From contig JAPLGS010000139.1 of assembly GCA_026390015.1 (NCBI GenBank), forward strand, positions 1 to 64,000: 64,000 bases of DNA, read 5' to 3'. Below, one piece after another: positions 1-64,000 of this stretch. The notes under the pieces are model-generated. The model was not told the origin of the DNA, searched no databases, and saw only the letters and a program-made list of their open reading frames with translations. The translations under genes and the position numbers were made by a program. How positions within the stretch are numbered: the first letter of the stretch is position 1; the number at the start of each line of letters is the position of its first letter. This DNA comes from Chloroflexota bacterium (GTDB lineage: Bacteria > Chloroflexota > Anaerolineae > Anaerolineales > Villigracilaceae).

Positions 1-466
1 AAGAGGCGTTGTCTGAATTTTCAAATGCAAGCACAGTCGCTTTGTGGATGTGAATATGGTCAGGATGTTTGTATCCGCCGATCGGGTCAAAGGTCAAGAC
101 CACATCAGGTTTCAGGTCGCGGATAAATTTCACTACGCGCCCCGCCACCTCATCGATCGGAGCATTGATCTGCGCATTCGGATGTTGGTTTGGCTCAGTG
201 CCGGGCATCCCCGAATCACGATAGCCCAGAAAAAATACTTCCTTCAATCCAAGCGCTTCAGCAGCCTTCATAAGTTCCGCTGTTCGCATTTCGGCCGTAT
301 CCTTGAAACCCGCCAAATGTTCCTCGTCGACAGTGCCCGCTTCACCGCGCGTCGCGCAGACATAATATGTATCGTAGCCTCTGCTGGCATACAATGCCAG
401 AGTGCCGCCCAAGCCAAAAGACTCGTCGTCAGGGTGTGCCAGAACTGCTAATAGGGTTTTTGTCAT
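1..466 (-). CDS. PIG-L family (LmbE-like) deacetylase, 3' end cut by window edge
   Basis: The first 155 residues are visible and the C-terminus lies beyond base 1. The protein opens with a hydrophobic strand followed by AHPDDE at residues 10-15, the zinc-binding signature of N-acetylglucosaminyl-PI / LmbE de-N-acetylases, and a later HPDH motif sits in the sequence GGYKHPDH. Known members remove acetyl groups from N-acetylglucosamine conjugates such as bacillithiol or mycothiol precursors, but the substrate cannot be told here. The ATG at 464-466 has a GAGG Shine-Dalgarno 8 bases upstream. The gene is divergent from the cystathionine synthase gene, with about 90 bases between the two starts. 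Confidence 0.9.
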   Translation of the reverse strand, partial: MTKTLLAVLAHPDDESFGLGGTLALYASRGYDTYYVCATRGEAGTVDEEHLAGFKDTAEMRTAELMKAAEALGLKEVFFLGYRDSGMPGTEPNQHPNAQINAPIDEVAGRVVKFIRDLKPDVVLTFDPIGGYKHPDHIHIHKATVLAFENSDNAS

Positions 467-557
467 TTTTCCTCGTGTACGAAGTTATAATCCAATTGTA
501 ATTTACTTGAGTAATGACGCAGTATGAATGTTGAACTTTACTTCTAATGGAGATCTG

Positions 558-1694
558 ATGAAATTTGAAACTCTCGCAATCCACGCAGGCCAGGAACCCG
601 ACCCAAACAATGGCGCGGTGATGACACCCGTTTATCTCACTTCCACTTATATGCAGGATGGAATTGGGAAGCCGCGTCAGGGATATGAATATTCGCGCAC
701 GTTAAATCCCACGCGCAAGGCATTGCAGGATTGCCTCGCAGGTTTGGAAAATGGAAATTGGGGATTGGCTTTCGCCTCAGGCATGGCGGCCACCGATACA
801 GTTTTGCGGATGCTCGCGAGCGGCGATCATGTTGTGGCGGGTAATGATGTCTACGGCGGGACATTTCGTTTATTTGACAAAATCCTGCGCCGCTTCGGTC
901 TCGGCTTTACCTTTGCCGACACAACCGACCCGGAGAATCTCGCCGAAGCATTAACCCCGTCCACAAAAATCGTGTGGTTGGAGACTCCCACCAATCCATT
1001 ATTGGCCGTGACGGATATCCGCGCGGCCGCTGAAATTGTGAAGGCTCATCCCAACAAACCATTGCTGGTTGTTGATAATACTTTTGCGACGCCCTATCTC
1101 CAACGTCCGCTTGAATTAGGCGCGGACTTGGTTGTGCATTCAATGACCAAATATCTCGGCGGACATTCGGATGTGGTCGGAGGCGCGATCATTGGCAAAG
1201 ATAAGCAACTCGGTGAGAAACTGGCTTATCTGCAAAATGCAATCGGCGCAGTCATTGGCCCAATGGATTCATTTCTCGTGCTACGTGGAATTAAAACTTT
1301 GCCCATCCGCATGGATCGTCACGCGCAGAATGCTGAAAGGATCGTGGCGTTTCTCGAGAAGCAGAAAAATGTCAAACGGCTGATCTACCCGTTTCATGAG
1401 AGCCATCCACAGGTACAGATAGCGAAGCGCCAAATGCTCAATGGCGGAGGAATGATCTCATTCGTGATGAATGGTGGAAGGGATGCGGCTGTGCGGGTGG
1501 CAGAATCTACAAAATTATTTACACTGGCAGAGTCGCTCGGCGGGGTCGAATCTCTGATCGAAGTTCCCGCGGCGATGACTCATTTATCAGTCGTCGGCTC
1601 CGCGCTGGAAGTTGATCCCGGGTTGGTGCGCTTATCTGTTGGAATTGAAAACGCGGATGATCTGCTCGCGGATTTGGAAAAGGCTCTAAAATAA
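558..1694 (+). CDS. Cystathionine gamma-synthase / gamma-lyase family PLP enzyme
   Basis: This 378-residue protein belongs to the Cys/Met metabolism PLP-dependent family, cytosolic fold-type I enzymes that form or cleave cystathionine. The PLP-binding lysine is K198 in the context HSMTKYLGGHSD. The YEYSR motif near residue 43 and the ASGM motif near residue 73 contact cofactor phosphate in known members. Length fits the family (370-400). I start at 558 because GGAGAT precedes it closely and the protein then begins MKFET as relatives do; an upstream in-frame ATG at 528 would add ten unrelated residues. A TATAAT at 486-491 is a likely -10 box. Synthase, lyase and O-acetylhomoserine sulfhydrylase activities cannot be separated by eye. 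Confidence 0.93.
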   Translation: MKFETLAIHAGQEPDPNNGAVMTPVYLTSTYMQDGIGKPRQGYEYSRTLNPTRKALQDCLAGLENGNWGLAFASGMAATDTVLRMLASGDHVVAGNDVYGGTFRLFDKILRRFGLGFTFADTTDPENLAEALTPSTKIVWLETPTNPLLAVTDIRAAAEIVKAHPNKPLLVVDNTFATPYLQRPLELGADLVVHSMTKYLGGHSDVVGGAIIGKDKQLGEKLAYLQNAIGAVIGPMDSFLVLRGIKTLPIRMDRHAQNAERIVAFLEKQKNVKRLIYPFHESHPQVQIAKRQMLNGGGMISFVMNGGRDAAVRVAESTKLFTLAESLGGVESLIEVPAAMTHLSVVGSALEVDPGLVRLSVGIENADDLLADLEKALK

Positions 1695-2267
1695 TTATTT
1701 CAACGCGTGGATCGCAACAAGCGTGACGTCATCATCCTGCTTGGAGCCGTCCTGAAAATTCATCAAAGTTTCAAGCAAATGGTCACAGGCTTGCTGCGCG
1801 TTAACGTTTGATAGATCAGCTAAAGTTTCTTTAATGCGCTGCAATCCAAATGGTTCGCCAAGTGTGTCGCGACAATCAGTCAAGCCGTCTGTGAATAAAA
1901 GAAATGTGGAACCCTGCGGCAATACTACCGTACGTTCGTCGAGCGTAATCGCATCCCATAAGCCAAGTGCCATGCCCGAGCTATGGGGAATGCGTTCCAC
2001 AGTTCCGTCAGGGTGGAGCAGCAATGGAGGCTCGTGACCTGCTCGTGCATAACTGAACTCGCGCGTTTTTAGATCCAGAATGCCATAAAGCACGGTAACG
2101 AATTGAGTGGATTTTTGCAAACGGGTAATATGACGATTGACCACGCGCATCACTTCTCCGGCAGTCAAACCCATATCAGCCTCAGCCATAATGAGCGCAT
2201 GTGCGCGCGCCATGAAAATGGCGGATGGCACACCTTTATCGGCTACGTCACCGATCACCACTCCCAC
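1695..2267 (-). CDS. SpoIIE/RsbU-type PP2C phosphatase, C-terminal part separated by an in-frame stop
   Basis: About 190 residues of a SpoIIE-family serine phosphatase. It begins at the metal-binding GDVADKG motif and continues through TVLYGILD, AGHEPPLL, FLLFTDGLTD and a final DDVTLVAI, the usual motif order. The N-terminal strand of the same domain (GGDLYDVFLL) is encoded just upstream, in the same frame, at the end of the next entry; only one TAA codon (2271-2273) separates them. The GTG taken here as a start has no ribosome-binding site, so this piece is probably not an independent gene. Intact, the product would be a cNMP-sensing phosphatase that dephosphorylates an anti-anti-sigma-type partner. 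The stop may be real decay or a sequence error. Confidence 0.75.
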   Translation of the reverse strand: MGVVIGDVADKGVPSAIFMARAHALIMAEADMGLTAGEVMRVVNRHITRLQKSTQFVTVLYGILDLKTREFSYARAGHEPPLLLHPDGTVERIPHSSGMALGLWDAITLDERTVVLPQGSTFLLFTDGLTDCRDTLGEPFGLQRIKETLADLSNVNAQQACDHLLETLMNFQDGSKQDDDVTLVAIHALK

Positions 2268-2270
2268 TTT

Positions 2271-2933
2271 TTAATCCTTGAGAAGAAAGACATCATATAG
2301 ATCACCGCCCACCTGACGGGCCGGCAGGATGCGCGCGCCGAAATTAAATCCATCCACTTTGGGAAGTTCATCGGGCAAAATACTTAATTGAATATCGGCG
2401 GCAACTTGAAGTTCGCGCTCCAGGCGTTCTTTCTCGACCAACTGTGCCTGCGCGGCTTTGAGCTCATCGTAAGCGGTTTGAAGTTGCTTATTCTTTTCGG
2501 TGAGATCATGAAAGGTTTGGGTATTGGTGTTGTCGAGGCGTTGACTTAGAACCCGCACCATCGAAGTGGAAAGTTCGGGGTATTTTTGGGTCAGATCTAA
2601 AAATTGGACGCGACTCAAGGAAAGCAATGTGGCATCTCCGCGCGCGCGCACGGTTGCAGTACGATGTCCACCGGGCAGGATCAGACTCATCTCGCCGAAG
2701 TGTTCGCCTGCCCGCATAATATTGAGCTGGAGTTCTTCCATTTGACCAGCGGCCATAAGGACTTCAAGCTCGCCTGCCATTACAAGGTAAAAATGTTCGC
2801 CAGTGTCGCCTTCCCTAAAAAGAATTTCGCGATCTATTAACTTCTTCACATTCAATACAGAAAGGATGCGGTCCAACTCATTTGCAGGAAGGTCGGCAAA
2901 TAACGGAATTTTAGCAAGGAGGTTAAGAGTCAT
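2271..2933 (-). CDS. Cyclic nucleotide-binding domain plus start of SpoIIE phosphatase domain (truncated by in-frame TAA)
   Basis: The reading frame gives 220 residues: a CAP-family cyclic-nucleotide-binding beta-roll at about 5-120 (with GEHFYLVMAGELEV and GEHFGEMSL), a helical coiled-coil linker at about 135-175, and the opening of a SpoIIE phosphatase domain ending GGDLYDVFLLKD. The TAA that follows is in frame with the rest of the phosphatase domain downstream. Read through, the protein would be about 411 residues, a known arrangement in which ligand binding to the sensor controls the phosphatase. The start ATG at 2931-2933 lies 9 bases after the deoxynucleoside kinase gene, so the two are probably co-transcribed. 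Confidence 0.82.
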   Translation of the reverse strand: MTLNLLAKIPLFADLPANELDRILSVLNVKKLIDREILFREGDTGEHFYLVMAGELEVLMAAGQMEELQLNIMRAGEHFGEMSLILPGGHRTATVRARGDATLLSLSRVQFLDLTQKYPELSTSMVRVLSQRLDNTNTQTFHDLTEKNKQLQTAYDELKAAQAQLVEKERLERELQVAADIQLSILPDELPKVDGFNFGARILPARQVGGDLYDVFLLKD

Positions 2934-2942
2934 ATCAATAAA

Positions 2943-3587
2943 TTATTTTTGAGTCAGATCCATAATTTCTTTTCCAGCCAGCTTATCTTGAATGCGCTGC
3001 ACAACAAGATCTAAATGTCCGGGTTGATGAACAAAATCCAGGTCGTCTGTTTGAATGGTCAGCACAGGACAAAGATCAAATACGGCGAGCCATTCATCAT
3101 AAAACGAATCGAGCAATGATAAATAATCGAGGGAGATGCCGGTTTCCATATTTCGAGCGCGCCTGCGGATGCGATCCATTAGAATAGGCACGGGTGCTTT
3201 TAGGTAGATTAAAAGGTCGGGGCGCGGCAATCCATTCACAACCACATCGAACAGGCGGCGATAGGCAAGATAATCACGCTCACCCAAATTCCCCATGTGA
3301 TGTAATGCGCGTGCAAAGATATGCGTGTCTTCGTAAATACTTCTGTCGAGAATTGCGGAGCGCGCATCACGGGCAGCTTCGAGATATTGTTCTGCGCGAT
3401 GCCCAAGAAAAAACACCTGTAAATGAAAAGCCCAGGCATGCATATCTCCATAAAAATCGGGGAGGTATGGATTATCTGCAACGGATTCATAGCCGGTCCA
3501 CCAGCCGAGGCGGGCGCCAATGCGCTCGGTGAGAGTGGTTTTTCCAGCGCCAATATTTCCAGCCACTAAAACCAAATGTTTTGCCAT
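2943..3587 (-). CDS. Deoxynucleoside kinase (dGK/dAK/dNK family)
   Basis: This 214-residue cytosolic kinase phosphorylates deoxynucleosides for the salvage route to dNTPs. The P-loop GNIGAGKT is at residues 10-17, followed by the ILDRS segment (DRS/ERS substrate motif) and the arginine-rich lid RIRRRARN; this order and length match bacterial dNKs. I start at ATG 3585-3587 (MAKHL) rather than further upstream because the P-loop then lies ten residues in, as in relatives. There is no clear Shine-Dalgarno, but a TAAAAT box sits about 11 bases upstream, suggesting a very short leader. It is divergent from the 73-residue gene and reads into the cNMP-phosphatase gene 9 bases downstream. Nucleoside specificity cannot be read from the sequence. 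Confidence 0.9.
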   Translation of the reverse strand: MAKHLVLVAGNIGAGKTTLTERIGARLGWWTGYESVADNPYLPDFYGDMHAWAFHLQVFFLGHRAEQYLEAARDARSAILDRSIYEDTHIFARALHHMGNLGERDYLAYRRLFDVVVNGLPRPDLLIYLKAPVPILMDRIRRRARNMETGISLDYLSLLDSFYDEWLAVFDLCPVLTIQTDDLDFVHQPGHLDLVVQRIQDKLAGKEIMDLTQK

Positions 3588-3658
3588 AGATGTTTTGTAT
3601 TTTATCATGCATGCCAAATGCAAGTATAATTATTGAGATCTAACAAAAGGAGTTAACT

Positions 3659-3880
3659 ATGGCTACCAAGAAAACTGAAAGCGAAAAGAAGTTTAAGCGG
3701 GAAATCCCCGAGGAAGTCCGTGAGCATTACAAAAAGGCTCGTCAGGAAATGCGTGAGGCTATCAAAGGTTTATTACCCGCAGGCTTCATGGAGCACCGCC
3801 GCACTGCCCGCAAAGAGATGATGCTGGCCGTGCGCAGTATGCTCGATAGTGCTATTGAAAAGATGGAAGAAAAAGTATAA
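3659..3880 (+). CDS. Small, highly charged hypothetical protein (73 aa)
   Basis: I do not recognise this family. It is soluble, rich in Lys, Arg and Glu and predicted to be almost entirely alpha-helical, with a Gly-Leu-Leu-Pro-Ala-Gly break near residues 37-42 that would divide it into two helices. It resembles the short helical proteins of Chloroflexota annotated as hypothetical. Translation is well supported: AAAGGAG lies 7 bases before the ATG and a TATAAT box lies about 30 bases upstream. The gene stands alone and is followed by a strong hairpin (3908-3957) that may end transcription from both sides. Confidence 0.75.
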   Translation: MATKKTESEKKFKREIPEEVREHYKKARQEMREAIKGLLPAGFMEHRRTARKEMMLAVRSMLDSAIEKMEEKV

Positions 3881-3907
3881 CGTAAACCATTAACCACAAA
3901 GCACATC

Positions 3908-3957
3908 AAAGGGTCACAGAGGAACAAAAAAGTTTTTGGGTTCCTCTGTGACCCTTT
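3908..3957. terminator. Long inverted repeat between convergent genes (CACAGAG-type dispersed repeat)
   Basis: Perfect 18-base arms at 3908-3925 and 3940-3957 flank a 14-base loop. The arm contains GGGTCACAGAGG. It lies between the small charged gene and the convergent ABC1 kinase gene, so it can act as a terminator from either side. The surrounding text (CCACAAAG ... CTTTGTG) resembles a second element at 52039-52099 and the CACAGAG/CTCTGTG dispersed repeats seen in many environmental bacteria, so it may be a repeat that was recruited as a terminator. Confidence 0.65.
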
Positions 3958-3968
3958 GTGTTATCTTT

Positions 3969-5654
3969 TTATTTCCTGGCCCCAAACATCAACCACAGTA
4001 AAGTCGCGCCTGCGGCGCCGAGCAATCCTCCCCCAAGCTGGACATTTCCACTATTTAATAACATTACCCCGCTGATCAGGAATGCGGCAAATATAACTCC
4101 ACCTGTCAGTCGGTCGACCGCGCGCCCCAACGTGCGGACTTCACGTGTCACCTGAGGTGCCTGAACCACCAGCCCACCTAATTCGATTTGCGCAAGCAAG
4201 CGGCTGGCTTGAGACGGCAATGCGATAAATGCCTGCACGACATCACCAACCTGCTTGAGAATATTATCCAAACTAAACGCGGATGAAGTTTCCTCTTGTA
4301 CAAGTTTGCTCGCGTATGGAGAAAGTTGTTCCCACAGATTAAAGTTCGGATCAAGTCCTGTGCACATGCCTGAAAGGATAGCCACGGTTCGCACCAACAT
4401 CAGCAGATCATTCGGCACCTGGAACGGCGTCTCCACCATCACGTCACGCACGCGATGACCGATATCACGTACTTCGTTCGGACGCACATTCCGCAGCTCG
4501 CTCATAGACATGCCCCAGAAACGGTCAAAGACAGCGGAGGAAGCCTGTTCCAGTGACTGGGTATCCGCGCCGGGCAATAAAAATCCCAGCTCTTTATATG
4601 ATTTGATTAAACGCGCCGCGTCTCGCGTGCCGATCGCTACAACAGTTTCACGCAAACCCTTTCGCAGATTTTCGGGGACGCGCCCCACCATGCCAAAATC
4701 CACGAAGGTTAATTGCCAGCGCACAGATTTTCGTTTGCTGCCTTTTGTCTGAGGTAATGGCGTGATGAATAAATTTCCCGGGTGCGGGTCGGCGTGAAAA
4801 AAACCATCTTCAAATATTTGTTCGAGATAAGTATCCAATAATTTGCGCGCCACTTCACCGCGGTCAATGCCAGCGGCGGTGATGGCTTTGTAATCGGTGA
4901 TCTTGATCGCGAACACATCCTCGAGTGTAAGCACACGCATCGTGGAAAGACTCAGTACAACGCGCGGCACGTTCACATATTTATCGTTGTTAAAATTCTC
5001 AAAAAAAGTTTCGGCGTTCCCCGCTTCTTTTTGATAATCGATTTCCTCGTACACACTCGCCGAAAATTCACGCAGCAAGGCGGGCACATCCGCATGTTCG
5101 CGCACAGGGCGATACCGCATCAGCCAGCCACCCACCCGCTGTAACGCTGACAGGTCAATGGTCACAATGGCTGCGATGCTTGGGCGCTGGACCTTTACCA
5201 CAACGTTAAGAAAATCCACCTCTTCACCGCGCTTCAATCTGGCTCGATGCACCTGGCCAAGAGATGCGGCTGCGAGCGGATTCTCGTCAAACCATTCAAA
5301 CTTTTCTGTCAACGATGCGCCAAGTTCCAGCTCGGCCAGTTGACGAATATCCGCAAAAGTTTCAGCGGGGACTTCATCCTGTAAATCTGCGAGGGTTTCA
5401 GTGATCTCGGGCGGAAGCACGTCGAGGCGTGAAGAGAGGAACTGCCCGACCTTGATCATCACTCCGCCCATGCGTAAGGCCAGCGCGCGAAAACGCATGG
5501 CCTCGCGGCGAAAACGTTCGGGGCGGGTGCGCTTTGCAAGTTGACGAAATCCGATCTTGCGAACGATCAATTCCCAGTAGATAAAGCGGACGATCATGCC
5601 CGCAAAAAAAGTAAGGATGCGGATATAACGTCCTCGCAAACGGGGTGTTTTCAT
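3969..5654 (-). CDS. ABC1/UbiB family atypical kinase
   Basis: A 561-residue membrane-associated member of the ABC1/ADCK/UbiB family. The diagnostic KxGQ motif appears as VMIKVGQFLSSR near residue 66, the ATP-binding lysine strand as VVVKVQRPS near residue 150, the catalytic-loop equivalent as HADPHPGNLF near residue 288, and the metal-binding motif as VDFGMVGRVP. The C-terminus has a two-segment hydrophobic hairpin ending GATLLWLMFG. Family members support quinone or isoprenoid lipid metabolism and have ATPase activity; no quinone genes lie nearby, so the role here is open. A basic N-terminus contains one hydrophobic stretch. The gene converges on the 73-residue gene. Confidence 0.9.
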   Translation of the reverse strand: MKTPRLRGRYIRILTFFAGMIVRFIYWELIVRKIGFRQLAKRTRPERFRREAMRFRALALRMGGVMIKVGQFLSSRLDVLPPEITETLADLQDEVPAETFADIRQLAELELGASLTEKFEWFDENPLAAASLGQVHRARLKRGEEVDFLNVVVKVQRPSIAAIVTIDLSALQRVGGWLMRYRPVREHADVPALLREFSASVYEEIDYQKEAGNAETFFENFNNDKYVNVPRVVLSLSTMRVLTLEDVFAIKITDYKAITAAGIDRGEVARKLLDTYLEQIFEDGFFHADPHPGNLFITPLPQTKGSKRKSVRWQLTFVDFGMVGRVPENLRKGLRETVVAIGTRDAARLIKSYKELGFLLPGADTQSLEQASSAVFDRFWGMSMSELRNVRPNEVRDIGHRVRDVMVETPFQVPNDLLMLVRTVAILSGMCTGLDPNFNLWEQLSPYASKLVQEETSSAFSLDNILKQVGDVVQAFIALPSQASRLLAQIELGGLVVQAPQVTREVRTLGRAVDRLTGGVIFAAFLISGVMLLNSGNVQLGGGLLGAAGATLLWLMFGARK

Positions 5655-5711
5655 TTTTTATTCATGCTCCAATAAATTGATGGAAGAATTGTAACACTGG
5701 CAGATGAGCAA

Positions 5712-5734
5712 AAAAGGCACTTTGAGTGCCTTTT
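5712..5734 (-). terminator. Rho-independent terminator after the PAS histidine kinase gene
   Basis: A hairpin with 10-base arms AAAAGGCACT and AGTGCCTTTT and a 3-base loop. It lies just downstream of the stop of the PAS/GAF kinase (minus strand) and upstream of the ABC1 kinase start, and so separates the two units. The T-run on the minus strand fits termination of the kinase operon. Confidence 0.75.
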
Positions 5735-5752
5735 GCAAACCGATTAAATAAA

Positions 5753-7699
5753 TTATCCTGCTGATTTTAAGTGAACAATAAACGTAGTCCCTACATTTAT
5801 TTCACTTTTTACTTCGATTTTCCCACCCAACTCTTCAACAACCGATTTGACAATGTACAAACCGATACCGCTCCCGGGAATCTCAGCAACGGTAACATTT
5901 TTTGCGCGATAGAATTTTTCAAACAAGTGCGGGATGGCTTCAGCACTTATTCCCATACCCTGGTCGACAATTGTCACATCAACAAAGCCAATTGAGGAGC
6001 TAACTGTCACGTTGATCATACTGCCTTCAGGTGAAAATTTCACCCCATTGCTTAGTAGATTTATAAAAATCTGTTGCAAGGCGCCGTTGTCGCCAAGAAT
6101 GGTCATGGATTTCTTCGGCAGATTCAAAGCAATCGCTACTTCCTTCCTAAATGCAATCGGACTGACAGCCTGCACGGCTTCCTTCAACACTGGAAGAAGG
6201 TCAAGGGGAACGCTTTCCAATTTCATCATGCCGCTTTCCAGGCGGCCTGCCATCAAAAGGCTATCGATCAATTTTTTCTGGCGATTAAGTTCGTTCCGTA
6301 GAATCCGCCAATATTCAACCTGTTCTTCCTGGGTTCCCCCCTGCTGAATAAGGTCAGCCATTAAAATGACAGCTGTCAGAGGCGTTCGCAACTCGTGAGA
6401 GGCGCGGTTAATAAAATCCGTCTTCATCTCGTTAAGCCGCAGCATATCTGAAATATCACGAATAATGATCAAGGCTTCGTGTGAATTGATCGGATGTAAT
6501 CTTGATTCGTAAACTCCACTGCTAAATGGCAGTTGAAATCCCTCCAGCCAATAAGGCATGCTAAAAGAATTTTTATTCTCCTTCCCTAATATCCTGATAA
6601 CGGTCGCTTCAGGCCAGGTTTCGATCAGTTTTTTTTCCGTTATCATGTCACGTTGAATATATAAAGGATGATTGGTGCTGGAGATATAATCGAGGATTAT
6701 GCCGTCTGAATTAATTCGAATCAATAAATCCGGGAAAGATTCCACGATCATACGGTTTCGGAACTCGTTCACTCGAATCGTCTCTTCATATTGGGTACGT
6801 TGTAATGCCGCGCCAATAAGATTTGTGGCGGTTTGGACAATATCAAAATCAGCTGCAAGCCAGGAAAGACTGTTTTCACGGTCAAACAATCCCAAAAACC
6901 CCAGTGAGCCAAAGAAGCCATGAATCGGAAGAGCTAGAAAAGAGTAAGATGTTCCATCATCTGTCTCTCCTGCTTTTTTTTCAGATAAGACCGCATCCGG
7001 CATTGCGATCAATCTATTTATGAAGGGTTTGACCGCAGCCTCGGAATCAAAATTACTTGCGTTGTTTTCCAGCCAACTAAAGTGAATCTTTATCTGCGGA
7101 GTTCCAGAGAAGTTTTCAACCCCAAAAATTATGCAACCGGAAAGGTCCATCACATTTCCCAGAGATTCCAATACTTGAGAAATTCCAGACTCGATATTTG
7201 GAGAACGAAACAAACGGGCTGTGGCCTCACTGATCACGGAAAGGATCCGTCCGTTTCGCCGCAAAAGTTTTTCCGCCGTTTTTCTTTCTGAAATATCACG
7301 CACAATGCTTTGAATATAAATAGGTAGATGATTCTCATCAGAAACAATGGATGCGCTGATCTCGACGGGAATCAACGTGCCATCCTTTTTCTTGAGGATC
7401 CTTTCGTAAATGTTCGCCTGATCTTCGTGGATAATTTGTTCATCCAGCAAGTCCCCCATCGATATGACATTACTTACATTTATCCCGATGATCTCCCGCT
7501 CATCATAACCGAGCAAGAGGAGTGCTTGTCGGTTGGCGGTTATATAACGCAGATCCAACCCAATGATAAATACACATTCTCCTGTTTGTTCAAACAGCAA
7601 ACGGCCAAATTGATCAACTTCCCAATTCTTTTTTATTATTTCCGTATCTTGCTCTCCTTCAGATGGAAATGTATCGGTAGATTTTATATTTTCATCCAT
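5753..7699 (-). CDS. PAS-GAF sensor histidine kinase
   Basis: A 648-residue, apparently soluble sensor kinase. Domains in order: an N-terminal PAS/PAC at about 30-145 ending IQSIVRDISERK, a GAF domain at about 150-300, a PAS-like region at about 310-415 ending IIRDISDML, a HisKA dimerisation domain with phospho-acceptor H435 in ASHELRTPL, and a HATPase domain with the N box (LLSNGVKFSPEG), G1 (VDQGMGIS), F box and G2 (GSGIGLYIVK). No membrane segments are seen, so it should sense a cytosolic signal. Its ATG overlaps the stop of the preceding receiver-kinase by 8 bases, which indicates translational coupling; the receiver domain of that neighbour is a plausible phosphorylation target. Confidence 0.94.
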   Translation of the reverse strand: MDENIKSTDTFPSEGEQDTEIIKKNWEVDQFGRLLFEQTGECVFIIGLDLRYITANRQALLLLGYDEREIIGINVSNVISMGDLLDEQIIHEDQANIYERILKKKDGTLIPVEISASIVSDENHLPIYIQSIVRDISERKTAEKLLRRNGRILSVISEATARLFRSPNIESGISQVLESLGNVMDLSGCIIFGVENFSGTPQIKIHFSWLENNASNFDSEAAVKPFINRLIAMPDAVLSEKKAGETDDGTSYSFLALPIHGFFGSLGFLGLFDRENSLSWLAADFDIVQTATNLIGAALQRTQYEETIRVNEFRNRMIVESFPDLLIRINSDGIILDYISSTNHPLYIQRDMITEKKLIETWPEATVIRILGKENKNSFSMPYWLEGFQLPFSSGVYESRLHPINSHEALIIIRDISDMLRLNEMKTDFINRASHELRTPLTAVILMADLIQQGGTQEEQVEYWRILRNELNRQKKLIDSLLMAGRLESGMMKLESVPLDLLPVLKEAVQAVSPIAFRKEVAIALNLPKKSMTILGDNGALQQIFINLLSNGVKFSPEGSMINVTVSSSIGFVDVTIVDQGMGISAEAIPHLFEKFYRAKNVTVAEIPGSGIGLYIVKSVVEELGGKIEVKSEINVGTTFIVHLKSAG

Positions 7700-8834
7700 A
7701 AACTATATCTTCCGGTCGAATATCCGGCAAGTCAGCCAAAACCAGGCAGCCCTGAGTGCTTTCAGCTATTTTCACATCCCCACCAAGGTGCCTGAATGTG
7801 GCTCGTGCAATGGTCAACCCTACGCCAAGACCATCGTGCTGTCGGGTATCTCCCTGGCTGATCTGGTAAAACTTTTCAAAAACCTTTTCGCGTAATTCCA
7901 CTGGGATCCCAGGGCCATCATCAGAAACCTCGATTCTGATCCCGCCATTGAGGCCGGGATGAATGTCGATATTTACCCGTCCGTTTTGCGAACTAAACTT
8001 AAATGCATTATCAACAAGATGCAAAACAGACTGTGTAAATTCCCTTCTTGCAGCTTTAACCTCCCCCTCGCCGATAATTTGATGTGTGAAGTTCAATTCC
8101 TTGCTCTTATATCTTTCAAGGCGCTTGTAAATAGGATTTAAAATATGAACAGTCAAGTCAATGGATTGTCTGAAGGGATTTAAATTAACAAGGTCAACAT
8201 TTGAAAGGATAATAATATCTGAAACCAGAGATTCTAATTTGTCGACATTTGAAAGCGCAGTCTTTAGGAAATAACTCTGAAGTTCAGGGTCGCTGAATTT
8301 ATTGTTAATGGCCAATTCCAGCGGAGCGATGATGTTCATTAATGGAGTTCGCAATTCATGGTGGAAGTTTTGGAGGATCTCATTCCTTAATTTATCCATA
8401 TCCTGGCGTGCAATTTCCGCCATCTCGTCACGACCGCGTTTCCGTTCAGTATCCACCCGCCGTAACAATGAATCAAGGCGGGCAAGTAACTCCTCCATGC
8501 CAAATGGTTTCGCGATGTAATCATCTGCTCCGTCGCGGATGCCTGCAAGTCGATCTTCCCTGCCTGAACGAGCGGTAAGAAATATAAAGGGGATGGATCG
8601 GGTAAGCGGATCAGAGTTTAGCAACCGTTTCAACTCAAATCCATCTGGAGGAGGCATCATCACGTCCGAAATGATCACATCCGGCCGAAATTCTCTGGCT
8701 TTTTGCAAACCATCATTTCCGTCGATCGCCTCGATCACCTGTAACGCATGCCGCCTGATGGCAACAACAATTCCCAGGCGAATGGCTGGTTCATCATCGA
8801 CCACAAGAATTAGCGGCGCTTTTTCATCACGCAT
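7692..8834 (-). CDS. Response regulator receiver-histidine kinase hybrid
   Basis: This 380-residue protein has a reversed hybrid order: a receiver domain first (acidic pair in VVDDEP, phospho-acceptor D57 in IISDVMMPPPDG, conserved K in YIAKPFG), a short coiled-coil linker, then HisKA with H159 in HHELRTPL and a HATPase domain (VDNAFKFSSQNG, DDGPGIP, GLGVGLTIA). Such proteins sit in the middle of phosphorelays. I prefer the ATG at 8832-8834, which has GAGG about 9 bases upstream; a TTG 15 bases earlier would overlap the FHA stop. It forms one operon with the FHA gene upstream and the PAS kinase downstream. No DNA-binding output domain is encoded in the cluster. Confidence 0.92.
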   Translation of the reverse strand: MRDEKAPLILVVDDEPAIRLGIVVAIRRHALQVIEAIDGNDGLQKAREFRPDVIISDVMMPPPDGFELKRLLNSDPLTRSIPFIFLTARSGREDRLAGIRDGADDYIAKPFGMEELLARLDSLLRRVDTERKRGRDEMAEIARQDMDKLRNEILQNFHHELRTPLMNIIAPLELAINNKFSDPELQSYFLKTALSNVDKLESLVSDIIILSNVDLVNLNPFRQSIDLTVHILNPIYKRLERYKSKELNFTHQIIGEGEVKAARREFTQSVLHLVDNAFKFSSQNGRVNIDIHPGLNGGIRIEVSDDGPGIPVELREKVFEKFYQISQGDTRQHDGLGVGLTIARATFRHLGGDVKIAESTQGCLVLADLPDIRPEDIVYG

Positions 8835-8845
8835 TTTATTAATCC

Positions 8846-9226
8846 TCAATTGCCGGATGGAACTCTGAGATCATGTGTCGTGCCAGTCGCCTTGACTTGT
8901 ATCTTCGCATTATTATTTACGAACATGATATTAATATTTGCAAAAGAGATCAAGTCACCAGAATTAAGTACGCATCTTTCGATTTTCTTGCCATTCACAA
9001 AGGTACCGCTGGTGGAATTTAAATCATAAAGATTGTATTTCCCACTATCATTAATGATACGAGCATGATACCGCGATAAAAATTCCTCATGAAAAACTAT
9101 ATCGTTATCCAAAAGGCGGCCAATCGTCGTTGTAGATTTTGTAAGAGGGATCATTTGGCGGTTAACGATCAAAAACGCACCCTGCTGAGGAGGTATTTGA
9201 TTCTCAAAAATATCCTGCTCTTTCAT
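8846..9226 (-). CDS. FHA domain protein
   Basis: A 126-residue protein that is almost entirely one forkhead-associated domain. The motif order is GRLLDNDIVF, then SRYHARI, then LYDLNSTSGTFVNGKKI; these are the Arg, Ser/His and Asn residues that contact phosphothreonine in known FHA domains. It should bind a Thr-phosphorylated partner. I start at ATG 9224-9226 because GAGGT lies 9 bases upstream; a longer frame to 9331 would add a hydrophobic N-terminus with no ribosome-binding site. It is first in the three-gene signalling operon. An FHA module next to histidine kinases suggests cross-talk between Ser/Thr and His-Asp phosphorylation. Confidence 0.88.
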   Translation of the reverse strand: MKEQDIFENQIPPQQGAFLIVNRQMIPLTKSTTTIGRLLDNDIVFHEEFLSRYHARIINDSGKYNLYDLNSTSGTFVNGKKIERCVLNSGDLISFANINIMFVNNNAKIQVKATGTTHDLRVPSGN

Positions 9227-9325
9227 ACTCAACCTCACAATTTCTTGTACATTTTTTCTCAACCATAATAATCTTACTACAAGAATGGTAAATAACGAAA
9301 ACAAAAATTTTTCTGCATTCCTCAC

Positions 9326-9347
9326 CGGCATATTTAAAAATATGCCG
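9326..9347. promoter_or_regulatory. Palindrome in the FHA/obgE divergent region
   Basis: Perfect 10-base arms (CGGCATATTT at 9326-9335 and its complement at 9338-9347) with a 2-base centre. It lies immediately upstream of where the -35 contacts of the obgE promoter would fall, between two divergent genes. It could be a regulator binding site or an RNA hairpin; the sequence alone does not decide. Confidence 0.4.
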
Positions 9348-9366
9348 TTTATCTCCGCCAGCCATG

Positions 9367-9381
9367 TATAATGGGGGCATG
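9367..9381 (+). promoter_or_regulatory. Consensus -10 box placed for a leaderless obgE transcript
   Basis: TATAAT at 9367-9372 is followed by six bases and then the obgE ATG at 9379. Transcription normally begins about 7 bases after the -10 box, so the mRNA would start at or within a base or two of the initiation codon. No Shine-Dalgarno is possible in that space. The -35 region is weak. The same layout is seen at 12288, 60500 and 17598. Confidence 0.6.
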
Positions 9382-10641
9382 TTTATAGATCAAGTAAATA
9401 TCTACGTAAAATCAGGCAAAGGCGGAGACGGAATGGTGCACTTCCGCCGCGAGAAATTTGTACCTCTTGGCGGTCCCGACGGCGGCGACGGCGGCAGAGG
9501 CGGCAATGCGATATTTGAGGTAAAAGTTACTCTCAATACATTATCTGCGTTTCGGCAGAATGAAAAGTTCGCGGCCGACCCCGGCAAAAAAGGCGGCGGC
9601 TCAGAAATGACCGGGCGCGGCGGAAAGGATCTCATCATCTACGTGCCCCCCGGCACTGTCATCTATGACGCCGAAACTGGCTCACTCCTGGGCGATCTCA
9701 CTACGCCAGGTCAGCAGTTGATGGTATGCAAAGGCGGGCGTGGCGGACTTGGAAACCAGCATTTCGCCACATCACGCAACCAGGCTCCACGCATGGCGGA
9801 ACGCGGCGAACCGCATGAGGAAAAAGTACTGCGCCTCGAACTTAAGCTGATCGCTGATATTGGCATCATCGGTTTGCCCAACGCTGGTAAATCCACTTTG
9901 CTAGCGGCGCTGACAAACGCCAAGCCAAAGATCGGCGACTATCCATTTACAACGCTCGAACCAAATCTTGGTGTGGCAAATATTGACGATGATACAACCG
10001 TCGTAATGGCAGACATTCCCGGACTGATCGAAGGTGCGGCTGAAGGCGCTGGCTTGGGGCATGATTTCCTGCGTCACATTCAACGGACACGCGTACTCAT
10101 TCACATGGTGGACGGCCTGGGCGAAGATCCGCTGGCAGATTTTAGTCAGATCAACAGCGAGTTGGCACTCTTCGACCCGAACCTTGCAAAAAAGCCACAG
10201 ATCGTTGTGCTCAACAAAATTGATCAGCCTGATGTGCAGGAGCGCTTAAAAGAGATCAAGGCCAGTTTCAAAAAAAGAAAAATAGAGTTATTGACTGCCT
10301 CTGCCATGGCACGCACCAATACACGTGACATTCTGATTGCCGCTCATAGAAAGCTGGCAGAAATACCAGTGGAAGAGTTGGAAGAAACTCTCCCCGTGTA
10401 TAAACCACCTGTTGACCCGAATCTGTTTGAGGTTCAACAGGAAGATACGCAGAAGTGGAGAGTCAGCGGCGTAGCCATCGAACGATCCGCAAAGATGACC
10501 TATTGGGAACACGATGGATCGCTGCGTCGATTCCAAAAACTGATGGAAAAACTTGGCGTAGACAAAGCCCTGCATGAAGCCGGCGTACAGGAAGGTGACA
10601 CCGTTTACATCGGTGATTTTGAGTTGGAGTGGAAGGAATAA
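9379..10641 (+). CDS. obgE: GTPase Obg/CgtA
   Basis: A 420-residue Obg GTPase that binds the 50S ribosomal subunit and links ribosome maturation to growth state. The glycine-rich Obg fold fills residues 1-158 (runs such as GGDGGRGGNA and GGRGGLGN). The G domain follows with GLPNAGKST (G1), the switch region around YPFTTLEPNLG, DIPGLIEGA (G3) and NKID (G4). The C-terminal OCT domain is at about 340-420. The start is at 9379 (MFIDQVNIYVKSG), matching the family; a further ATG at 9364 overlaps the -10 box. Transcription is probably leaderless. A small membrane protein and a DedA gene follow closely. Confidence 0.97.
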   Translation: MFIDQVNIYVKSGKGGDGMVHFRREKFVPLGGPDGGDGGRGGNAIFEVKVTLNTLSAFRQNEKFAADPGKKGGGSEMTGRGGKDLIIYVPPGTVIYDAETGSLLGDLTTPGQQLMVCKGGRGGLGNQHFATSRNQAPRMAERGEPHEEKVLRLELKLIADIGIIGLPNAGKSTLLAALTNAKPKIGDYPFTTLEPNLGVANIDDDTTVVMADIPGLIEGAAEGAGLGHDFLRHIQRTRVLIHMVDGLGEDPLADFSQINSELALFDPNLAKKPQIVVLNKIDQPDVQERLKEIKASFKKRKIELLTASAMARTNTRDILIAAHRKLAEIPVEELEETLPVYKPPVDPNLFEVQQEDTQKWRVSGVAIERSAKMTYWEHDGSLRRFQKLMEKLGVDKALHEAGVQEGDTVYIGDFELEWKE

Positions 10642-10656
10642 CTTCAAGGGTAAATC

Positions 10657-11073
10657 ATGTCGCATAAAAAAAGACCTGGGCAACGCGCCCTAATGGCCGG
10701 GCTGATTATCATTGGAATACTTTTCACCGTATTCTTTGGGATGCGCGCTGTTCACGCTTTTAGAAAATTCAACGGACACCGTCCCCTTCCTTCGGGAAAC
10801 GTAGAGACCGACGTTGAATTGATCCGTGATTGGATGACCATATCATTTATTTCAAAGACCTATTATGTGCCTGAAAAAATTATTTTTGATGCACTCGATA
10901 TTTTGCCCCTTTCAAATCATGATAAAAGCCTGAAAGTTTTGAATAAGGAATATTATCCTGAAAAAAGCGGATATGTGTTGAGTCTTGTCAAAAAAACGAT
11001 TCTTACGAATCAACCTCCGCTGAAACCTAATCCTCCACTCACTCCGACTGCCACCCCGCCTGTCGCGCCATAA
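10657..11073 (+). CDS. Single-pass membrane protein of unknown function
   Basis: 138 residues that I do not recognise. A basic N-terminus (MSHKKRPGQR) is followed by one hydrophobic segment at about 12-33, giving a likely N-in/C-out anchor. A mostly helical external domain follows, then a Pro/Thr-rich tail ending PLTPTATPPVAP, a tail type common on exported Chloroflexota proteins. It lies 15 bases after obgE and 8 bases before the DedA gene, so all three are probably one transcript. An AAGGG lies about 5 bases before the ATG. Confidence 0.75.
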   Translation: MSHKKRPGQRALMAGLIIIGILFTVFFGMRAVHAFRKFNGHRPLPSGNVETDVELIRDWMTISFISKTYYVPEKIIFDALDILPLSNHDKSLKVLNKEYYPEKSGYVLSLVKKTILTNQPPLKPNPPLTPTATPPVAP

Positions 11074-11081
11074 AATACAGC

Positions 11082-11675
11082 ATGTCTACATTTCTACTTA
11101 CGCAGGTCATTAATTTTGGCGCGCCTTTGGTCGGGTTAATTTTGTTGCTGGGCGCTCTCGGTTTGCCGATTGGCGCTTCAGTTGTTTTGATCGCCGCCGG
11201 CGCTTTTAGTCAACAGGGGATTTTAAGTTGGCCAAGCACAGCATTGATCGGATTGCTCGGTGCGTTGATCGGCGATACGCTCAGTTTTGGTATGGGATAT
11301 TACGCAAAAGACTCAGTTCAAAGGCGTTTCGGAAAATCCGCCGCCTGGAGGCGCGCGCGCGCGTCTTTTCAAGAACGCGCAGGTCTGGCGGTCTTTCTAA
11401 CCCGCTGGCTGATCACAGCCCTCGCGATACCAACAAATTTGATCGCCGGCGGAAGCGGTTATAAATACTCACAATTCATCGCTTATGATGTTGCAGGCGA
11501 AATCTTGTGGATCGGCTTATATGGCGGTCTTGGATATTTATTCGGCAGTCAGTGGGAATTGGTTTATGATTTCATGAGCAATTTCGGCGGATTGATCCTG
11601 GGCTTGGTATTATTCGGCTTCGGGCTCAAACAGGCATGGAACTGGAAGAAAAAAACACGCTCTCAACTAATTTGA
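11082..11675 (+). CDS. DedA family membrane protein
   Basis: A 197-residue polytopic membrane protein of the DedA/VTT family, members of which flip or scramble undecaprenyl phosphate or other lipids and maintain membrane potential. The central motif reads ALIGDTLSFGMGYYAKD, with the usual G-D-x-x-x-x-x-G-Y arrangement, and a later segment VFLTRWLITALAIPTNLIAG matches the FxR...P region, with R and P conserved. About five hydrophobic segments are visible. The stop codon falls inside the loop of a strong bidirectional terminator. Substrate is not deducible. Confidence 0.88.
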   Translation: MSTFLLTQVINFGAPLVGLILLLGALGLPIGASVVLIAAGAFSQQGILSWPSTALIGLLGALIGDTLSFGMGYYAKDSVQRRFGKSAAWRRARASFQERAGLAVFLTRWLITALAIPTNLIAGGSGYKYSQFIAYDVAGEILWIGLYGGLGYLFGSQWELVYDFMSNFGGLILGLVLFGFGLKQAWNWKKKTRSQLI

Positions 11676-11688
11676 GAGCGTGTTTTTT
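11650..11688. terminator. Bidirectional terminator between DedA and FKBP genes
   Basis: Perfect 17-base arms (AAAAAACACGCTCTCAA at 11650-11666 and its complement ending in T6 at 11688) with a 5-base loop. The last codons and stop of the DedA gene are part of the stem. A-run and T-run on opposite sides make it work for both convergent genes. Confidence 0.9.
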
Positions 11689-11695
11689 ATAAATT

Positions 11696-12184
11696 CTAGT
11701 GATCATGTCCTTCTTCATGCACGTGACCATGGTCAAGTTCCTCTTCGGTCGGATCTCGTAGTTCGATCACCTTCACGCTAAAGTGTAACTCCGCGCCAGC
11801 AAGCGGGTGATTGAAATCAAGGCTCACTGTTTCATCGGTTAAACTTTCCACGCGTGCATATTGATTTTTACCATCTTCATCAGTCACGCTTAATTCGACG
11901 CCTTCCTCAATTTCCATATCAGTTGGGAATTCACTGCGCGGCACTTCCATGAAGGCCTCTTCGTCGAATTCACCGTAACCATCTTCGGGCGAAACCACAA
12001 CATCCTTGCTCTCGCCGATCTTCATGCCGATCATCTCACGCTCAAGCCCTGGGACAATATTGTCGTGCCCCGCAAGGAATTGCAATGGACCGACGCCGTC
12101 AGAAGTATCAAGCACCTCCCCATCCACAATTAATGTATATTCCATTGAAACAACCAAACCATCCTGTACTGTATCTTTGCTCAT
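11696..12184 (-). CDS. FKBP-type peptidyl-prolyl isomerase, SlyD-like
   Basis: A 162-residue cytosolic isomerase/chaperone. The FKBP fold (YTLIVDGEVLDTSDGVGPLQFLAG, then VPGLEREMIGMKIGESKDVVV) is interrupted by the insert-in-flap domain at about 75-125 as in SlyD. The FNHPLAG motif is conserved and the acidic C-terminal tail ends in a His-rich run (HGHVHEEGHDH) like the nickel-binding tail of SlyD. I start at ATG 12182-12184 because AAGGATAAG precedes it; upstream ATGs lack such a site. A metal-delivery role, as in hydrogenase maturation, is possible, but no nickel enzyme is nearby. Confidence 0.92.
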   Translation of the reverse strand: MSKDTVQDGLVVSMEYTLIVDGEVLDTSDGVGPLQFLAGHDNIVPGLEREMIGMKIGESKDVVVSPEDGYGEFDEEAFMEVPRSEFPTDMEIEEGVELSVTDEDGKNQYARVESLTDETVSLDFNHPLAGAELHFSVKVIELRDPTEEELDHGHVHEEGHDH

Positions 12185-12287
12185 TATCTTATCCTTATTT
12201 GAATTTTGTGCGTCCATTTTACCAGCGATTAAGAAGTTCAAAGATCAAAAATCAACTCCGCACAACCTTTAACTTTCGACCTTCGAC

Positions 12288-12302
12288 TATAATTCGCCCA
12301 TG
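12288..12302 (+). promoter_or_regulatory. Consensus -10 box placed for a leaderless transcript
   Basis: TATAAT at 12288-12293, six bases, then ATG at 12300. The spacing equals that before obgE and no Shine-Dalgarno fits between them. It drives the ATP-grasp / P1 peptidase pair. Confidence 0.6.
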
Positions 12303-13181
12303 CGATATGACTTATGCCTGCCGTGGTACTGGGAATATGATGACATCTTCGTTGGGATGGTGGAGCGCGCCTGCATTGAAGAGGGAATTTCGCTCTGGCA
12401 GATCAAGCCTGATAATTTACTCGAGTCTATTACCGCGCTGTACAAGGGAATTACCACTTTTAAAACACTGCTGAATCGCGGACAGGGTGAAGCGATCTTT
12501 GATCCCATCCCGCGCTGGGCGCTGGAATTTGGTGCGCGCAGGATCAATCCGCTGGAGGTTTCTGCTTGGTCGGAAGATAAAGCCACCATGCACCTTGAGT
12601 TGATCAACAGCGGCATTCATACACCTTTCACGATTCTGCTCGCGCCGTTTCTTATACAACCTGTTGTGCAGCCAATTGACTTAACTCTACTCGGTGAAAA
12701 TTTTGTCATCAAACCATCCAATGGCGGCGGCGGTGAAGGCGTGATTCTTGGCGCAACAACAATGGATGAAATCTTACAGGCACGCATGGAATTTCCCGAG
12801 CAAAAATATTTGATCCAGGCGCACGTCACGCCGCGCATCATTAAAGGCACACCCGCTTGGTTTCGCATTTTTTATGCAAACGGCGAAACCTATCCATGCT
12901 GGTGGGATACAGAGACGCACATCTACTCAAATGTCACCGCGGAGGAAGAGTCACAGTATCGCCTCGGCAGGCTGAGGGATGTCACGAAGCGCATCGCGTC
13001 CGTTTGCAAACTCGATTGGTTCAGCACAGAGATCGCACTGGCAAAAGAACTTATCGTCGTGGATTATGTCAACGATGAAATTGATACACGTGTGCAATCA
13101 CTGGCGCTGGACGGCGTGCCTGATGAAATTATAGAAGGCATTGCAAACCAACTTGTAAAAATTGCAAAGGAAAATTTATGA
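12300..13181 (+). CDS. ATP-grasp domain protein of unknown substrate
   Basis: A 293-residue protein with an ATP-grasp fold. The nucleotide-binding segment FVIKPSNGGGGEGVILG near residues 138-154 matches the flexible Gly loop of ATP-grasp ligases, and the C-terminal WFSTEIALAKELIVVDYVND segment holds the acidic and Asn metal ligands. The N-terminal 90 residues lack a family I can name. ATP-grasp enzymes usually join a carboxylate to an amine or thiol through an acyl phosphate. The gene overlaps the P1-family peptidase gene by 4 bases (ATGA), so the two products are made together; one may form an amide that the other cleaves. That relation is inferred. Confidence 0.85.
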   Translation: MRYDLCLPWYWEYDDIFVGMVERACIEEGISLWQIKPDNLLESITALYKGITTFKTLLNRGQGEAIFDPIPRWALEFGARRINPLEVSAWSEDKATMHLELINSGIHTPFTILLAPFLIQPVVQPIDLTLLGENFVIKPSNGGGGEGVILGATTMDEILQARMEFPEQKYLIQAHVTPRIIKGTPAWFRIFYANGETYPCWWDTETHIYSNVTAEEESQYRLGRLRDVTKRIASVCKLDWFSTEIALAKELIVVDYVNDEIDTRVQSLALDGVPDEIIEGIANQLVKIAKENL

Positions 13182-14260
13182 TCAAACCGCGAGCACGTAA
13201 CCTGGGGATTCCATTTGAAGGCCACACTGGAAAATTTAACTCGATCACAGACGTTTCAGGCGTGACCGTTGGGTATGCCACCGTCATTGAAAATGAATCA
13301 GCGCGGACAGGCGTGACGATCCTCCATCCGCGCGGCAAAGGGGATCACACGCCAGTTTACGCGGGTGTACATTCGTTTAACGGTAATGGTGAGTTGACTG
13401 GCGCGGCATGGATCGAAGAAGGTGGACTGCTCGAAGGGCCAATCGGAATTACGAATTCACACAGCGTTGGGATCGTACGCGATACGATCATCGCCTGGCA
13501 GTTGAAAAATAATGCCATGTATCAAAGATGGTCACTGCCTGTGGTTGGTGAAACCGCGGACGGCTGGCTCAATGATATGAATGGTTTTCATGTGAAGGAA
13601 CAGCATGTGCTGAAAGCACTTGATTCAGCGCAGAGTGGAATTATTGAAGAAGGTAACATTGGCGGCGGCACGGGCATGGTTTGCTACGAATTCAAAGGCG
13701 GCACGGGCACCTCGTCACGCAAACTCTCAGAAAAATTCGGCGGGTGGACAGTGGGCGCGCTGGTGCAATCCAATTTTGGAAGGAGACATCAATTCACTCT
13801 GGCTGGTGTGCCTGTGGGAAAGCATATAAAAGATGGAATGTTATGGCCTGCGAGTGAAGACCCATTCGCGCAGGAATCAGGCTCGTTGATCGTTATCATC
13901 GCAACCGACGCGCCGCTGCTCCCCCATCAACTTAAACGCCTGGCAAAACGCGCAACGCTTGGCATGGCGCGCACCGGCAGTATGGGCGGAAATGGTTCAG
14001 GCGATATTTTCCTCGCTTTCTCAATCGCCAATGCAGATGCCGCTCACGGTGATGAAAATGGGATCTCAAAAATTCAGACACTCTCGAACGATCATCTTGA
14101 TCCACTGTTGGCATCCTCCGCGCTGGCAACTGAAGAAGCCATTATTAACTCAATGGTTGCTGCCATGGACATGAAAGGTCATAAAGATTTCGATGTCAAA
14201 GCATTACAGCATGAGAAAGTAAAAGACGTTTTGAGACAATATAATAGATTGAACCAGTAG
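13178..14260 (+). CDS. P1 family (DmpA/BapA-type) N-terminal nucleophile aminopeptidase
   Basis: A 360-residue member of peptidase family S58. The N-terminus carries ITDVSGVTVGYATV and the middle GGGTGMVCYEFKGGTGTSSR, both typical. The self-cleavage site reads GGNGSGDIF, so Ser274 is the expected new N-terminal nucleophile after maturation into alpha and beta chains. Known members act on D-Ala amides, beta-aminopeptides or N-terminal L-residues. No signal peptide is visible, so it should be cytosolic. Translation is coupled to the upstream ATP-grasp gene through a 4-base overlap, and a hairpin follows the stop. Confidence 0.93.
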   Translation: MIKPRARNLGIPFEGHTGKFNSITDVSGVTVGYATVIENESARTGVTILHPRGKGDHTPVYAGVHSFNGNGELTGAAWIEEGGLLEGPIGITNSHSVGIVRDTIIAWQLKNNAMYQRWSLPVVGETADGWLNDMNGFHVKEQHVLKALDSAQSGIIEEGNIGGGTGMVCYEFKGGTGTSSRKLSEKFGGWTVGALVQSNFGRRHQFTLAGVPVGKHIKDGMLWPASEDPFAQESGSLIVIIATDAPLLPHQLKRLAKRATLGMARTGSMGGNGSGDIFLAFSIANADAAHGDENGISKIQTLSNDHLDPLLASSALATEEAIINSMVAAMDMKGHKDFDVKALQHEKVKDVLRQYNRLNQ

Positions 14261-14272
14261 GTAAAAAAGAAG

Positions 14273-14308
14273 AAAGGCGGAAGTCAGTTTTCACTGCTTT
14301 CCGCCTTT
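14273..14308 (+). terminator. Terminator after the P1 peptidase gene
   Basis: Arms AAAGGCGGAA (14273-14282) and TTCCGCCTTT (14299-14308) with a T-rich 3' side. It is followed by a pyrimidine-rich repeat of CTTTCTGCC units that resembles the tract after the terminator near 26785. Confidence 0.8.
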
Positions 14309-14334
14309 TGCTTTCTGCCTTTTGCCTTCCGATC

Positions 14335-14862
14335 TTATTTCACAACCCCCACTTTAACGCTCACATTCAATTTATCGCCGATCTCCTCCAGCGCATCACT
14401 CCATATGTGGAAGTTCAAATGCGGCGGGACGACGACAATACCTTTCATCATAAACAGAGGAGTACCGCTCATCGAAGCTGGTGCGGAACTCGTGTCCATA
14501 TTCTCGATGTTAATGCCTTGTGTGGCAAGGTGGTGGGAAATTTCATGGATAATGCCCTCGTGGTCCGCGCCTGTCACTTCGATCTCATAAGGCAGCCAAC
14601 CAGAGTACTTCTTTGAATCATCTTGAGTTTGCAAAAGAGAAACTTGATATCCCTCCGCGCGCAATTGCTGGAAATCCTGATCGAGGTTTGAGAACTCTGC
14701 ATCTGAAACAGAGACGAGCATCAGCATGGCAAATTCCCCGCCGAGGCGAGTCATGCGGCTGGCTTCAACATTTCCAGCACGCTTTACAATAACACTGGTA
14801 ACATGGTCAACGATCCCAATTTTGTCGCGGCCGGTCAGGGTCAATACTATATTTTTCGGCAT
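14335..14862 (-). CDS. Tandem ACT domain protein, GcvR-like
   Basis: A 175-residue protein made of two ACT domains: the first at 1-80 (VLTLTGRDKIGIVDHVTSVIVKRAGN) and the second at about 90-175 (YEIEVTGADHEGIIHEISHHLA). This matches the glycine cleavage regulator GcvR and related amino acid sensing proteins. GcvR works by binding a LysR-type activator, but no such partner or gcv gene is in the window, so the target is unknown. The ATG is preceded by AGGAGA at a good distance. It converges with the P1 peptidase gene. Confidence 0.88.
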   Translation of the reverse strand: MPKNIVLTLTGRDKIGIVDHVTSVIVKRAGNVEASRMTRLGGEFAMLMLVSVSDAEFSNLDQDFQQLRAEGYQVSLLQTQDDSKKYSGWLPYEIEVTGADHEGIIHEISHHLATQGINIENMDTSSAPASMSGTPLFMMKGIVVVPPHLNFHIWSDALEEIGDKLNVSVKVGVVK

Positions 14863-14974
14863 AGGAGACTCCCTTTACTATATCTGGTTGTGAATATAAA
14901 ACCGAGTATAGCATAAGGTTACAGAGCAGGCTTTTGGAGATTTAGATACGCTTAATTGGAGAATGTTAAATATA

Positions 14975-15026
14975 GACGGCTATCAAAAAAGAAGCAAAAA
15001 AATCTCGCCACCTTTTCGACAGCCGT
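14975..15026. repeat. Imperfect inverted repeat in a gene-free stretch
   Basis: Arms at about 14975-14988 (GACGGCTATCAAAA) and 15013-15026 pair at 12 of 14 positions around a 24-base loop. It lies downstream of the small membrane protein gene on the minus strand and could terminate it, but the geometry is weaker than that of other terminators here. The rest of 14863-15054 shows nothing I can assign. Confidence 0.35.
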
Positions 15027-15054
15027 GTCGATTTAATAGATGAATGAAAAACTA

Positions 15055-15294
15055 TTAGCCGCTATTAGATGCAAGCACATTGAGAATCATACCCACGACG
15101 ATCGCAGCAGTCCAGGCATACATCCAATTCTTTAGTTGCATCTCTTCATTCTTGATATTCTGCCAGCCCCAGATGAAGGTATACAACATGCAAATAAACC
15201 CGAGGATGCCTTTTAACATCCCTTCTTTTTGGAACAACTTGATCAGAACAACGATGCCTGCAATCCAGGCGATGAACGCTCCAAGGTATGCCAT
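15055..15294 (-). CDS. Small membrane protein (79 aa)
   Basis: I do not recognise a named function. The protein has three hydrophobic stretches: MAYLGAFIAWIAGIVVLI, GILGFICMLYTFIWGW and WTAAIVVGMILNVL. It resembles the small three-helix proteins often annotated as hypothetical next to DUF2752 proteins. GAGGAGA lies about 6 bases before the ATG, which supports translation. It follows the DUF2752 gene by 26 bases and probably shares its transcript. Confidence 0.75.
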   Translation of the reverse strand: MAYLGAFIAWIAGIVVLIKLFQKEGMLKGILGFICMLYTFIWGWQNIKNEEMQLKNWMYAWTAAIVVGMILNVLASNSG

Positions 15295-15320
15295 TATTAG
15301 TCTCCTCTATTCAATCAGAA

Positions 15321-15752
15321 TTATGCTATCAGGCGCGCCGCCCAATATAACATCAAGAAACATAACACCCACGCGGTAATTCCGCTACGGGTTTCAAAAC
15401 GAGTAATCTTTGCAATTATGTTAGTCCGCTGTTTTTCAGGCAAAACAAATGTAACAACCATCAATAACAGGGCAAGCAGAAAGATGGGGGCAAACGCATG
15501 GGTATGAAATGAGCTGGCAAAATCACCGTTTAATAGTTCCATTGTGGCGCGTGTCAGACCGCAGCCTGGGCAGGGAACGCCTGTCGCGGCAAGGATGGGA
15601 CAACTCCATGCGGGCAATCCTGCAAGGCTCAGTCCAAAATGTAAAACACCTGCGCCGACCATGATCAAGCCCTCCCTGCGATTTTCAAGCAGGCTGGAAA
15701 AAGCAGGCGCGTACCAAATTTGATTGAACGTGGAATTCATATATTCATACAT
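15321..15752 (-). CDS. DUF2752 membrane protein
   Basis: A 143-residue membrane protein with the DUF2752 signature CPGCGLTRATMELLNGDF, in which CPxCGLTR is followed by a helix. Hydrophobic segments flank the motif, and a C-terminal segment (GITAWVLCFLMLYWAARL) ends the protein. The function of the family is unknown; the two cysteines could bind metal or form a disulfide. Start choice is uncertain: in-frame ATGs occur at residues 1 and 5 and there is no strong ribosome-binding site. Confidence 0.82.
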   Translation of the reverse strand: MYEYMNSTFNQIWYAPAFSSLLENRREGLIMVGAGVLHFGLSLAGLPAWSCPILAATGVPCPGCGLTRATMELLNGDFASSFHTHAFAPIFLLALLLMVVTFVLPEKQRTNIIAKITRFETRSGITAWVLCFLMLYWAARLIA

Positions 15753-15800
15753 AACACAAAAATAATCAATGAGTTTCTATAAAATCAAGACGCCTTATTG

Positions 15801-17438
15801 TTATTCACTCTTCTTTTCAAGATAATCGCTGTAGCCGCCTTGATACTCAACCAGTTGACCATCTTCGTTGACCAGTAATCGCTCAACAGTGCGGTCAAGG
15901 AAATAACGGTCATGCGAGATAACCAGGACTGTGCCAACAAAATCTTCCAGCGCCTGCTCAAGAACTTCAGCGGAAGCAATATCAAGATTATTGGTCGGTT
16001 CATCGAGAAGTAAAAAGTTTGCTCCCGATAAAACCACCAGCGCCAATTGGAGTCGGCTGCGTTCACCGCCAGAGAGTTCACCGATCTTTTGCGAGACTTG
16101 TTTGTAGGTAAACAAATAATGTAATAGAAACGCAGTTGCCCTTCCCTCGCTCATCTCACCTGCATAGCGAACAGCATCTAGGACGGTTTGATTGAAATTC
16201 AACGTTTCATGTTCCTGCGCGTAATATCCAATGGAAATGCTGGGACCAATTTTTATTTCGCCATTATCAGGCGTTTCATTGCCTAGGATCATTCGCAACA
16301 GCACAGACTTTCCCGCGCCGTTCGCGCCAATCAACCCCACGCGCTCGCCATGCCAGATGATTTCGTTAAGATTTGAAAATAATTTCTTTGAGCCAAATGA
16401 TTTTGAAATACCCGCAAGTTCCAAAACTTTATTCGATCCACGCCAACCGCTGAGGCGCAGGTCTATGCGTTTGCGATCCAAATTTGGCTTATCAATTTTA
16501 TCCACGCGAGCAATTCGCGCTTCCATCGCGTGAATTCGGGTGGCGAATTTATCACTGAATTCCACCCACACCTTGTAACGTTTGAGCGCCATTTCCATGC
16601 GGGCAAGTCCGCGCTGTTGGATTTGATACAACTCCTCCTGACGCGCCAATCGTTCTTCTTTATCAAGCACGAACTCGGTGTAGTTGCCACCGAACAAAGT
16701 CAACCTGCCATCTTCCAACTCGGCAATGTGTGTGACAGCGGCATCCAGCAAATAACGGTCATGCGAGATCAGCACCACCGTCCCTTCATATTCGCGGATC
16801 AATTTTTCGAGGAACATCTTGCCAGGCAAGTCAAGATGATTATCGGGTTCATCCAACAATAAAATATCCGGGCGGACGAGAAGCAGACGCGCCAGCCCAA
16901 CGAGTTTTTTTTGTCCGCCGCTCAGCACTGATAGTGGCTTGGTCAATTCACTTTGAGCGAGTCCCAGCCCGAGTAGTAGATCACGCACGCGCGCGGGATA
17001 AGAGTCGCCGCCAAGTTCGTTATACTCTTCGATAAGTTTATGCTGGGCTTCAAGCGCACGTTGAAGTTTGCGCTCATCGCCGTAAACTTCGGGATATCCC
17101 AAAGAATTCTCCACACTTTCCAACTCAATATGGATTTCAGCCACGCGCGGATTTCCCGCGAGCGCGGCTTCGAGCGCTGTCAGCGAAGAATCAAGCTCGG
17201 GAGACTGAGACAGGTATCCAGTTGTGATGAGTCGGGCGCGGGTGATCGCTCCGCCCAATTCTGGAGAATATTCGCCTTCGATCATCCTGAAGAGCGAGGA
17301 TTTCCCCGCACCATTCGCACCGATCAGGCCGATCTTTTGTCCGCGCTGGATCTCCCAATTTAAATTTTCGAAAATGCGTTTTGCACCGAGAACCAATGTG
17401 ATGTTTGCAAGTTGAAGTTGTATCATTTTATTTTCCAT
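15801..17438 (-). CDS. ABC-F family ATPase
   Basis: A 545-residue soluble protein with two ABC ATPase domains and no membrane segments. The first has GLIGANGAGKSS, LSGGQKKL and LLLDEPDNHLD; the second has GLIGANGAGKSV, LSGGERSRL and LLLDEPTNNLD. A charged linker of about 80 residues between them (LARMEMALKRYKVW) corresponds to the P-site tRNA interaction motif of ABC-F translation factors. The protein probably acts on stalled ribosomes. The presence of this family alone does not show antibiotic resistance. A second in-frame ATG four codons later (MIQLQL) is an equally good start. Confidence 0.93.
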   Translation of the reverse strand: MENKMIQLQLANITLVLGAKRIFENLNWEIQRGQKIGLIGANGAGKSSLFRMIEGEYSPELGGAITRARLITTGYLSQSPELDSSLTALEAALAGNPRVAEIHIELESVENSLGYPEVYGDERKLQRALEAQHKLIEEYNELGGDSYPARVRDLLLGLGLAQSELTKPLSVLSGGQKKLVGLARLLLVRPDILLLDEPDNHLDLPGKMFLEKLIREYEGTVVLISHDRYLLDAAVTHIAELEDGRLTLFGGNYTEFVLDKEERLARQEELYQIQQRGLARMEMALKRYKVWVEFSDKFATRIHAMEARIARVDKIDKPNLDRKRIDLRLSGWRGSNKVLELAGISKSFGSKKLFSNLNEIIWHGERVGLIGANGAGKSVLLRMILGNETPDNGEIKIGPSISIGYYAQEHETLNFNQTVLDAVRYAGEMSEGRATAFLLHYLFTYKQVSQKIGELSGGERSRLQLALVVLSGANFLLLDEPTNNLDIASAEVLEQALEDFVGTVLVISHDRYFLDRTVERLLVNEDGQLVEYQGGYSDYLEKKSE

Positions 17439-17448
17439 GTTAAATATA

Positions 17449-17474
17449 AACGCCGCAGGGCAGCCTGCGGCGTT
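17449..17474. terminator. GC-rich hairpin upstream of the ABC-F gene
   Basis: Perfect arms AACGCCGCAGG (17449-17459) and CCTGCGGCGTT (17464-17474) with a 4-base loop. On the minus strand it follows a tiny reading frame (17495-17590) and precedes the ABC-F start by 10 bases, so it could be a terminator of an upstream small transcript or an attenuator of the ABC-F gene. ABC-F genes are often controlled by attenuation. Confidence 0.6.
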
Positions 17475-17494
17475 GAAAAGTTATGGAAATATTT

Positions 17495-17590
17495 TCAGCA
17501 GACAGGCGCGATTCCAGAAAGAGTTGTGCAAATGAAGCCACGCACACCGATGATCAATGGGGATTTGCCTGCTAGAAATTTGTAAATCAT
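17495..17590 (-). CDS. Possible 31-residue peptide upstream of the ABC-F gene
   Basis: A short frame from ATG 17588-17590 to TGA 17495-17497. The peptide begins MIYKFLAGKSP and is hydrophobic, with two cysteines at positions 21 and 31. A TATAAT box (minus strand, 17603-17598) lies seven bases before the ATG, the same layout as the leaderless candidates elsewhere, and a strong hairpin follows, so a promoter, frame and terminator are all present. It could be a leader peptide controlling the ABC-F gene, a small stand-alone peptide, or a non-coding RNA with a chance frame. Confidence 0.3.
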   Translation of the reverse strand: MIYKFLAGKSPLIIGVRGFICTTLSGIAPVC

Positions 17591-17629
17591 ATTTTCGATT
17601 ATAACTGAAAACTGTGGCAAAATAAGAAT

Positions 17630-18469
17630 ATGACAGAATCATTGCGCTCCCTCAGCCAGTCGTCTCTGCAGGATTACAACGATTGCCCGCGCCGCTTTGA
17701 ATTGCGCTACATTCAGCATTTGGCATATCCCGCCATTGAAAGCGAACCTGCGCTCGAAAATGAAAAGCATCAGCAGGAAGGCGAATATTTTCATCGTCTT
17801 GTGCAACAGCATCTCATTGGCATTCCCGCGGAGCAAGTTAGCAAATTGGCGAACACGGATAATCTGCAACGGTGGTGGGAGAATTATATAAATGCCAAAG
17901 ACCTGACAGGTCTCGCGCAGCGCCCTGTGGGTCGAGACCTGTCAGGTCTATATGCCGAAACCACACTCTCCGCGCCGCTTGGAAAATTTCGTTTGGTGGC
18001 AAAGTATGATCTGATCGCAATTGGAAATGATCATGCAATTATTTTCGATTGGAAAACCTATCGCAAGCGACCTAAGAATGAATGGCTTCACATCCGCTGG
18101 CAGACGCGTGTTTACCGCGCATTGCTGGTGCAGGCTGGCGCGCATTTGAATGGTGGAAAATCTTTCACGCCCGAACAGATCGAAATGGTTTATTGGTTCG
18201 CCGACTTCCCCACTGAACCTGCGAAGTTTATTTATAAAGCGGATCAATACAAAAGGGATTGGGATGCACTCATAAAAATTTCAGATGAAATAACAAACGC
18301 TTCATCGTTCCCGAAAACTGATGATGTTGCGAAATGCAGTTACTGCCCTTATAGATCCTACTGTGACAGAGGCATCCGCGCCGGTGACGTCGCCGATGCC
18401 GAATTGGAAACCGCTTCCGAGGAATTGTTCGATATCAATTTTGAACAGATCGGCGAGATTGCGTTTTGA
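17630..18469 (+). CDS. PD-(D/E)XK nuclease domain protein with Cas4/AddB-like cysteine pattern
   Basis: A 279-residue RecB-family nuclease-fold protein. An N-terminal SSLQDYNDCPRRF motif opens the fold, and the catalytic core reads AKYDLIAI ... IIFDWKTYRK. C19 plus C236, C239 and C245 (KCSYCPYRSYC) reproduce the one-plus-three cysteine pattern that holds a 4Fe-4S cluster in Cas4 and AddB. No cas genes or helicase are nearby, so a general DNA repair or processing role is likelier than CRISPR adaptation. Residues 90-107 (around DLTGLAQRPVGRDLSGL) are encoded by a palindromic repeat that also occurs between genes at 19383. The start has no clear Shine-Dalgarno. Confidence 0.88.
   Translation: MTESLRSLSQSSLQDYNDCPRRFELRYIQHLAYPAIESEPALENEKHQQEGEYFHRLVQQHLIGIPAEQVSKLANTDNLQRWWENYINAKDLTGLAQRPVGRDLSGLYAETTLSAPLGKFRLVAKYDLIAIGNDHAIIFDWKTYRKRPKNEWLHIRWQTRVYRALLVQAGAHLNGGKSFTPEQIEMVYWFADFPTEPAKFIYKADQYKRDWDALIKISDEITNASSFPKTDDVAKCSYCPYRSYCDRGIRAGDVADAELETASEELFDINFEQIGEIAF
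17899..17949 (+). repeat. 51-base palindromic element, copy A, in frame inside the nuclease gene
   Basis: The element begins AGACCTGACAGGT and ends ACCTGTCAGGTCT, so its ends are inverted repeats, and the centre contains GCGCCCTGTGGGT. It is 51 bases, exactly 17 codons, and keeps the nuclease frame open. Copy B at 19383-19433 has the same length, with about 45 matching positions after a one-base offset in the centre. Confidence 0.85.
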
Positions 18470-18482
18470 TTTTTAACCAAAG

Positions 18483-19373
18483 TCAGGAGACTATGGAATC
18501 CATCTCTTGTTCGGCTTTACGCATGGATTTGAATGACTGAATCGCAACTTCCAGCATGGAATTATCTGGTGTGCGTGTGGTCAGGTGCTGTAAAGCCAAG
18601 TTGGGTTTGATCAACATTTGAACGAACGGACTATCCAAATGATTCGCCGTCCAGCGGATATATTCAATGGCAATGCCCGCGAGAATGGGAATGAATAATA
18701 TGCGCGTGGCAAGTCTCCACAAGATAGGCATGGGGCCAAGTATGGTGAAAATAATAATTGACAGCAAAACCAGCGTGAGCAAAAACGCAGTCCCACAGCG
18801 TGCATGTTCAATGGGATAGTTCGCCACTACTTCAGGAGTCAACTCTGCGCCTGCTTCAAAGGCGTTGATGGTTTTGTGTTCGGCCCCGTGATACATGAAG
18901 AGTCGCATCACGTCTGGCATGAAACTGATTCCCCAAATGTAGCCAATTAGAAACAGCAGACGCAAAACACCTTCTGCTAGATTGTTGAGCCAGGAACTCC
19001 AGCCGAGATAATGTTCGGCGAGTCCGCCAAGGCCGGCGGGCAGCAAAAAGAAGAGTCCAATGCCGAGGGTGAGTGACAGGCCCAAAGTCAAATAAAGAGC
19101 CGGGCCTTCCAGTTTTTCATCCCCACCGGTTTGAGTATTCGCAGAAATCGTGAGGGCGTTCATTCCCAATCCGAGCGCATCCCATAAAAGAATGGATCCG
19201 CGCAAAAAGGGGATTTTAGTAATGCCCGAACGATACACGTTCGCCAGTTTTTCTGTGTGAATTGCAATCGTGCCGTCGGGCGCGCGCATGGCAATGGCAT
19301 ACGCCTTTTGCCCACGCATCATCACACCTTCAATAACTGCCTGACCGCCGTACGTAATAATTCGATCTTCCAT
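18483..19373 (-). CDS. DUF1385 (YqhQ-like) membrane protein
   Basis: A 296-residue integral membrane protein of the DUF1385 family. It begins with the family hallmark YGGQAVIEGVMMRG and later has MYHGAEHKTINAFEAG, both strongly conserved, with the HGAEHK histidines possibly metal-binding. About five hydrophobic segments are visible. I start at ATG 19371-19373, preceded by CTGGAG, because the family starts just before GGQAVIEG; the open frame runs another 100 codons upstream through the palindromic repeat and the end of the peptidase gene, which is clearly not protein. The function of the family is not established. Confidence 0.92.
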   Translation of the reverse strand: MEDRIITYGGQAVIEGVMMRGQKAYAIAMRAPDGTIAIHTEKLANVYRSGITKIPFLRGSILLWDALGLGMNALTISANTQTGGDEKLEGPALYLTLGLSLTLGIGLFFLLPAGLGGLAEHYLGWSSWLNNLAEGVLRLLFLIGYIWGISFMPDVMRLFMYHGAEHKTINAFEAGAELTPEVVANYPIEHARCGTAFLLTLVLLSIIIFTILGPMPILWRLATRILFIPILAGIAIEYIRWTANHLDSPFVQMLIKPNLALQHLTTRTPDNSMLEVAIQSFKSMRKAEQEMDSIVS

Positions 19374-19382
19374 GTAAACTCC

Positions 19383-19433
19383 AGACCTGACAGGTTTTCG
19401 CGAAGCGCCCTGTGGGTAAAACCTGTCAGGTCT
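19383..19433. repeat. 51-base palindromic element, copy B, between the peptidase and DUF1385 genes
   Basis: Same ends as copy A (AGACCTGACAGGT ... ACCTGTCAGGTCT) and the same GCGCCCTGTGGGT core. Here it fills almost the whole gap between the M20 stop (19438) and the Shine-Dalgarno of the DUF1385 gene. As RNA it can fold into a long hairpin and may affect readthrough or stability of the peptidase-DUF1385 transcript. Confidence 0.85.
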
Positions 19434-19437
19434 TTTC

Positions 19438-20808
19438 TTATTTGAAATTATAGAAAAAGTGAGTGAATGCTTCGATGCCTTTATACCAGGTCGGCAGATG
19501 AAGTCTTTCATTGGGCGAGTGAACATTGTCATCGGGCAAACCAAAACCTGTGAGAAGAGAATCTGCGCCGACATATTTTTGCAAAAGAACCACTGACCCG
19601 ATCGAGCCGCCTTCACGTTTGAAGTATGGCTGCCTGCCCCAAACGGATTTGAGCGCCTTTGCAAGCGCCTGCACACCAGCGGAGTTACTGTCGGTCAAAG
19701 CCGCGCCTGCGTTATGCAAATTGGACAACTCCCATTTGATGGTCTTGGGCGCATTCTTCTTGAGATATGCTTTCATCTGCTTAAATGTTTCTTCAGGAGT
19801 TTGATCCGGCACGAGGCGGCAGGAAATTTTCGCCATGGCCCAAGCGGGCAGAACCGTTTTGGAACCTTGTCCAGTGAAACCAGAGAGCAGACCATTTACT
19901 TCCAAAGTTGGTCTTGCGCCTACGCGTTCCGTTGGAATGAATTGCGGTTCGCCCCATAATGCGGGTACGCCTGTCATCGCGATCAAATCCTTGTTGCTGA
20001 TCGGCAAGCGTTTGAATTCTTCGTGCTCCTTTTTGCTCAATTTGCGAACTTTGTCATAGAAGCCGGGCAACATGATCTTGCCGTTTTTATCGTGCATGCC
20101 TGCGATCAACTCGATCAACGCCTGCGCGGGGTTGTGAATCGTTCCGCCGAAAATGCCTGAGTGCAGATCTTTATCGGGGCCGTAAACTTTCAATTCAAAA
20201 TATGCCAGTCCACGCAAACCTGTGGTGATGGTCGGCTTATCAAGTCCGATCATGCCAGCGTCAGGATTTAAACAATAATCACAGGCAAGCATTTGTTTAT
20301 TATTTTTGATGAATTCCCCGAGATGTTCCGAGCCGATTTCTTCCTCGCCTTCGATCAGCCATTTGATATTGACGGGTAATCCGGTCGTGCGGACAATTGA
20401 TTCGACCGCTTTGAGAGAAGCCATCACCTGACCTTTCATGTCCGAAGAACCGCGCGCGAATAAATAATCTCCGCGCACCACCGCGCCAAAAGGATCGGAG
20501 GTCCACAATTCCAGCGGATCGATCGGTTGAACATCATAATGTCCATAGATCATGATGGTCGGCGCGGATTTGCCAGCGCCCAGCCATTCACCATAGACTA
20601 CGGGATGTCCGGCGGTTGGCATGATCTTCACATTATCCATATTCATGGAACGCAGTTGCGCAGCCGCCCATTCCGCGGCGTGTTGAAGATCACCTTTATT
20701 TTCACTAAGGGTTGAAATGGAAGGGATCGCAAGAAAATCCTTCAACTCACTTAAGTAGCGTTCGCCATTTGCGCGAACATAATCCAAAGCTTGCTGAACT
20801 TCTGACAT
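19438..20808 (-). CDS. M20 family dipeptidase
   Basis: A 456-residue metallopeptidase of the M20/ArgE/DapE group, closest in layout to carnosine-type dipeptidases. Metal ligands appear as IYGHYDVQP near residue 88, the EGEEEIGSEH segment with the general-base glutamate, LNPDAG, and a C-terminal histidine in DNVHSPNERL. The dimerisation (lid) domain lies between about 200 and 340. It is cytosolic, with no signal peptide, and should hydrolyse dipeptides. AAAGGAGA lies upstream of the ATG. The preceding gene is an oligopeptide-type solute-binding protein only 18 bases away, so uptake and hydrolysis may be linked. Confidence 0.93.
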   Translation of the reverse strand: MSEVQQALDYVRANGERYLSELKDFLAIPSISTLSENKGDLQHAAEWAAAQLRSMNMDNVKIMPTAGHPVVYGEWLGAGKSAPTIMIYGHYDVQPIDPLELWTSDPFGAVVRGDYLFARGSSDMKGQVMASLKAVESIVRTTGLPVNIKWLIEGEEEIGSEHLGEFIKNNKQMLACDYCLNPDAGMIGLDKPTITTGLRGLAYFELKVYGPDKDLHSGIFGGTIHNPAQALIELIAGMHDKNGKIMLPGFYDKVRKLSKKEHEEFKRLPISNKDLIAMTGVPALWGEPQFIPTERVGARPTLEVNGLLSGFTGQGSKTVLPAWAMAKISCRLVPDQTPEETFKQMKAYLKKNAPKTIKWELSNLHNAGAALTDSNSAGVQALAKALKSVWGRQPYFKREGGSIGSVVLLQKYVGADSLLTGFGLPDDNVHSPNERLHLPTWYKGIEAFTHFFYNFK

Positions 20809-20826
20809 GGATGATTCTCCTTTTAT

Positions 20827-22515
20827 TTACGGCGCTGAGGTCGGTATCGGAGTCTGCTCGAGCGCACGGCGCGTGATGAGATACCACTCATTGACCACGG
20901 CGAGACGGTCGCTAATATCATACATCGGAGCGACTTGCACGCCCTGCACCTGCGCGTCCACGCCATAGGAATAGACGGGATAATATAAAGGCAGAGATGG
21001 CATTTCCTTGGCAAATACGACCTGAAAGTTACGATAGAGACGGGCGCGCGATTCAAAATCGGCTGCGGTTCGCGCGGATTCAAGAAATTCACTTGCGGTG
21101 CGATTATCCCATTGCGAATAATTCTGTCCACCAGTAGCTTCAGATTGATGCCAGAATAGATATGGATCGGGGTCTGGGGTTCGGGCTGTGTTCAGATCTG
21201 CGAGCGCGGCTTGATAATTGCGCGTGGTGAGAAAGTCATTCACCATCGAATCGTAGGGGACGGATTGCAAATCAATTTTCACGCCTATCAATGCCCAATC
21301 CGATTGAATGGCTTGAGCGATCTGAGTGTGGATCACGTCATCGGGATGAACCAGTGTAAAGGTCAAGGGTTGGCCGTCTTTGGCACGCACGTCTCCGCTG
21401 CCGGCAGAAATCACATATCCTTCCCCGTTCAACAAAACCACGGCCGCATCGGGGTCGTAATCATAATGTTGGATCTCGTTATAATAAGCCCATGAACCCG
21501 GCAGGATGGGACCATCCGCCACGATGGCTTGTCCGCGCATAATATGTGAGACGATATTATTTCGGTTTACGCCCAGCATTAGAGCCTGGCGAATCTTTTC
21601 GTTTTGCAGGAACTGTACACTGGGATTATTTAGATTTAAGAAAACCAAACCCAATTGCGGTAAACGGCTGGAGTAAACCGAAAGGGTTGGCTCCTCTAAC
21701 GCCTGCTGCAAAACATCATTGGTTAGCTGGCTTATGCCGAGAACCTGGCCTTGCTGATACGCATCGAACGCCGAAGATGAGTCAGGGTAAAAGCGAAAAA
21801 CAAACTGTTCAATAAATGGTTTTTGCAAATAATAGTCATTATTCACCACGAGAACCACGCCGGTGATCTGTCCACCGCTGGTCATGAGTTGACTGAACTT
21901 ATACGGCCCAGTGCCGATCGGTTTCAAATTGAATTCAGCAGCGGCAAGTTGATCGGCAGAAACGCTTTCAAGCAGGTGCTTTGGCAAAACACCAAAGGTG
22001 GCGTAATCTAAAAATGGTGCGAACGGTTCTGGAAGTTTGAATTGAAGTGTTTTATCATCAAATCTCTTGATCACGATTTGAGACCACAAATCTTTGATAT
22101 CCTGCGGAAAGAGCGAGCCGCTGCTCTTGATCATCTCGACCGTAAAGATGACATCATCCGTTGTAACCGGTTGACCGTCATGCCAGACCGCGTTGGGTCT
22201 GATCGAAAAATTATATAGCGTGCCATCCGGAGAAGTTCCCCAGGCTTCAGCCAAATCTGGTTGAGGCAAACCATGCGAATCAAACTTCATCAATCCGCTA
22301 AAGATCAAACGGTTGATGTCTCGGTCTGCGGGATTGTTCCAATCCAACATTGGATTAAGCCGCCCCATGGAACCGATCAACGCTTCGGTATAAATACCAC
22401 CAGACGCGGCTTTAGGGTTATTGGGAGTGCTCACCGGTTGTTGGCTGAGTAACAACAAAGCCACGATCACAATAGTGACCGCCACAACCAGTATCTGCCA
22501 GCGTAATCTTTTCAT
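20827..22515 (-). CDS. ABC transporter substrate-binding protein, family 5 (peptide type)
   Basis: A 562-residue extracytoplasmic solute-binding protein. An N-terminal hydrophobic segment (LVVAVTIVIVALLLLS) without a lipobox cysteine suggests a membrane-tethered form. The SBP_bac_5 pattern is clear: DLAEAWGTSPDGTLYNFSIRPNAVWHDGQPVTTDDVIFT near the N-terminus, IRQALMLGVNR in the middle, and a C-terminal lobe. Known members bind oligopeptides, dipeptides or nickel. No permease or ATPase genes of this transporter are nearby. The M20 dipeptidase gene follows after 18 bases and fits peptide use. Confidence 0.92.
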   Translation of the reverse strand: MKRLRWQILVVAVTIVIVALLLLSQQPVSTPNNPKAASGGIYTEALIGSMGRLNPMLDWNNPADRDINRLIFSGLMKFDSHGLPQPDLAEAWGTSPDGTLYNFSIRPNAVWHDGQPVTTDDVIFTVEMIKSSGSLFPQDIKDLWSQIVIKRFDDKTLQFKLPEPFAPFLDYATFGVLPKHLLESVSADQLAAAEFNLKPIGTGPYKFSQLMTSGGQITGVVLVVNNDYYLQKPFIEQFVFRFYPDSSSAFDAYQQGQVLGISQLTNDVLQQALEEPTLSVYSSRLPQLGLVFLNLNNPSVQFLQNEKIRQALMLGVNRNNIVSHIMRGQAIVADGPILPGSWAYYNEIQHYDYDPDAAVVLLNGEGYVISAGSGDVRAKDGQPLTFTLVHPDDVIHTQIAQAIQSDWALIGVKIDLQSVPYDSMVNDFLTTRNYQAALADLNTARTPDPDPYLFWHQSEATGGQNYSQWDNRTASEFLESARTAADFESRARLYRNFQVVFAKEMPSLPLYYPVYSYGVDAQVQGVQVAPMYDISDRLAVVNEWYLITRRALEQTPIPTSAP

Positions 22516-22533
22516 AATATTATGGAAATAAAG

Positions 22534-22580
22534 AAAGGCCGCCGCAGCCCGTCAATTTAGGCGATGGTTCGGCGGCCTTT
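22534..22580 (-). terminator. Terminator after secG
   Basis: Arms AAAGGCCGCCG (22534-22544) and CGGCGGCCTTT (22570-22580), with the T-rich side on the minus strand. It separates secG from the solute-binding protein gene. Confidence 0.8.
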
Positions 22581-22595
22581 GCAGGCGGGTGATTA

Positions 22596-22820
22596 TTATT
22601 TAGCAACCAAAATGACTGCGATCACGAGGCCAAAAAAAACCACACATAATCCGATCGTCACCCAAAAAAGGACGCGTTCAATGCCGCGGCGGGCAGTAAA
22701 GACACCACCTGTATCGGCGCCGGTCAGACCACCCAACCCTGCTCCCTTGCTTTGCAGGATGACGCTTAGGATCAAACCTACTGAGGTTATAATCAGCCCA
22801 ATATTTAAAAATTTTTCCAT
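22596..22820 (-). CDS. secG: Protein translocase subunit SecG
   Basis: A 74-residue protein with two transmembrane helices, (IGLIITSVGLILSVILQ) and (VTIGLCVVFFGLVIAVIL), joined by a Gly-rich loop KGAGLGGLTGADTGGVFTAR, which is the typical SecG pattern. SecG is the accessory subunit of the SecYEG channel. AAGGAGG lies 8 bases before the ATG and a good sigma-70 type promoter is upstream. A terminator follows it, so it is likely monocistronic. Confidence 0.93.
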   Translation of the reverse strand: MEKFLNIGLIITSVGLILSVILQSKGAGLGGLTGADTGGVFTARRGIERVLFWVTIGLCVVFFGLVIAVILVAK

Positions 22821-22851
22821 ACGATGTGCCTCCTTAAAATTTAGCGGGCAG

Positions 22852-22881
22852 ATTATACCTGTTCAAGAAGCGAATCGTCAA
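22852..22881 (-). promoter_or_regulatory. Promoter of secG
   Basis: On the minus strand TTGACG (22881-22876) and TATAAT (22857-22852) are separated by 18 bases, followed by about 30 bases to the secG ATG with its AAGGAGG site. Confidence 0.7.
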
Positions 22882-22910
22882 CAAGGGTTTCGGCTCAAAA
22901 AAGGATCTTT

Positions 22911-23972
22911 ATGCAAGAAGTCGTTGTCAATTTACACATGCACACTCGCTATTCTGATGGAAGTGGAACACATCACGACATCGCCCGCGCCGCTTTTGCC
23001 GCAGGCGTAGACGCGGTGATCGTCACTGACCACAACGTTCTGGTACAGGGCTTTGAAGGTTACTATAAAGAGAAGAATAAAAAAATCCTGATGCTGATCG
23101 GGGAGGAAATTCACGATCAGACGCGCGACCCGCAAAAGAATCACCTACTGGTTTTCGGCGCGGGCCGAGAGTTGGCCACCTTCGCGGAAAATCCGCAACT
23201 GTTAATTAATCAAGTGCGCGACGCCGGCGGATTATCCTTTCTGGCGCACCCAGACGACCCGGAAACACCCGCCTTCAAGGAACTTGATATTTCATGGGAT
23301 GACTGGTCGGTTCAAAACTACACTGGCATTGAATTATGGAATGCGCTCAGCGAATTGAAAACCGTTGTGCCGACAAAATTACATGGCGCGGTCTACGCGT
23401 TTTTCCCGTCTTTTGTGGCGCATCAACCAATTCCAGCCACGATCGCAAGATGGGATGAATTGCTTTCACATGGTCAACGTGTGGTGGCGATCGGCGGTTC
23501 TGACGCCCACGCCCTGCACATGAGTCTGGCAGCAATCCACCGCGTGATCTTCCCGTATGAATTCCACTTCCGCACGGTCAATACTCACGTGATGCTAGCG
23601 GACTCTTTAAGCGGGGAAGTGAATACGGATAAAAAAGCGATCTACGCCGCGCTGGCAGAGGGTCATTGCTTCGTTGGGTATGATCTACCCGCATCCACTC
23701 GCGGATTCCGCTTCACTGCGCAGGGTCACGATAAAGCTGTGATCATGGGGGATGAACTCCCCGCGAAAGGCGGAGTGACACTGCAGGCAAAATTTCCATC
23801 AGAGGCGGAGATTCGTCTGCTAAAAGATGGGGATGTGATCCAAACTTGGAAGAATAGAAAATCCATTACACATATCACAACAGAGGCGGGCGTTTATCGC
23901 CTGGAGGCGTATCGCAAATATCTAGGGAAATTGCGCGGATGGATTTATAGCAATCCCATCTATGTAAGATAA
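22911..23972 (+). CDS. PHP domain metal-dependent hydrolase
   Basis: A 353-residue protein with a PHP (polymerase and histidinol phosphatase) domain. Metal ligands are visible as HMHTRYSDG at residues 8-16, VTDHN near 40, EEIHD near 63, a later AHPDD and a C-terminal GGSDAHA. A beta-rich C-terminal domain (about 265-353) follows. PHP proteins of this type act as phosphoesterases on nucleotides, sugars or unknown substrates; the substrate is not deducible. An AAAAGGATC precedes the ATG. The gene stands alone between secG and the rpsF operon. Confidence 0.88.
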   Translation: MQEVVVNLHMHTRYSDGSGTHHDIARAAFAAGVDAVIVTDHNVLVQGFEGYYKEKNKKILMLIGEEIHDQTRDPQKNHLLVFGAGRELATFAENPQLLINQVRDAGGLSFLAHPDDPETPAFKELDISWDDWSVQNYTGIELWNALSELKTVVPTKLHGAVYAFFPSFVAHQPIPATIARWDELLSHGQRVVAIGGSDAHALHMSLAAIHRVIFPYEFHFRTVNTHVMLADSLSGEVNTDKKAIYAALAEGHCFVGYDLPASTRGFRFTAQGHDKAVIMGDELPAKGGVTLQAKFPSEAEIRLLKDGDVIQTWKNRKSITHITTEAGVYRLEAYRKYLGKLRGWIYSNPIYVR

Positions 23973-24090
23973 ACGCCGCTCGGATAGAAGAAAATTCACA
24001 ATTAAGAAAGAATCGGTTTTTTCATCCACATAAAAAGATTTTGTGGTAAACTTCGGCCGCTATTAAATCAGGTGCGTCTTAATACACGTG

Positions 24091-24150
24091 CCTTTCCGTT
24101 CCTCGCAAGCCTACGGCTTGAATAGGAACAAACCCATGGAAAGGAGGTTT
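24091..24150 (+). promoter_or_regulatory. Candidate structured leader of the rpsF operon
   Basis: The 5' region of rpsF contains nested inverted repeats: GTTCCT (24098-24103) with AGGAAC (24124-24129) and inside it CAAGCC (24106-24111) with GGCTTG (24115-24120). Many bacteria regulate this operon by binding of the S6-S18 complex to a leader structure containing an unpaired CCG. A CCG occurs just before the stem, but I cannot show that the full consensus is met. The rest of 23973-24155 shows no gene. Confidence 0.4.
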
Positions 24151-24155
24151 TCCCT

Positions 24156-24440
24156 ATGCGTAGTTATGAATTAGTTTGTGTGATCCAGCCCGATCTGGAC
24201 GAGACTGCTTTTAACGTTGTACTCGAAAAAGTTAAAGGCTGGATCAGTGAATCAGGCGGTACGGTGGATAAGGTTGATATTTGGGGTCGTCGCAAGATGG
24301 CTTACATTATCAAGAAACATCGTGAAGGTCAGTATGTTTTGTTGAACTTGACCATGAGCCCATCCGCCATTTTTGATCTTGAGCGCAACCTGCGTTATCA
24401 AGAGCCGATCATACGTCACATGCTTTCTGTAGCTGGTTAG
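24156..24440 (+). CDS. rpsF: Ribosomal protein S6
   Basis: 94 residues. It begins MRSYELVCVIQPDLDE and contains WGRRKMAYIIKKHREGQYVLLNL, the conserved central strand of S6, and ends with the LRYQEPIIRHML segment. S6 forms a heterodimer with S18 on the 30S platform. A strong AAAGGAGG precedes the ATG. It is first in the rpsF-ssb-rpsR operon. Confidence 0.97.
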   Translation: MRSYELVCVIQPDLDETAFNVVLEKVKGWISESGGTVDKVDIWGRRKMAYIIKKHREGQYVLLNLTMSPSAIFDLERNLRYQEPIIRHMLSVAG

Positions 24441-24485
24441 TTTATTGTTGCATTGCCCGGAAATTTTTACCTAGGAGATTTTATT

Positions 24486-24905
24486 ATGAGCCGAGGCCTA
24501 AATAAAGTACAGATCATTGGTCATCTTGGAAAAGATCCCGAGATGCGCTACACTCCTTCAGGAAAACCCGTCACCACATTCTCTGTAGCAGTCAGCCGTT
24601 CGTGGAATAGCGCGGATGGAGAACGCCACAGCGAGACAGAATGGTTCAACGTGGTGGCTTGGGGCAACATTGCGGAGATCTGTAAACAGTATCTCGTGAA
24701 GGGACAACAAGTTTACGTTGAAGGACGTTTGCAAACCCGCCGCTGGGACGATAAAGAAGGTCAGAAACACACCAGCGTGGAGATCGTTGCAAACGAGATG
24801 ATGATGCTGGGCGACCGACGCGATGCAAACAACCACACACAGGAAGCTGAGCCAACCTCTGCCGAGAATGGTTCTACCATGGCAGAAGATGAATTTCCGT
24901 TCTAG
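24486..24905 (+). CDS. ssb: Single-stranded DNA-binding protein
   Basis: 139 residues. The OB fold starts MSRGLNKVQIIGHLGKDPEMRYT and includes TEWFNVVAWG and the basic QVYVEGRLQTRRW. The disordered C-terminal part ends in the acidic EDEFPF tip that recruits repair and replication partners. I start at ATG 24486, preceded by TAGGAG, because SSB proteins begin just before this strand; a longer frame from 24453 lacks a ribosome-binding site. Placement between rpsF and rpsR is the conserved arrangement. Confidence 0.96.
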   Translation: MSRGLNKVQIIGHLGKDPEMRYTPSGKPVTTFSVAVSRSWNSADGERHSETEWFNVVAWGNIAEICKQYLVKGQQVYVEGRLQTRRWDDKEGQKHTSVEIVANEMMMLGDRRDANNHTQEAEPTSAENGSTMAEDEFPF

Positions 24906-24923
24906 TTTTTTTTGGAGTAAATC

Positions 24924-25208
24924 ATGAGTGATGAACGCAGTTATTCGGGCGGCGAAGGCGGCGGGGACCGCAAGTTTTTCGCAAAGCCCAAGTTTTGTCA
25001 GTTTTGCGCGGATAAGCTATTGGTCATAGATTACAAAAAGACCGATCTGCTTCGCAAATATATAACCGAAGAAGGCAAGATCCGCCCACGTCGTCAGACT
25101 GGCGCTTGCGCCAAGCATCAGCGCGTGGTCGCTGCGGCTGTCAAACAAGCACGCCACGTGGCATTTCTTCCTTTCAGCGGCAAGCCACTGGATGAAGGAC
25201 GATCCTAA
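24924..25208 (+). CDS. rpsR: Ribosomal protein S18, zinc-binding (C+) form
   Basis: 94 residues. The core has [31 protein letters not shown], the S18 rRNA-binding region. FCQFC in the N-terminal part plus CAKH supplies Cys, Cys, Cys and His, the zinc-ribbon pattern of C+ paralogs. A Gly-rich N-terminal extension of about 15 residues is present. It is the last gene of the operon. Hairpins at 25230-25256 and 25281-25302 follow. Confidence 0.96.
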
Positions 25209-25280
25209 TTACAGAAAGAATATTGTGAGGCATGGGATTTTGCGAAGCACCCATGCCCGTAATTGATGTAAACCCCTCGC

Positions 25281-25302
25281 CCCGCCCTCTTTTGAGGGCG
25301 GG
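25281..25302 (+). terminator. Hairpin between rpsR and the parvulin gene
   Basis: Arms CCCGCCCTC (25281-25289) and GAGGGCGGG (25294-25302) with a 4-base loop, but only a short T tract afterwards. A second, smaller hairpin (GCATGGG/CCCATGC, 25230-25256) lies upstream. Together they probably end the ribosomal protein transcript, possibly incompletely. Confidence 0.55.
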
Positions 25303-25331
25303 TATTAATGAGGGACTGAAGGAGTATTATT

Positions 25332-26696
25332 ATGGCTAGTGATTCAGGCAAGAAGGCTGTTTTACATAAAAAACACGTTGCCCGCCTTCAACGTGAACAA
25401 AAACAAAGCCGCGCAATTCTTTTTACTTTTATAGGAATTCTTGTTGCTGTTGTGCTTTTGCTTATATATGGCTATATGGATATCAACGTTTTCCAACTCA
25501 AACGCCCGGTCGCAAAAGTTGGAAATGCCGAGATCCTCGTAAACCAGCTTCAGGCACGCGTACGCCTGCAACGTCAGCAGATCCTGGCGCAATACAATAC
25601 CTACCAACAATACGCGCAGTTTGGCATGGACGTTAAGTCACAATTAACACAGCTTGAGAGCCAACTCAATGCGCCAACCGAGATCGGTCAAGCTGTCTTA
25701 GATCAGTTGATCAATGAACAACTCGTCCGTTTGGAAGCGGAGAAGCGCGGCATCAAGTTCAGCGCCGCGGAATTGAATGAAGTGAAGGAAATCTCATTTG
25801 CTTATTTCCCAAATGGTTCCCCCACTCCATCGATCACCCCCACGCAGGTTATCACACCTAAGATTCCTGCAGAAGCATTTAAGATCGTCACGATCACACC
25901 GATCCCTAGTGCGACACCTGTCGTCACCACCACACCTGACTTGACATCCACTGCGGCGCCAACAGCCACTGAAATCGCTACGCTTGCACCAACCGCCATA
26001 GCGACCAATGGGCCGAGTGCTACACCGCAGCCAACAGCTACGCCATATACCCTCGAAGGATTCCAGACTAGATTCAAAGACACACAAGATCGAATGTCGC
26101 TTATTGGGCTAAGCGAAAAGGATTTCATCGCCTTTTTTGAGATTCAGCTCCTCGAGAAAAAACTAAATGCAGAACTCACTGCAAATGTTCCTCACACTGA
26201 AAAACAAGTTTGGGCACGCCATATCCTTGTAGCCGACCAAGCCACGGCAGATTCGGTTCTCGAAAGATTAAATAAGGGCGAGGATTTTGCCGTTCTTGCA
26301 AAAGAATTATCAACCGATACCGGCTCCGGTGCAAAAGGGGGCGACTTGGGTTGGTTTGGCAGCGGGCAAATGGTTGCTGAATTTGAAAAAGCCGCGTTCG
26401 CACTTGAGAAGCCCGGCGATATTACTAAAACAGCTGTCCAAAGCCAGTTTGGGTTTCACATCATTCAGTTGATCGCAAAGCAGGATCGCCCGCTTTCTGC
26501 AGATCAATACGATGCCGCGAAAAATAAAGTCTATACGGATTGGCTTGCAGCAGCGCGCAAAACATACGGCGTGGAAATTTTCGATATCTGGAAACAGTAT
26601 GTTCCCATTGAACCGAACTTCTCATCCATCGCAACTGATTTCGCAAAAACAGCAACAAAAGAAGCCAGGAACGGTACATCAACACCGAAACCATAG
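25332..26696 (+). CDS. Membrane-anchored parvulin-type peptidyl-prolyl isomerase
   Basis: A 454-residue exported folding factor. One transmembrane anchor lies at about 30-53 (AILFTFIGILVAVVLLLIYGY), after a basic N-terminus. A SurA_N-like helical region (VLDQLINEQLVRLEAEKRGI) spans about 60-155. A low-complexity Thr/Pro/Ala/Ser linker at about 157-240 interrupts the chaperone region. The parvulin rotamase domain is at about 295-385 (WARHILVADQATA, GGDLGWFGSGQM, SQFGFHIIQL). The C-terminal tail is Thr-rich. It resembles PrsA/SurA secretion foldases, here tethered to the outer face of the membrane. AAGGAG precedes the ATG. Confidence 0.92.
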   Translation: MASDSGKKAVLHKKHVARLQREQKQSRAILFTFIGILVAVVLLLIYGYMDINVFQLKRPVAKVGNAEILVNQLQARVRLQRQQILAQYNTYQQYAQFGMDVKSQLTQLESQLNAPTEIGQAVLDQLINEQLVRLEAEKRGIKFSAAELNEVKEISFAYFPNGSPTPSITPTQVITPKIPAEAFKIVTITPIPSATPVVTTTPDLTSTAAPTATEIATLAPTAIATNGPSATPQPTATPYTLEGFQTRFKDTQDRMSLIGLSEKDFIAFFEIQLLEKKLNAELTANVPHTEKQVWARHILVADQATADSVLERLNKGEDFAVLAKELSTDTGSGAKGGDLGWFGSGQMVAEFEKAAFALEKPGDITKTAVQSQFGFHIIQLIAKQDRPLSADQYDAAKNKVYTDWLAAARKTYGVEIFDIWKQYVPIEPNFSSIATDFAKTATKEARNGTSTPKP

Positions 26697-26752
26697 TAAT
26701 TTTTATGATGAAGGATAATAAATCCTAATATCATATTCAAGCGCCTGACAAA

Positions 26753-26785
26753 AGAAACGCCCACCTAAACCGAGGTGGGTGTTTC
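26753..26785. terminator. Bidirectional terminator between the parvulin gene and smc
   Basis: Arms GAAACGCCCACCT (from 26753) and AGGTGGGTGTTTC (to 26785), with a short loop and flanking A and T runs. It serves the two convergent genes. A CTGCTTTCTGCTTCTG pyrimidine tract follows. Confidence 0.8.
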
Positions 26786-26809
26786 TGCTTTCTGCTTCTG
26801 TCTTCCGAG

Positions 26810-27370
26810 CTAGCCTCTTTTCAACATATCATCCGTGACCTGGTCGAGGCGCAAACTTATGATCTGACTGGCTGAGTCGCGGCCCATGGTGATGCCGTAG
26901 ATCACGTCTGCCGCCTGCACGGTGTTGCGGTTATGCGTGATGATAATAAACTGCGTCTCCTTGCTCAAGTCGACCAACAAGTCACGGAAACGGCCTACGT
27001 TGGCTTCATCCAGCATCGCGTCCACTTCGTCCATTACACAAACCGGGGTGGGAGAAACTTTGAGTAACGCGAACACTAACGCAATCGCAGTTAAACTTCT
27101 TTCGCCGCCGGAGAGCATTGCCAATCCCTGTTCACGGCGACCGGGCAGGCGCGCTTCAATTTCTATACCGGTATTTACCAGATCTTCCGGGTCCGTCAAC
27201 GCTAAACGCGCCGAGCCTCCGCCGAACAAACGCACGAAAGTTTCACGGAACTGTTTATCCACCGCATCAAATGTGCGGACAAATTCCCTCTTGGTAATTT
27301 CATCCAACTCGGCTACGACCTGCTTCAAGCAAATACCGTTCACTTTCCTGATCATATTCCGTTTTCGCAT
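26810..27370 (-). pseudogene. smc: C-terminal part of SMC, out of frame with the main smc reading frame
   Basis: This frame encodes the end of SMC: LKQVVAELDEITKREF, the GGGSARLALTDPED segment, the signature LSGGERSLTAIALVFALL, Walker B VCVMDEVDAMLDEANVGRF and the ITHNRNTVQAADVIYGITMG head segment. Without it the ATPase head cannot form. The first 14 residues read from its open frame are the +1 frame of upstream smc codons, so translation does not really start there. It continues from the next entry after a frameshift. Confidence 0.85.
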
Positions 27371-30300
27371 CCGGGTTGATCGGACCCATGCGACGCAATT
27401 GTGCGCGATGATGAGTCAACTGTTCTTCGATCTCAGGCGCGAGTTCCGTCACTACTGGTAATTGCTCGACCATACCATCCAAAGGCAATGGCACTGGACC
27501 GGAGACATCATCTGCATATTCAAACATCACCAGACCAAAATCATCAGTGATCTTTTGATGAAGATTATCCAATGCTTCCTGTTTGCGCATTTGCTCCAAC
27601 TGTACCTGACCATATGAACGCTCTGTATTTGCAAAGATGCGCTGAGAGTTCACTTCTGAATCCTGTAATCGTTTTTCTTCCTGCTCTGCAGTTTCCAAAT
27701 CCTTTTCAGCAGGCTCGATCAGTACGCGCATTTCCTCTATCTGACCATGCAAGCCCGTTTCATTCTCGCGCAATCTTGTTTTTTCATTATCCAAACCATT
27801 CAGTGAATTATCAGCATCCTGCAACCGGGATATCAACTCAACCCGCCGCGCGTCCAACCGCATAATCTCTTTTACGCGCTCCTCTTTTTTTGCGTTTGTG
27901 CTCGCCATACTTTGTTCAACAACCGCAACGCGTGTATTCCAGTAGGAAGATTGTTCCTGCAATTCATCTGTCGAAACCTCAGTAAATTTGCCGGCGATCT
28001 CCTTTGATTTTGCCAGAACATCAGCAGAACGATTCTCGACCTCGGCCTGAGACTCAATTATTTTTTGCTGGATCGAAACTGATTCCTGCACCTCAGCTTC
28101 CAACTGAGTCAACTGGTTTTTCTGCCACTCCAGCTGACGCTGTGTCGACTCAGACTCCAGCCCAGCCTGTTGCTCGGTCTCTTGAATTTCGCCCAATCTG
28201 ACGCGGGCTTCGCGCGCATCGGTATCGCTTTGCGCCAGTTCACGCTGCGCATCAGCAAGTTGATTTGATGATCGTTCGACCAGGTCATTCGATTCGGCGA
28301 TGCGTGCCACCACTTCACTCAAAGCGGATTCAAATTCCCGTTTTCGGCGCGGCCTGCTCAACGCTGAGGAAGAAGCAGTCTTACCAGCGATGACCAATCC
28401 GTCACCGCGGAAGACTTCTCCGCGCAGAGTCACTACACGCGCATGAATCGGAAGATCACGAATCAGCCTGCGCGCAGAATTTCGATCACGCGCGATCAGA
28501 GTTTGCCCAAGCATCAAGCGCACCGCCCCACTTAGTTCATCGGGAGATCTTACAAGATCTGAAGCGACACCAAGACAATCATCATCCTTCGGATTATTAA
28601 GTGAAAGATTATTTCGGTCATCGAGAGGTAATAATGCAGCGCGCCCTGCCCCATCGGATTCAAGCAAACTCAAGGCTTCTTCAAGTTGATCAGCATCGAG
28701 CAAAACTGCATCCAGAGTATCACCAAGCGCTGCGGCAATTGCAATCTCAAGCTCCGCAGGCACGTCCAACGCGGCGCTAAGCGCACCACGCGCGCCAGTT
28801 AATTTTGATTGCCGCGCAGCATCCAACAGATAACGCGCGCCTTCAGCAAAACCCGCCAGTGATTGTTCAGATTGCTCAATCACTTCCAACTGCGCTTTTA
28901 TACGCGAATGATCTGATTCTGCTTTCGAGCGCTGCTCAAGTGACTCACGCCGTTGACGATCGATCACTTCGAATTCATTTTTTTGATTAACAACTTTTTC
29001 TTCGGCCTCTTGCAAAATTAGCGCAGAATTTTCCCGTTCCTTGCGGATAACTTCATACTGCTCCCTGGCTTTAGCTGAAAGCGCTTCCCCTTTTGCAATG
29101 GCCTCTTTGGTTTGGTTGATCTTTTCTATTTGTGTTTGAAGTCTTGATCTTAATACATCCAAGCGCGCATGGTTCTCGGCACGCTGCTGGCTAAGACTCT
29201 CAATTTCGTTGCGTGTGAGCTCGATCTGCTCTTCCAATGAAGCGCGCTCAGATTGGCGGGATTGCAATTCGTTTTGCACATTCGCAAGCTGTGATTTGGC
29301 TTCTTCATATTCAATTTGAATACGGGCCGCATCCTGCTCAACATCTCCATAACGCTCATTGGCAAGATGCAATTCATTCTTTGTATTTTCCTGATCAGAA
29401 AGAACTGACGCCTGTGTATTGGTCAACGAGCGACGGCGCTCTTCGAGCACCGCCAGCTCTCGGCTGATGCCCTCTCGTTGACTGTGTAACTCTGCCGCTT
29501 GACGATGCCAGCCATTTAGTTGAGCACGCAGCCCGGAGAGACGCTCGCGGAAGATTGAATACTCTTGCTGAGTCTTTTCGTGGACGACGCGAGCATCACG
29601 CACACGAGATTCCTGTCCACGCAAAGTTTCGCGCACATCAGTCAGGTCGCGTTGGGAGCGGTGCCAGTGAAAGCCATACCATTCGCGCAGAGTTTGCTTC
29701 ATATCCGCCTGGGCGCGCCCAAAGTCAATGGCGCGCTTGGCCTGACGCTCCAAACTGCGGATGCGCGGTTCAAGTTCCGCCATAATATCAAGCACCCGCT
29801 CAAGATTGCGTTCAGTATTTTCGAGTCGTTTTAATGCATCGTCGCGGCGTGAGCGATACAAGCCTACACCCGCGGCTTCTTCAAATAAGCGGCGGCGGTC
29901 ATCTGCTTTTAACGCGAGGGAAGCATCCACCAATCCCTGGCCGAGAATGGTATAGGTGCGTTCGCTCAAGCCGGCTTGCGCAAGCAATTCATTCATTTCA
30001 CGCAAACGAACATGCTGAGAGTTGATCAAATAATCATTGTGCCCATCACGATGCGCCGTGCGTGAGAGCGCGACTTCAGAGAAATCCACGGGCAGCCATT
30101 GCTCGCTATTGTCAAAAGTGATCGTGGCTTGCGCCAGACCCGAGCGCGCGCGATGCTCTGACCCCGAGAAGATCATGTCTTCTGTTTTCTTGCCGCGCAA
30201 AAGCGTGTACGATTGCTCGCCCAATACCCAGCGCAGAGAGTCAGCGATATTCGATTTACCTGATCCATTCGGCCCGACAATGGCGGTGATGCCGCTGGCG

Positions 30301-30371
30301 AATTCAAAAACGGTACGCGATGCGAAAGTTTTATATCCTTGCAATTCAAGTGATTTTAGACGAAGAGGCAT
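27300..30371 (-). CDS. smc: Chromosome segregation protein SMC, N-terminal and coiled-coil part (frameshifted near 3' end)
   Basis: The frame gives 1,023 residues: the N-terminal head half with Walker A GPNGSGKSNIADSLRWVLGEQS, a long coiled coil, a hinge at about 505-660 and the returning coil. It runs through the conserved RRMGPINPDAKTEY segment and then ends in about ten missense residues at a TGA. The natural continuation lies in the +1 frame (previous entry). The usual stretch of about 16 residues between ESERY and LKQVVAELD is absent, so an out-of-frame deletion of about 44 bases is the simplest explanation. Intact, SMC with ScpAB organises and segregates the chromosome. It follows rnc by 35 bases, a common linkage. 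Confidence 0.93.
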   Translation of the reverse strand: MPLRLKSLELQGYKTFASRTVFEFASGITAIVGPNGSGKSNIADSLRWVLGEQSYTLLRGKKTEDMIFSGSEHRARSGLAQATITFDNSEQWLPVDFSEVALSRTAHRDGHNDYLINSQHVRLREMNELLAQAGLSERTYTILGQGLVDASLALKADDRRRLFEEAAGVGLYRSRRDDALKRLENTERNLERVLDIMAELEPRIRSLERQAKRAIDFGRAQADMKQTLREWYGFHWHRSQRDLTDVRETLRGQESRVRDARVVHEKTQQEYSIFRERLSGLRAQLNGWHRQAAELHSQREGISRELAVLEERRRSLTNTQASVLSDQENTKNELHLANERYGDVEQDAARIQIEYEEAKSQLANVQNELQSRQSERASLEEQIELTRNEIESLSQQRAENHARLDVLRSRLQTQIEKINQTKEAIAKGEALSAKAREQYEVIRKERENSALILQEAEEKVVNQKNEFEVIDRQRRESLEQRSKAESDHSRIKAQLEVIEQSEQSLAGFAEGARYLLDAARQSKLTGARGALSAALDVPAELEIAIAAALGDTLDAVLLDADQLEEALSLLESDGAGRAALLPLDDRNNLSLNNPKDDDCLGVASDLVRSPDELSGAVRLMLGQTLIARDRNSARRLIRDLPIHARVVTLRGEVFRGDGLVIAGKTASSSALSRPRRKREFESALSEVVARIAESNDLVERSSNQLADAQRELAQSDTDAREARVRLGEIQETEQQAGLESESTQRQLEWQKNQLTQLEAEVQESVSIQQKIIESQAEVENRSADVLAKSKEIAGKFTEVSTDELQEQSSYWNTRVAVVEQSMASTNAKKEERVKEIMRLDARRVELISRLQDADNSLNGLDNEKTRLRENETGLHGQIEEMRVLIEPAEKDLETAEQEEKRLQDSEVNSQRIFANTERSYGQVQLEQMRKQEALDNLHQKITDDFGLVMFEYADDVSGPVPLPLDGMVEQLPVVTELAPEIEEQLTHHRAQLRRMGPINPDAKTEYDQESERYLLEAGRSRVG

Positions 30372-30406
30372 GATTGATTTTTCATTTTCCGATTTTAGAT
30401 TTTAGA

Positions 30407-31117
30407 TTAGATCATTCCCAAATTATTCAGTGCTTCCTGCGCGGCGGCGTGCTCGGCAGAACTTTTACTTGAGCCAGTCCCAATGCCTTTTACCACGCCT
30501 GCGATTGCAACTTCCATTTCAAAAATAACCGCGTGGTCGGGTCCGCTGGTGCTGACTACGTGATAGCGCGGTGCGCCAAGTTTTTTCGATTGCGACCATT
30601 CCTGCAGTTGACTCTTTGGATCGCAAATTTCATTCAAGACGGATTCGCGTGCTTCCTCCAAAATCGGATTAACGAACGCATCCACCGCTCCGAGACCCGA
30701 GTCTAAAAACAAAGCACCGATCAGCGCTTCGAAAGCAGACCCAAGCAAATTGTCGCGATCCTGACCGCCTGATGTAAATTCTCCGCGCCCAAGGCGAAGC
30801 GCACTTCCCAGGTTCAACGTTCGCGCAAATTTCGCGAGCTGCTCATTGCGGACAAGCGCCGAGCGCATTTTGGTTAAGTCACCTTCGGGCATTTCGGGAA
30901 AACGGTTATAAACCCAGGCACCCACAACGAAATCCAGTACGGCATCACCCAGAAACTCAAGGCGTTCGTTATCTTCAACAGCCTGAGAATGCTCGTTGAC
31001 GTAGGAGCGATGGGTCAGGGCACGCACCAGCAAGGATAAATTTGAAAAGGACAGACCCAGCCGTCGGCTCAGGTCAGATGCGGGCTCTACATCCCGCACA
31101 TTAAAATTAGAAATCAC
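30407..31117 (-). CDS. rnc: Ribonuclease III
   Basis: 236 residues. The catalytic signature NERLEFLGDAVLDFVVG lies near residues 49-65, the second acidic cluster is in DNLLGSAFEALIGALFLD, and the double-stranded RNA-binding domain fills about 165-235 (DPKSQLQEWSQSKK ... SAEHAAAQEALNNL). The enzyme processes rRNA precursors and structured mRNAs. I use the GTG at 31115-31117, preceded by GGGAGG. It is co-oriented with smc, which follows. Confidence 0.95.
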   Translation of the reverse strand: MISNFNVRDVEPASDLSRRLGLSFSNLSLLVRALTHRSYVNEHSQAVEDNERLEFLGDAVLDFVVGAWVYNRFPEMPEGDLTKMRSALVRNEQLAKFARTLNLGSALRLGRGEFTSGGQDRDNLLGSAFEALIGALFLDSGLGAVDAFVNPILEEARESVLNEICDPKSQLQEWSQSKKLGAPRYHVVSTSGPDHAVIFEMEVAIAGVVKGIGTGSSKSSAEHAAAQEALNNLGMI

Positions 31118-31272
31118 TGGAAACCTCCCGGAACTCAGGGAGCGCCAAACCCCTCCCCAGAAGGGTCTCGCGTTCCATCAGTTCAAATATTTAGCGGGTT
31201 GGATTGTAACCTGAATTTTTGGCGGAAGCGGTTTTTTAAGATAAAATCAGAAAATTCTCCCTGGAGGGCACT

Positions 31273-32202
31273 TTGACCGAAGTCAGCAATGAAACAAGAT
31301 TTTTACATGCAATTGAAATGGGGTTGGGCGCGTGGCAATGGGGTGACCGTGTTATGTGGGCATATGGACAAAAATATTCAGACAAAGAGATCCGTGAGGC
31401 TTTTGATGTTTCTCTTAACCTTGGAATTCGGTTTGTAGATACAGATGAAATTTACGGGTCTGGATATTCGGAACGATTACTCGGCAAGTTTTTGAAAGAA
31501 ATTGACCAGCCTGTGTTGGTCGCAACCAAATTCTTTCCGTGGCCGTGGAGAATCACAAAAGGATTTATCCCACGCGCCTTGAAGGGAAGTTTGGAACGCC
31601 TAGGATTGGACGCGCTGGATTTGTATCAGATCCACTGGGCCTCTCCACTTTTGAGCGCTGAGACAATGATGGAAGGCATGCTGGAATGTGTGCAGCGCGG
31701 CTTGACCCGTACTGTGGGCGTTTCCAACTTCAATGAAAAGCACATGATACGCGCGTATACAACACTTGCGCGGCACGGAATTCCGCTGGCGTCTAATCAG
31801 GTGCAATACAGTTTATTAAGCCGCGCTGTGGAAAAGAACGGCACACTCGCGCGCTGCAAGGAACTCGGCGTCCGTTTGATCGCATATTCTCCACTAGAAA
31901 AAGGCTTGCTGACGGGAAAATATTCTTCGGAAAATCCTCCGTCTGGCGTGCGCGGCGCGCAATATGCCGAGTTGCTTAAGAAACTGCCGCCGGTGATCAA
32001 ACTATTGCGGGAGATCGGCCAAAATCACGGTGACAAAACCCCCTCTCAAGTATCACTGAATTGGCTGATCGCCAAAGGCGCGCTTCCAATCCCTGGCGCA
32101 AAAAATATCAAACAAGCAGAAGAAAATGCCGGTGGAGCAGGCTGGCGATTAACAGAAGAAGAAGTTTCAACTCTGGATGAAGCTACGGAAAATATCCACT
32201 AG
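31273..32202 (+). CDS. Aldo/keto reductase
   Basis: A 309-residue cytosolic NADPH-dependent oxidoreductase of the AKR superfamily. The tetrad is visible: Asp and Tyr in FVDTDEIYGSGYSERLLG, Lys in VATKFFPWPW and His in LYQIHWASP. The C-terminal cofactor segment reads PIPGAKNIKQAEENAG. The start is a TTG at 31273, chosen because GGAGGG lies 6 bases upstream and the next ATG would remove conserved residues. The substrate is unknown. Confidence 0.92.
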   Translation: MTEVSNETRFLHAIEMGLGAWQWGDRVMWAYGQKYSDKEIREAFDVSLNLGIRFVDTDEIYGSGYSERLLGKFLKEIDQPVLVATKFFPWPWRITKGFIPRALKGSLERLGLDALDLYQIHWASPLLSAETMMEGMLECVQRGLTRTVGVSNFNEKHMIRAYTTLARHGIPLASNQVQYSLLSRAVEKNGTLARCKELGVRLIAYSPLEKGLLTGKYSSENPPSGVRGAQYAELLKKLPPVIKLLREIGQNHGDKTPSQVSLNWLIAKGALPIPGAKNIKQAEENAGGAGWRLTEEEVSTLDEATENIH

Positions 32203-32227
32203 AATTGCATCAACAGCTGAAAAATAT

Positions 32228-32261
32228 AACTCGCCCCGAAATTAATTTTCGCGGGCGAGTT
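32228..32261. terminator. Terminator between the aldo/keto reductase and HD-domain genes
   Basis: Arms AACTCGCCC (32228-32236) and GGGCGAGTT (32253-32261) followed by TATTCTT on the plus strand. It probably ends the aldo/keto reductase transcript; the convergent HD gene stops at 32336. Confidence 0.7.
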
Positions 32262-32335
32262 TATTCTTAAAGGCAACTCTTGAGATATCTTTATCCTTGC
32301 GCAGCAGCGTTCATCAGTGACCAGTATCTAATTAA

Positions 32336-33190
32336 TCATAAGTCCTGCAGATCGTGTTCAGCGTCAAAGACATGCGAGTGCATATTCGCGACCCATTGTT
32401 TTCCGTCTTCAGTCAAACGCAGATACAGCAAAGCATCTTGAATATATGGGCTAACATCATGCCAGTAGAAAGATGCGTATTTTTTACGGATATCATTCGG
32501 GGTTTTATATTCAAATTTTTCATTCAACCCGAGTTCCTGAAATTCATAAAACAACGCGGGAGATTTTCGTAAATAATCGGGGTCGCCCAACTGGCCAATA
32601 AAATCTGCGGCGCGCACGAGTCCGCCAAATCCCTTTGTATCTTTGTAGTTATCGCCTAGCGGAGAAGGGAAACGGGTAAACTCGATAAACGATGAGATCA
32701 ACTCTGTATCCAATTGTTTCGTAATATCTTGAAGCAGGCTATTTCCAAAACGCTCCTTCACAAATAATTTACTACGATCAACATGATAAGGTGTCAACGC
32801 AACATCGGTACCTTCCGGTGAAATGAAAACCATTTCATCTCCGACGCCTGTCGCGTATTTATCTTTTGTATCATTCTTACAGATCCCTTTTACATAACCG
32901 ATATCATGGCATAAAACAGCGATCATAAAATGCATCCAATCCCGCGGTGTAACGCCTCCCTCGCGTAAATGCTTTCCCTCAAGGATCGCCTGCCCTGCCA
33001 GTGACACCATGATCGTATGGTCGATATCATGATAGAGCGCATCAGAGTTGGCAATATTCTCAAGAGCCAATCTGCCGCACCAGGCAACAATGCGGCCAGA
33101 GTCACTGTCTATCTCGCCATATGTGCGTTGATACACGGTTCGCAATTGCTCAACGAACATATCAATTGTTAGTTCCTGCCAGTTAATCAT
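32336..33190 (-). CDS. HD domain metal-dependent phosphohydrolase
   Basis: A 284-residue cytosolic protein with an HD domain. The metal ligands read YHDIDHT near residue 54 and CHDIGY near residue 94, with later acidic residues in RAADFIGQLGD. The spacing fits nucleotide or cyclic nucleotide phosphohydrolases, but the N-terminal helix and C-terminal 80 residues do not allow a subclass. GAGGTGA precedes the ATG. It is divergent from a small membrane protein gene, with an 18-base palindrome in between. Confidence 0.85.
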   Translation of the reverse strand: MINWQELTIDMFVEQLRTVYQRTYGEIDSDSGRIVAWCGRLALENIANSDALYHDIDHTIMVSLAGQAILEGKHLREGGVTPRDWMHFMIAVLCHDIGYVKGICKNDTKDKYATGVGDEMVFISPEGTDVALTPYHVDRSKLFVKERFGNSLLQDITKQLDTELISSFIEFTRFPSPLGDNYKDTKGFGGLVRAADFIGQLGDPDYLRKSPALFYEFQELGLNEKFEYKTPNDIRKKYASFYWHDVSPYIQDALLYLRLTEDGKQWVANMHSHVFDAEHDLQDL

Positions 33191-33223
33191 AATTACTCAC
33201 CTCAATGCAGTAAAATGGATGGA

Positions 33224-33241
33224 CTGATAAAAGTTTATCAG
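33224..33241. promoter_or_regulatory. 18-base palindrome in a divergent intergenic region
   Basis: CTGATAAA and TTTATCAG flank two central bases. It lies between the starts of the HD hydrolase (minus) and the small membrane protein (plus), next to a TAAAAT box. This placement fits an operator acting on one or both genes, or a small hairpin in the 5' leader. Confidence 0.35.
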
Positions 33242-33278
33242 AAAGTTGGCCAATTTAGAAAATGGGATTCATTTTGAT

Positions 33279-33584
33279 ATGACGTTCACCTTCGCATCTC
33301 TCAAGGGCTTTTTAATTGGAATTGTAATCTTTATTCTCGTCAACCTTCTTACAGCGCACCTTCTCTCAGACTGTGGCCTGCCAGCGGTATTCGGAAAGGA
33401 TTTCTGCGCCGACGATATTGTGCGCGCCGGATTCCCGCTCATCTTCTTTGAGGAAGGCGGATTTGCTTACCGTATTATTTTCAACCAGCCTTATCTTTTA
33501 CTCGATATTTTGATTGGGCTTGGTTTTTCAATTATATGCGGATTTATCGCTCGCTTGCGTTTTAATCAACAAGTGAAAGAATAA
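33279..33584 (+). CDS. Small membrane protein (about 101 aa)
   Basis: I do not recognise the family. Two hydrophobic segments are clear, (GFLIGIVIFILVNLLTAHLL) near the N-terminus and (YLLLDILIGLGFSIICGFIA) near the C-terminus, with a loop containing two cysteines (DCGLP and FCADD) that may be external. I place the start at ATG 33279; a TTG at 33246 would add 11 residues. Neither has a strong ribosome-binding site. miaA begins 18 bases after its stop, so they may be co-transcribed. Confidence 0.65.
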   Translation: MTFTFASLKGFLIGIVIFILVNLLTAHLLSDCGLPAVFGKDFCADDIVRAGFPLIFFEEGGFAYRIIFNQPYLLLDILIGLGFSIICGFIARLRFNQQVKE

Positions 33585-33602
33585 TGGAAATCTAATTCGG
33601 CG

Positions 33603-34523
33603 ATGCCATCCAAGCCTCCGCTCATCCTCATCATCGGGCCGACTGCTATTGGTAAAACGGAACTCGCGATTCAACTTGCTGAACGACTCGCGCAGCGCGG
33701 CGAGATCATCTCTGCAGATTCGCGTCTCTTCTATCGCGGCATGGATATTGGTACAGCCAAACCATCTCGTGAAGAATTGGCGCGTGTGCCGCATTATTTA
33801 ATTGATATCGTCGATCCAGATGAAACTCTAAGCCTGGCGGTCTTTCAACAAAAAGCAACCGATATAATTGCAGACATCCACGCTCGCGGAAAACTTCCAT
33901 TTTTGGTTGGCGGTACAGGACAATACATCCGCGCGGTGACTCAGGGCTGGACTCCGCCGGAGGTTGTGGCAGACGAACGGTTGCGGGTTGAGTTAGAAAA
34001 GAAAGACCCAGAGTGGCTACACGGAAGACTAAATTTACTTGATCCAGAATCAGCGGCGAAGATTGACGCGCGTAATGTGAGGCGAACGATCCGCGCGTTG
34101 GAAGTGATTTTGACAACAGGTAGAAAATTTTCTGAGCAACGCGGGCAGGTTGAATCACCATATCAACTGATTACGATCGGGTTGACTCGTCCGCGGTCTG
34201 AGTTGTATGAAAGAGTTGATCAACGCATTGACGCAATGTTTGCAAATGGATTTGTGGATGAGGTTAAGGGTTTACTTGAAAGGGGATACTCACCCACATT
34301 GCCGAGCATGTCTGCGATTGGATATCGCGAATGTATCAGCGTAATTAAAGATCTGTTGACCGAGGAGCAGGCCAAAACCGAGATGAGACGCGTGACCCGC
34401 ATCTTTGTCCGCAGGCAGGCAAATTGGTTCAAAGAGGCAGACCCAAACATTAAGTGGTTCAAAGTCAAAGCTGAAGTTCTTGAGGAGACAGAAAAATACA
34501 TCCGCCAATTGATTGACTTTTGA
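33603..34523 (+). CDS. miaA: tRNA dimethylallyltransferase
   Basis: A 306-residue enzyme that transfers dimethylallyl to A37 of tRNAs reading UNN codons. The P-loop IIGPTAIGKTELA is at the N-terminus, followed by the ISADSRLFYRGMDIGTAKP segment (the Asp of SADS is the general base) and GGTGQYIRAVTQGW. The C-terminal segment includes SAIGYRECI and VRRQANWF. Length is normal. No strong Shine-Dalgarno is seen, in line with translation following the upstream small gene. Confidence 0.96.
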   Translation: MPSKPPLILIIGPTAIGKTELAIQLAERLAQRGEIISADSRLFYRGMDIGTAKPSREELARVPHYLIDIVDPDETLSLAVFQQKATDIIADIHARGKLPFLVGGTGQYIRAVTQGWTPPEVVADERLRVELEKKDPEWLHGRLNLLDPESAAKIDARNVRRTIRALEVILTTGRKFSEQRGQVESPYQLITIGLTRPRSELYERVDQRIDAMFANGFVDEVKGLLERGYSPTLPSMSAIGYRECISVIKDLLTEEQAKTEMRRVTRIFVRRQANWFKEADPNIKWFKVKAEVLEETEKYIRQLIDF

Positions 34524-34569
34524 TTCTTGATTGTATATACTTCAAGCATACCTTGAAGGAGGAGCAACT

Positions 34570-36267
34570 ATGAGCAACCGTCCGTGGCTAGCACATTATG
34601 ATAAGGGTGTACCGCAAACAATTGAATATCCGAAAGTGCCGTTGTTTCATTTTTTAGAGGAAGCCGCGCGCAAGTATCCTGACCGTGCCTGTACGATATT
34701 TAAAGGCGCGGTCATTTCTTATCGCGAGATGAACGCGCAGACCGATCACATGGCGGCGGCACTCGTTGAGATGGGTGTGAAGAAGGGAGATCGGGTGGGG
34801 ATCTTCATACCAAACATACCGCAATTCGTGGTTGCGTATTTTGGCATCTTGAAAGCGGGCGGGACTGTCGTTGCAGTGAATCCCACATATCCGGTGGATG
34901 AGATCATCATGCCGATCAACGACGCGAATATTGAGATCATGTTCACGATGAGCCGTTTTTACGATAAGGTAAAAGCTGCGAGAGAAAAGTCAAAACTAAA
35001 GCGCATTATTGTTACAAATATCAAAGAGAGTCTGCCGCCCATCACGCGGCTTTTATTCACTCTCGTCAAAGAGAAAAAAGAAGGCGACCGTGTGGATTCG
35101 CTGGCTGATGGCGACGTGTGGATGAAAGACCTGCTTGCAAAACACGCGAACTCGCCCAAGCCCAAAGTGGATGTGACTCCTGATGACACCGCGATCTTCC
35201 AGTATTCCGGCGGAACAACCGGCGTGCCCAAAGCCGCAGTGGCGATGCACCGCAATGTAGTTGCGAATACACTTCAGATCAAAAACTGGATGACTGGTTT
35301 GGAGGAAGGCAAAGAAGTTGTGTTAATGGGAATTCCGCTTTTCCATGTGTACGGTATGGTGGCGGGAATGAATTTTGGGATGGTGGTTGGCGCGAGTTTG
35401 GTGATGGTGCCAAACGCGCGTGACTTGAAAGATGTATTGATTAACATCAGCAAATATAAGGCATCCATTTTCCCGGGCGTCCCATTACTTTATAACGGAC
35501 TCAATAATCACCCCGATGTAAAAACGGGCAAATACGATCTTTCATCCATCAAGGCTTGCATTTCCGGCTCCGCTCCGTTGATGCGCGAAACGAAAGAACG
35601 ATTCGAGAAGTTGACTGGCGGAAAATTATTCGAAGCCTATGGGCTTTCCGAAGCACCTACCGGCACACACTGCAATCCATTGAATGGCGAAAACAAAGTA
35701 GGTTCGATCGGAATGCCACTGCCTGACGTGGATGTAAAGATCATCAGCCTCGACGATGGCGAAACCGAAATGGCGCAAGGCGAAATTGGCGAAATTATAT
35801 TAAATGGTCCGCAGGTGATGAAGGGCTATCACAACATGCCCACTGAAACCGCCAACAGTCTGCGTCAGATGAAAGACGGCAAAATCTGGTTGTACACCGG
35901 CGACATCGCCCGCATGGATGAAGATGGCTACTTCTATATCGTTGACCGTAAAAAGGAACTCATCAAACCCGGTGGATTCCAGGTTTGGCCGCGCGAAGTG
36001 GAAGAAGTCATCATGGATCATCCCAAAGTATTGGAAGTGGGCGTTGGCGGCATCCCTGACCCACAACGCGGCGAGACTGTCAAAGCGTGGATCGTGGTGA
36101 AGCCCGGTGAAACTGTAACAGAAGCCGAGATCAAGGCATTCTGCAAAGAACATCTTGCTCCATATAAAGTGCCCACCCATTATGAATTCCGCTCTGAATT
36201 GCCCAAGACCACCGTTGGAAAGATCCTGCGCCGTGAATTGGTAAGACAACATAAGGAAGGAAAGTAG
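34570..36267 (+). CDS. Long-chain fatty acid-CoA ligase / AMP-forming acyl-CoA synthetase
   Basis: A 565-residue adenylate-forming enzyme. The phosphate-binding loop reads FQYSGGTTGVPKAAV, the adenine motif YGLSEAPTGT, the TGD motif LYTGDIARMDEDGY, then DRKKELIKPGGFQVWPREVE and the catalytic lysine region PKTTVGKILRREL. It activates carboxylic acids, probably long-chain fatty acids, to acyl-CoA. I start at ATG 34570 because GGAGGAG lies 7 bases upstream; a frame from 34531 would add 13 residues with no site. It is followed by a bidirectional terminator shared with ftsH. Confidence 0.93.
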   Translation: MSNRPWLAHYDKGVPQTIEYPKVPLFHFLEEAARKYPDRACTIFKGAVISYREMNAQTDHMAAALVEMGVKKGDRVGIFIPNIPQFVVAYFGILKAGGTVVAVNPTYPVDEIIMPINDANIEIMFTMSRFYDKVKAAREKSKLKRIIVTNIKESLPPITRLLFTLVKEKKEGDRVDSLADGDVWMKDLLAKHANSPKPKVDVTPDDTAIFQYSGGTTGVPKAAVAMHRNVVANTLQIKNWMTGLEEGKEVVLMGIPLFHVYGMVAGMNFGMVVGASLVMVPNARDLKDVLINISKYKASIFPGVPLLYNGLNNHPDVKTGKYDLSSIKACISGSAPLMRETKERFEKLTGGKLFEAYGLSEAPTGTHCNPLNGENKVGSIGMPLPDVDVKIISLDDGETEMAQGEIGEIILNGPQVMKGYHNMPTETANSLRQMKDGKIWLYTGDIARMDEDGYFYIVDRKKELIKPGGFQVWPREVEEVIMDHPKVLEVGVGGIPDPQRGETVKAWIVVKPGETVTEAEIKAFCKEHLAPYKVPTHYEFRSELPKTTVGKILRRELVRQHKEGK

Positions 36268-36280
36268 GAATTAGGTAAGA

Positions 36281-36310
36281 AAAGAGGACTCCAAGTTTGG
36301 AGTCCTCTTT
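36281..36310. terminator. Bidirectional terminator between the acyl-CoA ligase gene and ftsH
   Basis: Perfect 13-base arms AAAGAGGACTCCA (36281-36293) and complement (36298-36310) with a 4-base loop, followed by TT on the plus strand and preceded by an A run. Confidence 0.9.
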
Positions 36311-36331
36311 TTACAAATTATCAATTACTTC

Positions 36332-38200
36332 TTATGCGATCTGCGGCGTGCCGCTCTTCTTCTTACCCAAAGGTGCGGGGAAGAGTACTTCAAATTCTTC
36401 GCGGTTAATCGATTCAACTTCGAGAAGTTTCCTGGCAATAATATCCAACTGCTTGCGATATTTCTTGACCAGAGCTTTGGCTTGTTTATATGCGTCTTCC
36501 ACGATCTTGCGAACTTCGCGATCGATCTGCTCGGCGACAGCTTCAGAATAATCTCGTTGTTCCGAGATCTCGCGTCCGAGGAAGATCATCTCTTCTTTTT
36601 GTCCGTAGGTCATGGTGCCCATTTCGACGCTCATTCCAAGGCGTGTGACCATGGCGCGCGCCATGCGAGTCACCTGCTCAATGTCATTGGATGCGCCCGA
36701 AGTAATATCATCAAAGATCAATTCTTCAGCGGCGCGGCCACCGAGTGCCATGGCAAGAGTGGCAAGCATTTTCTTGCGTGACATGAGGATGCGGTCTTCA
36801 TCGGGACGGAACCAGGTAACGCCGCCAGCCTGTCCGCGGCCGACGATGGTCACTTTTTGGACGGGGTCTGCTTCAGCGATTGCATTTGCCACTATCGCAT
36901 GACCCGCTTCATGGTAGGCAATGATGCGCTTCTCTTCGTCAGAGATAAGCCGTGATTTACGTTCAGGTCCCATCACAACGCGCTCGATGGCTTCTTCCAA
37001 TTCCGATTGGCCAATGGATTTCTTATTGCGACGCGCGGCTAAAATGGCACCTTCATTAACCAGATTCTCCAGATCAGCGCCCACGAAACCGGGCGTGCCG
37101 CGCGCGATCGTCGCGAGATCAGCGGATGGATCCAATGGCTTGCCTTTGACGTGTACTTTGAGAATGGCTTCGCGCCCTTTTACATCAGGGCGATCCAAAG
37201 TTACGCGGCGGTCAAAGCGACCAGGGCGCAGCAGTGCAGGGTCAAGAATATCGGGGCGATTTGTTGCGGCGATAATGATCACGTTCGTATCAGTGTCGAA
37301 ACCGTCCATTTCAACGAGCATTTGATTTAAGGTTTGCTCGCGTTCATCGTGCGAACCACCGAGTCCCGCTCCGCGTTGACGACCGACGGCATCAATTTCA
37401 TCTACAAAAATGATGCAAGGCGAATGTCGTTTGGCTTGCTCGAAAAGATCGCGCACGCGGCTCGCGCCAACGCCCACAAACATCTCAACGAATTCAGAAC
37501 CGGAAATGGAAAAGAAAGGCACGCCCGCTTCGCCAGAAACTGCTTTCGCCAAAAGAGTTTTACCAGTTCCAGGAGGGCCAACCAGTAAAACGCCTTTCGG
37601 AATACGCGCGCCAAGTTGAATAAACTTCTGCGGCTCTTTAAGAAACTCGACAATTTCTGCCAGTTCTTGTTTTGATTCTTCCACACCTGCCACATCCGCA
37701 AATGTGACGGTAGGATGCTCACCGCTAAACATACGGGCGCGGCTCTTACCGAAGGACATCGCCGCGTTATTGCTGCCTTGCGCCTGGCGGAAGATAAACC
37801 AAAGCACGCCGCCCATAAATAAAATAGGCAGAAGGTACAACGCACCGCTTAACACACCTCCCCATACAGAAGGCGCGCGAACTTCGATGATGACATTTTC
37901 AGGGGCAAGTTGCTCCATCGTAACGCCAAGGCTGCTAAGTTGTTCTACCAAAGTAGCATTTGACTCTTTACGGGATGCAACGCCTTCTTCTTCTGTGCCA
38001 TTGGTATAAACCACAGTAATAGTGTCGTCACTCTCAATAATAATTCGAGCAACCTTACCATTTTGCACGGCTTGTGCCACTTCATTAATGGTGAGTGGTT
38101 TTACCGTACTGGTATTATCGCGGAAGGCCATAAAAAGCATGGCGCCGATAGCAACGATCAGAAGGAAATACACAATAAACGATTGACTACGGGAATTCAC
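36332..38200 (-). CDS. ftsH: ATP-dependent zinc metalloprotease FtsH
   Basis: A 622-residue membrane protease. Two transmembrane segments frame a short external domain: ([17 protein letters not shown]) at the N-terminus and ([17 protein letters not shown]) near 125. The AAA domain has Walker [11 protein letters not shown] and Walker [10 protein letters not shown], the pore motif [14 protein letters not shown] and SRH residues. The zinc site is HEAGH. It degrades unassembled membrane proteins and short-lived regulators. I start at GTG 38198-38200, which has TTTGGAGGA 5 bases upstream; a TATAAT box (38236-38231) lies about 30 bases before it. A longer open frame upstream would run through this promoter. 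Confidence 0.95.
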
Positions 38201-38361
38201 GGAATCCTCCAAATTTTGACTAGCGCTTGGATTATACCAAGCCAATCCTATAGACGACATGTATAATGGAAAGTTATACGATTCTCTAATACGGCTCTTT
38301 TCCACGGGAAAACTGCCGGCAAAAACAATCAGGCTTGATTCTAGCCGTGAAAGGACAACCT

Positions 38362-38475
38362 ATGTTACGATTACACCAAGCTTTCTTATTCAAACTACCT
38401 GGCGTTATAGAGAAACGCAATAACAAAACAGGGGTTACTAATAAGAACAGCCTTTTATTGGTCGCTTATACTTAA
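38362..38475 (+). CDS. Possible 37-residue peptide upstream of the nitronate monooxygenase-like gene
   Basis: A short frame with AAAGGA about 8 bases before its ATG. The peptide begins MLRLHQAFLFKLPG and is basic, with a Lys/Asn-rich middle. It ends 20 bases before the next gene. I find no family resemblance. It may be a chance frame in the 5' region. Confidence 0.2.
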   Translation: MLRLHQAFLFKLPGVIEKRNNKTGVTNKNSLLLVAYT

Positions 38476-38495
38476 TAAAAAAAACTGGAGCGTTA

Positions 38496-39953
38496 ATGAA
38501 TCTACCAAAATTAATTCAAGGCGGCATGGGCGTAGCCATCTCAGATTGGCGGCTTGCAAAAGCTGTTTCGCAGTTGGGGCAGCTGGGAGTCGTATCAGGG
38601 ACAGGCATCAGCCGCGTCTTAGCCAGCCGTCTCATGGATGGCGATCTAAGCGGAAACGTACGCCGCGCACTGGAAAATTTTTCGATGCCTGAGCCAGTGC
38701 AAAACATCATCAACCGTTATTACACCCCCGGCGGAAAAAAACCAGAAACCCCCTACAAAACCCCTGCTGCTTATAGCATCCGCCCGCCAAAATTCCTCGA
38801 TCAAATCACAGCTATCGCCAATTACGTTGAAGTCTTTCTTGCCAAAGAAGGGCACTCCGGTATTGTTGGGATCAATCTGTTGGAAAAAGTTCAAATGCCA
38901 AATCTGGCATCGCTCTACGGCGCAATGCTAGCCGGCGTGGATGTGGTTCTGATGGGCGCCGGCATCCCCACTCAAATTGCCGGCATCCTCGACAAATTGA
39001 GTAACCACGAACCAGTCTCTTACCGTGTAGATGTACACGGCGCAGACAAAGATGACGATCATCGCATCCACTTTGACCCGGAGGCCGTTTTCCCCGGGAT
39101 TGCCAAACTTGTCGGGAAACTCAAGCGGCCAAAGTTTTTGCCGATCATCTCTTCGGTAGTGTTAGCGCAGGCTCTCATCAAAAGGAGCGAGGGCCCGGTA
39201 GATGGTTTCGTGATCGAAGGCCCAACCGCTGGAGGTCATAACGCACCTCCGCGTGGCGCGGTCAACTTGAACGAGAAAGGCGAACCGATCTACGGCGATA
39301 AAGATGTCGTCGATCTGGAGAAGATGAAACTATTAGGATTACCTTTCTGGCTGGCCGGCGGATATGGAAACCCCAAACAAGTGCAGGCGGCGCTTGATTC
39401 TGGCGCGGCAGGTGTTCAAGTAGGGACAGCTTTTTCACTATGTGATGAATCTGGTATGCGGGATGATCTAAAAAAACGCATGCTCCAAAAAGTACGCAAC
39501 GAAGAAGCCGAAGTATTCACCAGCCCGCTTGTTTCACCGACTGGTTTCCCGTTCAAAGTTGCCCAACTGGAAGGCACACTTTCAGAACCCGAGGCTTATC
39601 AGGCGCGTAATCGAATTTGTGATCTTGGCTTTCTGCGCATCTTATATAAAAGGGATGATGGCTCGATCGGCTATCGTTGTGCCGCGGAACCCGTGGATAT
39701 TTTCGTGAAAAAAGGGGGCGCAGAAGAAGATACGGCTAATCGCTCTTGCCTGTGCAACAACCTGACCGCCACGGCCGGCTTCCCTCAAATTCGCAAAGAC
39801 GGTTATGTGGAGCAGCCGATCATCACATCCGGCGACGATCTTGTCTCTGCCGGACAGTTTATCAAAGAAGGGAAAACTAGTTACTCAGCAGAAGATGTGA
39901 TCAGATACCTACTTGGTCCTCTTTTTCAACAAAACACCCTAACAAGCTCGTAA
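38496..39953 (+). CDS. Nitronate monooxygenase / 2-nitropropane dioxygenase-like flavoprotein
   Basis: A 485-residue FMN-binding TIM-barrel enzyme. IQGGMGVAISDWRLAKAVS at the N-terminus, the GVVSGTG segment, the middle VIEGPTAGGHNAP and the C-terminal WLAGGYGNPKQVQAALDSGAAGVQVGTAF are all typical of the family. It is longer than classic nitronate monooxygenases (about 330-380), with an insert at about 60-105 and a Cys-containing C-terminal region (NRSCLCNNLTAT), a form close to PfaD-like enoyl reductase proteins. Either assignment is possible. CTGGAG precedes the ATG. Confidence 0.87.
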   Translation: MNLPKLIQGGMGVAISDWRLAKAVSQLGQLGVVSGTGISRVLASRLMDGDLSGNVRRALENFSMPEPVQNIINRYYTPGGKKPETPYKTPAAYSIRPPKFLDQITAIANYVEVFLAKEGHSGIVGINLLEKVQMPNLASLYGAMLAGVDVVLMGAGIPTQIAGILDKLSNHEPVSYRVDVHGADKDDDHRIHFDPEAVFPGIAKLVGKLKRPKFLPIISSVVLAQALIKRSEGPVDGFVIEGPTAGGHNAPPRGAVNLNEKGEPIYGDKDVVDLEKMKLLGLPFWLAGGYGNPKQVQAALDSGAAGVQVGTAFSLCDESGMRDDLKKRMLQKVRNEEAEVFTSPLVSPTGFPFKVAQLEGTLSEPEAYQARNRICDLGFLRILYKRDDGSIGYRCAAEPVDIFVKKGGAEEDTANRSCLCNNLTATAGFPQIRKDGYVEQPIITSGDDLVSAGQFIKEGKTSYSAEDVIRYLLGPLFQQNTLTSS

Positions 39954-39964
39954 CCAGACTAGAA

Positions 39965-40000
39965 AAAAAATCCCGTAGATAAAATTCTACGGGATTTTTT
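39965..40000. terminator. Bidirectional terminator between the flavoprotein gene and xth
   Basis: Perfect 15-base arms AAAAAATCCCGTAGA (39965-39979) and complement (39986-40000), ending in T6. The two flanking genes converge on it. Confidence 0.92.
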
Positions 40001-40004
40001 GATT

Positions 40005-40766
40005 CTACTTCAAAACCAATTCGACCGGACAGTGATCTGATCCAATCACTTTTTCATGAATGACCACATCTATGACTCGTGGGACAAGATTTTTTGAAAC
40101 GAGGAAATAATCCAACCGCCAGCCGATGCCCCGCTGACGGGCATTGAGGCGGTATGTCCACCATGTGTATTCAACTTTTTGGGGATACAAATGACGGTAA
40201 ATATCCACAAAACCATGCTCCAGAAATTTTTGTACCCACTCGCGTTCTTCTGGCAAAAAGCCTGAAGTCTTTGCGTTTGCCTTTGGATTCTTCAAGTCGA
40301 TCGGCATGTGCGCGGTGTTGAAATCACCAGTAATAATGATGCTCTCACCTCGTTCATGAAGTGTGTCACATAAATTCAACAAATGAGAATAGAACTCAAG
40401 TTTATAATCCACGCGTTCCTGTCCGCGTTGACCATTCGGGAAGTAGATGTTGAATAGCCGGCAACCAGCCCAAACAGTCTGAATGACACGCCCTTCCACA
40501 TCAAATTGATCGTTGTTCATACCGATCACGATTTCGTCAGGTTGATCTTTAAAAAAGGTCGCCACTCCACTATAACCCGCGCGCTGCGCAGGGTTCCAGG
40601 CGAAAGGCAATTTCAACTGCGCGCGCTGTTCATCATTTAATTGTTCCGCACGCGCCTTAACTTCCTGCAAACACAAAGCATCAGGCTGTTGGGCGAAAGC
40701 CCAATCTAAAGCACCCTTGCCGAGCGCGGCCCGAATCCCATTAACATTCCAAGTAATAATTTTCAT
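40005..40766 (-). CDS. xth: Exodeoxyribonuclease III
   Basis: A 253-residue AP endonuclease / 3'-5' exonuclease of base-excision repair. It begins MKIITWNVNGIRAALGKG and has LCLQEVKA (metal Glu), the catalytic ITGDFNTAHMPIDLKNPK, the TWWTYR segment and the terminal SDHCPVEL with Asp-His. The length is as expected. No strong Shine-Dalgarno is visible. It is divergent from a response regulator. Confidence 0.95.
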   Translation of the reverse strand: MKIITWNVNGIRAALGKGALDWAFAQQPDALCLQEVKARAEQLNDEQRAQLKLPFAWNPAQRAGYSGVATFFKDQPDEIVIGMNNDQFDVEGRVIQTVWAGCRLFNIYFPNGQRGQERVDYKLEFYSHLLNLCDTLHERGESIIITGDFNTAHMPIDLKNPKANAKTSGFLPEEREWVQKFLEHGFVDIYRHLYPQKVEYTWWTYRLNARQRGIGWRLDYFLVSKNLVPRVIDVVIHEKVIGSDHCPVELVLK

Positions 40767-40875
40767 CGGCCAACCTTTGATCGATTTAGATTCCGTTTGA
40801 ATGACTTGTTCAATATTTTACTTCTTTGAGGTAATGTTGCTTAATGGTAAACTTACTTTAACAGACCGGAGAGAC

Positions 40876-41271
40876 ATGGAAAACATAACTGTCAAACGAA
40901 TTCTTTGTATTGAAGATGAGCCGGAGATGATCGATCTTATCCGCCTCATTCTTGGCCGGCGTGGATTTGAAGTGCATGGCGCAACTGGTGGAGTGGAAGG
41001 CACAAGATTAGTCCGGGAAATGCTCCCAGACTTAGTACTCCTCGACCTAATGATGCCTGATATGGACGGCTGGGAAGTATATCAACAAATGAAAGCCGAC
41101 ACAGCCACGCGTAATATTCCGGTGATCATCGTCACTGCGAAAGCACAGAACATTGATAAAGTTCTTGGGTTACACATCGCAAAAGTTGATGATTACATAG
41201 CCAAGCCCTTCGGTCCGCAAGAATTAATGGATAGCGTTGAAAAAGTACTCAGCCAAAAATCATCTTCCTAA
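40876..41271 (+). CDS. Single-domain response regulator
   Basis: A 131-residue receiver domain with no output domain (CheY/Spo0F style). The acidic pair is in CIEDEPEM, the phospho-acceptor in LVLLDLMMPDMDGW, the conserved Thr in VIIVTAKAQ and the Lys in YIAKPFGPQ. I start at ATG 40876, which has GGAGAG 5 bases upstream; the open frame extends 25 codons further through non-coding sequence. It probably relays phosphate from a kinase encoded elsewhere, and the orphan kinases at 5.7-8.8 kb are possible partners. A hairpin follows the stop. Confidence 0.9.
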   Translation: MENITVKRILCIEDEPEMIDLIRLILGRRGFEVHGATGGVEGTRLVREMLPDLVLLDLMMPDMDGWEVYQQMKADTATRNIPVIIVTAKAQNIDKVLGLHIAKVDDYIAKPFGPQELMDSVEKVLSQKSSS

Positions 41272-41284
41272 AATCAATTATTCG

Positions 41285-41302
41285 GGCGGCTGAACAGCCG
41301 CC
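41285..41302 (+). terminator. Terminator after the response regulator gene
   Basis: GGCGGCTG (41285-41292) and CAGCCGCC (41295-41302) with a 2-base loop, followed by TTATTTTATT. Confidence 0.75.
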
Positions 41303-41320
41303 TTATTTTATTATTGCGCC

Positions 41321-41692
41321 ATGAGCAACCCTATCATCATTCGCAATCTGAACAAAAAAATTGAACAACCTGCGCAGGTAGGATATTGCGATTCGTTTTT
41401 GTGTCGCCTACGCGGACTGATGTTCCGCTCCCGCCTCGGGCATGACGAAGGTTTGCTCCTCGTTGAAAAGCGAGATTCACGGCTCGACACTTCCATCCAT
41501 ATGTTTTTTGTCCCATTTGATCTCGCCGTGTTTTGGATCAATTCCGAAATGACCGTTGTGGACAAGGTGATCGCCAAATCATGGCGGCCTGCTTACTTCC
41601 CCAAAGTAGCCTCAAAGTACACATTGGAGATTCACCCTGATCGCTGGGGGGATTACGAGATCGAGGACAAGGTTGAAATTCAGAATGTATAA
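41321..41692 (+). CDS. DUF192 family protein
   Basis: A 123-residue protein with the DUF192 fold. Recognisable segments are FLCRLRGLMFRSRLGHDEGLLL and SIHMFFVPFDLAVFWINSEMTVVDKVIAK. Family members are often exported, but no signal peptide is seen here. The function is unknown. Its last codons overlap the start of the LysM-M23 peptidase gene, which suggests translational coupling and perhaps a common cell-envelope role. Confidence 0.85.
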   Translation: MSNPIIIRNLNKKIEQPAQVGYCDSFLCRLRGLMFRSRLGHDEGLLLVEKRDSRLDTSIHMFFVPFDLAVFWINSEMTVVDKVIAKSWRPAYFPKVASKYTLEIHPDRWGDYEIEDKVEIQNV

Positions 41693-43094
41693 ACGAGTAA
41701 TCCTGTTCTTTCTTCTTCTCTCGTTGGTAATAATTTCATCTCGTCCGGTATTCGCCCAGAATTCAAGCGGACCTGTTTACATTGTTCAGGCAGGCGACAG
41801 CCTCTCGTCCATCGCAGCACGGTTCAGCGTGGAACTTTCAGATTTAATGGTAACAAATCAAATTACCGACCCGAATGCGCTTGATGTGGGACAGCAACTT
41901 GTCATCCCCGGGTTGGAAGGGCTTAGCGGAACATTGACCACCAGGGTAATTAATTTTGGAGATTCGTTTCGCAGTCTGGCCCGCAGTACGCAAGTATCAA
42001 TAGGATTATTCAAAAAGCTAAATCACATTGTAAGCCCCAGTGAATTCTATGTTGGCGCATCAATAATCGTGCCTGTTGAAGATGGAACACAACCGTTTCA
42101 TTCACGCACCACGCCCGCTATAGGTGAATCGATGTTGGAATTGGCGGTAAAACATAATACAGATGTATGGATCCTTTCTCAGCGCAACAATCTTCGAGGT
42201 TCATGGGACGGCCTGCCCGGCGATACTATATTCGTTCCTGGCGATGAAAGTGAACAAGCCGCAACCGGGCTACCTTCCGCTATTACCTCTGCAGAAATAC
42301 AAGGCCTGCCGATCAAACAGGGTGGAACAGCTGTTATAAAGGTCAAGACGATTCCCGGTGTAACACTTGGGGGAATCCTTGTTGATCATCAGCTTCACTT
42401 CTTTCCTGATGAAAATGGAGCACAGATCGCATTACAGGGAGTTCATGCATTAATCGAACCAGGAATATATTCCGTACGGTTGGATGCCACGCTTCCCAAT
42501 GGCAGCGCACAATCTTATGAACAGTTTATTCTGATTACCTCAGGAAATTATCTTACGGGTGAAAGCCTGCCCGTGAATCCATCACTGATTGACCCCGCTG
42601 TGACAGAGCCCGAGCAGCAACAATTGGAAAGCTTGACTCTGCCATCTACTCCAACAAAATACTGGGGAGGCGTGTTTACATCTCCTGCCAGCACTTATGC
42701 AGATTCTAGCTACCCCACTTCATACTATGGAACCAGCCGGGTTTATATTGGGCAGGGAACGGATCTAAAAATAAACTGGTGGCATACCGGCGTGGATTTC
42801 GGCGGCGGAACAGGTCTGCCCATTAGCGCACCGGCAGCCGGAAAAGTTGTCTTTGCAGGATTTTTAACGGTGCGCGGGAATGCCACGATTATTGACCACG
42901 GTTGGGGCGTCTATAGTGGTTTTTGGCATCAATCTGAAATAAATGTACAGGTTGGTGATATTGTTGAGCAGGGTCAGGTCATCGGGTTGGTCGGTGGAAC
43001 TGGTCGAGTTACAGGCCCGCACCTTCATTGGGAATTATGGGTTAATAACATTCAGGTTGACCCGCTTGATTGGTTAAACCAAGCATACCCGTAA
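41673..43094 (+). CDS. Secreted LysM-domain M23 metallopeptidase
   Basis: A 473-residue exported cell-wall protein. A signal peptide (RVILFFLLLSLVIISSRPVFA) is followed by LysM repeats at about 33-76 (YIVQAGDSLSSIAARFSV), 82-130 and, more degenerate, 140-185. A beta-rich domain spans about 205-290, and the M23 domain lies at about 365-473, with ligands in HTGVDFGGG and the HLHWE motif. It probably trims or cross-processes peptidoglycan. The start is either TTG 41673, with GAGG 6 bases upstream, or ATG 41685; both place it inside the end of the DUF192 gene. One LysM lacks the usual full consensus. Confidence 0.92.
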   Translation: MKFRMYKRVILFFLLLSLVIISSRPVFAQNSSGPVYIVQAGDSLSSIAARFSVELSDLMVTNQITDPNALDVGQQLVIPGLEGLSGTLTTRVINFGDSFRSLARSTQVSIGLFKKLNHIVSPSEFYVGASIIVPVEDGTQPFHSRTTPAIGESMLELAVKHNTDVWILSQRNNLRGSWDGLPGDTIFVPGDESEQAATGLPSAITSAEIQGLPIKQGGTAVIKVKTIPGVTLGGILVDHQLHFFPDENGAQIALQGVHALIEPGIYSVRLDATLPNGSAQSYEQFILITSGNYLTGESLPVNPSLIDPAVTEPEQQQLESLTLPSTPTKYWGGVFTSPASTYADSSYPTSYYGTSRVYIGQGTDLKINWWHTGVDFGGGTGLPISAPAAGKVVFAGFLTVRGNATIIDHGWGVYSGFWHQSEINVQVGDIVEQGQVIGLVGGTGRVTGPHLHWELWVNNIQVDPLDWLNQAYP

Positions 43095-43118
43095 ATAGCT
43101 TTATAGGATTTCAAATTC

Positions 43119-43574
43119 ATGAGCAACCTTGTAAATTTTTTGAAACAAAGCGATATTTTTTATCAATTCACACCAACTCAACTTGAATTGGTGGCAAACC
43201 TTTGCCATGAAGTTATTTTTAATGCCAACGAAATAATTTTCCACGAAAATAGCGGAAGCAAGGAATTGTATGTGATCGCCCAAGGCGAAGTGGATATTTT
43301 GATCAACCGCGGCGCAACCGGAGATTCCGACAAACAAGAAACAACAGTGGCATTACTTCGAAGAGGTCAATCTTTTGGCGAAGTTGCCTTGGTGGATGAA
43401 GGACTTCGATCGGCTTCAGCGTGCGCGGTGCAAAATGACACCCGATTAATTGTCATACAACGCGACAAGCTGATCATGTTATGTGAAACGTATCCACAAT
43501 TAGGCTATCGTTTGATGTATAATCTCGCCGCAGATCTTGCCATGAAAATCCGAAATACCGATATGCGTATTTAA
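43119..43574 (+). CDS. Cyclic nucleotide-binding domain protein
   Basis: A 151-residue single-domain protein of the CAP/cNMP-binding superfamily. ELYVIAQGEVDILINRG and RGQSFGEVALVDEGLRSASACA form the beta-roll and the phosphate-binding cassette, in which the Glu and Arg positions are present (GEVAL, LRSAS). There is no DNA-binding helix-turn-helix, so it cannot act as a CAP-type factor alone; it may be a regulatory subunit for another protein. It follows the LysM-M23 gene by 24 bases. Nothing indicates which cyclic nucleotide is bound. Confidence 0.87.
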   Translation: MSNLVNFLKQSDIFYQFTPTQLELVANLCHEVIFNANEIIFHENSGSKELYVIAQGEVDILINRGATGDSDKQETTVALLRRGQSFGEVALVDEGLRSASACAVQNDTRLIVIQRDKLIMLCETYPQLGYRLMYNLAADLAMKIRNTDMRI

Positions 43575-43959
43575 GAATACATACCTTACAAACCCAATAA
43601 AAAAATAATTTATAGACGGATCAAAACCTACTTCTTATTGACTTTTAGAGATATAAACTTGATCTTATGAGACCTAAAGAGTCCCATAAAAAACACTTGA
43701 CCTGAGACAAAAATCACCTTATTATTGCCACTTATTAATTAGAGAGCGGCATACAAGGATGAAGTTTATAAAATAGTGGTTTAGTGAAAGCTGGGAAAAT
43801 CCATATTGAAAGGGTTTTTTCGGGCTTTCTTTGTATAACGAACCTAATTTGACTAAAGAGGAGGTGAGGCTGACACAGAAAGCATTGTCCGCTGTTTGTT
43901 GTATCCCGCACATGCGGGAAGTTGAATTCACCTAACATAATTTTGGAGGAGTAAGAAAA
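43575..43959 (+). promoter_or_regulatory. 385-base gene-free region: liv operon promoter and long leader
   Basis: TTGACC (43697-43702) and TATTAT (43720-43725), 17 bases apart, form a good sigma-70 type promoter, giving a 5' leader of roughly 225 bases before the livK ATG. The leader holds a GAAAG...CTTTC hairpin near 43809-43832 followed by T-rich sequence, a stem formed by AGGTGA (43862-43867) and TCACCT (43928-43933), and inside it a CCCGC-ACAT-GCGGG hairpin (43905-43918). GGAGGAG for livK follows. This is more structure than a simple promoter needs. I do not recognise a known riboswitch. The first 120 bases of the region show nothing further. Confidence 0.55.
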
Positions 43960-45297
43960 ATGAATAAGCGTTTGTTCGCTTTACTATCCGTGTTGGTTCT
44001 CGCCAGCATGATGCTCGCCGCCTGCGGTGCCAAAGCCACAGAAACCCCAGCAAAAGAAGCATCTGAAGGCGCTGCTACTGCTACTGAAGCTCCTGTTGCT
44101 GCTGCTACCGAAGCTCCTGTTGCCGCATTTGAATGCACCGATGCAATCGGTTGCGTAGATATCGCACCGGGCGAACCTGTACACATCGCCTATTGGGGTG
44201 TTCTCTCCGGCCCTGACAGTTCACTTGGCGAAGACTCCAAGCGTGGCGTTGAAATCGCCATTGACGACATGGGCGGTAAGTTCCAGGGTCATGATATTCT
44301 TCTCACCACCGAAGATGCCGGCTGTACTCCTGAAGGCGGCGCCACTGCTGCGACCAAGCTCGCGACTGACACATCGATTGTAGGCCTAATCGGTTCCAGC
44401 TGCTCAGATGAGACCGTTGGCGGTATCGCAACCATCACCAATGCCGGCCTGACCACCATCTCCCCATCCAATACACGCCCAGTTTTGACCAAACCAGATC
44501 GCGGCCCAGACTATGCAGGTTACTTACGCACCGCTCATAGCGATGCCTTCCAAGGCAAAGCCGTGGCTGAGTTCGCCTATAACTATCTCAAGGTTACCAA
44601 AGCCGCAACCCTGCACGATGGCTCCACATATGCTCAGGCTCTTCAACAGGTATTCGCCGATGAGTTCGTAAAACTCGGCGGAACAATTGTTGCTCAGGAA
44701 GCTGTCGCCAAAGACGCTACCGATATGAAGCCTGTCCTTACCACCATCGCCGCCGCTAAACCCGAATTCCTGTACTACCCCGTATTCGTATCTGTGGGTG
44801 GTTACGTCACCGCTCAAATCCGTGATGTTGCTGGCCTCGAAAACGTTAAGATTGCCGGCTCAGACGGTATCTTTACAGCTGACCTGCTCAAAGGCGGCGG
44901 CGCGAACACAAAGGGCATGTATCTTTCCAGCCCTGACTTCAGCGCCTTCACCGGTGACTATGCAGGCTTCATTGCTAAGCACACCGCCAAATATGGCGGC
45001 TCGACACTCTCCACCTTCCACGCTCATGCTTACGATGCCGCCAATATCCTATTTGCGGCTCTTGCTAAGGTTGTTGTTGCAGATGCAGACGGCACGCTCC
45101 ATGTTGGACGTCAGGCTCTCCGTGACGCCATTTACGCCACAAAAGATTTCAAGGGCATCACAGGCACCCTCACCTGCTCTCCCTCAGGTGATTGCGGCGC
45201 TCCCGTCATCGCGGTTTACGAGATCATGAACTCCGATCCGGCCTCCTGGAATCCTTCAGACGCGACCAACCCGAATCCGAAGAAAATCTTCCCGTAG
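43960..45297 (+). CDS. livK: Branched-chain amino acid-type ABC transporter, substrate-binding lipoprotein
   Basis: A 445-residue lipoprotein of the family-6 (leucine-binding type) periplasmic proteins. The signal peptide ends in the lipobox LAAC (Cys23). It is followed by an Ala/Thr/Pro-rich linker with a near-perfect tandem of TEAPVAAA, and then the binding domain (SLGEDSKRGVEIAIDDMGG, IGSSCSDETVGGIATI, the long hinge and GITGTLTCSPSGDCG). Ligand type cannot be fixed; relatives bind Leu/Ile/Val, urea, amides or aromatic compounds. It is first in a complete livKHMGF operon. A hairpin after the gene probably keeps its mRNA level above that of the permeases. Confidence 0.93.
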   Translation: MNKRLFALLSVLVLASMMLAACGAKATETPAKEASEGAATATEAPVAAATEAPVAAFECTDAIGCVDIAPGEPVHIAYWGVLSGPDSSLGEDSKRGVEIAIDDMGGKFQGHDILLTTEDAGCTPEGGATAATKLATDTSIVGLIGSSCSDETVGGIATITNAGLTTISPSNTRPVLTKPDRGPDYAGYLRTAHSDAFQGKAVAEFAYNYLKVTKAATLHDGSTYAQALQQVFADEFVKLGGTIVAQEAVAKDATDMKPVLTTIAAAKPEFLYYPVFVSVGGYVTAQIRDVAGLENVKIAGSDGIFTADLLKGGGANTKGMYLSSPDFSAFTGDYAGFIAKHTAKYGGSTLSTFHAHAYDAANILFAALAKVVVADADGTLHVGRQALRDAIYATKDFKGITGTLTCSPSGDCGAPVIAVYEIMNSDPASWNPSDATNPNPKKIFP

Positions 45298-45322
45298 TCT
45301 GTAAGTTAATAAAGTAAGTCAA

Positions 45323-45356
45323 AATGATGAGGCAGACAAATGTCTGCCTCATCATT
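45323..45356 (+). terminator. Hairpin between livK and livH
   Basis: Perfect 16-base arms AATGATGAGGCAGACA (45323-45338) and complement (45341-45356) around two bases, without a clear T run afterwards. It is better read as a partial terminator or 3' stabiliser that raises livK over the downstream genes. Confidence 0.7.
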
Positions 45357-45385
45357 AACACCTCTCAATTTCAAGGAGGCAGTCC

Positions 45386-46450
45386 ATGCGCACGAGTTTT
45401 GGCGAACGTTTATTAGATCTGGCAGTTAATGGTTTCCTTTGGGGATTTCGTATTTTAATCGTTGTAATTGTGGTACTTGGTACATTCTTAACGATCCGCG
45501 CCGGCAAATACACTAGTGAACAGTGGATTGATTTTGTAGTTTTTGGAATCTCGCAAGGCAGCATTTATGCTCTGATAGCGCTTGGATACACAATGGTTTA
45601 CGGCATCTTACGCATGATCAATTTTGCTCACGGCGAAATTTTCATGAGCGGGGCTTTCGGCGGCTATTTCATCGCAACCTGGCTGACCGGTATTGGTTTT
45701 ATGGATAAATACCCCGTATTTGGTTTAATAATATCAATGATGTTCGGCATGCTTGTCTCAACCTTAATCGCCTTATTGGTCGAACGCATCGCCTATCGTC
45801 CCTTGCGCGGAGCGCCGCGTCTTGTACCATTAATTAGCGCGATCGGTGCTTCATTTTTCCTGCAATATACATTCCGCGGTTTTTTTGGTCCCGGTGTTTA
45901 TGCCTACCCAAGCATGAAAGCGCTGGATGGTGAATGGATTTTTTTTGGTATCGGAATCCTTAAAGTTCAGATCGTTGTCACGATTGCCGCAGTAGTGATG
46001 ATGAGCATTTTATACTCCATCGTCATGTTCACAAAAATTGGCAAAGCCATGCGTGCTGTTTCCGAAAATAAAGATGTAGCCGCGCTAATGGGAATTGATG
46101 TCAATCGCATTATTGTGACCACATTTGCCTTAGGCGCTGCGATGGCAGGTGCGGCAGGCGTACTATATGCACTGACCTACCGTCAGGTTAACTTCTTTAC
46201 AGGCTTCACTCCGGGCATTAAGGCATTTACCGCCGCTGTATTAGGAGGAATTGGCAACATACCGGGCGCCATGGTGGGCGGACTTGTTCTTGGAATAGTC
46301 GAATCTGTAGGCCCCGCCCTTTTCCTCGATAGTATCGGTATTCCCCGCCCGTATCAACTCAAAGACGCGATTGCCTACATCATGCTGGTAATGATCCTGC
46401 TCTTCCGCCCGTCTGGCATTCTGGGCGAACGCGTTTCCAAGAAGGCTTAA
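45386..46450 (+). CDS. livH: Branched-chain amino acid-type ABC transporter permease LivH
   Basis: A 354-residue inner membrane permease of the BPD_transp_2 family. The core begins with GISQGSIYALIALGYTMVYGILRMINFAHGEIFMSG, a hallmark of LivH, and the ATPase-contact loop reads GKAMRAVSENKDVAALMGIDV. The last helices include FTAAVLGGIGNIPGAMVGGLVLG. It has an N-terminal extension of about 50 residues with one extra hydrophobic segment (FRILIVVIVVLGTFLTI). AAGGAGG precedes the ATG. Confidence 0.95.
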   Translation: MRTSFGERLLDLAVNGFLWGFRILIVVIVVLGTFLTIRAGKYTSEQWIDFVVFGISQGSIYALIALGYTMVYGILRMINFAHGEIFMSGAFGGYFIATWLTGIGFMDKYPVFGLIISMMFGMLVSTLIALLVERIAYRPLRGAPRLVPLISAIGASFFLQYTFRGFFGPGVYAYPSMKALDGEWIFFGIGILKVQIVVTIAAVVMMSILYSIVMFTKIGKAMRAVSENKDVAALMGIDVNRIIVTTFALGAAMAGAAGVLYALTYRQVNFFTGFTPGIKAFTAAVLGGIGNIPGAMVGGLVLGIVESVGPALFLDSIGIPRPYQLKDAIAYIMLVMILLFRPSGILGERVSKKA

Positions 46451-46454
46451 CAGG

Positions 46455-48215
46455 GTGAAAATGATGATAAAAAAAGAAAACCTCATCTGGATTGCCATCA
46501 AAACCGGTCTGCTCAGCGGTGTTATTGCAATATTTCTTTGTCTGATCGGCATGGTAGAAGTATTTAGCAAGCGTGATGTAATCGAACATATCATCACGCT
46601 GGGAGATTTTATACTTCTAGTCTCAGCTGTCTCAGCAGGAGTAATTGCTGCGCGAGCGGCCTCAAACCCGGATCAAGAAAAACAACCCCTCAAAAACTAT
46701 CTCGCGGGGGCACTTGCAGGACTTACCACTGGTATATTGATCGTCGCGTTTATAGGATTAAGCCAGACGATCAACTTGCGCAGCGTATTTCTGAGCGCTT
46801 CACCCTCGCTATTTAAGCTGCTCACATTCAAAGGTGGAACAAGTTGGTTTTGGATATATCCTGCGATCGGTTTAGCATCAGGTGTACTGGGGACGACCTT
46901 GTTTCTCCTGCCTGAAAAATTCCGCCAGCCCATCACGCGCGCGATCTCCATCACTTTTTTAATGGCGCTATTCTCAGGTCTTTTCCGCGTGATAATGATC
47001 AACCGCGCAGGCAGTACCGCCAAATTAGCAAAATACCTCTTTGGACAAACCGGCCTTACCCTGAGCGGCGCGATCATATTCTTTATTGCTATTATTGTTA
47101 TTTCCATGTTTTGGTCTGCTCGATCCAAAAACCTCCAGGAAGGTTTTTCTCGTATTCCGAAACGAGGCCAAACCAGTATACGAGTGGCAGTATATGTCTT
47201 GCTGGCCTATGTGGTAATTATGTTACCTCAGGTATCCGGGCCATTCATCGCTCAGGTCGTCGTTATCGTCAGCCTATATGCCCTGATGGGACTTGGACTC
47301 AATATTACACTTGGATTTGCAGGCCTGCTGGATCTTGGTTTTGTGGCATTCTTCGCTGTTGGTGCTTACACAGTTGGATTGCTCACATCCTACGGCATAT
47401 TTGGATTACAACATATCCCCTTCTGGGTAGCAGTACCGATTGCAGTTTTAGTGGCAATGATGTTTGGAGCATTTCTTGGCTTGCCTGTACTCGGCGTACG
47501 AGGTGACTACCTGGCAATTGCCACACTAGGCTTCGGAGAAATTGTCCGCTTGCTCGCTGGATCAGATTTCCTGGCACCATTCTTCGGTGGTCCACAAGGT
47601 ATCATCGGCATTCAAAAACCATGCCTTGGCACGCTAGGGGAATTCCTAAAAGTAGACGTGCCGCGAATCTGTAATGGCATAGAGTTCGGAGGCCCGAAAG
47701 AAATTTACTATCTTGCCGTCGCTAGCGCAATATTGGTCGCTTTTATTGCATTGCGATTACAAAAATCACGGCTGGGCCGCGCATGGATGGCTATTCGCGA
47801 AGATGAAGATGTGGCAGAAGCTCTTGGTATCAACTTGATCCAGACGAAATTGCTTGCATATATGCTCGGCGCGGCATTTGCCGGATTGGGCGGTGCAATT
47901 TTTACCGTGTTAGTTGGTTCCATATTTGCCACCAGCATGCAGTTGATCGTTTCCATCAATGTTGTCGCTCTGATCATTGTCGGTGGGATGGGAAGTATTC
48001 CCGGCGTAATCGTCGGCGCCATCGCCTTGATCGGTATGCCTGAGCTTCTCCGTGAAGTTTCAGAATATCGCTTCCTGTTCTACGGGGCAGCTTTAATTAT
48101 GATGATGCTTGCCAAGCCAGAAGGTTTATGGCCGTCTCAAGCCACACTTCGGGAATTACATCATGAAGATCCTGGCGAAGATTTAGAAGTAGCGTCTTCA
48201 CAGGCAAAGGCATAG
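46455..48215 (+). CDS. livM: Branched-chain amino acid-type ABC transporter permease LivM with long N-terminal membrane extension
   Basis: A 586-residue permease. The LivM core occupies about residues 260-570 (LYALMGLGLNITLGFAGLLDLGFVAFFAVGAYT ... AWMAIREDEDVAEALGINLIQTKLLAYMLGAAFAGLGGA). The first 240 residues form an additional polytopic domain with about six hydrophobic segments, much longer than the small extension of E. coli LivM. I do not know a function for it. The start is GTG 46455 (AAGAAGG 9 bases upstream) or one of the ATGs at 46461 and 46464. It lies 4 bases after livH. Confidence 0.93.
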   Translation: MKMMIKKENLIWIAIKTGLLSGVIAIFLCLIGMVEVFSKRDVIEHIITLGDFILLVSAVSAGVIAARAASNPDQEKQPLKNYLAGALAGLTTGILIVAFIGLSQTINLRSVFLSASPSLFKLLTFKGGTSWFWIYPAIGLASGVLGTTLFLLPEKFRQPITRAISITFLMALFSGLFRVIMINRAGSTAKLAKYLFGQTGLTLSGAIIFFIAIIVISMFWSARSKNLQEGFSRIPKRGQTSIRVAVYVLLAYVVIMLPQVSGPFIAQVVVIVSLYALMGLGLNITLGFAGLLDLGFVAFFAVGAYTVGLLTSYGIFGLQHIPFWVAVPIAVLVAMMFGAFLGLPVLGVRGDYLAIATLGFGEIVRLLAGSDFLAPFFGGPQGIIGIQKPCLGTLGEFLKVDVPRICNGIEFGGPKEIYYLAVASAILVAFIALRLQKSRLGRAWMAIREDEDVAEALGINLIQTKLLAYMLGAAFAGLGGAIFTVLVGSIFATSMQLIVSINVVALIIVGGMGSIPGVIVGAIALIGMPELLREVSEYRFLFYGAALIMMMLAKPEGLWPSQATLRELHHEDPGEDLEVASSQAKA

Positions 48216-48225
48216 AGAGGTCTCA

Positions 48226-49059
48226 ATGGCTATTATCTTATCCGCAAAAAAAGTCATCAAACGCTTTGGCGGCTTGGTTGCTGTCAACTCGGTGGATTTT
48301 GACATCCCGGAAAAATCCATCGTCAGCATTATCGGACCCAACGGCGCAGGCAAGACCACGTTCTTCAATATGATCACAGGTTTTGGAAAGATCGACGAAG
48401 GAGAAATCTCCTTCGAAGGAACCCCCATTCACCGCTTGCGACCTGACCAGATCACAAATCGCGGCATCTCGCGCACGTATCAGAATATCCGCTTGTTTCC
48501 AGACATGACTGCGCTTGAGAATATCCTGGTTGGCCAGCATCTATTCTTACACTCCAGTTGGATCAGCGCCGTACTCGGCACACCCAGAGTTCGAGCAGAA
48601 GAACAAATGGCTCTGGCGGAAGCGCAAAGATTGCTAAATTTTGTTAACCTAAAAGGCAAAGGAGATATGCTCGCGCGCAATCTTCCTTATGGCGCGCAGC
48701 GGCGGCTTGAAATTGCCCGTGCGCTAGCGACCAAACCCAAGTTATTGTTGCTGGATGAACCCTCTGCGGGCATGAACCCTCGCGAAACAGAAGATCTGAC
48801 AGAATTCATCCATCGCATTCGCGATGATTTGGGTATCGCGATCCTGCTCATCGAACACCACATGCGCGTTGTCATGGGTATTTCCGAGCGCATCACCGTG
48901 CTTGATTACGGTGAAAAGATCGCAGAGGGCACCCCTGCCGAAATCCAAAGCAATCCGCGCGTGATTGAAGCGTATCTTGGCCGCGGCGCTGCCACTGAGG
49001 GTATGGCAAATGCCCATGAGCGCTATTCAGACAATAAGACCGAAACGACATCACAGTAG
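48226..49059 (+). CDS. livG: Branched-chain amino acid-type ABC transporter ATPase LivG
   Basis: A 277-residue ABC ATPase. Walker A is GPNGAGKTTF, the family-typical FGGLVAVNSVDFDIPEKSI precedes it, and the signature/Walker B region reads LPYGAQRRLEIARALATKPKLLLLDEPSAGMNP, where LPYGAQ replaces the canonical LSGGQ as in other LivG proteins. The C-terminus (VIEAYLG) is typical, with a short polar tail. It pairs with LivF on the cytosolic face of the importer. Confidence 0.96.
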   Translation: MAIILSAKKVIKRFGGLVAVNSVDFDIPEKSIVSIIGPNGAGKTTFFNMITGFGKIDEGEISFEGTPIHRLRPDQITNRGISRTYQNIRLFPDMTALENILVGQHLFLHSSWISAVLGTPRVRAEEQMALAEAQRLLNFVNLKGKGDMLARNLPYGAQRRLEIARALATKPKLLLLDEPSAGMNPRETEDLTEFIHRIRDDLGIAILLIEHHMRVVMGISERITVLDYGEKIAEGTPAEIQSNPRVIEAYLGRGAATEGMANAHERYSDNKTETTSQ

Positions 49060-49065
49060 GCCAAA

Positions 49066-49779
49066 ATGAGCATATTAAATATAGAGAACGTTCACACCTA
49101 CTACGGCAACATTCACGCCCTAAAAGGTATAAACATTAACATCGAGAAGGGTGAAATTGTGACCCTGATCGGAGGCAATGGCGCCGGAAAGACAACTACT
49201 CTCCGAACTATTTCAGGTTTGTTAAAACCACGTGATGGAAGCGTCAGCTTGAACGGCGAGGACATCCTGAAATATCAAGCCCATGAAATTGTCTATAAAG
49301 GCATATCCATGGTACCGGAAGGACGCGGCGTATTTGCCCGCCTGACAGTGTTGGAAAACCTTGAAATGGGTGCGTTCAGCCGTAACAGCAAGGAAGAAGT
49401 AACCCGCAATATGGATAGGGTATTTACACTCTTCCCGCGCCTAAAGGAACGTCGGACGCAGGTAGCTGGCACTCTCTCCGGCGGCGAACAGCAAATGCTC
49501 GCGACGGGACGGGGTCTGATGTCGAACCCAACCATTCTTCTTATGGATGAACCCTCCATGGGACTTGCTCCTGTTTTAGTGGAGTTGATCTTTGATACCA
49601 TCCAGCAGATCAACAAGGAAGGTACGACGATCATGTTGGTAGAACAAAACGCCCTAATGGCACTAACCATTGCCGATCGCGGATATGTTCTACAAACCGG
49701 CGAAATCATTCTCAGCGACACTGCAGAAAATCTGAAGAAAAACCCCACCGTACAAAAAGCGTATCTGGGCATGGAATAG
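49066..49779 (+). CDS. livF: Branched-chain amino acid-type ABC transporter ATPase LivF
   Basis: A 237-residue ABC ATPase. It begins with VHTYYGNIHALKGININIEKGEI, has Walker A GGNGAGKTTT (Gly instead of the usual Ala/Pro at one position), the LivF-specific MVPEGRGVFARLTVLENLEMGAF, the signature LSGGEQQMLATGRGL and Walker B ILLMDEPSMGL, and ends VQKAYLGME. It is the last gene of the importer operon and a terminator follows. Confidence 0.96.
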   Translation: MSILNIENVHTYYGNIHALKGININIEKGEIVTLIGGNGAGKTTTLRTISGLLKPRDGSVSLNGEDILKYQAHEIVYKGISMVPEGRGVFARLTVLENLEMGAFSRNSKEEVTRNMDRVFTLFPRLKERRTQVAGTLSGGEQQMLATGRGLMSNPTILLMDEPSMGLAPVLVELIFDTIQQINKEGTTIMLVEQNALMALTIADRGYVLQTGEIILSDTAENLKKNPTVQKAYLGME

Positions 49780-49800
49780 AAATAGCTAACGAAATAGTCT

Positions 49801-49832
49801 AAGCGCAGAGGTAAAATATTATCTCTGCGCTT
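49801..49832 (+). terminator. Terminator after livF
   Basis: Arms AAGCGCAGAG (49801-49810) and CTCTGCGCTT (49823-49832) with a TTTT run. It separates the importer from the ornithine cyclodeaminase-family gene, which still starts only 20 bases later with its own GGAGG. Confidence 0.8.
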
Positions 49833-49852
49833 TTGATTGCCTGGAGGATTCA

Positions 49853-50842
49853 ATGCTGATACTTAATGCCGAGGAAGTTCGCAAAGCCCTTCCCATGCAC
49901 CAAGCCATTGAGGCGATGAAGCAGGCTTACGCCTCACTCTCTAGCGGTAAGGCGGAAGTTCCCCTGAGAACACGCCTATCCATCTCTCCGCATGAAGCAG
50001 TAAGCCTGTTCATGCCCGCATATCTTCAAACAAACGAAACCGAAGCGCTGGCAATAAAAGTAGTTTCGATCTTTCCGAATAATCCTGCGCAGGGTTTGGC
50101 TCTCATTCAAGCCGCAGTACTGGCTCTGGATCCAGAAACGGGTCGCACCATTGCCCTGCTTGAAGGGGGAATGATCACCGCCATACGCACAGGCGCAGGA
50201 AGCGGCGCGGCAATTGACATTTTATCCCGCACAGATAGCCGTGTGGTAGCAATATTCGGAGCAGGCGCGCAGGGACGCACCCAACTCGAAGCCGCATGCA
50301 CTGTCCGTAAAATTGAAAAAGTATGGATTTATGACTCAGACACGAAGAGAGCTGAAGCCTTCGCGAAGGAAATGGCGGGGCGAGGCCCGATTCCTACCGA
50401 CGTTCAACCTGCCGCTACAAGCCGGGAAGCAGTAGCCGAAGCAGACATCATCTGCACAGCAACAACTTCAACATTCCCCGTATTTATAGATAAAGATGTC
50501 AAATCAGGGACTCACATCTCTGCCATTGGATCATACACTTCCGAAATGCAGGAAGTGCCGGGAGAAACCATCCAACGTGCAAAAGTGATCGTTGATTCAC
50601 GTTCAGCAGTATTGGCCGAATCTGGTGACTTAATCAAACCGATACAAAGCGGGACGATCAGCGAGTCACATATTTTTGCCGAACTCGGGGAGATCGTGCT
50701 TGGGAAAAAAACTGGCAGACAATCCACCGAAGAGATCACGGTTTTCAAATCAGTTGGAGTGGCCGTGCAAGATGCGATGGCCGCGCAATTGGCACTCAGA
50801 AACGCAAAGATACTGAACCTGGGACAGGACATTCCCTTCTAA
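49853..50842 (+). CDS. Ornithine cyclodeaminase / mu-crystallin family protein
   Basis: A 329-residue NAD(P)-binding enzyme. The Rossmann motif is IFGAGAQGRTQLEAA near residues 126-140, and the N-terminal catalytic half has MHQAIEAMKQAYASLSSGKAEVPLRTRL. The family includes ornithine cyclodeaminase (ornithine to proline plus ammonia), alanine dehydrogenase of archaeal type, and ketimine reductases; the sequence does not separate these by eye. GGAGG precedes the ATG. It is followed after 17 bases by a DAO-family flavoprotein, and preceded by the amino acid type importer, which suggests amino acid or imino acid catabolism. Confidence 0.92.
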   Translation: MLILNAEEVRKALPMHQAIEAMKQAYASLSSGKAEVPLRTRLSISPHEAVSLFMPAYLQTNETEALAIKVVSIFPNNPAQGLALIQAAVLALDPETGRTIALLEGGMITAIRTGAGSGAAIDILSRTDSRVVAIFGAGAQGRTQLEAACTVRKIEKVWIYDSDTKRAEAFAKEMAGRGPIPTDVQPAATSREAVAEADIICTATTSTFPVFIDKDVKSGTHISAIGSYTSEMQEVPGETIQRAKVIVDSRSAVLAESGDLIKPIQSGTISESHIFAELGEIVLGKKTGRQSTEEITVFKSVGVAVQDAMAAQLALRNAKILNLGQDIPF

Positions 50843-50859
50843 ATAAAAAGGATAATCAC

Positions 50860-52017
50860 ATGAACGAATTACCAAACACAGCAGACATTGTCATCATCGG
50901 CGGCGGCGTGATGGGCGCCAGCGCGGCCTATCATCTGGCGCAGCGCGGAATGAAACACATCGTATTGCTCGAAAAAGAGAATTTCTTTGGGCAGGGCGCA
51001 ACCGGCAGATGCGCGGGCGGCGTACGTTATCAATTTTCAACCGAGATCAATGTAAAACTTTCGATCGCAAGCCTGCCCATGCTCGAAAGATTCAAAGAAG
51101 AAATTGGGCAGGAGATAAGTTACAAACAATGCGGATATCTTCTGGTGGCCACAAATGAAAAAGACGCCAATACTTTCAAAAGCAATATTGATTTGCAAAA
51201 CAAACTCGGTGTGCCAACCCAACTCTTGAGCGGGGATGAAGTCCGCAAACGCTTGCCCTTGATGAAATTTGACGACGCGCTCGCAGGCACGTTCAATCAA
51301 AAAGATGGCATCGTTGACCCGAACAGCGTGGTGATGGGCTACATCAGCGCGGCGCAAAAGATGGGTGTACAGGCCTTCACGAATGCGGAAGTGCTTGGGA
51401 TCACTATCAGCGCTGATCAGGTTGAAGAGGTGCAAACAACCCTCGGCGTAATCAAGACGCGCATGATATTGAACGCGGCGGGACCATGGGCGAGGCCCAT
51501 CGGCAAAATGGCGGGAGTCCAACTTCCAGTCATCCCCCTGCGCAGGCAGATGTTTACGACGAGTGCGCTAAAAGAAGTACCTGCTGATTTTCCATTCGTG
51601 ATTGATTTTGCAAGATCGCTTTATTTTCATCGCGAGGGCGAGGGATTGCTGATCGGCATGAGCAATCAAAATGAACAACCTGGCTTTGATCAAAATGTGG
51701 ATGAAGATTTTGAATTGACAAATCTCGACGCCGCAATTGAGCGAATGCCTGTGGTGGAAAAGGCGCAGCGTGCCTCTCATTGGGCGGGATTATATGAAGT
51801 AACACCCGACGCGCACCCGATATTTGGAAATACAAATACTAATGGATTTTTTGTATGCGCGGGATTTTCAGGACATGGATTTATGCACGGCCCAATCTCA
51901 GGAAAATTGATGAGTGAGTTTATTTTGGATGGCAAATTTTCAAGCCTGGATGTTTCGATGCTTGACCTGAAACGCTTCGAGGAAAGCCGTTTGATTCAAG
52001 AGTACAATGTAGTTTAA
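50860..52017 (+). CDS. DAO-family FAD-dependent oxidoreductase (sarcosine oxidase / proline dehydrogenase beta-subunit like)
   Basis: A 385-residue flavoenzyme. The FAD-binding motif IVIIGGGVMGASAAYHLAQRG is at the N-terminus and is followed by GATGRCAGGVRYQF. The C-terminal signature GLYEVTPDAHPIFG ... GFFVCAGFSGHGFMHGP is typical of sarcosine oxidase beta-subunit, dimethylglycine and L-proline dehydrogenase beta-subunits. Substrates are likely N-methyl or cyclic amino acids. It sits in the same orientation right after the ornithine cyclodeaminase-family gene. No alpha, gamma or delta subunits are adjacent, so it may act as a single-subunit enzyme. Confidence 0.92.
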   Translation: MNELPNTADIVIIGGGVMGASAAYHLAQRGMKHIVLLEKENFFGQGATGRCAGGVRYQFSTEINVKLSIASLPMLERFKEEIGQEISYKQCGYLLVATNEKDANTFKSNIDLQNKLGVPTQLLSGDEVRKRLPLMKFDDALAGTFNQKDGIVDPNSVVMGYISAAQKMGVQAFTNAEVLGITISADQVEEVQTTLGVIKTRMILNAAGPWARPIGKMAGVQLPVIPLRRQMFTTSALKEVPADFPFVIDFARSLYFHREGEGLLIGMSNQNEQPGFDQNVDEDFELTNLDAAIERMPVVEKAQRASHWAGLYEVTPDAHPIFGNTNTNGFFVCAGFSGHGFMHGPISGKLMSEFILDGKFSSLDVSMLDLKRFEESRLIQEYNVV

Positions 52018-52038
52018 TAAATTCAAGAAAAATCTTTA

Positions 52039-52099
52039 GCCACAGAGTACACAGAGAAAACCAGAGAAAAGACTCATAAATCTCTGCGTTCTCTGTGGC
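52039..52099. repeat. CACAGAG-type inverted dispersed repeat
   Basis: GCCACAGAG (52039-52047) pairs with CTCTGTGGC (52091-52099), with further pairing of ACAGAGA against TCTCTGCG inside. Together with 3898-3960 it belongs to the CACAGAG/CTCTGTG repeats. It fills the gap between the flavoprotein gene and the cinA-like gene. Confidence 0.6.
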
Positions 52100-52119
52100 A
52101 AAAATCACGCGAGACAAAA

Positions 52120-53247
52120 ATGACATCCGCAGAAATTATCACCATTGGAACAGAAATATTACTCGGCGAGATCGTGGATACCAACACACGGTATCTTGCG
52201 CGCAATTTGCGCGGACTAGGCATTGACCTGTACCGCACGATCACCATCGGCGATAATGAAGAGCGCATTGCAAGCGCCATTCGTGAATCAATGGAACACG
52301 CAGATATTGTCATCACCACGGGCGGGCTCGGCCCAACGATCGATGACCCCACACGTGAGGCCGTGGCAAAGGCCATGGGCGTGGAAACAGAATTTCGCGA
52401 AGACTTGTGGCAGCAAGTGGTCGCGACCATTGCGCGCTATGGTCGCACGCCATCTGAAAATCAGAAACGGCAGGCGTATGTACCAAAGGGTGCGCTCGGA
52501 ATTCTAAATCCTGTTGGCACTGCTCCATGTTTTATTGTTGAAACAGCGCGTAACGCGATCATCTCTTTGCCTGGTGTCCCAAACGAAATGGAACATGTCT
52601 TACACGAGTCCATCATCCCCTATTTGCAAAAAAGATTCAACCTTAATGAAATTATAAAAGTTCGGGTATTGCATTGCGCGGGACTCGGCGAAGGCATGAT
52701 CGACGAAAAAATTTCGGATCTTGAAATGTTAAGCAACCCCACCGTTGGCCTGGCCGCGCATACCGGCGTTGTGGATGTACGCATCGCCGCGAAGGCAAAA
52801 AGCGAAAGCGAAGCGAATATCATGATCGCGGAGATCGAGTCGCAAGTCCGCGAAAGGCTTGGGAATGTTGTCTTTGGTGCGGATGAAGATAAACTCGAAG
52901 AGGTCACATTGGATCTGATCGCCCACCGCGGCTGGACTCTAACCGCAGTCGAATCAGGTCTCGATGGGATTCTTGCCCGTAAAATTCCACACACCGCATC
53001 TTTTCCTAATCTGACAGCTGACTCATTGATGCAAACATTACGTGCAGCCCAAGCAGAATCGCAAGCAGATATCGCCCTGGGTGTTTCTGTTTATTCCGAA
53101 GATCGCTCCGCTGAAATGGCGATGATCACACCACTCGGCGAAAAAACACATCACATTACATATGGCGGCCCAACGCGCAGTCTGCAATACTGGGCTATGA
53201 ACCTTGCGCTCAACTGGCTGCGGACGAGTGTTGAGGAAATGAAATAA
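52120..53247 (+). CDS. CinA-like protein with degenerate C-terminal amidase domain
   Basis: A 375-residue protein. The N-terminal MoCF/COG1058 domain is intact: AEIITIGTEILLGEIVDTNTRYLARNLRGLGID and VITTGGLGPTIDDPTREAVAKAMG, followed by LPGVPNEMEHV. In full-length CinA this domain has ADP-ribose pyrophosphatase-type activity and the C-terminal domain is a nicotinamide mononucleotide deamidase. Here the C-terminal region reads TLTAVESGLDGILARK where the family has a TxAESCTGG motif with the catalytic serine, so amidase activity is probably lost. The protein is also shorter than usual CinA (about 410-430). The stop codon overlaps the M14 peptidase start by one base. Confidence 0.88.
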   Translation: MTSAEIITIGTEILLGEIVDTNTRYLARNLRGLGIDLYRTITIGDNEERIASAIRESMEHADIVITTGGLGPTIDDPTREAVAKAMGVETEFREDLWQQVVATIARYGRTPSENQKRQAYVPKGALGILNPVGTAPCFIVETARNAIISLPGVPNEMEHVLHESIIPYLQKRFNLNEIIKVRVLHCAGLGEGMIDEKISDLEMLSNPTVGLAAHTGVVDVRIAAKAKSESEANIMIAEIESQVRERLGNVVFGADEDKLEEVTLDLIAHRGWTLTAVESGLDGILARKIPHTASFPNLTADSLMQTLRAAQAESQADIALGVSVYSEDRSAEMAMITPLGEKTHHITYGGPTRSLQYWAMNLALNWLRTSVEEMK

Positions 53248-54224
53248 TGCCCCCAGCACGCCGCAGCAACGATTCGTTCTTGGTGACTGTGGCATGGGTG
53301 CTGAACCTTGCGGGGCTGGGTGGTATCGCACTTGTAACGATCGCGTATTGGGCTTTCCAGCCTGCACTCGCCGCGCCACAAAACTCACAATCCATATCAA
53401 CAGCCAGCCTGCCCGCAACTTATACACCAAATCCAAATTCGCTTTATTTAGCCACGGTCACACCAAATCCACATTCGACATTGATCGTTGTCCAAACGCA
53501 TACGCCTTTTGTACTTGAAAACAGCACCACGCGCCCGGTCACAATCGGGTATTCGGTTTCAGGGCGGCCGATCGAAGTTTATACATTTGGAAATGGAGAA
53601 CGACAACGCATGATCGTGGCCGGCATTCATGGCGGCTATGAATGGAATACCATCGCGCTCGCAGACGAATTGATCAAACATATAAACGAGAATCCGACAA
53701 TCATTCCTTCCGATGTCACGCTTTATATTTTACGCAACATGAATCCAGATGGCGATGCGAGGGATCATGGGATCGATGGCCGCGTCAACGATCATGGAGT
53801 GGATTTGAATCGCAACTTCCCCACCAATTGGGCTGCAGATTGGGATCGCGATGGATGTTGGAATTACGGCCCAACTACGGGTGGAGTTGGCCCAGCCTCC
53901 GAACCAGAAACCCGCGCCGTGATGGGATTCCTGCAAAACCATAGAGTTGAAACATTGATCAGTTATCATAGTGCGGCACTCGGCGTCTTCCCCGGCGGTG
54001 AACCCTGGGAGGAGCTATCGACCCGATTTGCAAAAGCGCTTGCCAAGGAAACAGGATATCCATTTCCGCCAATAGACACAGGCTGCATATTTACCGGCAC
54101 ACTCGCAGACTATGCCGTGGAGTTGGGCGCAGTCGCCGTAGACATGGAATTATCCACACATCAATCTACAGATTATAAAAAGAATTTAAAAGCACTTGAT
54201 GTATTATTAAACTTTCAAAAATAA
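53247..54224 (+). CDS. M14 family zinc carboxypeptidase, membrane-anchored
   Basis: A 325-residue exported metallopeptidase. One N-terminal hydrophobic segment (VAWVLNLAGLGGIALVTIAYW) acts as signal or anchor and is followed by a Thr/Pro/Asn-rich linker of about 50 residues. The catalytic domain has GIHGGYEWN with zinc-ligand His and Glu, VDLNRNFPTNW with substrate-binding Asn-Arg, the third ligand in ISYHSAALG and the catalytic glutamate in AVDMELSTHQS. It probably cleaves peptides or cell-wall stem peptides outside the membrane. The start ATG overlaps the cinA-like stop (TAATG), so the two are translationally coupled. Confidence 0.9.
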   Translation: MPPARRSNDSFLVTVAWVLNLAGLGGIALVTIAYWAFQPALAAPQNSQSISTASLPATYTPNPNSLYLATVTPNPHSTLIVVQTHTPFVLENSTTRPVTIGYSVSGRPIEVYTFGNGERQRMIVAGIHGGYEWNTIALADELIKHINENPTIIPSDVTLYILRNMNPDGDARDHGIDGRVNDHGVDLNRNFPTNWAADWDRDGCWNYGPTTGGVGPASEPETRAVMGFLQNHRVETLISYHSAALGVFPGGEPWEELSTRFAKALAKETGYPFPPIDTGCIFTGTLADYAVELGAVAVDMELSTHQSTDYKKNLKALDVLLNFQK

Positions 54225-54314
54225 TTTTATACAGAACTTGAAGCCGCTTGGTTTCAGCACAAAATCAGGATGCGAAGCGTTGCATCAGAATAAAAATCTA
54301 AAACAGGAGCATGA

Positions 54315-56297
54315 ATGACTCAAAACGTAAATACCCTATTCACGAATGCCATCGTCCTCACAATGGATGGAAAATTAAACCAATATGACCGCGGCGCTCT
54401 TGCAGTACGAGATGACATGATCGTTGCTGTCGGCGCGGAATCTGAAATAACAAAAGAATATTCGGCTGACGAAACGATTGATTGCGGTGGCAAAGTACTC
54501 ATGCCTGGACTTATCAATGCGCACACGCACGTCCCCATGACTCTCCTGCGCGGTCTCGCCGATGATCTGCGCCTCGATGTCTGGCTGATGGGTTACATGC
54601 TTCCTGTTGAACGTGAATTCGTTACCCCGGAATTTGTTCGGCTTGGAACTTTGCTCGCCTGCGCTGAACAGATCCGCAGCGGCGTGACCACCTTTAATGA
54701 TATGTATTTCTTCGAGGACGCAATCGCCCAGGCCACAGCGGAGGCAGGCATGCGCGCAGTCTGCGGACAAAGCGTGATGAAATATCCCGCGCCCGATGCG
54801 CCCTCATTTGAAATCTCGCTTGCGATGGCGCGTGAATTCATCAAGAAGTGGAAAGGACACCCGCTGATCGTCCCAGCGGTTGCTCCACACGCGCCCTACT
54901 CCACCACACCCGAGATCTTGCGGACATGCGCCAATCTGGCCAGGGAATTCGATGTGCCTTTGCACATTCACATTTCTGAAACTGCGTTCGAAGTTGAAAC
55001 CATGCGAAACGAACAAAGCATGCCTGTCGTTCCGTATGTTAAAAAACAGGGCGTGCTAGAAGCCAAAGTGATCGCCGCGCATTGCGTCCACATTGACTTT
55101 GGCGAAATGAAGACTCTTAAACATGTCAATGCGGGTATCGCGCATAACCCTTCCTCAAATCTAAAACTCGCTTCGGGATTTGCCCCCGTACAAAAAATGC
55201 TTGAGATCGGTCTCAACGTGGGTATTGGCACCGATGGCCCCGCATCAAATAATGATCTCGATATGTTTGAAGAAATGCGCCTGGCCTCGTTCGTTGCGAA
55301 AGCATCCAGCAATGACCCGACAGTCGTTCCTGCAGCGACTGCGCTTCTTATGGCTACCCGCATGGGAGCGCAAGCGCTTCACATTGGACATTTGACAGGA
55401 TCGCTCGAAGCAGGCAAACGCGCCGACTTGATATTGGTGGACACCTCCCCCGTCCACAATTCTCCGCGCTTCCGCCGTGATCCGAACAATGCCTACGCTC
55501 AACTGGTATTCGCATCCAAGTCGACTGATGTGACTGATGTGATGGTTAATGGAAAATGGTTGATGCGTGCGCACGAATTGCTCACGTTGAATGAAGCTGA
55601 GCTTCTCGGGCAGGCGTGTGAAATTGCGCAGAAGATTGACGCCTTCCTGATCGAACGCGAACAATCCATACTTTCAAAATTGATCGCGCTCGGCGGCTCG
55701 ATGGAGCAGGAATCTTTCGAGGTGCAGGTCAAGGTCAAGGTGGCGGAACCAGACCAATTAATTCAGAACATGCAGCGGACTGAGATCGAAATTAACGCAC
55801 ACAAGCATTATCTTCAATATGATGAATATTACATGTTCGAAGACCCAGCGCAGGGACGGCTGCGCTTCCGCGAAGATAATTTGATCAACGAAAAAGGTGA
55901 TGTTGAGAATGTGCGCTCACGCCTAACATTGCTCGGTCAAAAACGAGAAGGCGAGATCGGACATGACGTGCTGCTTTCACGCAGTCGTTTTCTTGCGCCT
56001 GCTGTGCACACATCACGTTTCTATCGAGAATACTTCAAACCAAAACAGGTTATTTCCATTGAAAAAGACCGCCTGCGCTGGCATATCAAATATAAAGAAA
56101 CCGAGTTCTTTATTAATCTCGATCACATAAAAGACCCTGCAGATATGGGGCATTTCCTCGAGATCAAAAGCCGCACATGGAGCCGAAAAGATGCCGATCT
56201 TAAAGCTGAATTGGTCAATGAACTGTTAAACCTGCTTGGCCTGGGTGATGCGGAAACAGTGATCCAAGATTACATCGAGACCTTGTTACCTCAATAG
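54315..56297 (+). CDS. MtaD/SAH deaminase-type amidohydrolase fused to a CYTH domain
   Basis: A 660-residue cytosolic protein with two parts. Residues 1-455 form an amidohydrolase close to 5-methylthioadenosine/S-adenosylhomocysteine deaminases: GLINAHTHVPMTLLRG, HIHISET, AHCVHI and GTDGPASNNDLDMFEEMR hold the metal and substrate ligands. Residues about 465-660 look like a CYTH (adenylate cyclase IV / triphosphatase tunnel) domain: FEVQVKVKV in place of ExExK, GRLRFRED, RSRLTLLG, DRLRWHIKYKETEFFINLDHI and GHFLEIKS. The CYTH N-terminal motif has Gln for the middle Glu, so catalysis may be altered. CAGGAG precedes the ATG. I know no characterised example of this fusion. Confidence 0.85.
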   Translation: MTQNVNTLFTNAIVLTMDGKLNQYDRGALAVRDDMIVAVGAESEITKEYSADETIDCGGKVLMPGLINAHTHVPMTLLRGLADDLRLDVWLMGYMLPVEREFVTPEFVRLGTLLACAEQIRSGVTTFNDMYFFEDAIAQATAEAGMRAVCGQSVMKYPAPDAPSFEISLAMAREFIKKWKGHPLIVPAVAPHAPYSTTPEILRTCANLAREFDVPLHIHISETAFEVETMRNEQSMPVVPYVKKQGVLEAKVIAAHCVHIDFGEMKTLKHVNAGIAHNPSSNLKLASGFAPVQKMLEIGLNVGIGTDGPASNNDLDMFEEMRLASFVAKASSNDPTVVPAATALLMATRMGAQALHIGHLTGSLEAGKRADLILVDTSPVHNSPRFRRDPNNAYAQLVFASKSTDVTDVMVNGKWLMRAHELLTLNEAELLGQACEIAQKIDAFLIEREQSILSKLIALGGSMEQESFEVQVKVKVAEPDQLIQNMQRTEIEINAHKHYLQYDEYYMFEDPAQGRLRFREDNLINEKGDVENVRSRLTLLGQKREGEIGHDVLLSRSRFLAPAVHTSRFYREYFKPKQVISIEKDRLRWHIKYKETEFFINLDHIKDPADMGHFLEIKSRTWSRKDADLKAELVNELLNLLGLGDAETVIQDYIETLLPQ

Positions 56298-56310
56298 GAC
56301 GCGAAACAAA

Positions 56311-57318
56311 ATGGAAATATTCAAAAAAATAATGGCAACGATCTTTGCGATCCTCTTCATCATCACCGCCATTGCTGCGATCCTATTTTTCAACTTTGAC
56401 CGAAAAGCATTCACCCCAGAAACTTATCAAAAAGGATTTGCAAAAGCAGATTTTTACAATCAACTGCCAGCCATTATCGCACAAGCCTTGGCTTCTACTA
56501 CGATAAACCAGGAACAACTTCCCATCATGATGCGCGGGATGAGCACGCAAGCCTGGGATGCGTTCTTTCGATCCATGTTGCCGCAGGATGTTCTCAAGAA
56601 GATGGGAGATGATGCATTAAATTCCACTTTTGCTTATTTGAACATGCAAACAAATTCTGCAGAACTATCCCTGACGCCGCTTAAAACAAGCATTGTCAGC
56701 GAATCGGGTACGCGGGCAGTTTTTACACTTTTGAAAACACTTCCAGATTGCACGTTACGCCAGATCGGCCAAATCACATTGGACTTGTTTTCAAGTAGTG
56801 AGATCCAATTTTGCAATCCACCTGAGGATCTGTACCCACTTCTAACACCAATTGTGCAGGGGCAAATGCAAATGGCCGCCCTGGCGATCCCCGATCAATT
56901 CACCATTGTCAACGCGCCGCCTGAAAATGATCGACGCCCAAAATTGCAGACTGCGCGAATGCTCATGCGATTAAGTCCATTATTACCGCTTGGATTATTG
57001 CTGTTGATGACGATCATTGTTGTCAACTCGCTCAAGAGTTGGTTGAACTGGTGGGGCATTCCATTCATCATCACGGGCGGATTTGCGAGCCTGATGGGCT
57101 TCAGCGGCGCGCCTGCAATCGGGATTATTTTTCAGCGTATCCTTGTGAACAGAATGCCAGCTTTCCTGCCCGCGATCATGCTGGATTATGCAGGCAATCT
57201 GGCATCTGCGATGGTACAAACATTACTTAACCCTATTCTATTTCAGGGAATTTTTCTTATGTGTATCGGAGTAGTAATGGCGGCAGGGGCTTACTTTGTT
57301 AAGACAAATAATATTTGA
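56311..57318 (+). CDS. Polytopic membrane protein of unknown function
   Basis: A 335-residue membrane protein. One N-terminal helix (ATIFAILFIITAIAAILFFNF) leads into an external domain of about 190 residues (FTPETYQKGFAKADFYNQLP onward) with three cysteines, and three or four C-terminal hydrophobic segments (LMRLSPLLPLGLLLLMTIIVV onward). The domain arrangement resembles uncharacterised Chloroflexota proteins. It follows the deaminase-CYTH gene by 13 bases and is probably co-transcribed. I cannot assign a function. Confidence 0.8.
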   Translation: MEIFKKIMATIFAILFIITAIAAILFFNFDRKAFTPETYQKGFAKADFYNQLPAIIAQALASTTINQEQLPIMMRGMSTQAWDAFFRSMLPQDVLKKMGDDALNSTFAYLNMQTNSAELSLTPLKTSIVSESGTRAVFTLLKTLPDCTLRQIGQITLDLFSSSEIQFCNPPEDLYPLLTPIVQGQMQMAALAIPDQFTIVNAPPENDRRPKLQTARMLMRLSPLLPLGLLLLMTIIVVNSLKSWLNWWGIPFIITGGFASLMGFSGAPAIGIIFQRILVNRMPAFLPAIMLDYAGNLASAMVQTLLNPILFQGIFLMCIGVVMAAGAYFVKTNNI

Positions 57319-57328
57319 CAGTTTCGGA

Positions 57329-58429
57329 TCACGGGCATCCATTCGCGAGATGTTCTTCAAAGGTCACTGCAAACGTATGATAGCCTGAGCCGTCACACTT
57401 TGCCTGAAAATAATAATACGGGGAAGAGTCTGGGAAAGCCACAGCTTTCAACGCATCCAAACTTGGATTTGAAATTGGAGTAGGCGGCAAGCCTGCGTAA
57501 ATATAGGTGTTGTATGGGGAGTCAAATTTCAAGTCGTCGAGACTGAGCGGATTTGTCCACCAGGTTTGTCCGATCGGATCATAGCCAAGCGCGTATTGAA
57601 TTGAGGGGTCACTTCCGAGAGACATGCCGATGTTCAAACGATTAAGAAACACAGATGTGATCAATGGCATTTCATCATTTTGAACTGATTCACGTTCGAC
57701 GATGGATGCGAGAATGACGGCTTGATTGACGTTCAAGCCCTGCGCAGAAAAACCTGAACGCATTTCATCGGTGATATGTAAAGTAAAGTTACGCGAGATG
57801 GTTTCGAGTAATTGCTCCACGGTGGTGGTGCGCGGCAGAAGATAAGAATCAGGGAGGAAGAATCCTTCCATTGTGGCGGGAGATGCAAAAGCGAGGACTT
57901 GTGGCGGAATCTGCGCGGCGGCGATAAATGCCTCTGGAGAAATATCCAGCCCGGAGGTTGGGAGCGAAGCGGCGATCTCTTCCATCCGCCAGCCTGAGAG
58001 AATTACGAAGGAGATGTCATCGGGGGTTGCATCCTGTAATTCGCCTGCGATATCGATCATGGATAGCGCGGGGCTGAGGATGTACTCGCCTGCTTGAAGT
58101 GTCGTGTCAAACCCGGTGTAAACAAAATAATCATAAAGAAATTCTGCTCTGCTGATGATGCGTGATTCTTCGAGGCGGGTTGTAACAGAGGTGACTGATT
58201 CGCCCTGCTCAACGCGAAACGACTGTTCAACGCCGTTTGAGTCTAGCGGCGTAATCAGCGCGTCACCATGCGAAAGCAGCCGCGCTGAATATTCTATTCG
58301 GTCAGAAATAGAAAGTAAACGGGCGGGCGGACCATACAAAAGCGATGCTTGCGCGGGGATATAACCAAGCGCTAGAAAAATGCAGGCAAAAATTGCAATG
58401 ATAAAAAGAAAGATATATATGCGACGCAT
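57329..58429 (-). CDS. mltG: Endolytic murein transglycosylase MltG
   Basis: A 366-residue protein of the YceG family. An N-terminal membrane anchor (IYIFLFIIAIFACIFLALGYI) is followed by a LysM-like region (FRVEQGESVTSVTTRLEESRIISRAEFLYDYF) and the catalytic part, with the conserved glutamate in LASIVERESV, the DPSIQYALGYD segment, and the terminal SPYYYFQAKCDGSGYHTF. It cleaves nascent glycan strands at the membrane and sets their length. ruvX lies 13 bases upstream, the usual neighbour. Confidence 0.95.
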   Translation of the reverse strand: MRRIYIFLFIIAIFACIFLALGYIPAQASLLYGPPARLLSISDRIEYSARLLSHGDALITPLDSNGVEQSFRVEQGESVTSVTTRLEESRIISRAEFLYDYFVYTGFDTTLQAGEYILSPALSMIDIAGELQDATPDDISFVILSGWRMEEIAASLPTSGLDISPEAFIAAAQIPPQVLAFASPATMEGFFLPDSYLLPRTTTVEQLLETISRNFTLHITDEMRSGFSAQGLNVNQAVILASIVERESVQNDEMPLITSVFLNRLNIGMSLGSDPSIQYALGYDPIGQTWWTNPLSLDDLKFDSPYNTYIYAGLPPTPISNPSLDALKAVAFPDSSPYYYFQAKCDGSGYHTFAVTFEEHLANGCP

Positions 58430-58442
58430 GAGGGATTAGGAA

Positions 58443-58865
58443 TTAGGGATTCGGGTTGCGATTGGATTCGAGATAGGATTGGAGGATAACGACTGCGGCA
58501 AATGCATCCTGGTGCCCTGAACGTTTTTTTCTTGAAACACCAAGTTCAATTCGTGCCGAGCGCGCATCTTGAGTGCTGAATGATTCATCCCACATTTCAA
58601 CGGGCAGGTTGGTCTGATTTTTCAATTCATCGGCAAAACGCGCGGCTCGGCGGCCTGCGGGATTCGGATGGCCTTCTTCGTCAAAAGATTGGCCGATGAC
58701 GATCAAGGTAACATTGTTTTGCGCGGCGAGGTCAGCCACTTGCGCGGCATCAATGACGCGCGAAATGTGTTCTATTATTTTTAGCGGACTGGCGATGGTG
58801 GCGGTCGTATCGCTGAGCGCGAGACCAATTCGTTTTTCGCCATGGTCAATTGCAAGAATTCGCAT
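58443..58865 (-). CDS. ruvX: Putative pre-16S rRNA nuclease / Holliday junction resolvase homolog
   Basis: A 140-residue RNase H-fold protein of the YqgF family. MRILAIDHGEKRIGLALSD carries the first catalytic Asp; IVIGQSFDEEGHPNPAGRRA and WDESFSTQDA supply the middle motif; the last Asp is in HQDAFAAVVILQSYL. E. coli YqgF matures the 16S rRNA 5' end; DNA resolvase activity has also been proposed. It is in an operon with mltG. The ATG is preceded by CTTGGAGAA. Confidence 0.93.
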   Translation of the reverse strand: MRILAIDHGEKRIGLALSDTTATIASPLKIIEHISRVIDAAQVADLAAQNNVTLIVIGQSFDEEGHPNPAGRRAARFADELKNQTNLPVEMWDESFSTQDARSARIELGVSRKKRSGHQDAFAAVVILQSYLESNRNPNP

Positions 58866-58893
58866 TCATTCTCCAAGGATTTCGAAAATCTGG

Positions 58894-60384
58894 TTATTTA
58901 ATTTCCACCGAAATATTAAATGGGATCAACGGAAGCCACGGCCACCAGGCTGGAACGAGGTCGATGACTGGCTCGTCACGCAATGATAAATTAGCAGCTA
59001 AATCTTTATTCACTGAACTCAGTTGATGTCCGCGCACAATTGAAAAAACCTGCATCGTATCCACTTGCCGAAGTAATATACGAGTCACTTCAATCTCAAA
59101 ATGTGTAACTCCAGATATATCCGTAGATGGATCGGTAAGTATTTTCACTTTCTGTGATCCAGAAGGTGCAAAGCCATCGGTAGTGGAGGCAGCTAAGGTT
59201 ACTGCCGTGAGCTGGTCAACGTCATCCGCCAAGATATAACGAACGGAATATTCAACCTGCATGTTTAAACTCAGAATCTTACCGGGCTGACCTGCTAGAG
59301 GATCATAAACCTCGTTCACTACTTTCAAAACCTCAAAGGTATCTGATAACAAAATGTCATTTGGCGCGATCTGCGCGAGCAATTTAGATTCGGCAGTGCG
59401 GCGCAAATTCTCCAGAACAATTTTGTGTAATTTCTGACGGTCAATATCAGTGGCGCCAGTCACATTTGAATCTGCGCCGCCAGTGATCGGATTCGAATTG
59501 GAGACCGCGATTGAAAGCGCAAGCGGCCCATCCACAACAAGCACCGAGTCGCTTGGAACATTTCCGCTAGCGCCGGATTGAAGCGCCTCGATCGGCATGT
59601 CCAAAAATTTATCGGGGCCTGGTGAAAGAAGGGTATCTTGCAAGGTAATAAATTTAATGGGCAATTCAGCCACGGTTGAAACGATCGTGCCAGCGCGAAT
59701 ATTCACCTCGACCTGGCTGAGATTTCGAAACCGCGCAATTCCCTGCGACTTAGACTTCGGCACAATGATATTACTCGTGACGGCAAAAGACTGTTTGGTA
59801 TCAACAGTGATCGACAACCCCCGCGCAGGGACCGCACCCGTTACAGACACTGACTCAACAGACTGGCTCGCTGTGACAGGGATGACGACACGTTGGGTCT
59901 GCGATTCGGGAAATATGGTTAACGTCACATGCGGGACAAATAAGCCTGCCACTACCAAAACAGCAATGACTCCCGCTGTAAAAATCAGTATGCGCCCAAG
60001 CAAGGATGTCCGCCAGGCGGCTTCTTTCTGGTGCACAATATCTCGAATCTTCCGCAGGTCACGGCGCGGAGTCTTCGGGATACGCCTGCTTCTCGGAGCA
60101 GAATCAGGCCACGGATCACGCTGAGCAGCGACTGTCGACTTGAAAACAGGAATCCCTAACGATTCTGCATCCCTCCTGACTTTTGCGCGGCGAGTTACCA
60201 ATCCTAATTGTGCGCCTAACGAATCTGCATGTCTATGAAGAACTTTTAGATCAAGCACACGCAGAATTATTTTTTCATGTTTGGGCCAGACGAGTAAAAT
60301 ACGCGGCGTCTTTGCCCATGAAAATTTATCGCGGACAGAGATGAGGTCATCGTGAGATTCTAAGGTGATAATTTTTGTTTTCAA
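58894..60384 (-). CDS. Membrane-anchored baseplate J-like protein
   Basis: A 496-residue protein. An N-terminal cytosolic part of about 130 residues, with a basic region (RRAKVRRDAESLG), precedes one transmembrane helix (ILIFTAGVIAVLVVAGLFV) at about 152-170, and the remaining 320 residues are external. They contain GIARFRNLSQVEVNIRAGTIVST, the DTLLSPG strand and a SGASGNVPSDSV turn, which resemble the baseplate J/gp47 domain. No tail or contractile injection genes are nearby, so this is a stand-alone surface or wall-spanning protein of unknown role. It is the first gene of a set with ruvX and mltG. Confidence 0.78.
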   Translation of the reverse strand: MKTKIITLESHDDLISVRDKFSWAKTPRILLVWPKHEKIILRVLDLKVLHRHADSLGAQLGLVTRRAKVRRDAESLGIPVFKSTVAAQRDPWPDSAPRSRRIPKTPRRDLRKIRDIVHQKEAAWRTSLLGRILIFTAGVIAVLVVAGLFVPHVTLTIFPESQTQRVVIPVTASQSVESVSVTGAVPARGLSITVDTKQSFAVTSNIIVPKSKSQGIARFRNLSQVEVNIRAGTIVSTVAELPIKFITLQDTLLSPGPDKFLDMPIEALQSGASGNVPSDSVLVVDGPLALSIAVSNSNPITGGADSNVTGATDIDRQKLHKIVLENLRRTAESKLLAQIAPNDILLSDTFEVLKVVNEVYDPLAGQPGKILSLNMQVEYSVRYILADDVDQLTAVTLAASTTDGFAPSGSQKVKILTDPSTDISGVTHFEIEVTRILLRQVDTMQVFSIVRGHQLSSVNKDLAANLSLRDEPVIDLVPAWWPWLPLIPFNISVEIK

Positions 60385-60491
60385 AAGCAGGCACCATTAC
60401 TGATTTTCAGGCCTTTGAATTATATACTGATAGCACCGTCTATGGCGAGTCATATTCATTTCATGAAAAATAGCACTTCCTAATATTGGGG

Positions 60492-60513
60492 ATATTATAT
60501 ATAATATATAATC
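60492..60513 (+). promoter_or_regulatory. Palindrome overlapping the GntR gene promoter
   Basis: A perfect 16-base AT palindrome at 60492-60507 overlaps a TATAAT at 60500-60505, and the ATG at 60514 follows 8 bases after it. No Shine-Dalgarno is present, so the mRNA may be leaderless. Palindromes at their own promoter are usual autoregulatory sites of FadR-type GntR regulators. Confidence 0.5.
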
Positions 60514-61257
60514 ATGACGTCAACCATAGAAAGAGAACTCAGCCACAAGCCGCTAAAGGAGGAAATATACGATGCCCTCCATCGTCAGATCATCGCGGGT
60601 AAATATATACCCGGAGACTGGTTACGTCAGGAAGATATCGCCACCCAGATGGGAGTCAGTATGACACCAGTGCGTGAAGCGCTTGACCTGTTGGTTGCTT
60701 CGGGCATTGCTGAACGTGTTCCATACCGCGGCGTACGCGTGCGCGAAATGTCTTCAAAAGATGTGGCGGATGCCTACGGGTTGCGGTTGATCCTTGAAGC
60801 AATGATCGCCCGGGAAGCCGCGCTGCACATCACGTCTGCGCAGATCGCGAACCTCGAAAAAATAATGGATGAGATGAAAAAACGGGTCAAGTTAAATGAG
60901 ATGCCGCAGGAAAGACAGTTAAGCCGCGATTTCCATTTATCGATCGCCGAGGCTTCGGACAACGATTTGATGAAAAAACTATATTCGGTTGTTGCGAATG
61001 CATTCCCCGATTGGCTGTTGTACGAAGCGATATTCCGCAACCCCGAAATCCTTGCGGGCAGTGTATCTCAAACGTACGAGGAACATTCAGCGATCATGGA
61101 CGCGTTGATAAAGGGTGATGTGGAAAAAGCCGTGCAAACATCCATAGATCATGTTTTGGATTCTGGAAAATGGCTGGAGGATTATCTAAAGATCCCAGCA
61201 GAATTATTAAGGGAAAAAGAAAAAATTGCTAGCTCATTCATCAAGAAGTCAAAATAG
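60514..61257 (+). CDS. GntR/FadR family transcriptional regulator
   Basis: A 247-residue DNA-binding regulator. The winged helix at about 14-80 reads LKEEIYDALHRQIIAGKYIPGDWLRQEDIATQMGVSMTPVREALDLLVASGIAERVPYRGVRV, the GntR signature. The C-terminal FCD domain (about 90-220) carries DFHLSIAEASDN and, near the end, EEHSAIMDAL, whose Asp and His positions bind a metal in FCD proteins. The ligand is probably a small carboxylate or amine. It is the first gene of a tight cluster with a corrinoid protein 8 bases downstream, and is likely the local regulator of the methyltransferase module. Confidence 0.94.
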   Translation: MTSTIERELSHKPLKEEIYDALHRQIIAGKYIPGDWLRQEDIATQMGVSMTPVREALDLLVASGIAERVPYRGVRVREMSSKDVADAYGLRLILEAMIAREAALHITSAQIANLEKIMDEMKKRVKLNEMPQERQLSRDFHLSIAEASDNDLMKKLYSVVANAFPDWLLYEAIFRNPEILAGSVSQTYEEHSAIMDALIKGDVEKAVQTSIDHVLDSGKWLEDYLKIPAELLREKEKIASSFIKKSK

Positions 61258-61265
61258 GAGGCTGT

Positions 61266-61919
61266 ATGTCAGAAGAACTGTATAAGGAAATGGCACAAAG
61301 CATTATTGACGGGGACTCGGATATCTCGACCGAGCTTGCGAAGAAATCCATCGAGCTGAAAATGCATCCGTTGGAAACCATCACGAAGGGATTTGTGGTG
61401 GGCGTGAATTATATCGGCGATCAGTTTGGCTTGGGTGAAGCGTTCCTGCCTGAACTGGTGATGGCTGGCGAGGCGATGAAAGCCGCGATCGCTGTCTTGG
61501 AACCTGAATTGCTCAAGCTCGGAGAAACCCGGCAAATGCTGGGACGTGTAGTCCTCGCAACTGTTGAAGGTGACATTCACGAGATCGGCAAGACCCTCGT
61601 CGGCACGATGTTGAGCGCCTCTGGCTTCGAAGTCGTTGACCTCGGCGTAGATCAACCTGCCGACAATATTATCGGCAAGGCGCTCGAGATCAACGCTGAC
61701 ATCATCGGTATGAGCGCGCTGTTGACAACCACGATGGTACGTCAACGCGAAGTGATCGAAGAGCTGGACAAGGAAGGCTTGCGCCCGCGCATCAAAGTAA
61801 TGGTTGGCGGCGCACCGATCACCCGTGACTGGGTCACGAAGATCAAAGCCGATGGATATTCTGAAGATGCGATCGGCGCAGTAAAGATCGCGAAGGATTT
61901 AGTTGGCAAGGGCAATTAG
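61266..61919 (+). CDS. Corrinoid (B12-binding) methyltransferase protein, MttC/MtbC-like
   Basis: A 217-residue cytosolic protein. A helical cap domain spans 1-88, with GLGEAFLPELVMAGEAMKAA, and the cobalamin domain follows with the base-off signature EGDIHEIGK (DxHxxG; the His is the lower axial ligand), GFEVVDLGVD and VMVGGAPIT. It carries a methyl group from a substrate methyltransferase to a second methyltransferase that uses tetrahydrofolate or CoM. GGAGG precedes the ATG. It lies directly upstream of an MttB-family gene, the usual pairing. Confidence 0.95.
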   Translation: MSEELYKEMAQSIIDGDSDISTELAKKSIELKMHPLETITKGFVVGVNYIGDQFGLGEAFLPELVMAGEAMKAAIAVLEPELLKLGETRQMLGRVVLATVEGDIHEIGKTLVGTMLSASGFEVVDLGVDQPADNIIGKALEINADIIGMSALLTTTMVRQREVIEELDKEGLRPRIKVMVGGAPITRDWVTKIKADGYSEDAIGAVKIAKDLVGKGN

Positions 61920-61985
61920 TAATTCACGTGGAAATTTCAGTACCAATCAGAGAGAGAAGCGAGACATAAATCCTCGGGAGGGAAT

Positions 61986-63437
61986 ATGTCTTCTAAAACT
62001 ATTAAGACCATCAGCAATCCAAAATTAAAATTGGAAGTGTTGACGCAGGAAGAAGTAAAAAAGATTCACGAAACGACTTTACAGATCATTGAAAAAATCG
62101 GGGTGAGATTTCCATCCAAACGCGCGCTGGAGATTTGGGAAGCCAACGGCGCAGACGTGAATTACGAAAAAAAGATCGTGCGTGTCAAACCGCACATCAT
62201 TGAAGATGCGCTAAAAAAAGCTCCACCAGCTTATAAACTTGCAGCGCGCGATCCGCAGCAGGATTTGCTGCTGGATGGCAATCACGTAAATCTCGGAACC
62301 GATGGCTGTGGAGTGGAAGTAATTGACATCAACACAGGCGAAAAGCGTACATCTTGCCTGCAGGATGTACGCGACATTGCCCGAATAGCAGATGCGACAG
62401 AAGAAGTGGCGTTCCATTGGGTAGCTGTCTCAGCTCAAGATGCGCCTGTGGAAGCGCGTGGCTTGCATGAATTAAAAGCCGTTTGGGAGAATTCCACCAA
62501 ACATGTGCAGACCGAGTCTGTTTACAACGTGGAAGAAGCAAAAGCCGCGATTGAGATGGCTGCGTTAATCGTCGGCGGCAAAGATAAACTCCGCGAACGA
62601 CCGATTCTCTCGCTTATGCAATGCACCGCTCCCCCGTTAGGTCATGATGGCGGGAGTTTGGATGCCGCATTATTAGCTGCAGAATTTGGAATCCCAACAG
62701 GATTTATGACCATGGCAGCTTGTGCCACAACTGGCCCAACCACCATGGCTGGAAACCTTGCTGTGGGTAACGCGGAAGTAATCGCAGGAACCGCTCTTTT
62801 ACAACTCGCGTATCCGGGAGCGCCGGTCTTTTACGCAGCGGCGCAAACCGCATCCGATCTGCGCACAGGTGCTTATACAGGCGGCGGCCCCGAGGATTTC
62901 CTCTTCGGCGCAGCGACCAACATCCTCGCGGATTTTTACAACATTCCACTTTCGATGGGCTCATTCGCTACAGGCGCGAAAGAACCAAATTGGCAGGCTG
63001 GTCTTGAAGGTAGTTTATCCACATTCATGGCAAGTATTGTCATGTCGGATATGCTGCTCGGCTGCGGATTCTTGCACGGCAGCCGCATCTGGTCTTTTGC
63101 AGAGATGATGCTGGACTGTGAAATTTTCTCCATCATCCACAAGATGATGCAGGGTATTGAAGTCAATGATGAAACTCTTGCAATAGATTCAATTGCGGCA
63201 GTCGGCCCAGGCGGGCATTACCTCGGTCAGAAACATACCCGCAAACACATGCGCGAGTTATTCATGCCGCAATTCATGGATAGACGCCCGTATTCTGAAT
63301 GGGAAACGAAGAAAGATGATGCCCGCGATTGGGCGGTTTCCAAGGCACGCAAGACATTGAAAGAACATCAACCTGATCCCTTGGACGAAAATATCAGCAA
63401 GGAAATGGATCGAATTATCAAGTCGGTTGAGAAATAA
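61986..63437 (+). CDS. MttB-family methyltransferase, non-pyrrolysine type
   Basis: A 483-residue protein of the trimethylamine methyltransferase (MttB) superfamily with a TIM-barrel fold. LTQEEVKKIHETTLQIIEKIGVRFPSKRALEIWEANGADV is the typical N-terminus and GTDGCGVEVIDINTGEKR the usual next segment. The frame is open throughout with no internal TAG, so the pyrrolysine of true MttB is missing. Homologs of this kind (such as MtgB) demethylate glycine betaine or other quaternary amines and pass the methyl to a corrinoid protein. Substrate is not deducible. GGAGG precedes the ATG. A strong hairpin follows. Confidence 0.92.
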   Translation: MSSKTIKTISNPKLKLEVLTQEEVKKIHETTLQIIEKIGVRFPSKRALEIWEANGADVNYEKKIVRVKPHIIEDALKKAPPAYKLAARDPQQDLLLDGNHVNLGTDGCGVEVIDINTGEKRTSCLQDVRDIARIADATEEVAFHWVAVSAQDAPVEARGLHELKAVWENSTKHVQTESVYNVEEAKAAIEMAALIVGGKDKLRERPILSLMQCTAPPLGHDGGSLDAALLAAEFGIPTGFMTMAACATTGPTTMAGNLAVGNAEVIAGTALLQLAYPGAPVFYAAAQTASDLRTGAYTGGGPEDFLFGAATNILADFYNIPLSMGSFATGAKEPNWQAGLEGSLSTFMASIVMSDMLLGCGFLHGSRIWSFAEMMLDCEIFSIIHKMMQGIEVNDETLAIDSIAAVGPGGHYLGQKHTRKHMRELFMPQFMDRRPYSEWETKKDDARDWAVSKARKTLKEHQPDPLDENISKEMDRIIKSVEK

Positions 63438-63460
63438 AAGCGTTATAAGTTGAAGGTTCA

Positions 63461-63498
63461 CAGGTACCAAGTCCCTCACCCAATAAACTTGGTACCTG
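63461..63498 (+). terminator. Hairpin between the two MttB-family genes
   Basis: Perfect 12-base arms CAGGTACCAAGT (63461-63472) and complement (63487-63498), followed by a T-rich tract. It may end or attenuate transcription before the second methyltransferase gene. Confidence 0.75.
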
Positions 63499-63553
63499 AT
63501 ATTTTTATTTCCTCTCTTTCGCCAAAGAGAATCAAACCCAGTAGAGGCTTCTT

Positions 63554-64000
63554 ATGCAACCCAAACTCACACTATTGAGCGATGAGATCATCGCTCGCAT
63601 TCTTGGAGAAGCCCACGAACTTCTTCTCAAACCTGGTATCAAAGTCCAGAACGCAGAGGCGCGGGAATTGCTCGCCGAAGCTGGAGCAAAGATCGACCCA
63701 GAGACGCAGGTCGCGCAAATCCCCGCTACGCTTGTCTACAAGGCCCTGGAAAGTGTGCCGCGTGATTTCTATTTATACGATTACGATGGAAACCCTACGG
63801 TTCATTACGGTGGCGACTCAGTCCACTTTGACCCAGGCTCTTCGGGTATTACGATCCTCAACCCCGAAACGCTGGAACATGACACCACTGAAACCGAACA
63901 CCTTATCCGCCTGATAAAAGTTGCCGAGCAACTCCCGCAGTATGACGCTCAATCCACGGCGGTTATTTGCCACGATGTTCCAAAAGAGATCCAGGATTCA
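63554..64000 (+). CDS. Second MttB-family methyltransferase, cut by window edge
   Basis: The first 149 residues are visible. They begin MQPKLTLLSDEIIARILGEA and continue with HELLLKPGIKVQNAEARELLAEAGAKIDPETQVAQIPATLV and later HFDPGSSGITILNP, which follow the same order as the upstream MttB-family protein (helix, NAEARELL, then a turn before the barrel). It differs enough not to be a recent duplicate. The position where pyrrolysine would occur (around residue 330) is outside the window. The ATG at 63554 has only a weak ribosome-binding site. It probably belongs to the same demethylation module. Confidence 0.85.
   Translation, partial: MQPKLTLLSDEIIARILGEAHELLLKPGIKVQNAEARELLAEAGAKIDPETQVAQIPATLVYKALESVPRDFYLYDYDGNPTVHYGGDSVHFDPGSSGITILNPETLEHDTTETEHLIRLIKVAEQLPQYDAQSTAVICHDVPKEIQDS

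Follow-up and report, generated by a model that had tools for sequence, protein, structure and literature searches.

The gene at positions 54315..56297 (forward strand) of the window, the stretch of 64,000 nucleotides analysed here, raises the question of what a triphosphate tunnel of the CYTH type might do at the end of an enzyme that resembles the deaminases of S-adenosyl nucleoside salvage. The window belongs to a genome of 4.31 Mb in 177 contigs. The gene starts with ATG, has no internal stops and encodes a deaminase-like amidohydrolase, a linker and a CYTH/TTM domain. Such an amidohydrolase-CYTH fusion had been proposed in an earlier reading made from the DNA letters, and it is borne out: the product is one intact protein of 660 amino acids, both parts of which are matched by Pfam and by predicted fold.

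The partner domains of CYTH that are named in the text of a 2021 survey of the family are of the CHAD and phosphoribulokinase types (PMC8233210), and the words 'amidohydrolase' and 'deaminase' are absent from its main text. No paper on a CYTH-amidohydrolase fusion was found in the open-access literature, which was mostly judged by title. What appears to be new here is that a CYTH domain whose motifs are altered yet under strong selection is attached to a partner that was not found described in that literature.

Architecture of the fused protein

The deaminase domain comprises residues 1-440 (54315..55634, forward strand), as supported by the Pfam Amidohydro_1 match, solved relatives, Foldseek and residue counts. 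It is followed by a linker, residues 441-465 (55635..55709, forward strand), which is mostly helical in the AlphaFold2 model, and by the CYTH/TTM domain, residues 466-657 (55710..56285, forward strand), which is supported by a marginal Pfam CYTH match, the AlphaFold2 model, Foldseek and VIA-align comparisons and the pattern of invariant residues. The sequence-only reading had divided the protein at residue 455. A boundary at about 440/466 fits better because the alignments of homologues that lack the fusion run as far as residues 426-440, these proteins ending no more than about 50 residues later, and because the first strand of the tail begins at residue 468 in the AlphaFold2 model. The linker is as conserved as the enzyme, with a mean conservation of 0.786 compared to 0.784 for residues 61-440, and 3 of its 25 columns are invariant.

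The three stretches that had been quoted as evidence for the CYTH order of motifs are all located in the tail between residues 468 and 619: FEVQVK at 468-473, RLRFRED at 515-521 and GHFLEIKS at 612-619. The motifs of the tail are ExQxK (469-473), RxRED (517-521), R558, KxRxR (584-588), NxD (601-603) and ExK (616-618). The Pfam CYTH match (PF01928) covers residues 469-641 and is collinear with profile positions 3-168 of 179. Its score is 21.3 bits in the whole protein, 23.7 bits in the C-terminal part alone and 23.2 bits in the genome search, the cut-off being 23.2.

Occurrence of the fusion

Among the best 80 of at least 491 stretches found to encode a relative, all 80 loci, which come from other records, contain the full fusion in a single frame with a length of 655-669 residues from the aligned start. 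The recurrence of the same fusion in independent records rules out an assembly artefact as its origin. The records of 79 of these 80 relatives are titled Chloroflexi or Chloroflexota, or are named as members of that phylum, to which the genome of the window is accordingly assigned. One of the 80 fusions, with 68% identity, is found on a 362-kb contig binned as Pyrinomonadaceae (L078), where the usual neighbours are without a match. This case may be due either to misbinning or to transfer between phyla.

When the tail alone is used as the query at E 1e-5, matches are found in 62 of 301 genomes of the phylum, the genome of the window included. The open frames that contain these matches are 658-824 residues long in 61 cases; the remaining match lies in a 347-residue frame that is cut by the contig end. 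In the genus and order, 59 of 61 genomes, again counting that of the window, contain a tail match, and the 60 matches listed are situated in frames of 657-718 residues (59 cases) or 357 residues (one case). At the search thresholds, this type of tail was not found on its own in any of the 301 phylum genomes or the 61 genus and order genomes. Given the presence of the fusion in 59 of the 61 genus and order genomes and 62 of the 301 phylum genomes, the coupling of the deaminase to the tail is likely to be under selection. The deaminase was also used to search 14 genomes that have no tail. Three of them match at E 1e-60; the matching frames are 449-486 residues long and show 34-40% identity, and these three proteins, as well as three paralogues in the genome of the window, have no tail.

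The deaminase domain

The alignment used for the residue analysis contains 124 distinct fused proteins (135 before identical ones were removed), from which one truncated protein and the window protein's own duplicate were omitted. The lowest identity to the window protein in this set is 48% in the deaminase and 37% in the tail.

The description of the N-terminal part as an MTA/SAH deaminase-like enzyme is well founded. Amidohydro_1 spans residues 61-416 with an E value of 3.4e-73, and H70, H72, H219, E222, H256 and D307, which we take to be the metal-binding and catalytic set of the amidohydrolases (HxH, H, E, H, D), do not vary in any of the 124 sequences. The solved relatives are 4f0r, 3lnp, 4dzh, 4dyk and 1p1m (TM0936). 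The MtaD- and DadD-type deaminases among these (4f0r, 4dyk, 1p1m) share the catalytic set, and the identity to solved members and to their neighbours in the match list is 34-40%. The chains of the solved deaminases, however, are 404-472 residues long and too short to contain the tail.

The class of the enzyme, an amidohydrolase of the MTA/SAH type, is clear from its sequence, but the exact substrate is not fixed, because all three NCBIfam models stay below their cut-offs: PRK09045 (TRZ/ATZ hydrolase), the best, scores 456 bits with a cut-off of 540, PRK07228 (5'-deoxyadenosine deaminase) 349 bits with a cut-off of 522, and PRK15493 (MTA/SAH deaminase) 294 bits with a cut-off of 779. The fused protein probably recycles used S-adenosyl nucleosides. 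In some organisms SAH is deaminated and the resulting S-inosylhomocysteine is then cleaved (PMC10978960). An AdoHcyase match (PF05221) is present in 293 of the 301 phylum genomes, a distribution that is compatible with the deamination route but does not discriminate, and the idea that the fusion is linked to a loss of the usual SAH hydrolase was set aside.

The fold of the tail

The AlphaFold2 model of the full protein has a pLDDT of 79.1 and ten strand segments in the tail. The tail modelled alone has a pLDDT of 86.2 and a pTM of 0.82 and forms a confident barrel, which is predicted to be the eight-stranded antiparallel tunnel of the CYTH/TTM fold. The top Foldseek match of the tail model is SaTTM (7ns9; E 6.7e-9, 20% identity). 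In VIA-align, the best Z value is that of 2een (18.2), and other matches include 7ns9 (17.1), class IV cyclase 3n0z (16.6), plant TTM1 7z67 (15.1), YgiF (14.7) and Mediator chains (up to 14.2). The tunnel fold, the absence of which would contradict the assignment to CYTH, is thus present in the prediction, with Z values of up to 18.2 to TTM proteins.

At the level of sequence, the tail is only marginally related to CYTH. With the threshold set to E 0.01, Pfam CYTH recognizes 33 of 66 tails. In 41 relatives the same model finds 17 fused tails, of which 14 are over the cut-off, though nearly all of these relatives carry the tail. Searches of the PDB chain sequences with the tail as the query, profile searches included, gave zero matches up to E 10.

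The sequence-only reading had mentioned the making of cAMP as one of the activities of CYTH domains. The 3n0z match and a weak match of the NCBIfam cyaB model to the last 80 residues (23.7 bits, cut-off 57.95) are consistent with a class IV adenylyl cyclase. This class is marked by HFxxxxExExK, by ExA and by another residue in place of the first tunnel Arg (PMC8233210). In the fused proteins position 464 is Glu, Gln, Arg or Leu and never Phe (0 of 124), the first tunnel Arg is kept as R517, and ExK takes the place of ExA, the latter two in all 124 sequences. Cyclase activity is thus scarcely credible and the suggestion of cAMP synthesis is not supported. The thiamine-triphosphatase signature W/YxRxR (PMC8233210) is absent from the window protein, which has Arg at position 515; the alignment of 124 has Arg here in 111 sequences, Trp in four and Tyr in two.

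Invariant and altered residues of the tunnel

Of the 192 columns of the tail, 25 are invariant in the 124 sequences. They include E469, Q471, K473, R517, R519, E520, D521, R558, R568, K584, R586, R588, N601, D603, E616 and K618. The first motif, the alteration of which had been pointed out earlier, is indeed ExQxK and not ExExK in every one of the 124 tails, and the β8 motif is, equally without exception, ExK and not ExE. Position 540, the equivalent of K69 of SaTTM (the TxKG lysine), is Leu, Ile, Val, Met or Thr. D503 and Y505 form an invariant DxY (124 of 124) that may be the DxY of SaTTM; the profile alignment is off by two residues here and the correspondence is not claimed. A Tyr near the C-terminus, found in 109 of the 124 sequences, may correspond to the plug-helix Tyr of the SaTTM type. 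The changed residues are present in 124 of 124 sequences while the remaining tail diverges, and the decay of a redundant domain was rejected on this ground.

Small CYTH proteins from related genomes were used for comparison. They were taken from the best Pfam matches, a choice by score that favours ordinary CYTH proteins, and 29 of 30 loci were aligned; L153, with a frame of 532 residues, has no match to the seed and was dropped. All 29 keep ExExK and ExE, and at the mapped places all 29 have E, E, K; R, R; K; K, R; D; and E, E. If TxKG and ExE are searched for as stricter text patterns, the count is 28 of 29. Related genomes thus encode two types of CYTH domain, and at two metal-ligand places each type is fixed in a state opposite to that of the other. 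The genome of the window contains, at L001:1492-2100, an ordinary CYTH protein of 202 residues with complete ExExK and ExE motifs, the gene of which stands, judged by eye, behind a biotin-carboxyl-carrier-like gene.

The profile alignment of the tail to the small CYTH proteins extends over 156 columns, but its statistical support is weak (P 0.0066, probability 6%). It pairs EVQVK with EIEAK, RLRFRED with LRLRQD, LTLLG with FTFKG, EKDR with EKFR, NLD with MLD, and FLEIKS with FLEIEG. A deeper profile of the tail aligns to a single CYTH sequence over its last 49 columns only, where the register of NLD and FLEIKS is unchanged. When the ligand residues of the SaTTM type are mapped onto the tail, 9 of 11 fall on invariant columns, compared to 25 of 192 in the tail as a whole (P 1.2e-7), the 11 residues having been picked and mapped by us from alignments after the conservation was seen.

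This concentration of invariance bears on the possibility that the tail is a structural module for protein-protein contacts similar to the Mediator subunit Med18, with its charged tunnel binding protein or nucleic acid. Med18 has the same fold and is not known to have enzyme activity. Some of the Mediator chains among the structural matches are titled Med18. Invariance centred on the residues of the tunnel motifs is, however, what a site for a small ligand would give, and a Med18-like role is rather unlikely.

Metal sites and possible function

Metal 1 of the TTM triphosphatases is described as being held, together with the substrate, by the first Glu of the ExE motif on strand 8, and metal 2, which activates the water, as having the two strand-1 Glu residues and the second Glu of ExE for ligands (PMC4641920, PMC8233210). 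E7 of SaTTM touches metal 1 as well. According to the profile alignment, the equivalent of E7 in the fusion is Q471. The metal-1 Glu is retained as E616. Of the three carboxylates of metal site 2, two are replaced here by Q471 and K618; the site is therefore predicted to be lost, and given this residue mapping it should be gone. A third residue of the acidic patch may be replaced by R558, beside which the alignment has a gap. The change of ExE to ExK on β8 sits in GHFLEIKS, a stretch that the sequence-only reading had quoted with no remark on the change. As a second fixed change, it strengthens the suggestion of that reading that the tail is a sensor or has a changed activity.

The following reading has, in our judgement, an even chance of being correct. 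The fusion would combine a deaminase of S-adenosyl nucleosides with a TTM tunnel that binds a triphosphate-like ligand without hydrolysing it and in this way tunes the deaminase; the substrate of the deaminase, the ligand, the lack of hydrolysis and the regulation are what we infer. The deaminase would act on nucleosides derived from S-adenosyl compounds, namely MTA, SAH or 5'-deoxyadenosine. The C-terminal tunnel, which retains E616 as the Glu of metal site 1 and most of the Lys and Arg residues of the cradle, would bind an NTP, tripolyphosphate or polyphosphate, which would stay intact. The ammonium group of K618 would probably occupy the former place of metal 2. Opening and closing of the tunnel on the ligand might then be passed via the linker helix to the deaminase.

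The chief rival to a non-hydrolysing binder is a changed catalyst of the Vtc4 type, in which the tail transfers phosphate, making or extending polyphosphate or using another acceptor, instead of hydrolysing triphosphate. Vtc4 is described as having basic residues at the four places of the acidic patch and metal site 1 only (PMC4641920). The tail has Q471, K618 and, in a gapped part of the alignment, R558 at three of these four places, while E469 stays. The site-1 Glu and both Arg residues of the cradle are retained, and the 25 invariant columns fit an active site; the invariance of the tail could equally be a sign of a new catalytic site. On the other side, Pfam does not match VTC to the window protein at E 1 or to any of 66 tails at E 0.01, it finds neither an SPX-like nor a membrane domain in the fusion, and the profile alignment to eight VTC proteins (of 13 loci in related genomes) extends over only 43 columns with P 0.011, a value close to that for the 156 columns of the small CYTH proteins. 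Vtc4 is not among the 50 structural matches listed by VIA-align, which is no evidence against such kinship. Phosphate transfer by the tail is unlikely on this balance.

The genome of the window also encodes a VTC-domain protein (L122:1495-2199) directly behind a gene that looks, by eye, like a CotH-type kinase. The presence of this gene suggests that polyphosphate may be synthesized in the organism. A PDB sequence search with this protein gave weak matches only, with E values of 0.09 and above, which were taken as chance.

The making of adenosyl compounds from ATP yields tripolyphosphate. A tail that still acts as a triphosphatase could hydrolyse this product, for example, while its partner clears the spent nucleoside. 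The predicted fold, the Arg and Lys residues of the cradle, the Glu of site 1 and, of site 2, E469 are all in place for such an activity. Mutation of the equivalents of Q471 in AtTTM3 (E4 to Asp or Ala) and YgiF (E6 to Ala) is, however, reported to lower hydrolysis (PMC4641920), and the second Glu of ExE, which is Lys in 124 of 124 fused tails, is described as a requirement of both TTMs and ThTPases for metal 2 (PMC8233210). Furthermore, 35 of 41 relatives have an additional CYTH match outside the fusion, and the 29 such proteins that were aligned have all the residues. Triphosphatase activity of the tail is therefore quite improbable.

The proposal of a non-hydrolysing tunnel can be extended further, although this extension is less likely than not. 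The rewired tunnel might read the state of triphosphate or polyphosphate and allosterically set the recycling of S-adenosyl nucleosides across the Chloroflexota, as a new, non-hydrolytic class of CYTH domains. If true, it would be a direct metabolic wire between the phosphate energy status and the methylation and radical-SAM cycle, and a triphosphate-responsive switch on the removal of SAH, MTA and 5'-deoxyadenosine. What CYTH proteins do in the cell is described as still mostly elusive (PMC8233210). In the fusion, a pathway for the CYTH domain is named by its partner enzyme, and the changed residues predict that the domain binds and does not hydrolyse. The pair of motifs ExQxK and ExK would help to recognize such domains, 33 of 66 of which are missed by Pfam at E 0.01.

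Comparison with known tunnel proteins

The fusion shares its predicted tunnel fold, the RxR and KxR cradle and the site-1 Glu with SaTTM and the archaeal CYTH proteins (7ns9, 2een, 1yem; PF01928), but differs from them in having ExQxK and ExK, in the loss of the TxKG lysine and in the deaminase in front. With Vtc4 (VTC, PF09359), as described in PMC4641920, it has in common the site-1 Glu, a basic residue for the second Glu, the loss of metal site 2, which is predicted for the fusion, and the pair of tunnel Arg residues; its deaminase, however, is attached where Vtc4 has SPX and membrane domains. Plant TTM1 and TTM2 (7z67) are described as CYTH proteins that lack ExExK and ExE and are joined to another enzyme domain (PMC8233210), which makes them similar to the fusion. 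Their partner is of the kinase or phosphoribulokinase type and they belong to another lineage, and the likeness concerns the absence of the two motifs. The CYTH-CHAD proteins of the YgiF type also have CYTH within a two-domain protein, but in YgiF the partner is CHAD, and this protein, which has two metal sites, is described as active in hydrolysing tripolyphosphate (PMC4641920).

Gene neighbourhood

The fused gene is preceded by cinA (52120..53247, forward strand; MoCF_biosynth and CinA_KH by Pfam) and by a gene for an M14 zinc carboxypeptidase-like protein (53247..54224, forward strand; PF00246), and is followed by a gene for what looks, by eye, like a membrane protein (56311..57318, forward strand; no Pfam match at E 0.01). 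Similar genes are found in 63, 67 and 58 of 83 loci, respectively, a set that includes three loci of the same genome (L002, L083, L084) and many truncated ones, and in which the similar genes are not always adjacent. Among the loci of close relatives, a common order is that of cinA, the M14 peptidase gene, the fusion and the membrane protein gene. The seven neighbours from the window were also compared with 26 loci (4.1-8.0 kb) from carriers that are more distant; no neighbour has a match there at E 1e-5, while the fusion itself, as the positive control, matches in 26 of 26. The neighbourhood was therefore rejected as a functional clue. As judged from these sequences, the gene context points to no triphosphate link and gives no firm indication of function.

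In a distant family of carriers (L171:2571-4571 and 4568-5224; L184:2436-4409 and 4414-5043) the fusion is followed by a gene whose N-terminus resembles, by eye, that of dephospho-CoA kinase. In one case this gene overlaps the end of the fusion by four bases, and the overlap suggests co-translation of the fusion with an ATP-using enzyme. Further along the window, at 61266-63437, a corrinoid-protein-like gene is followed by an MttB-like methyltransferase gene beside a GntR-type regulator, all identified by eye. These genes suggest demethylation of the methylamine type.
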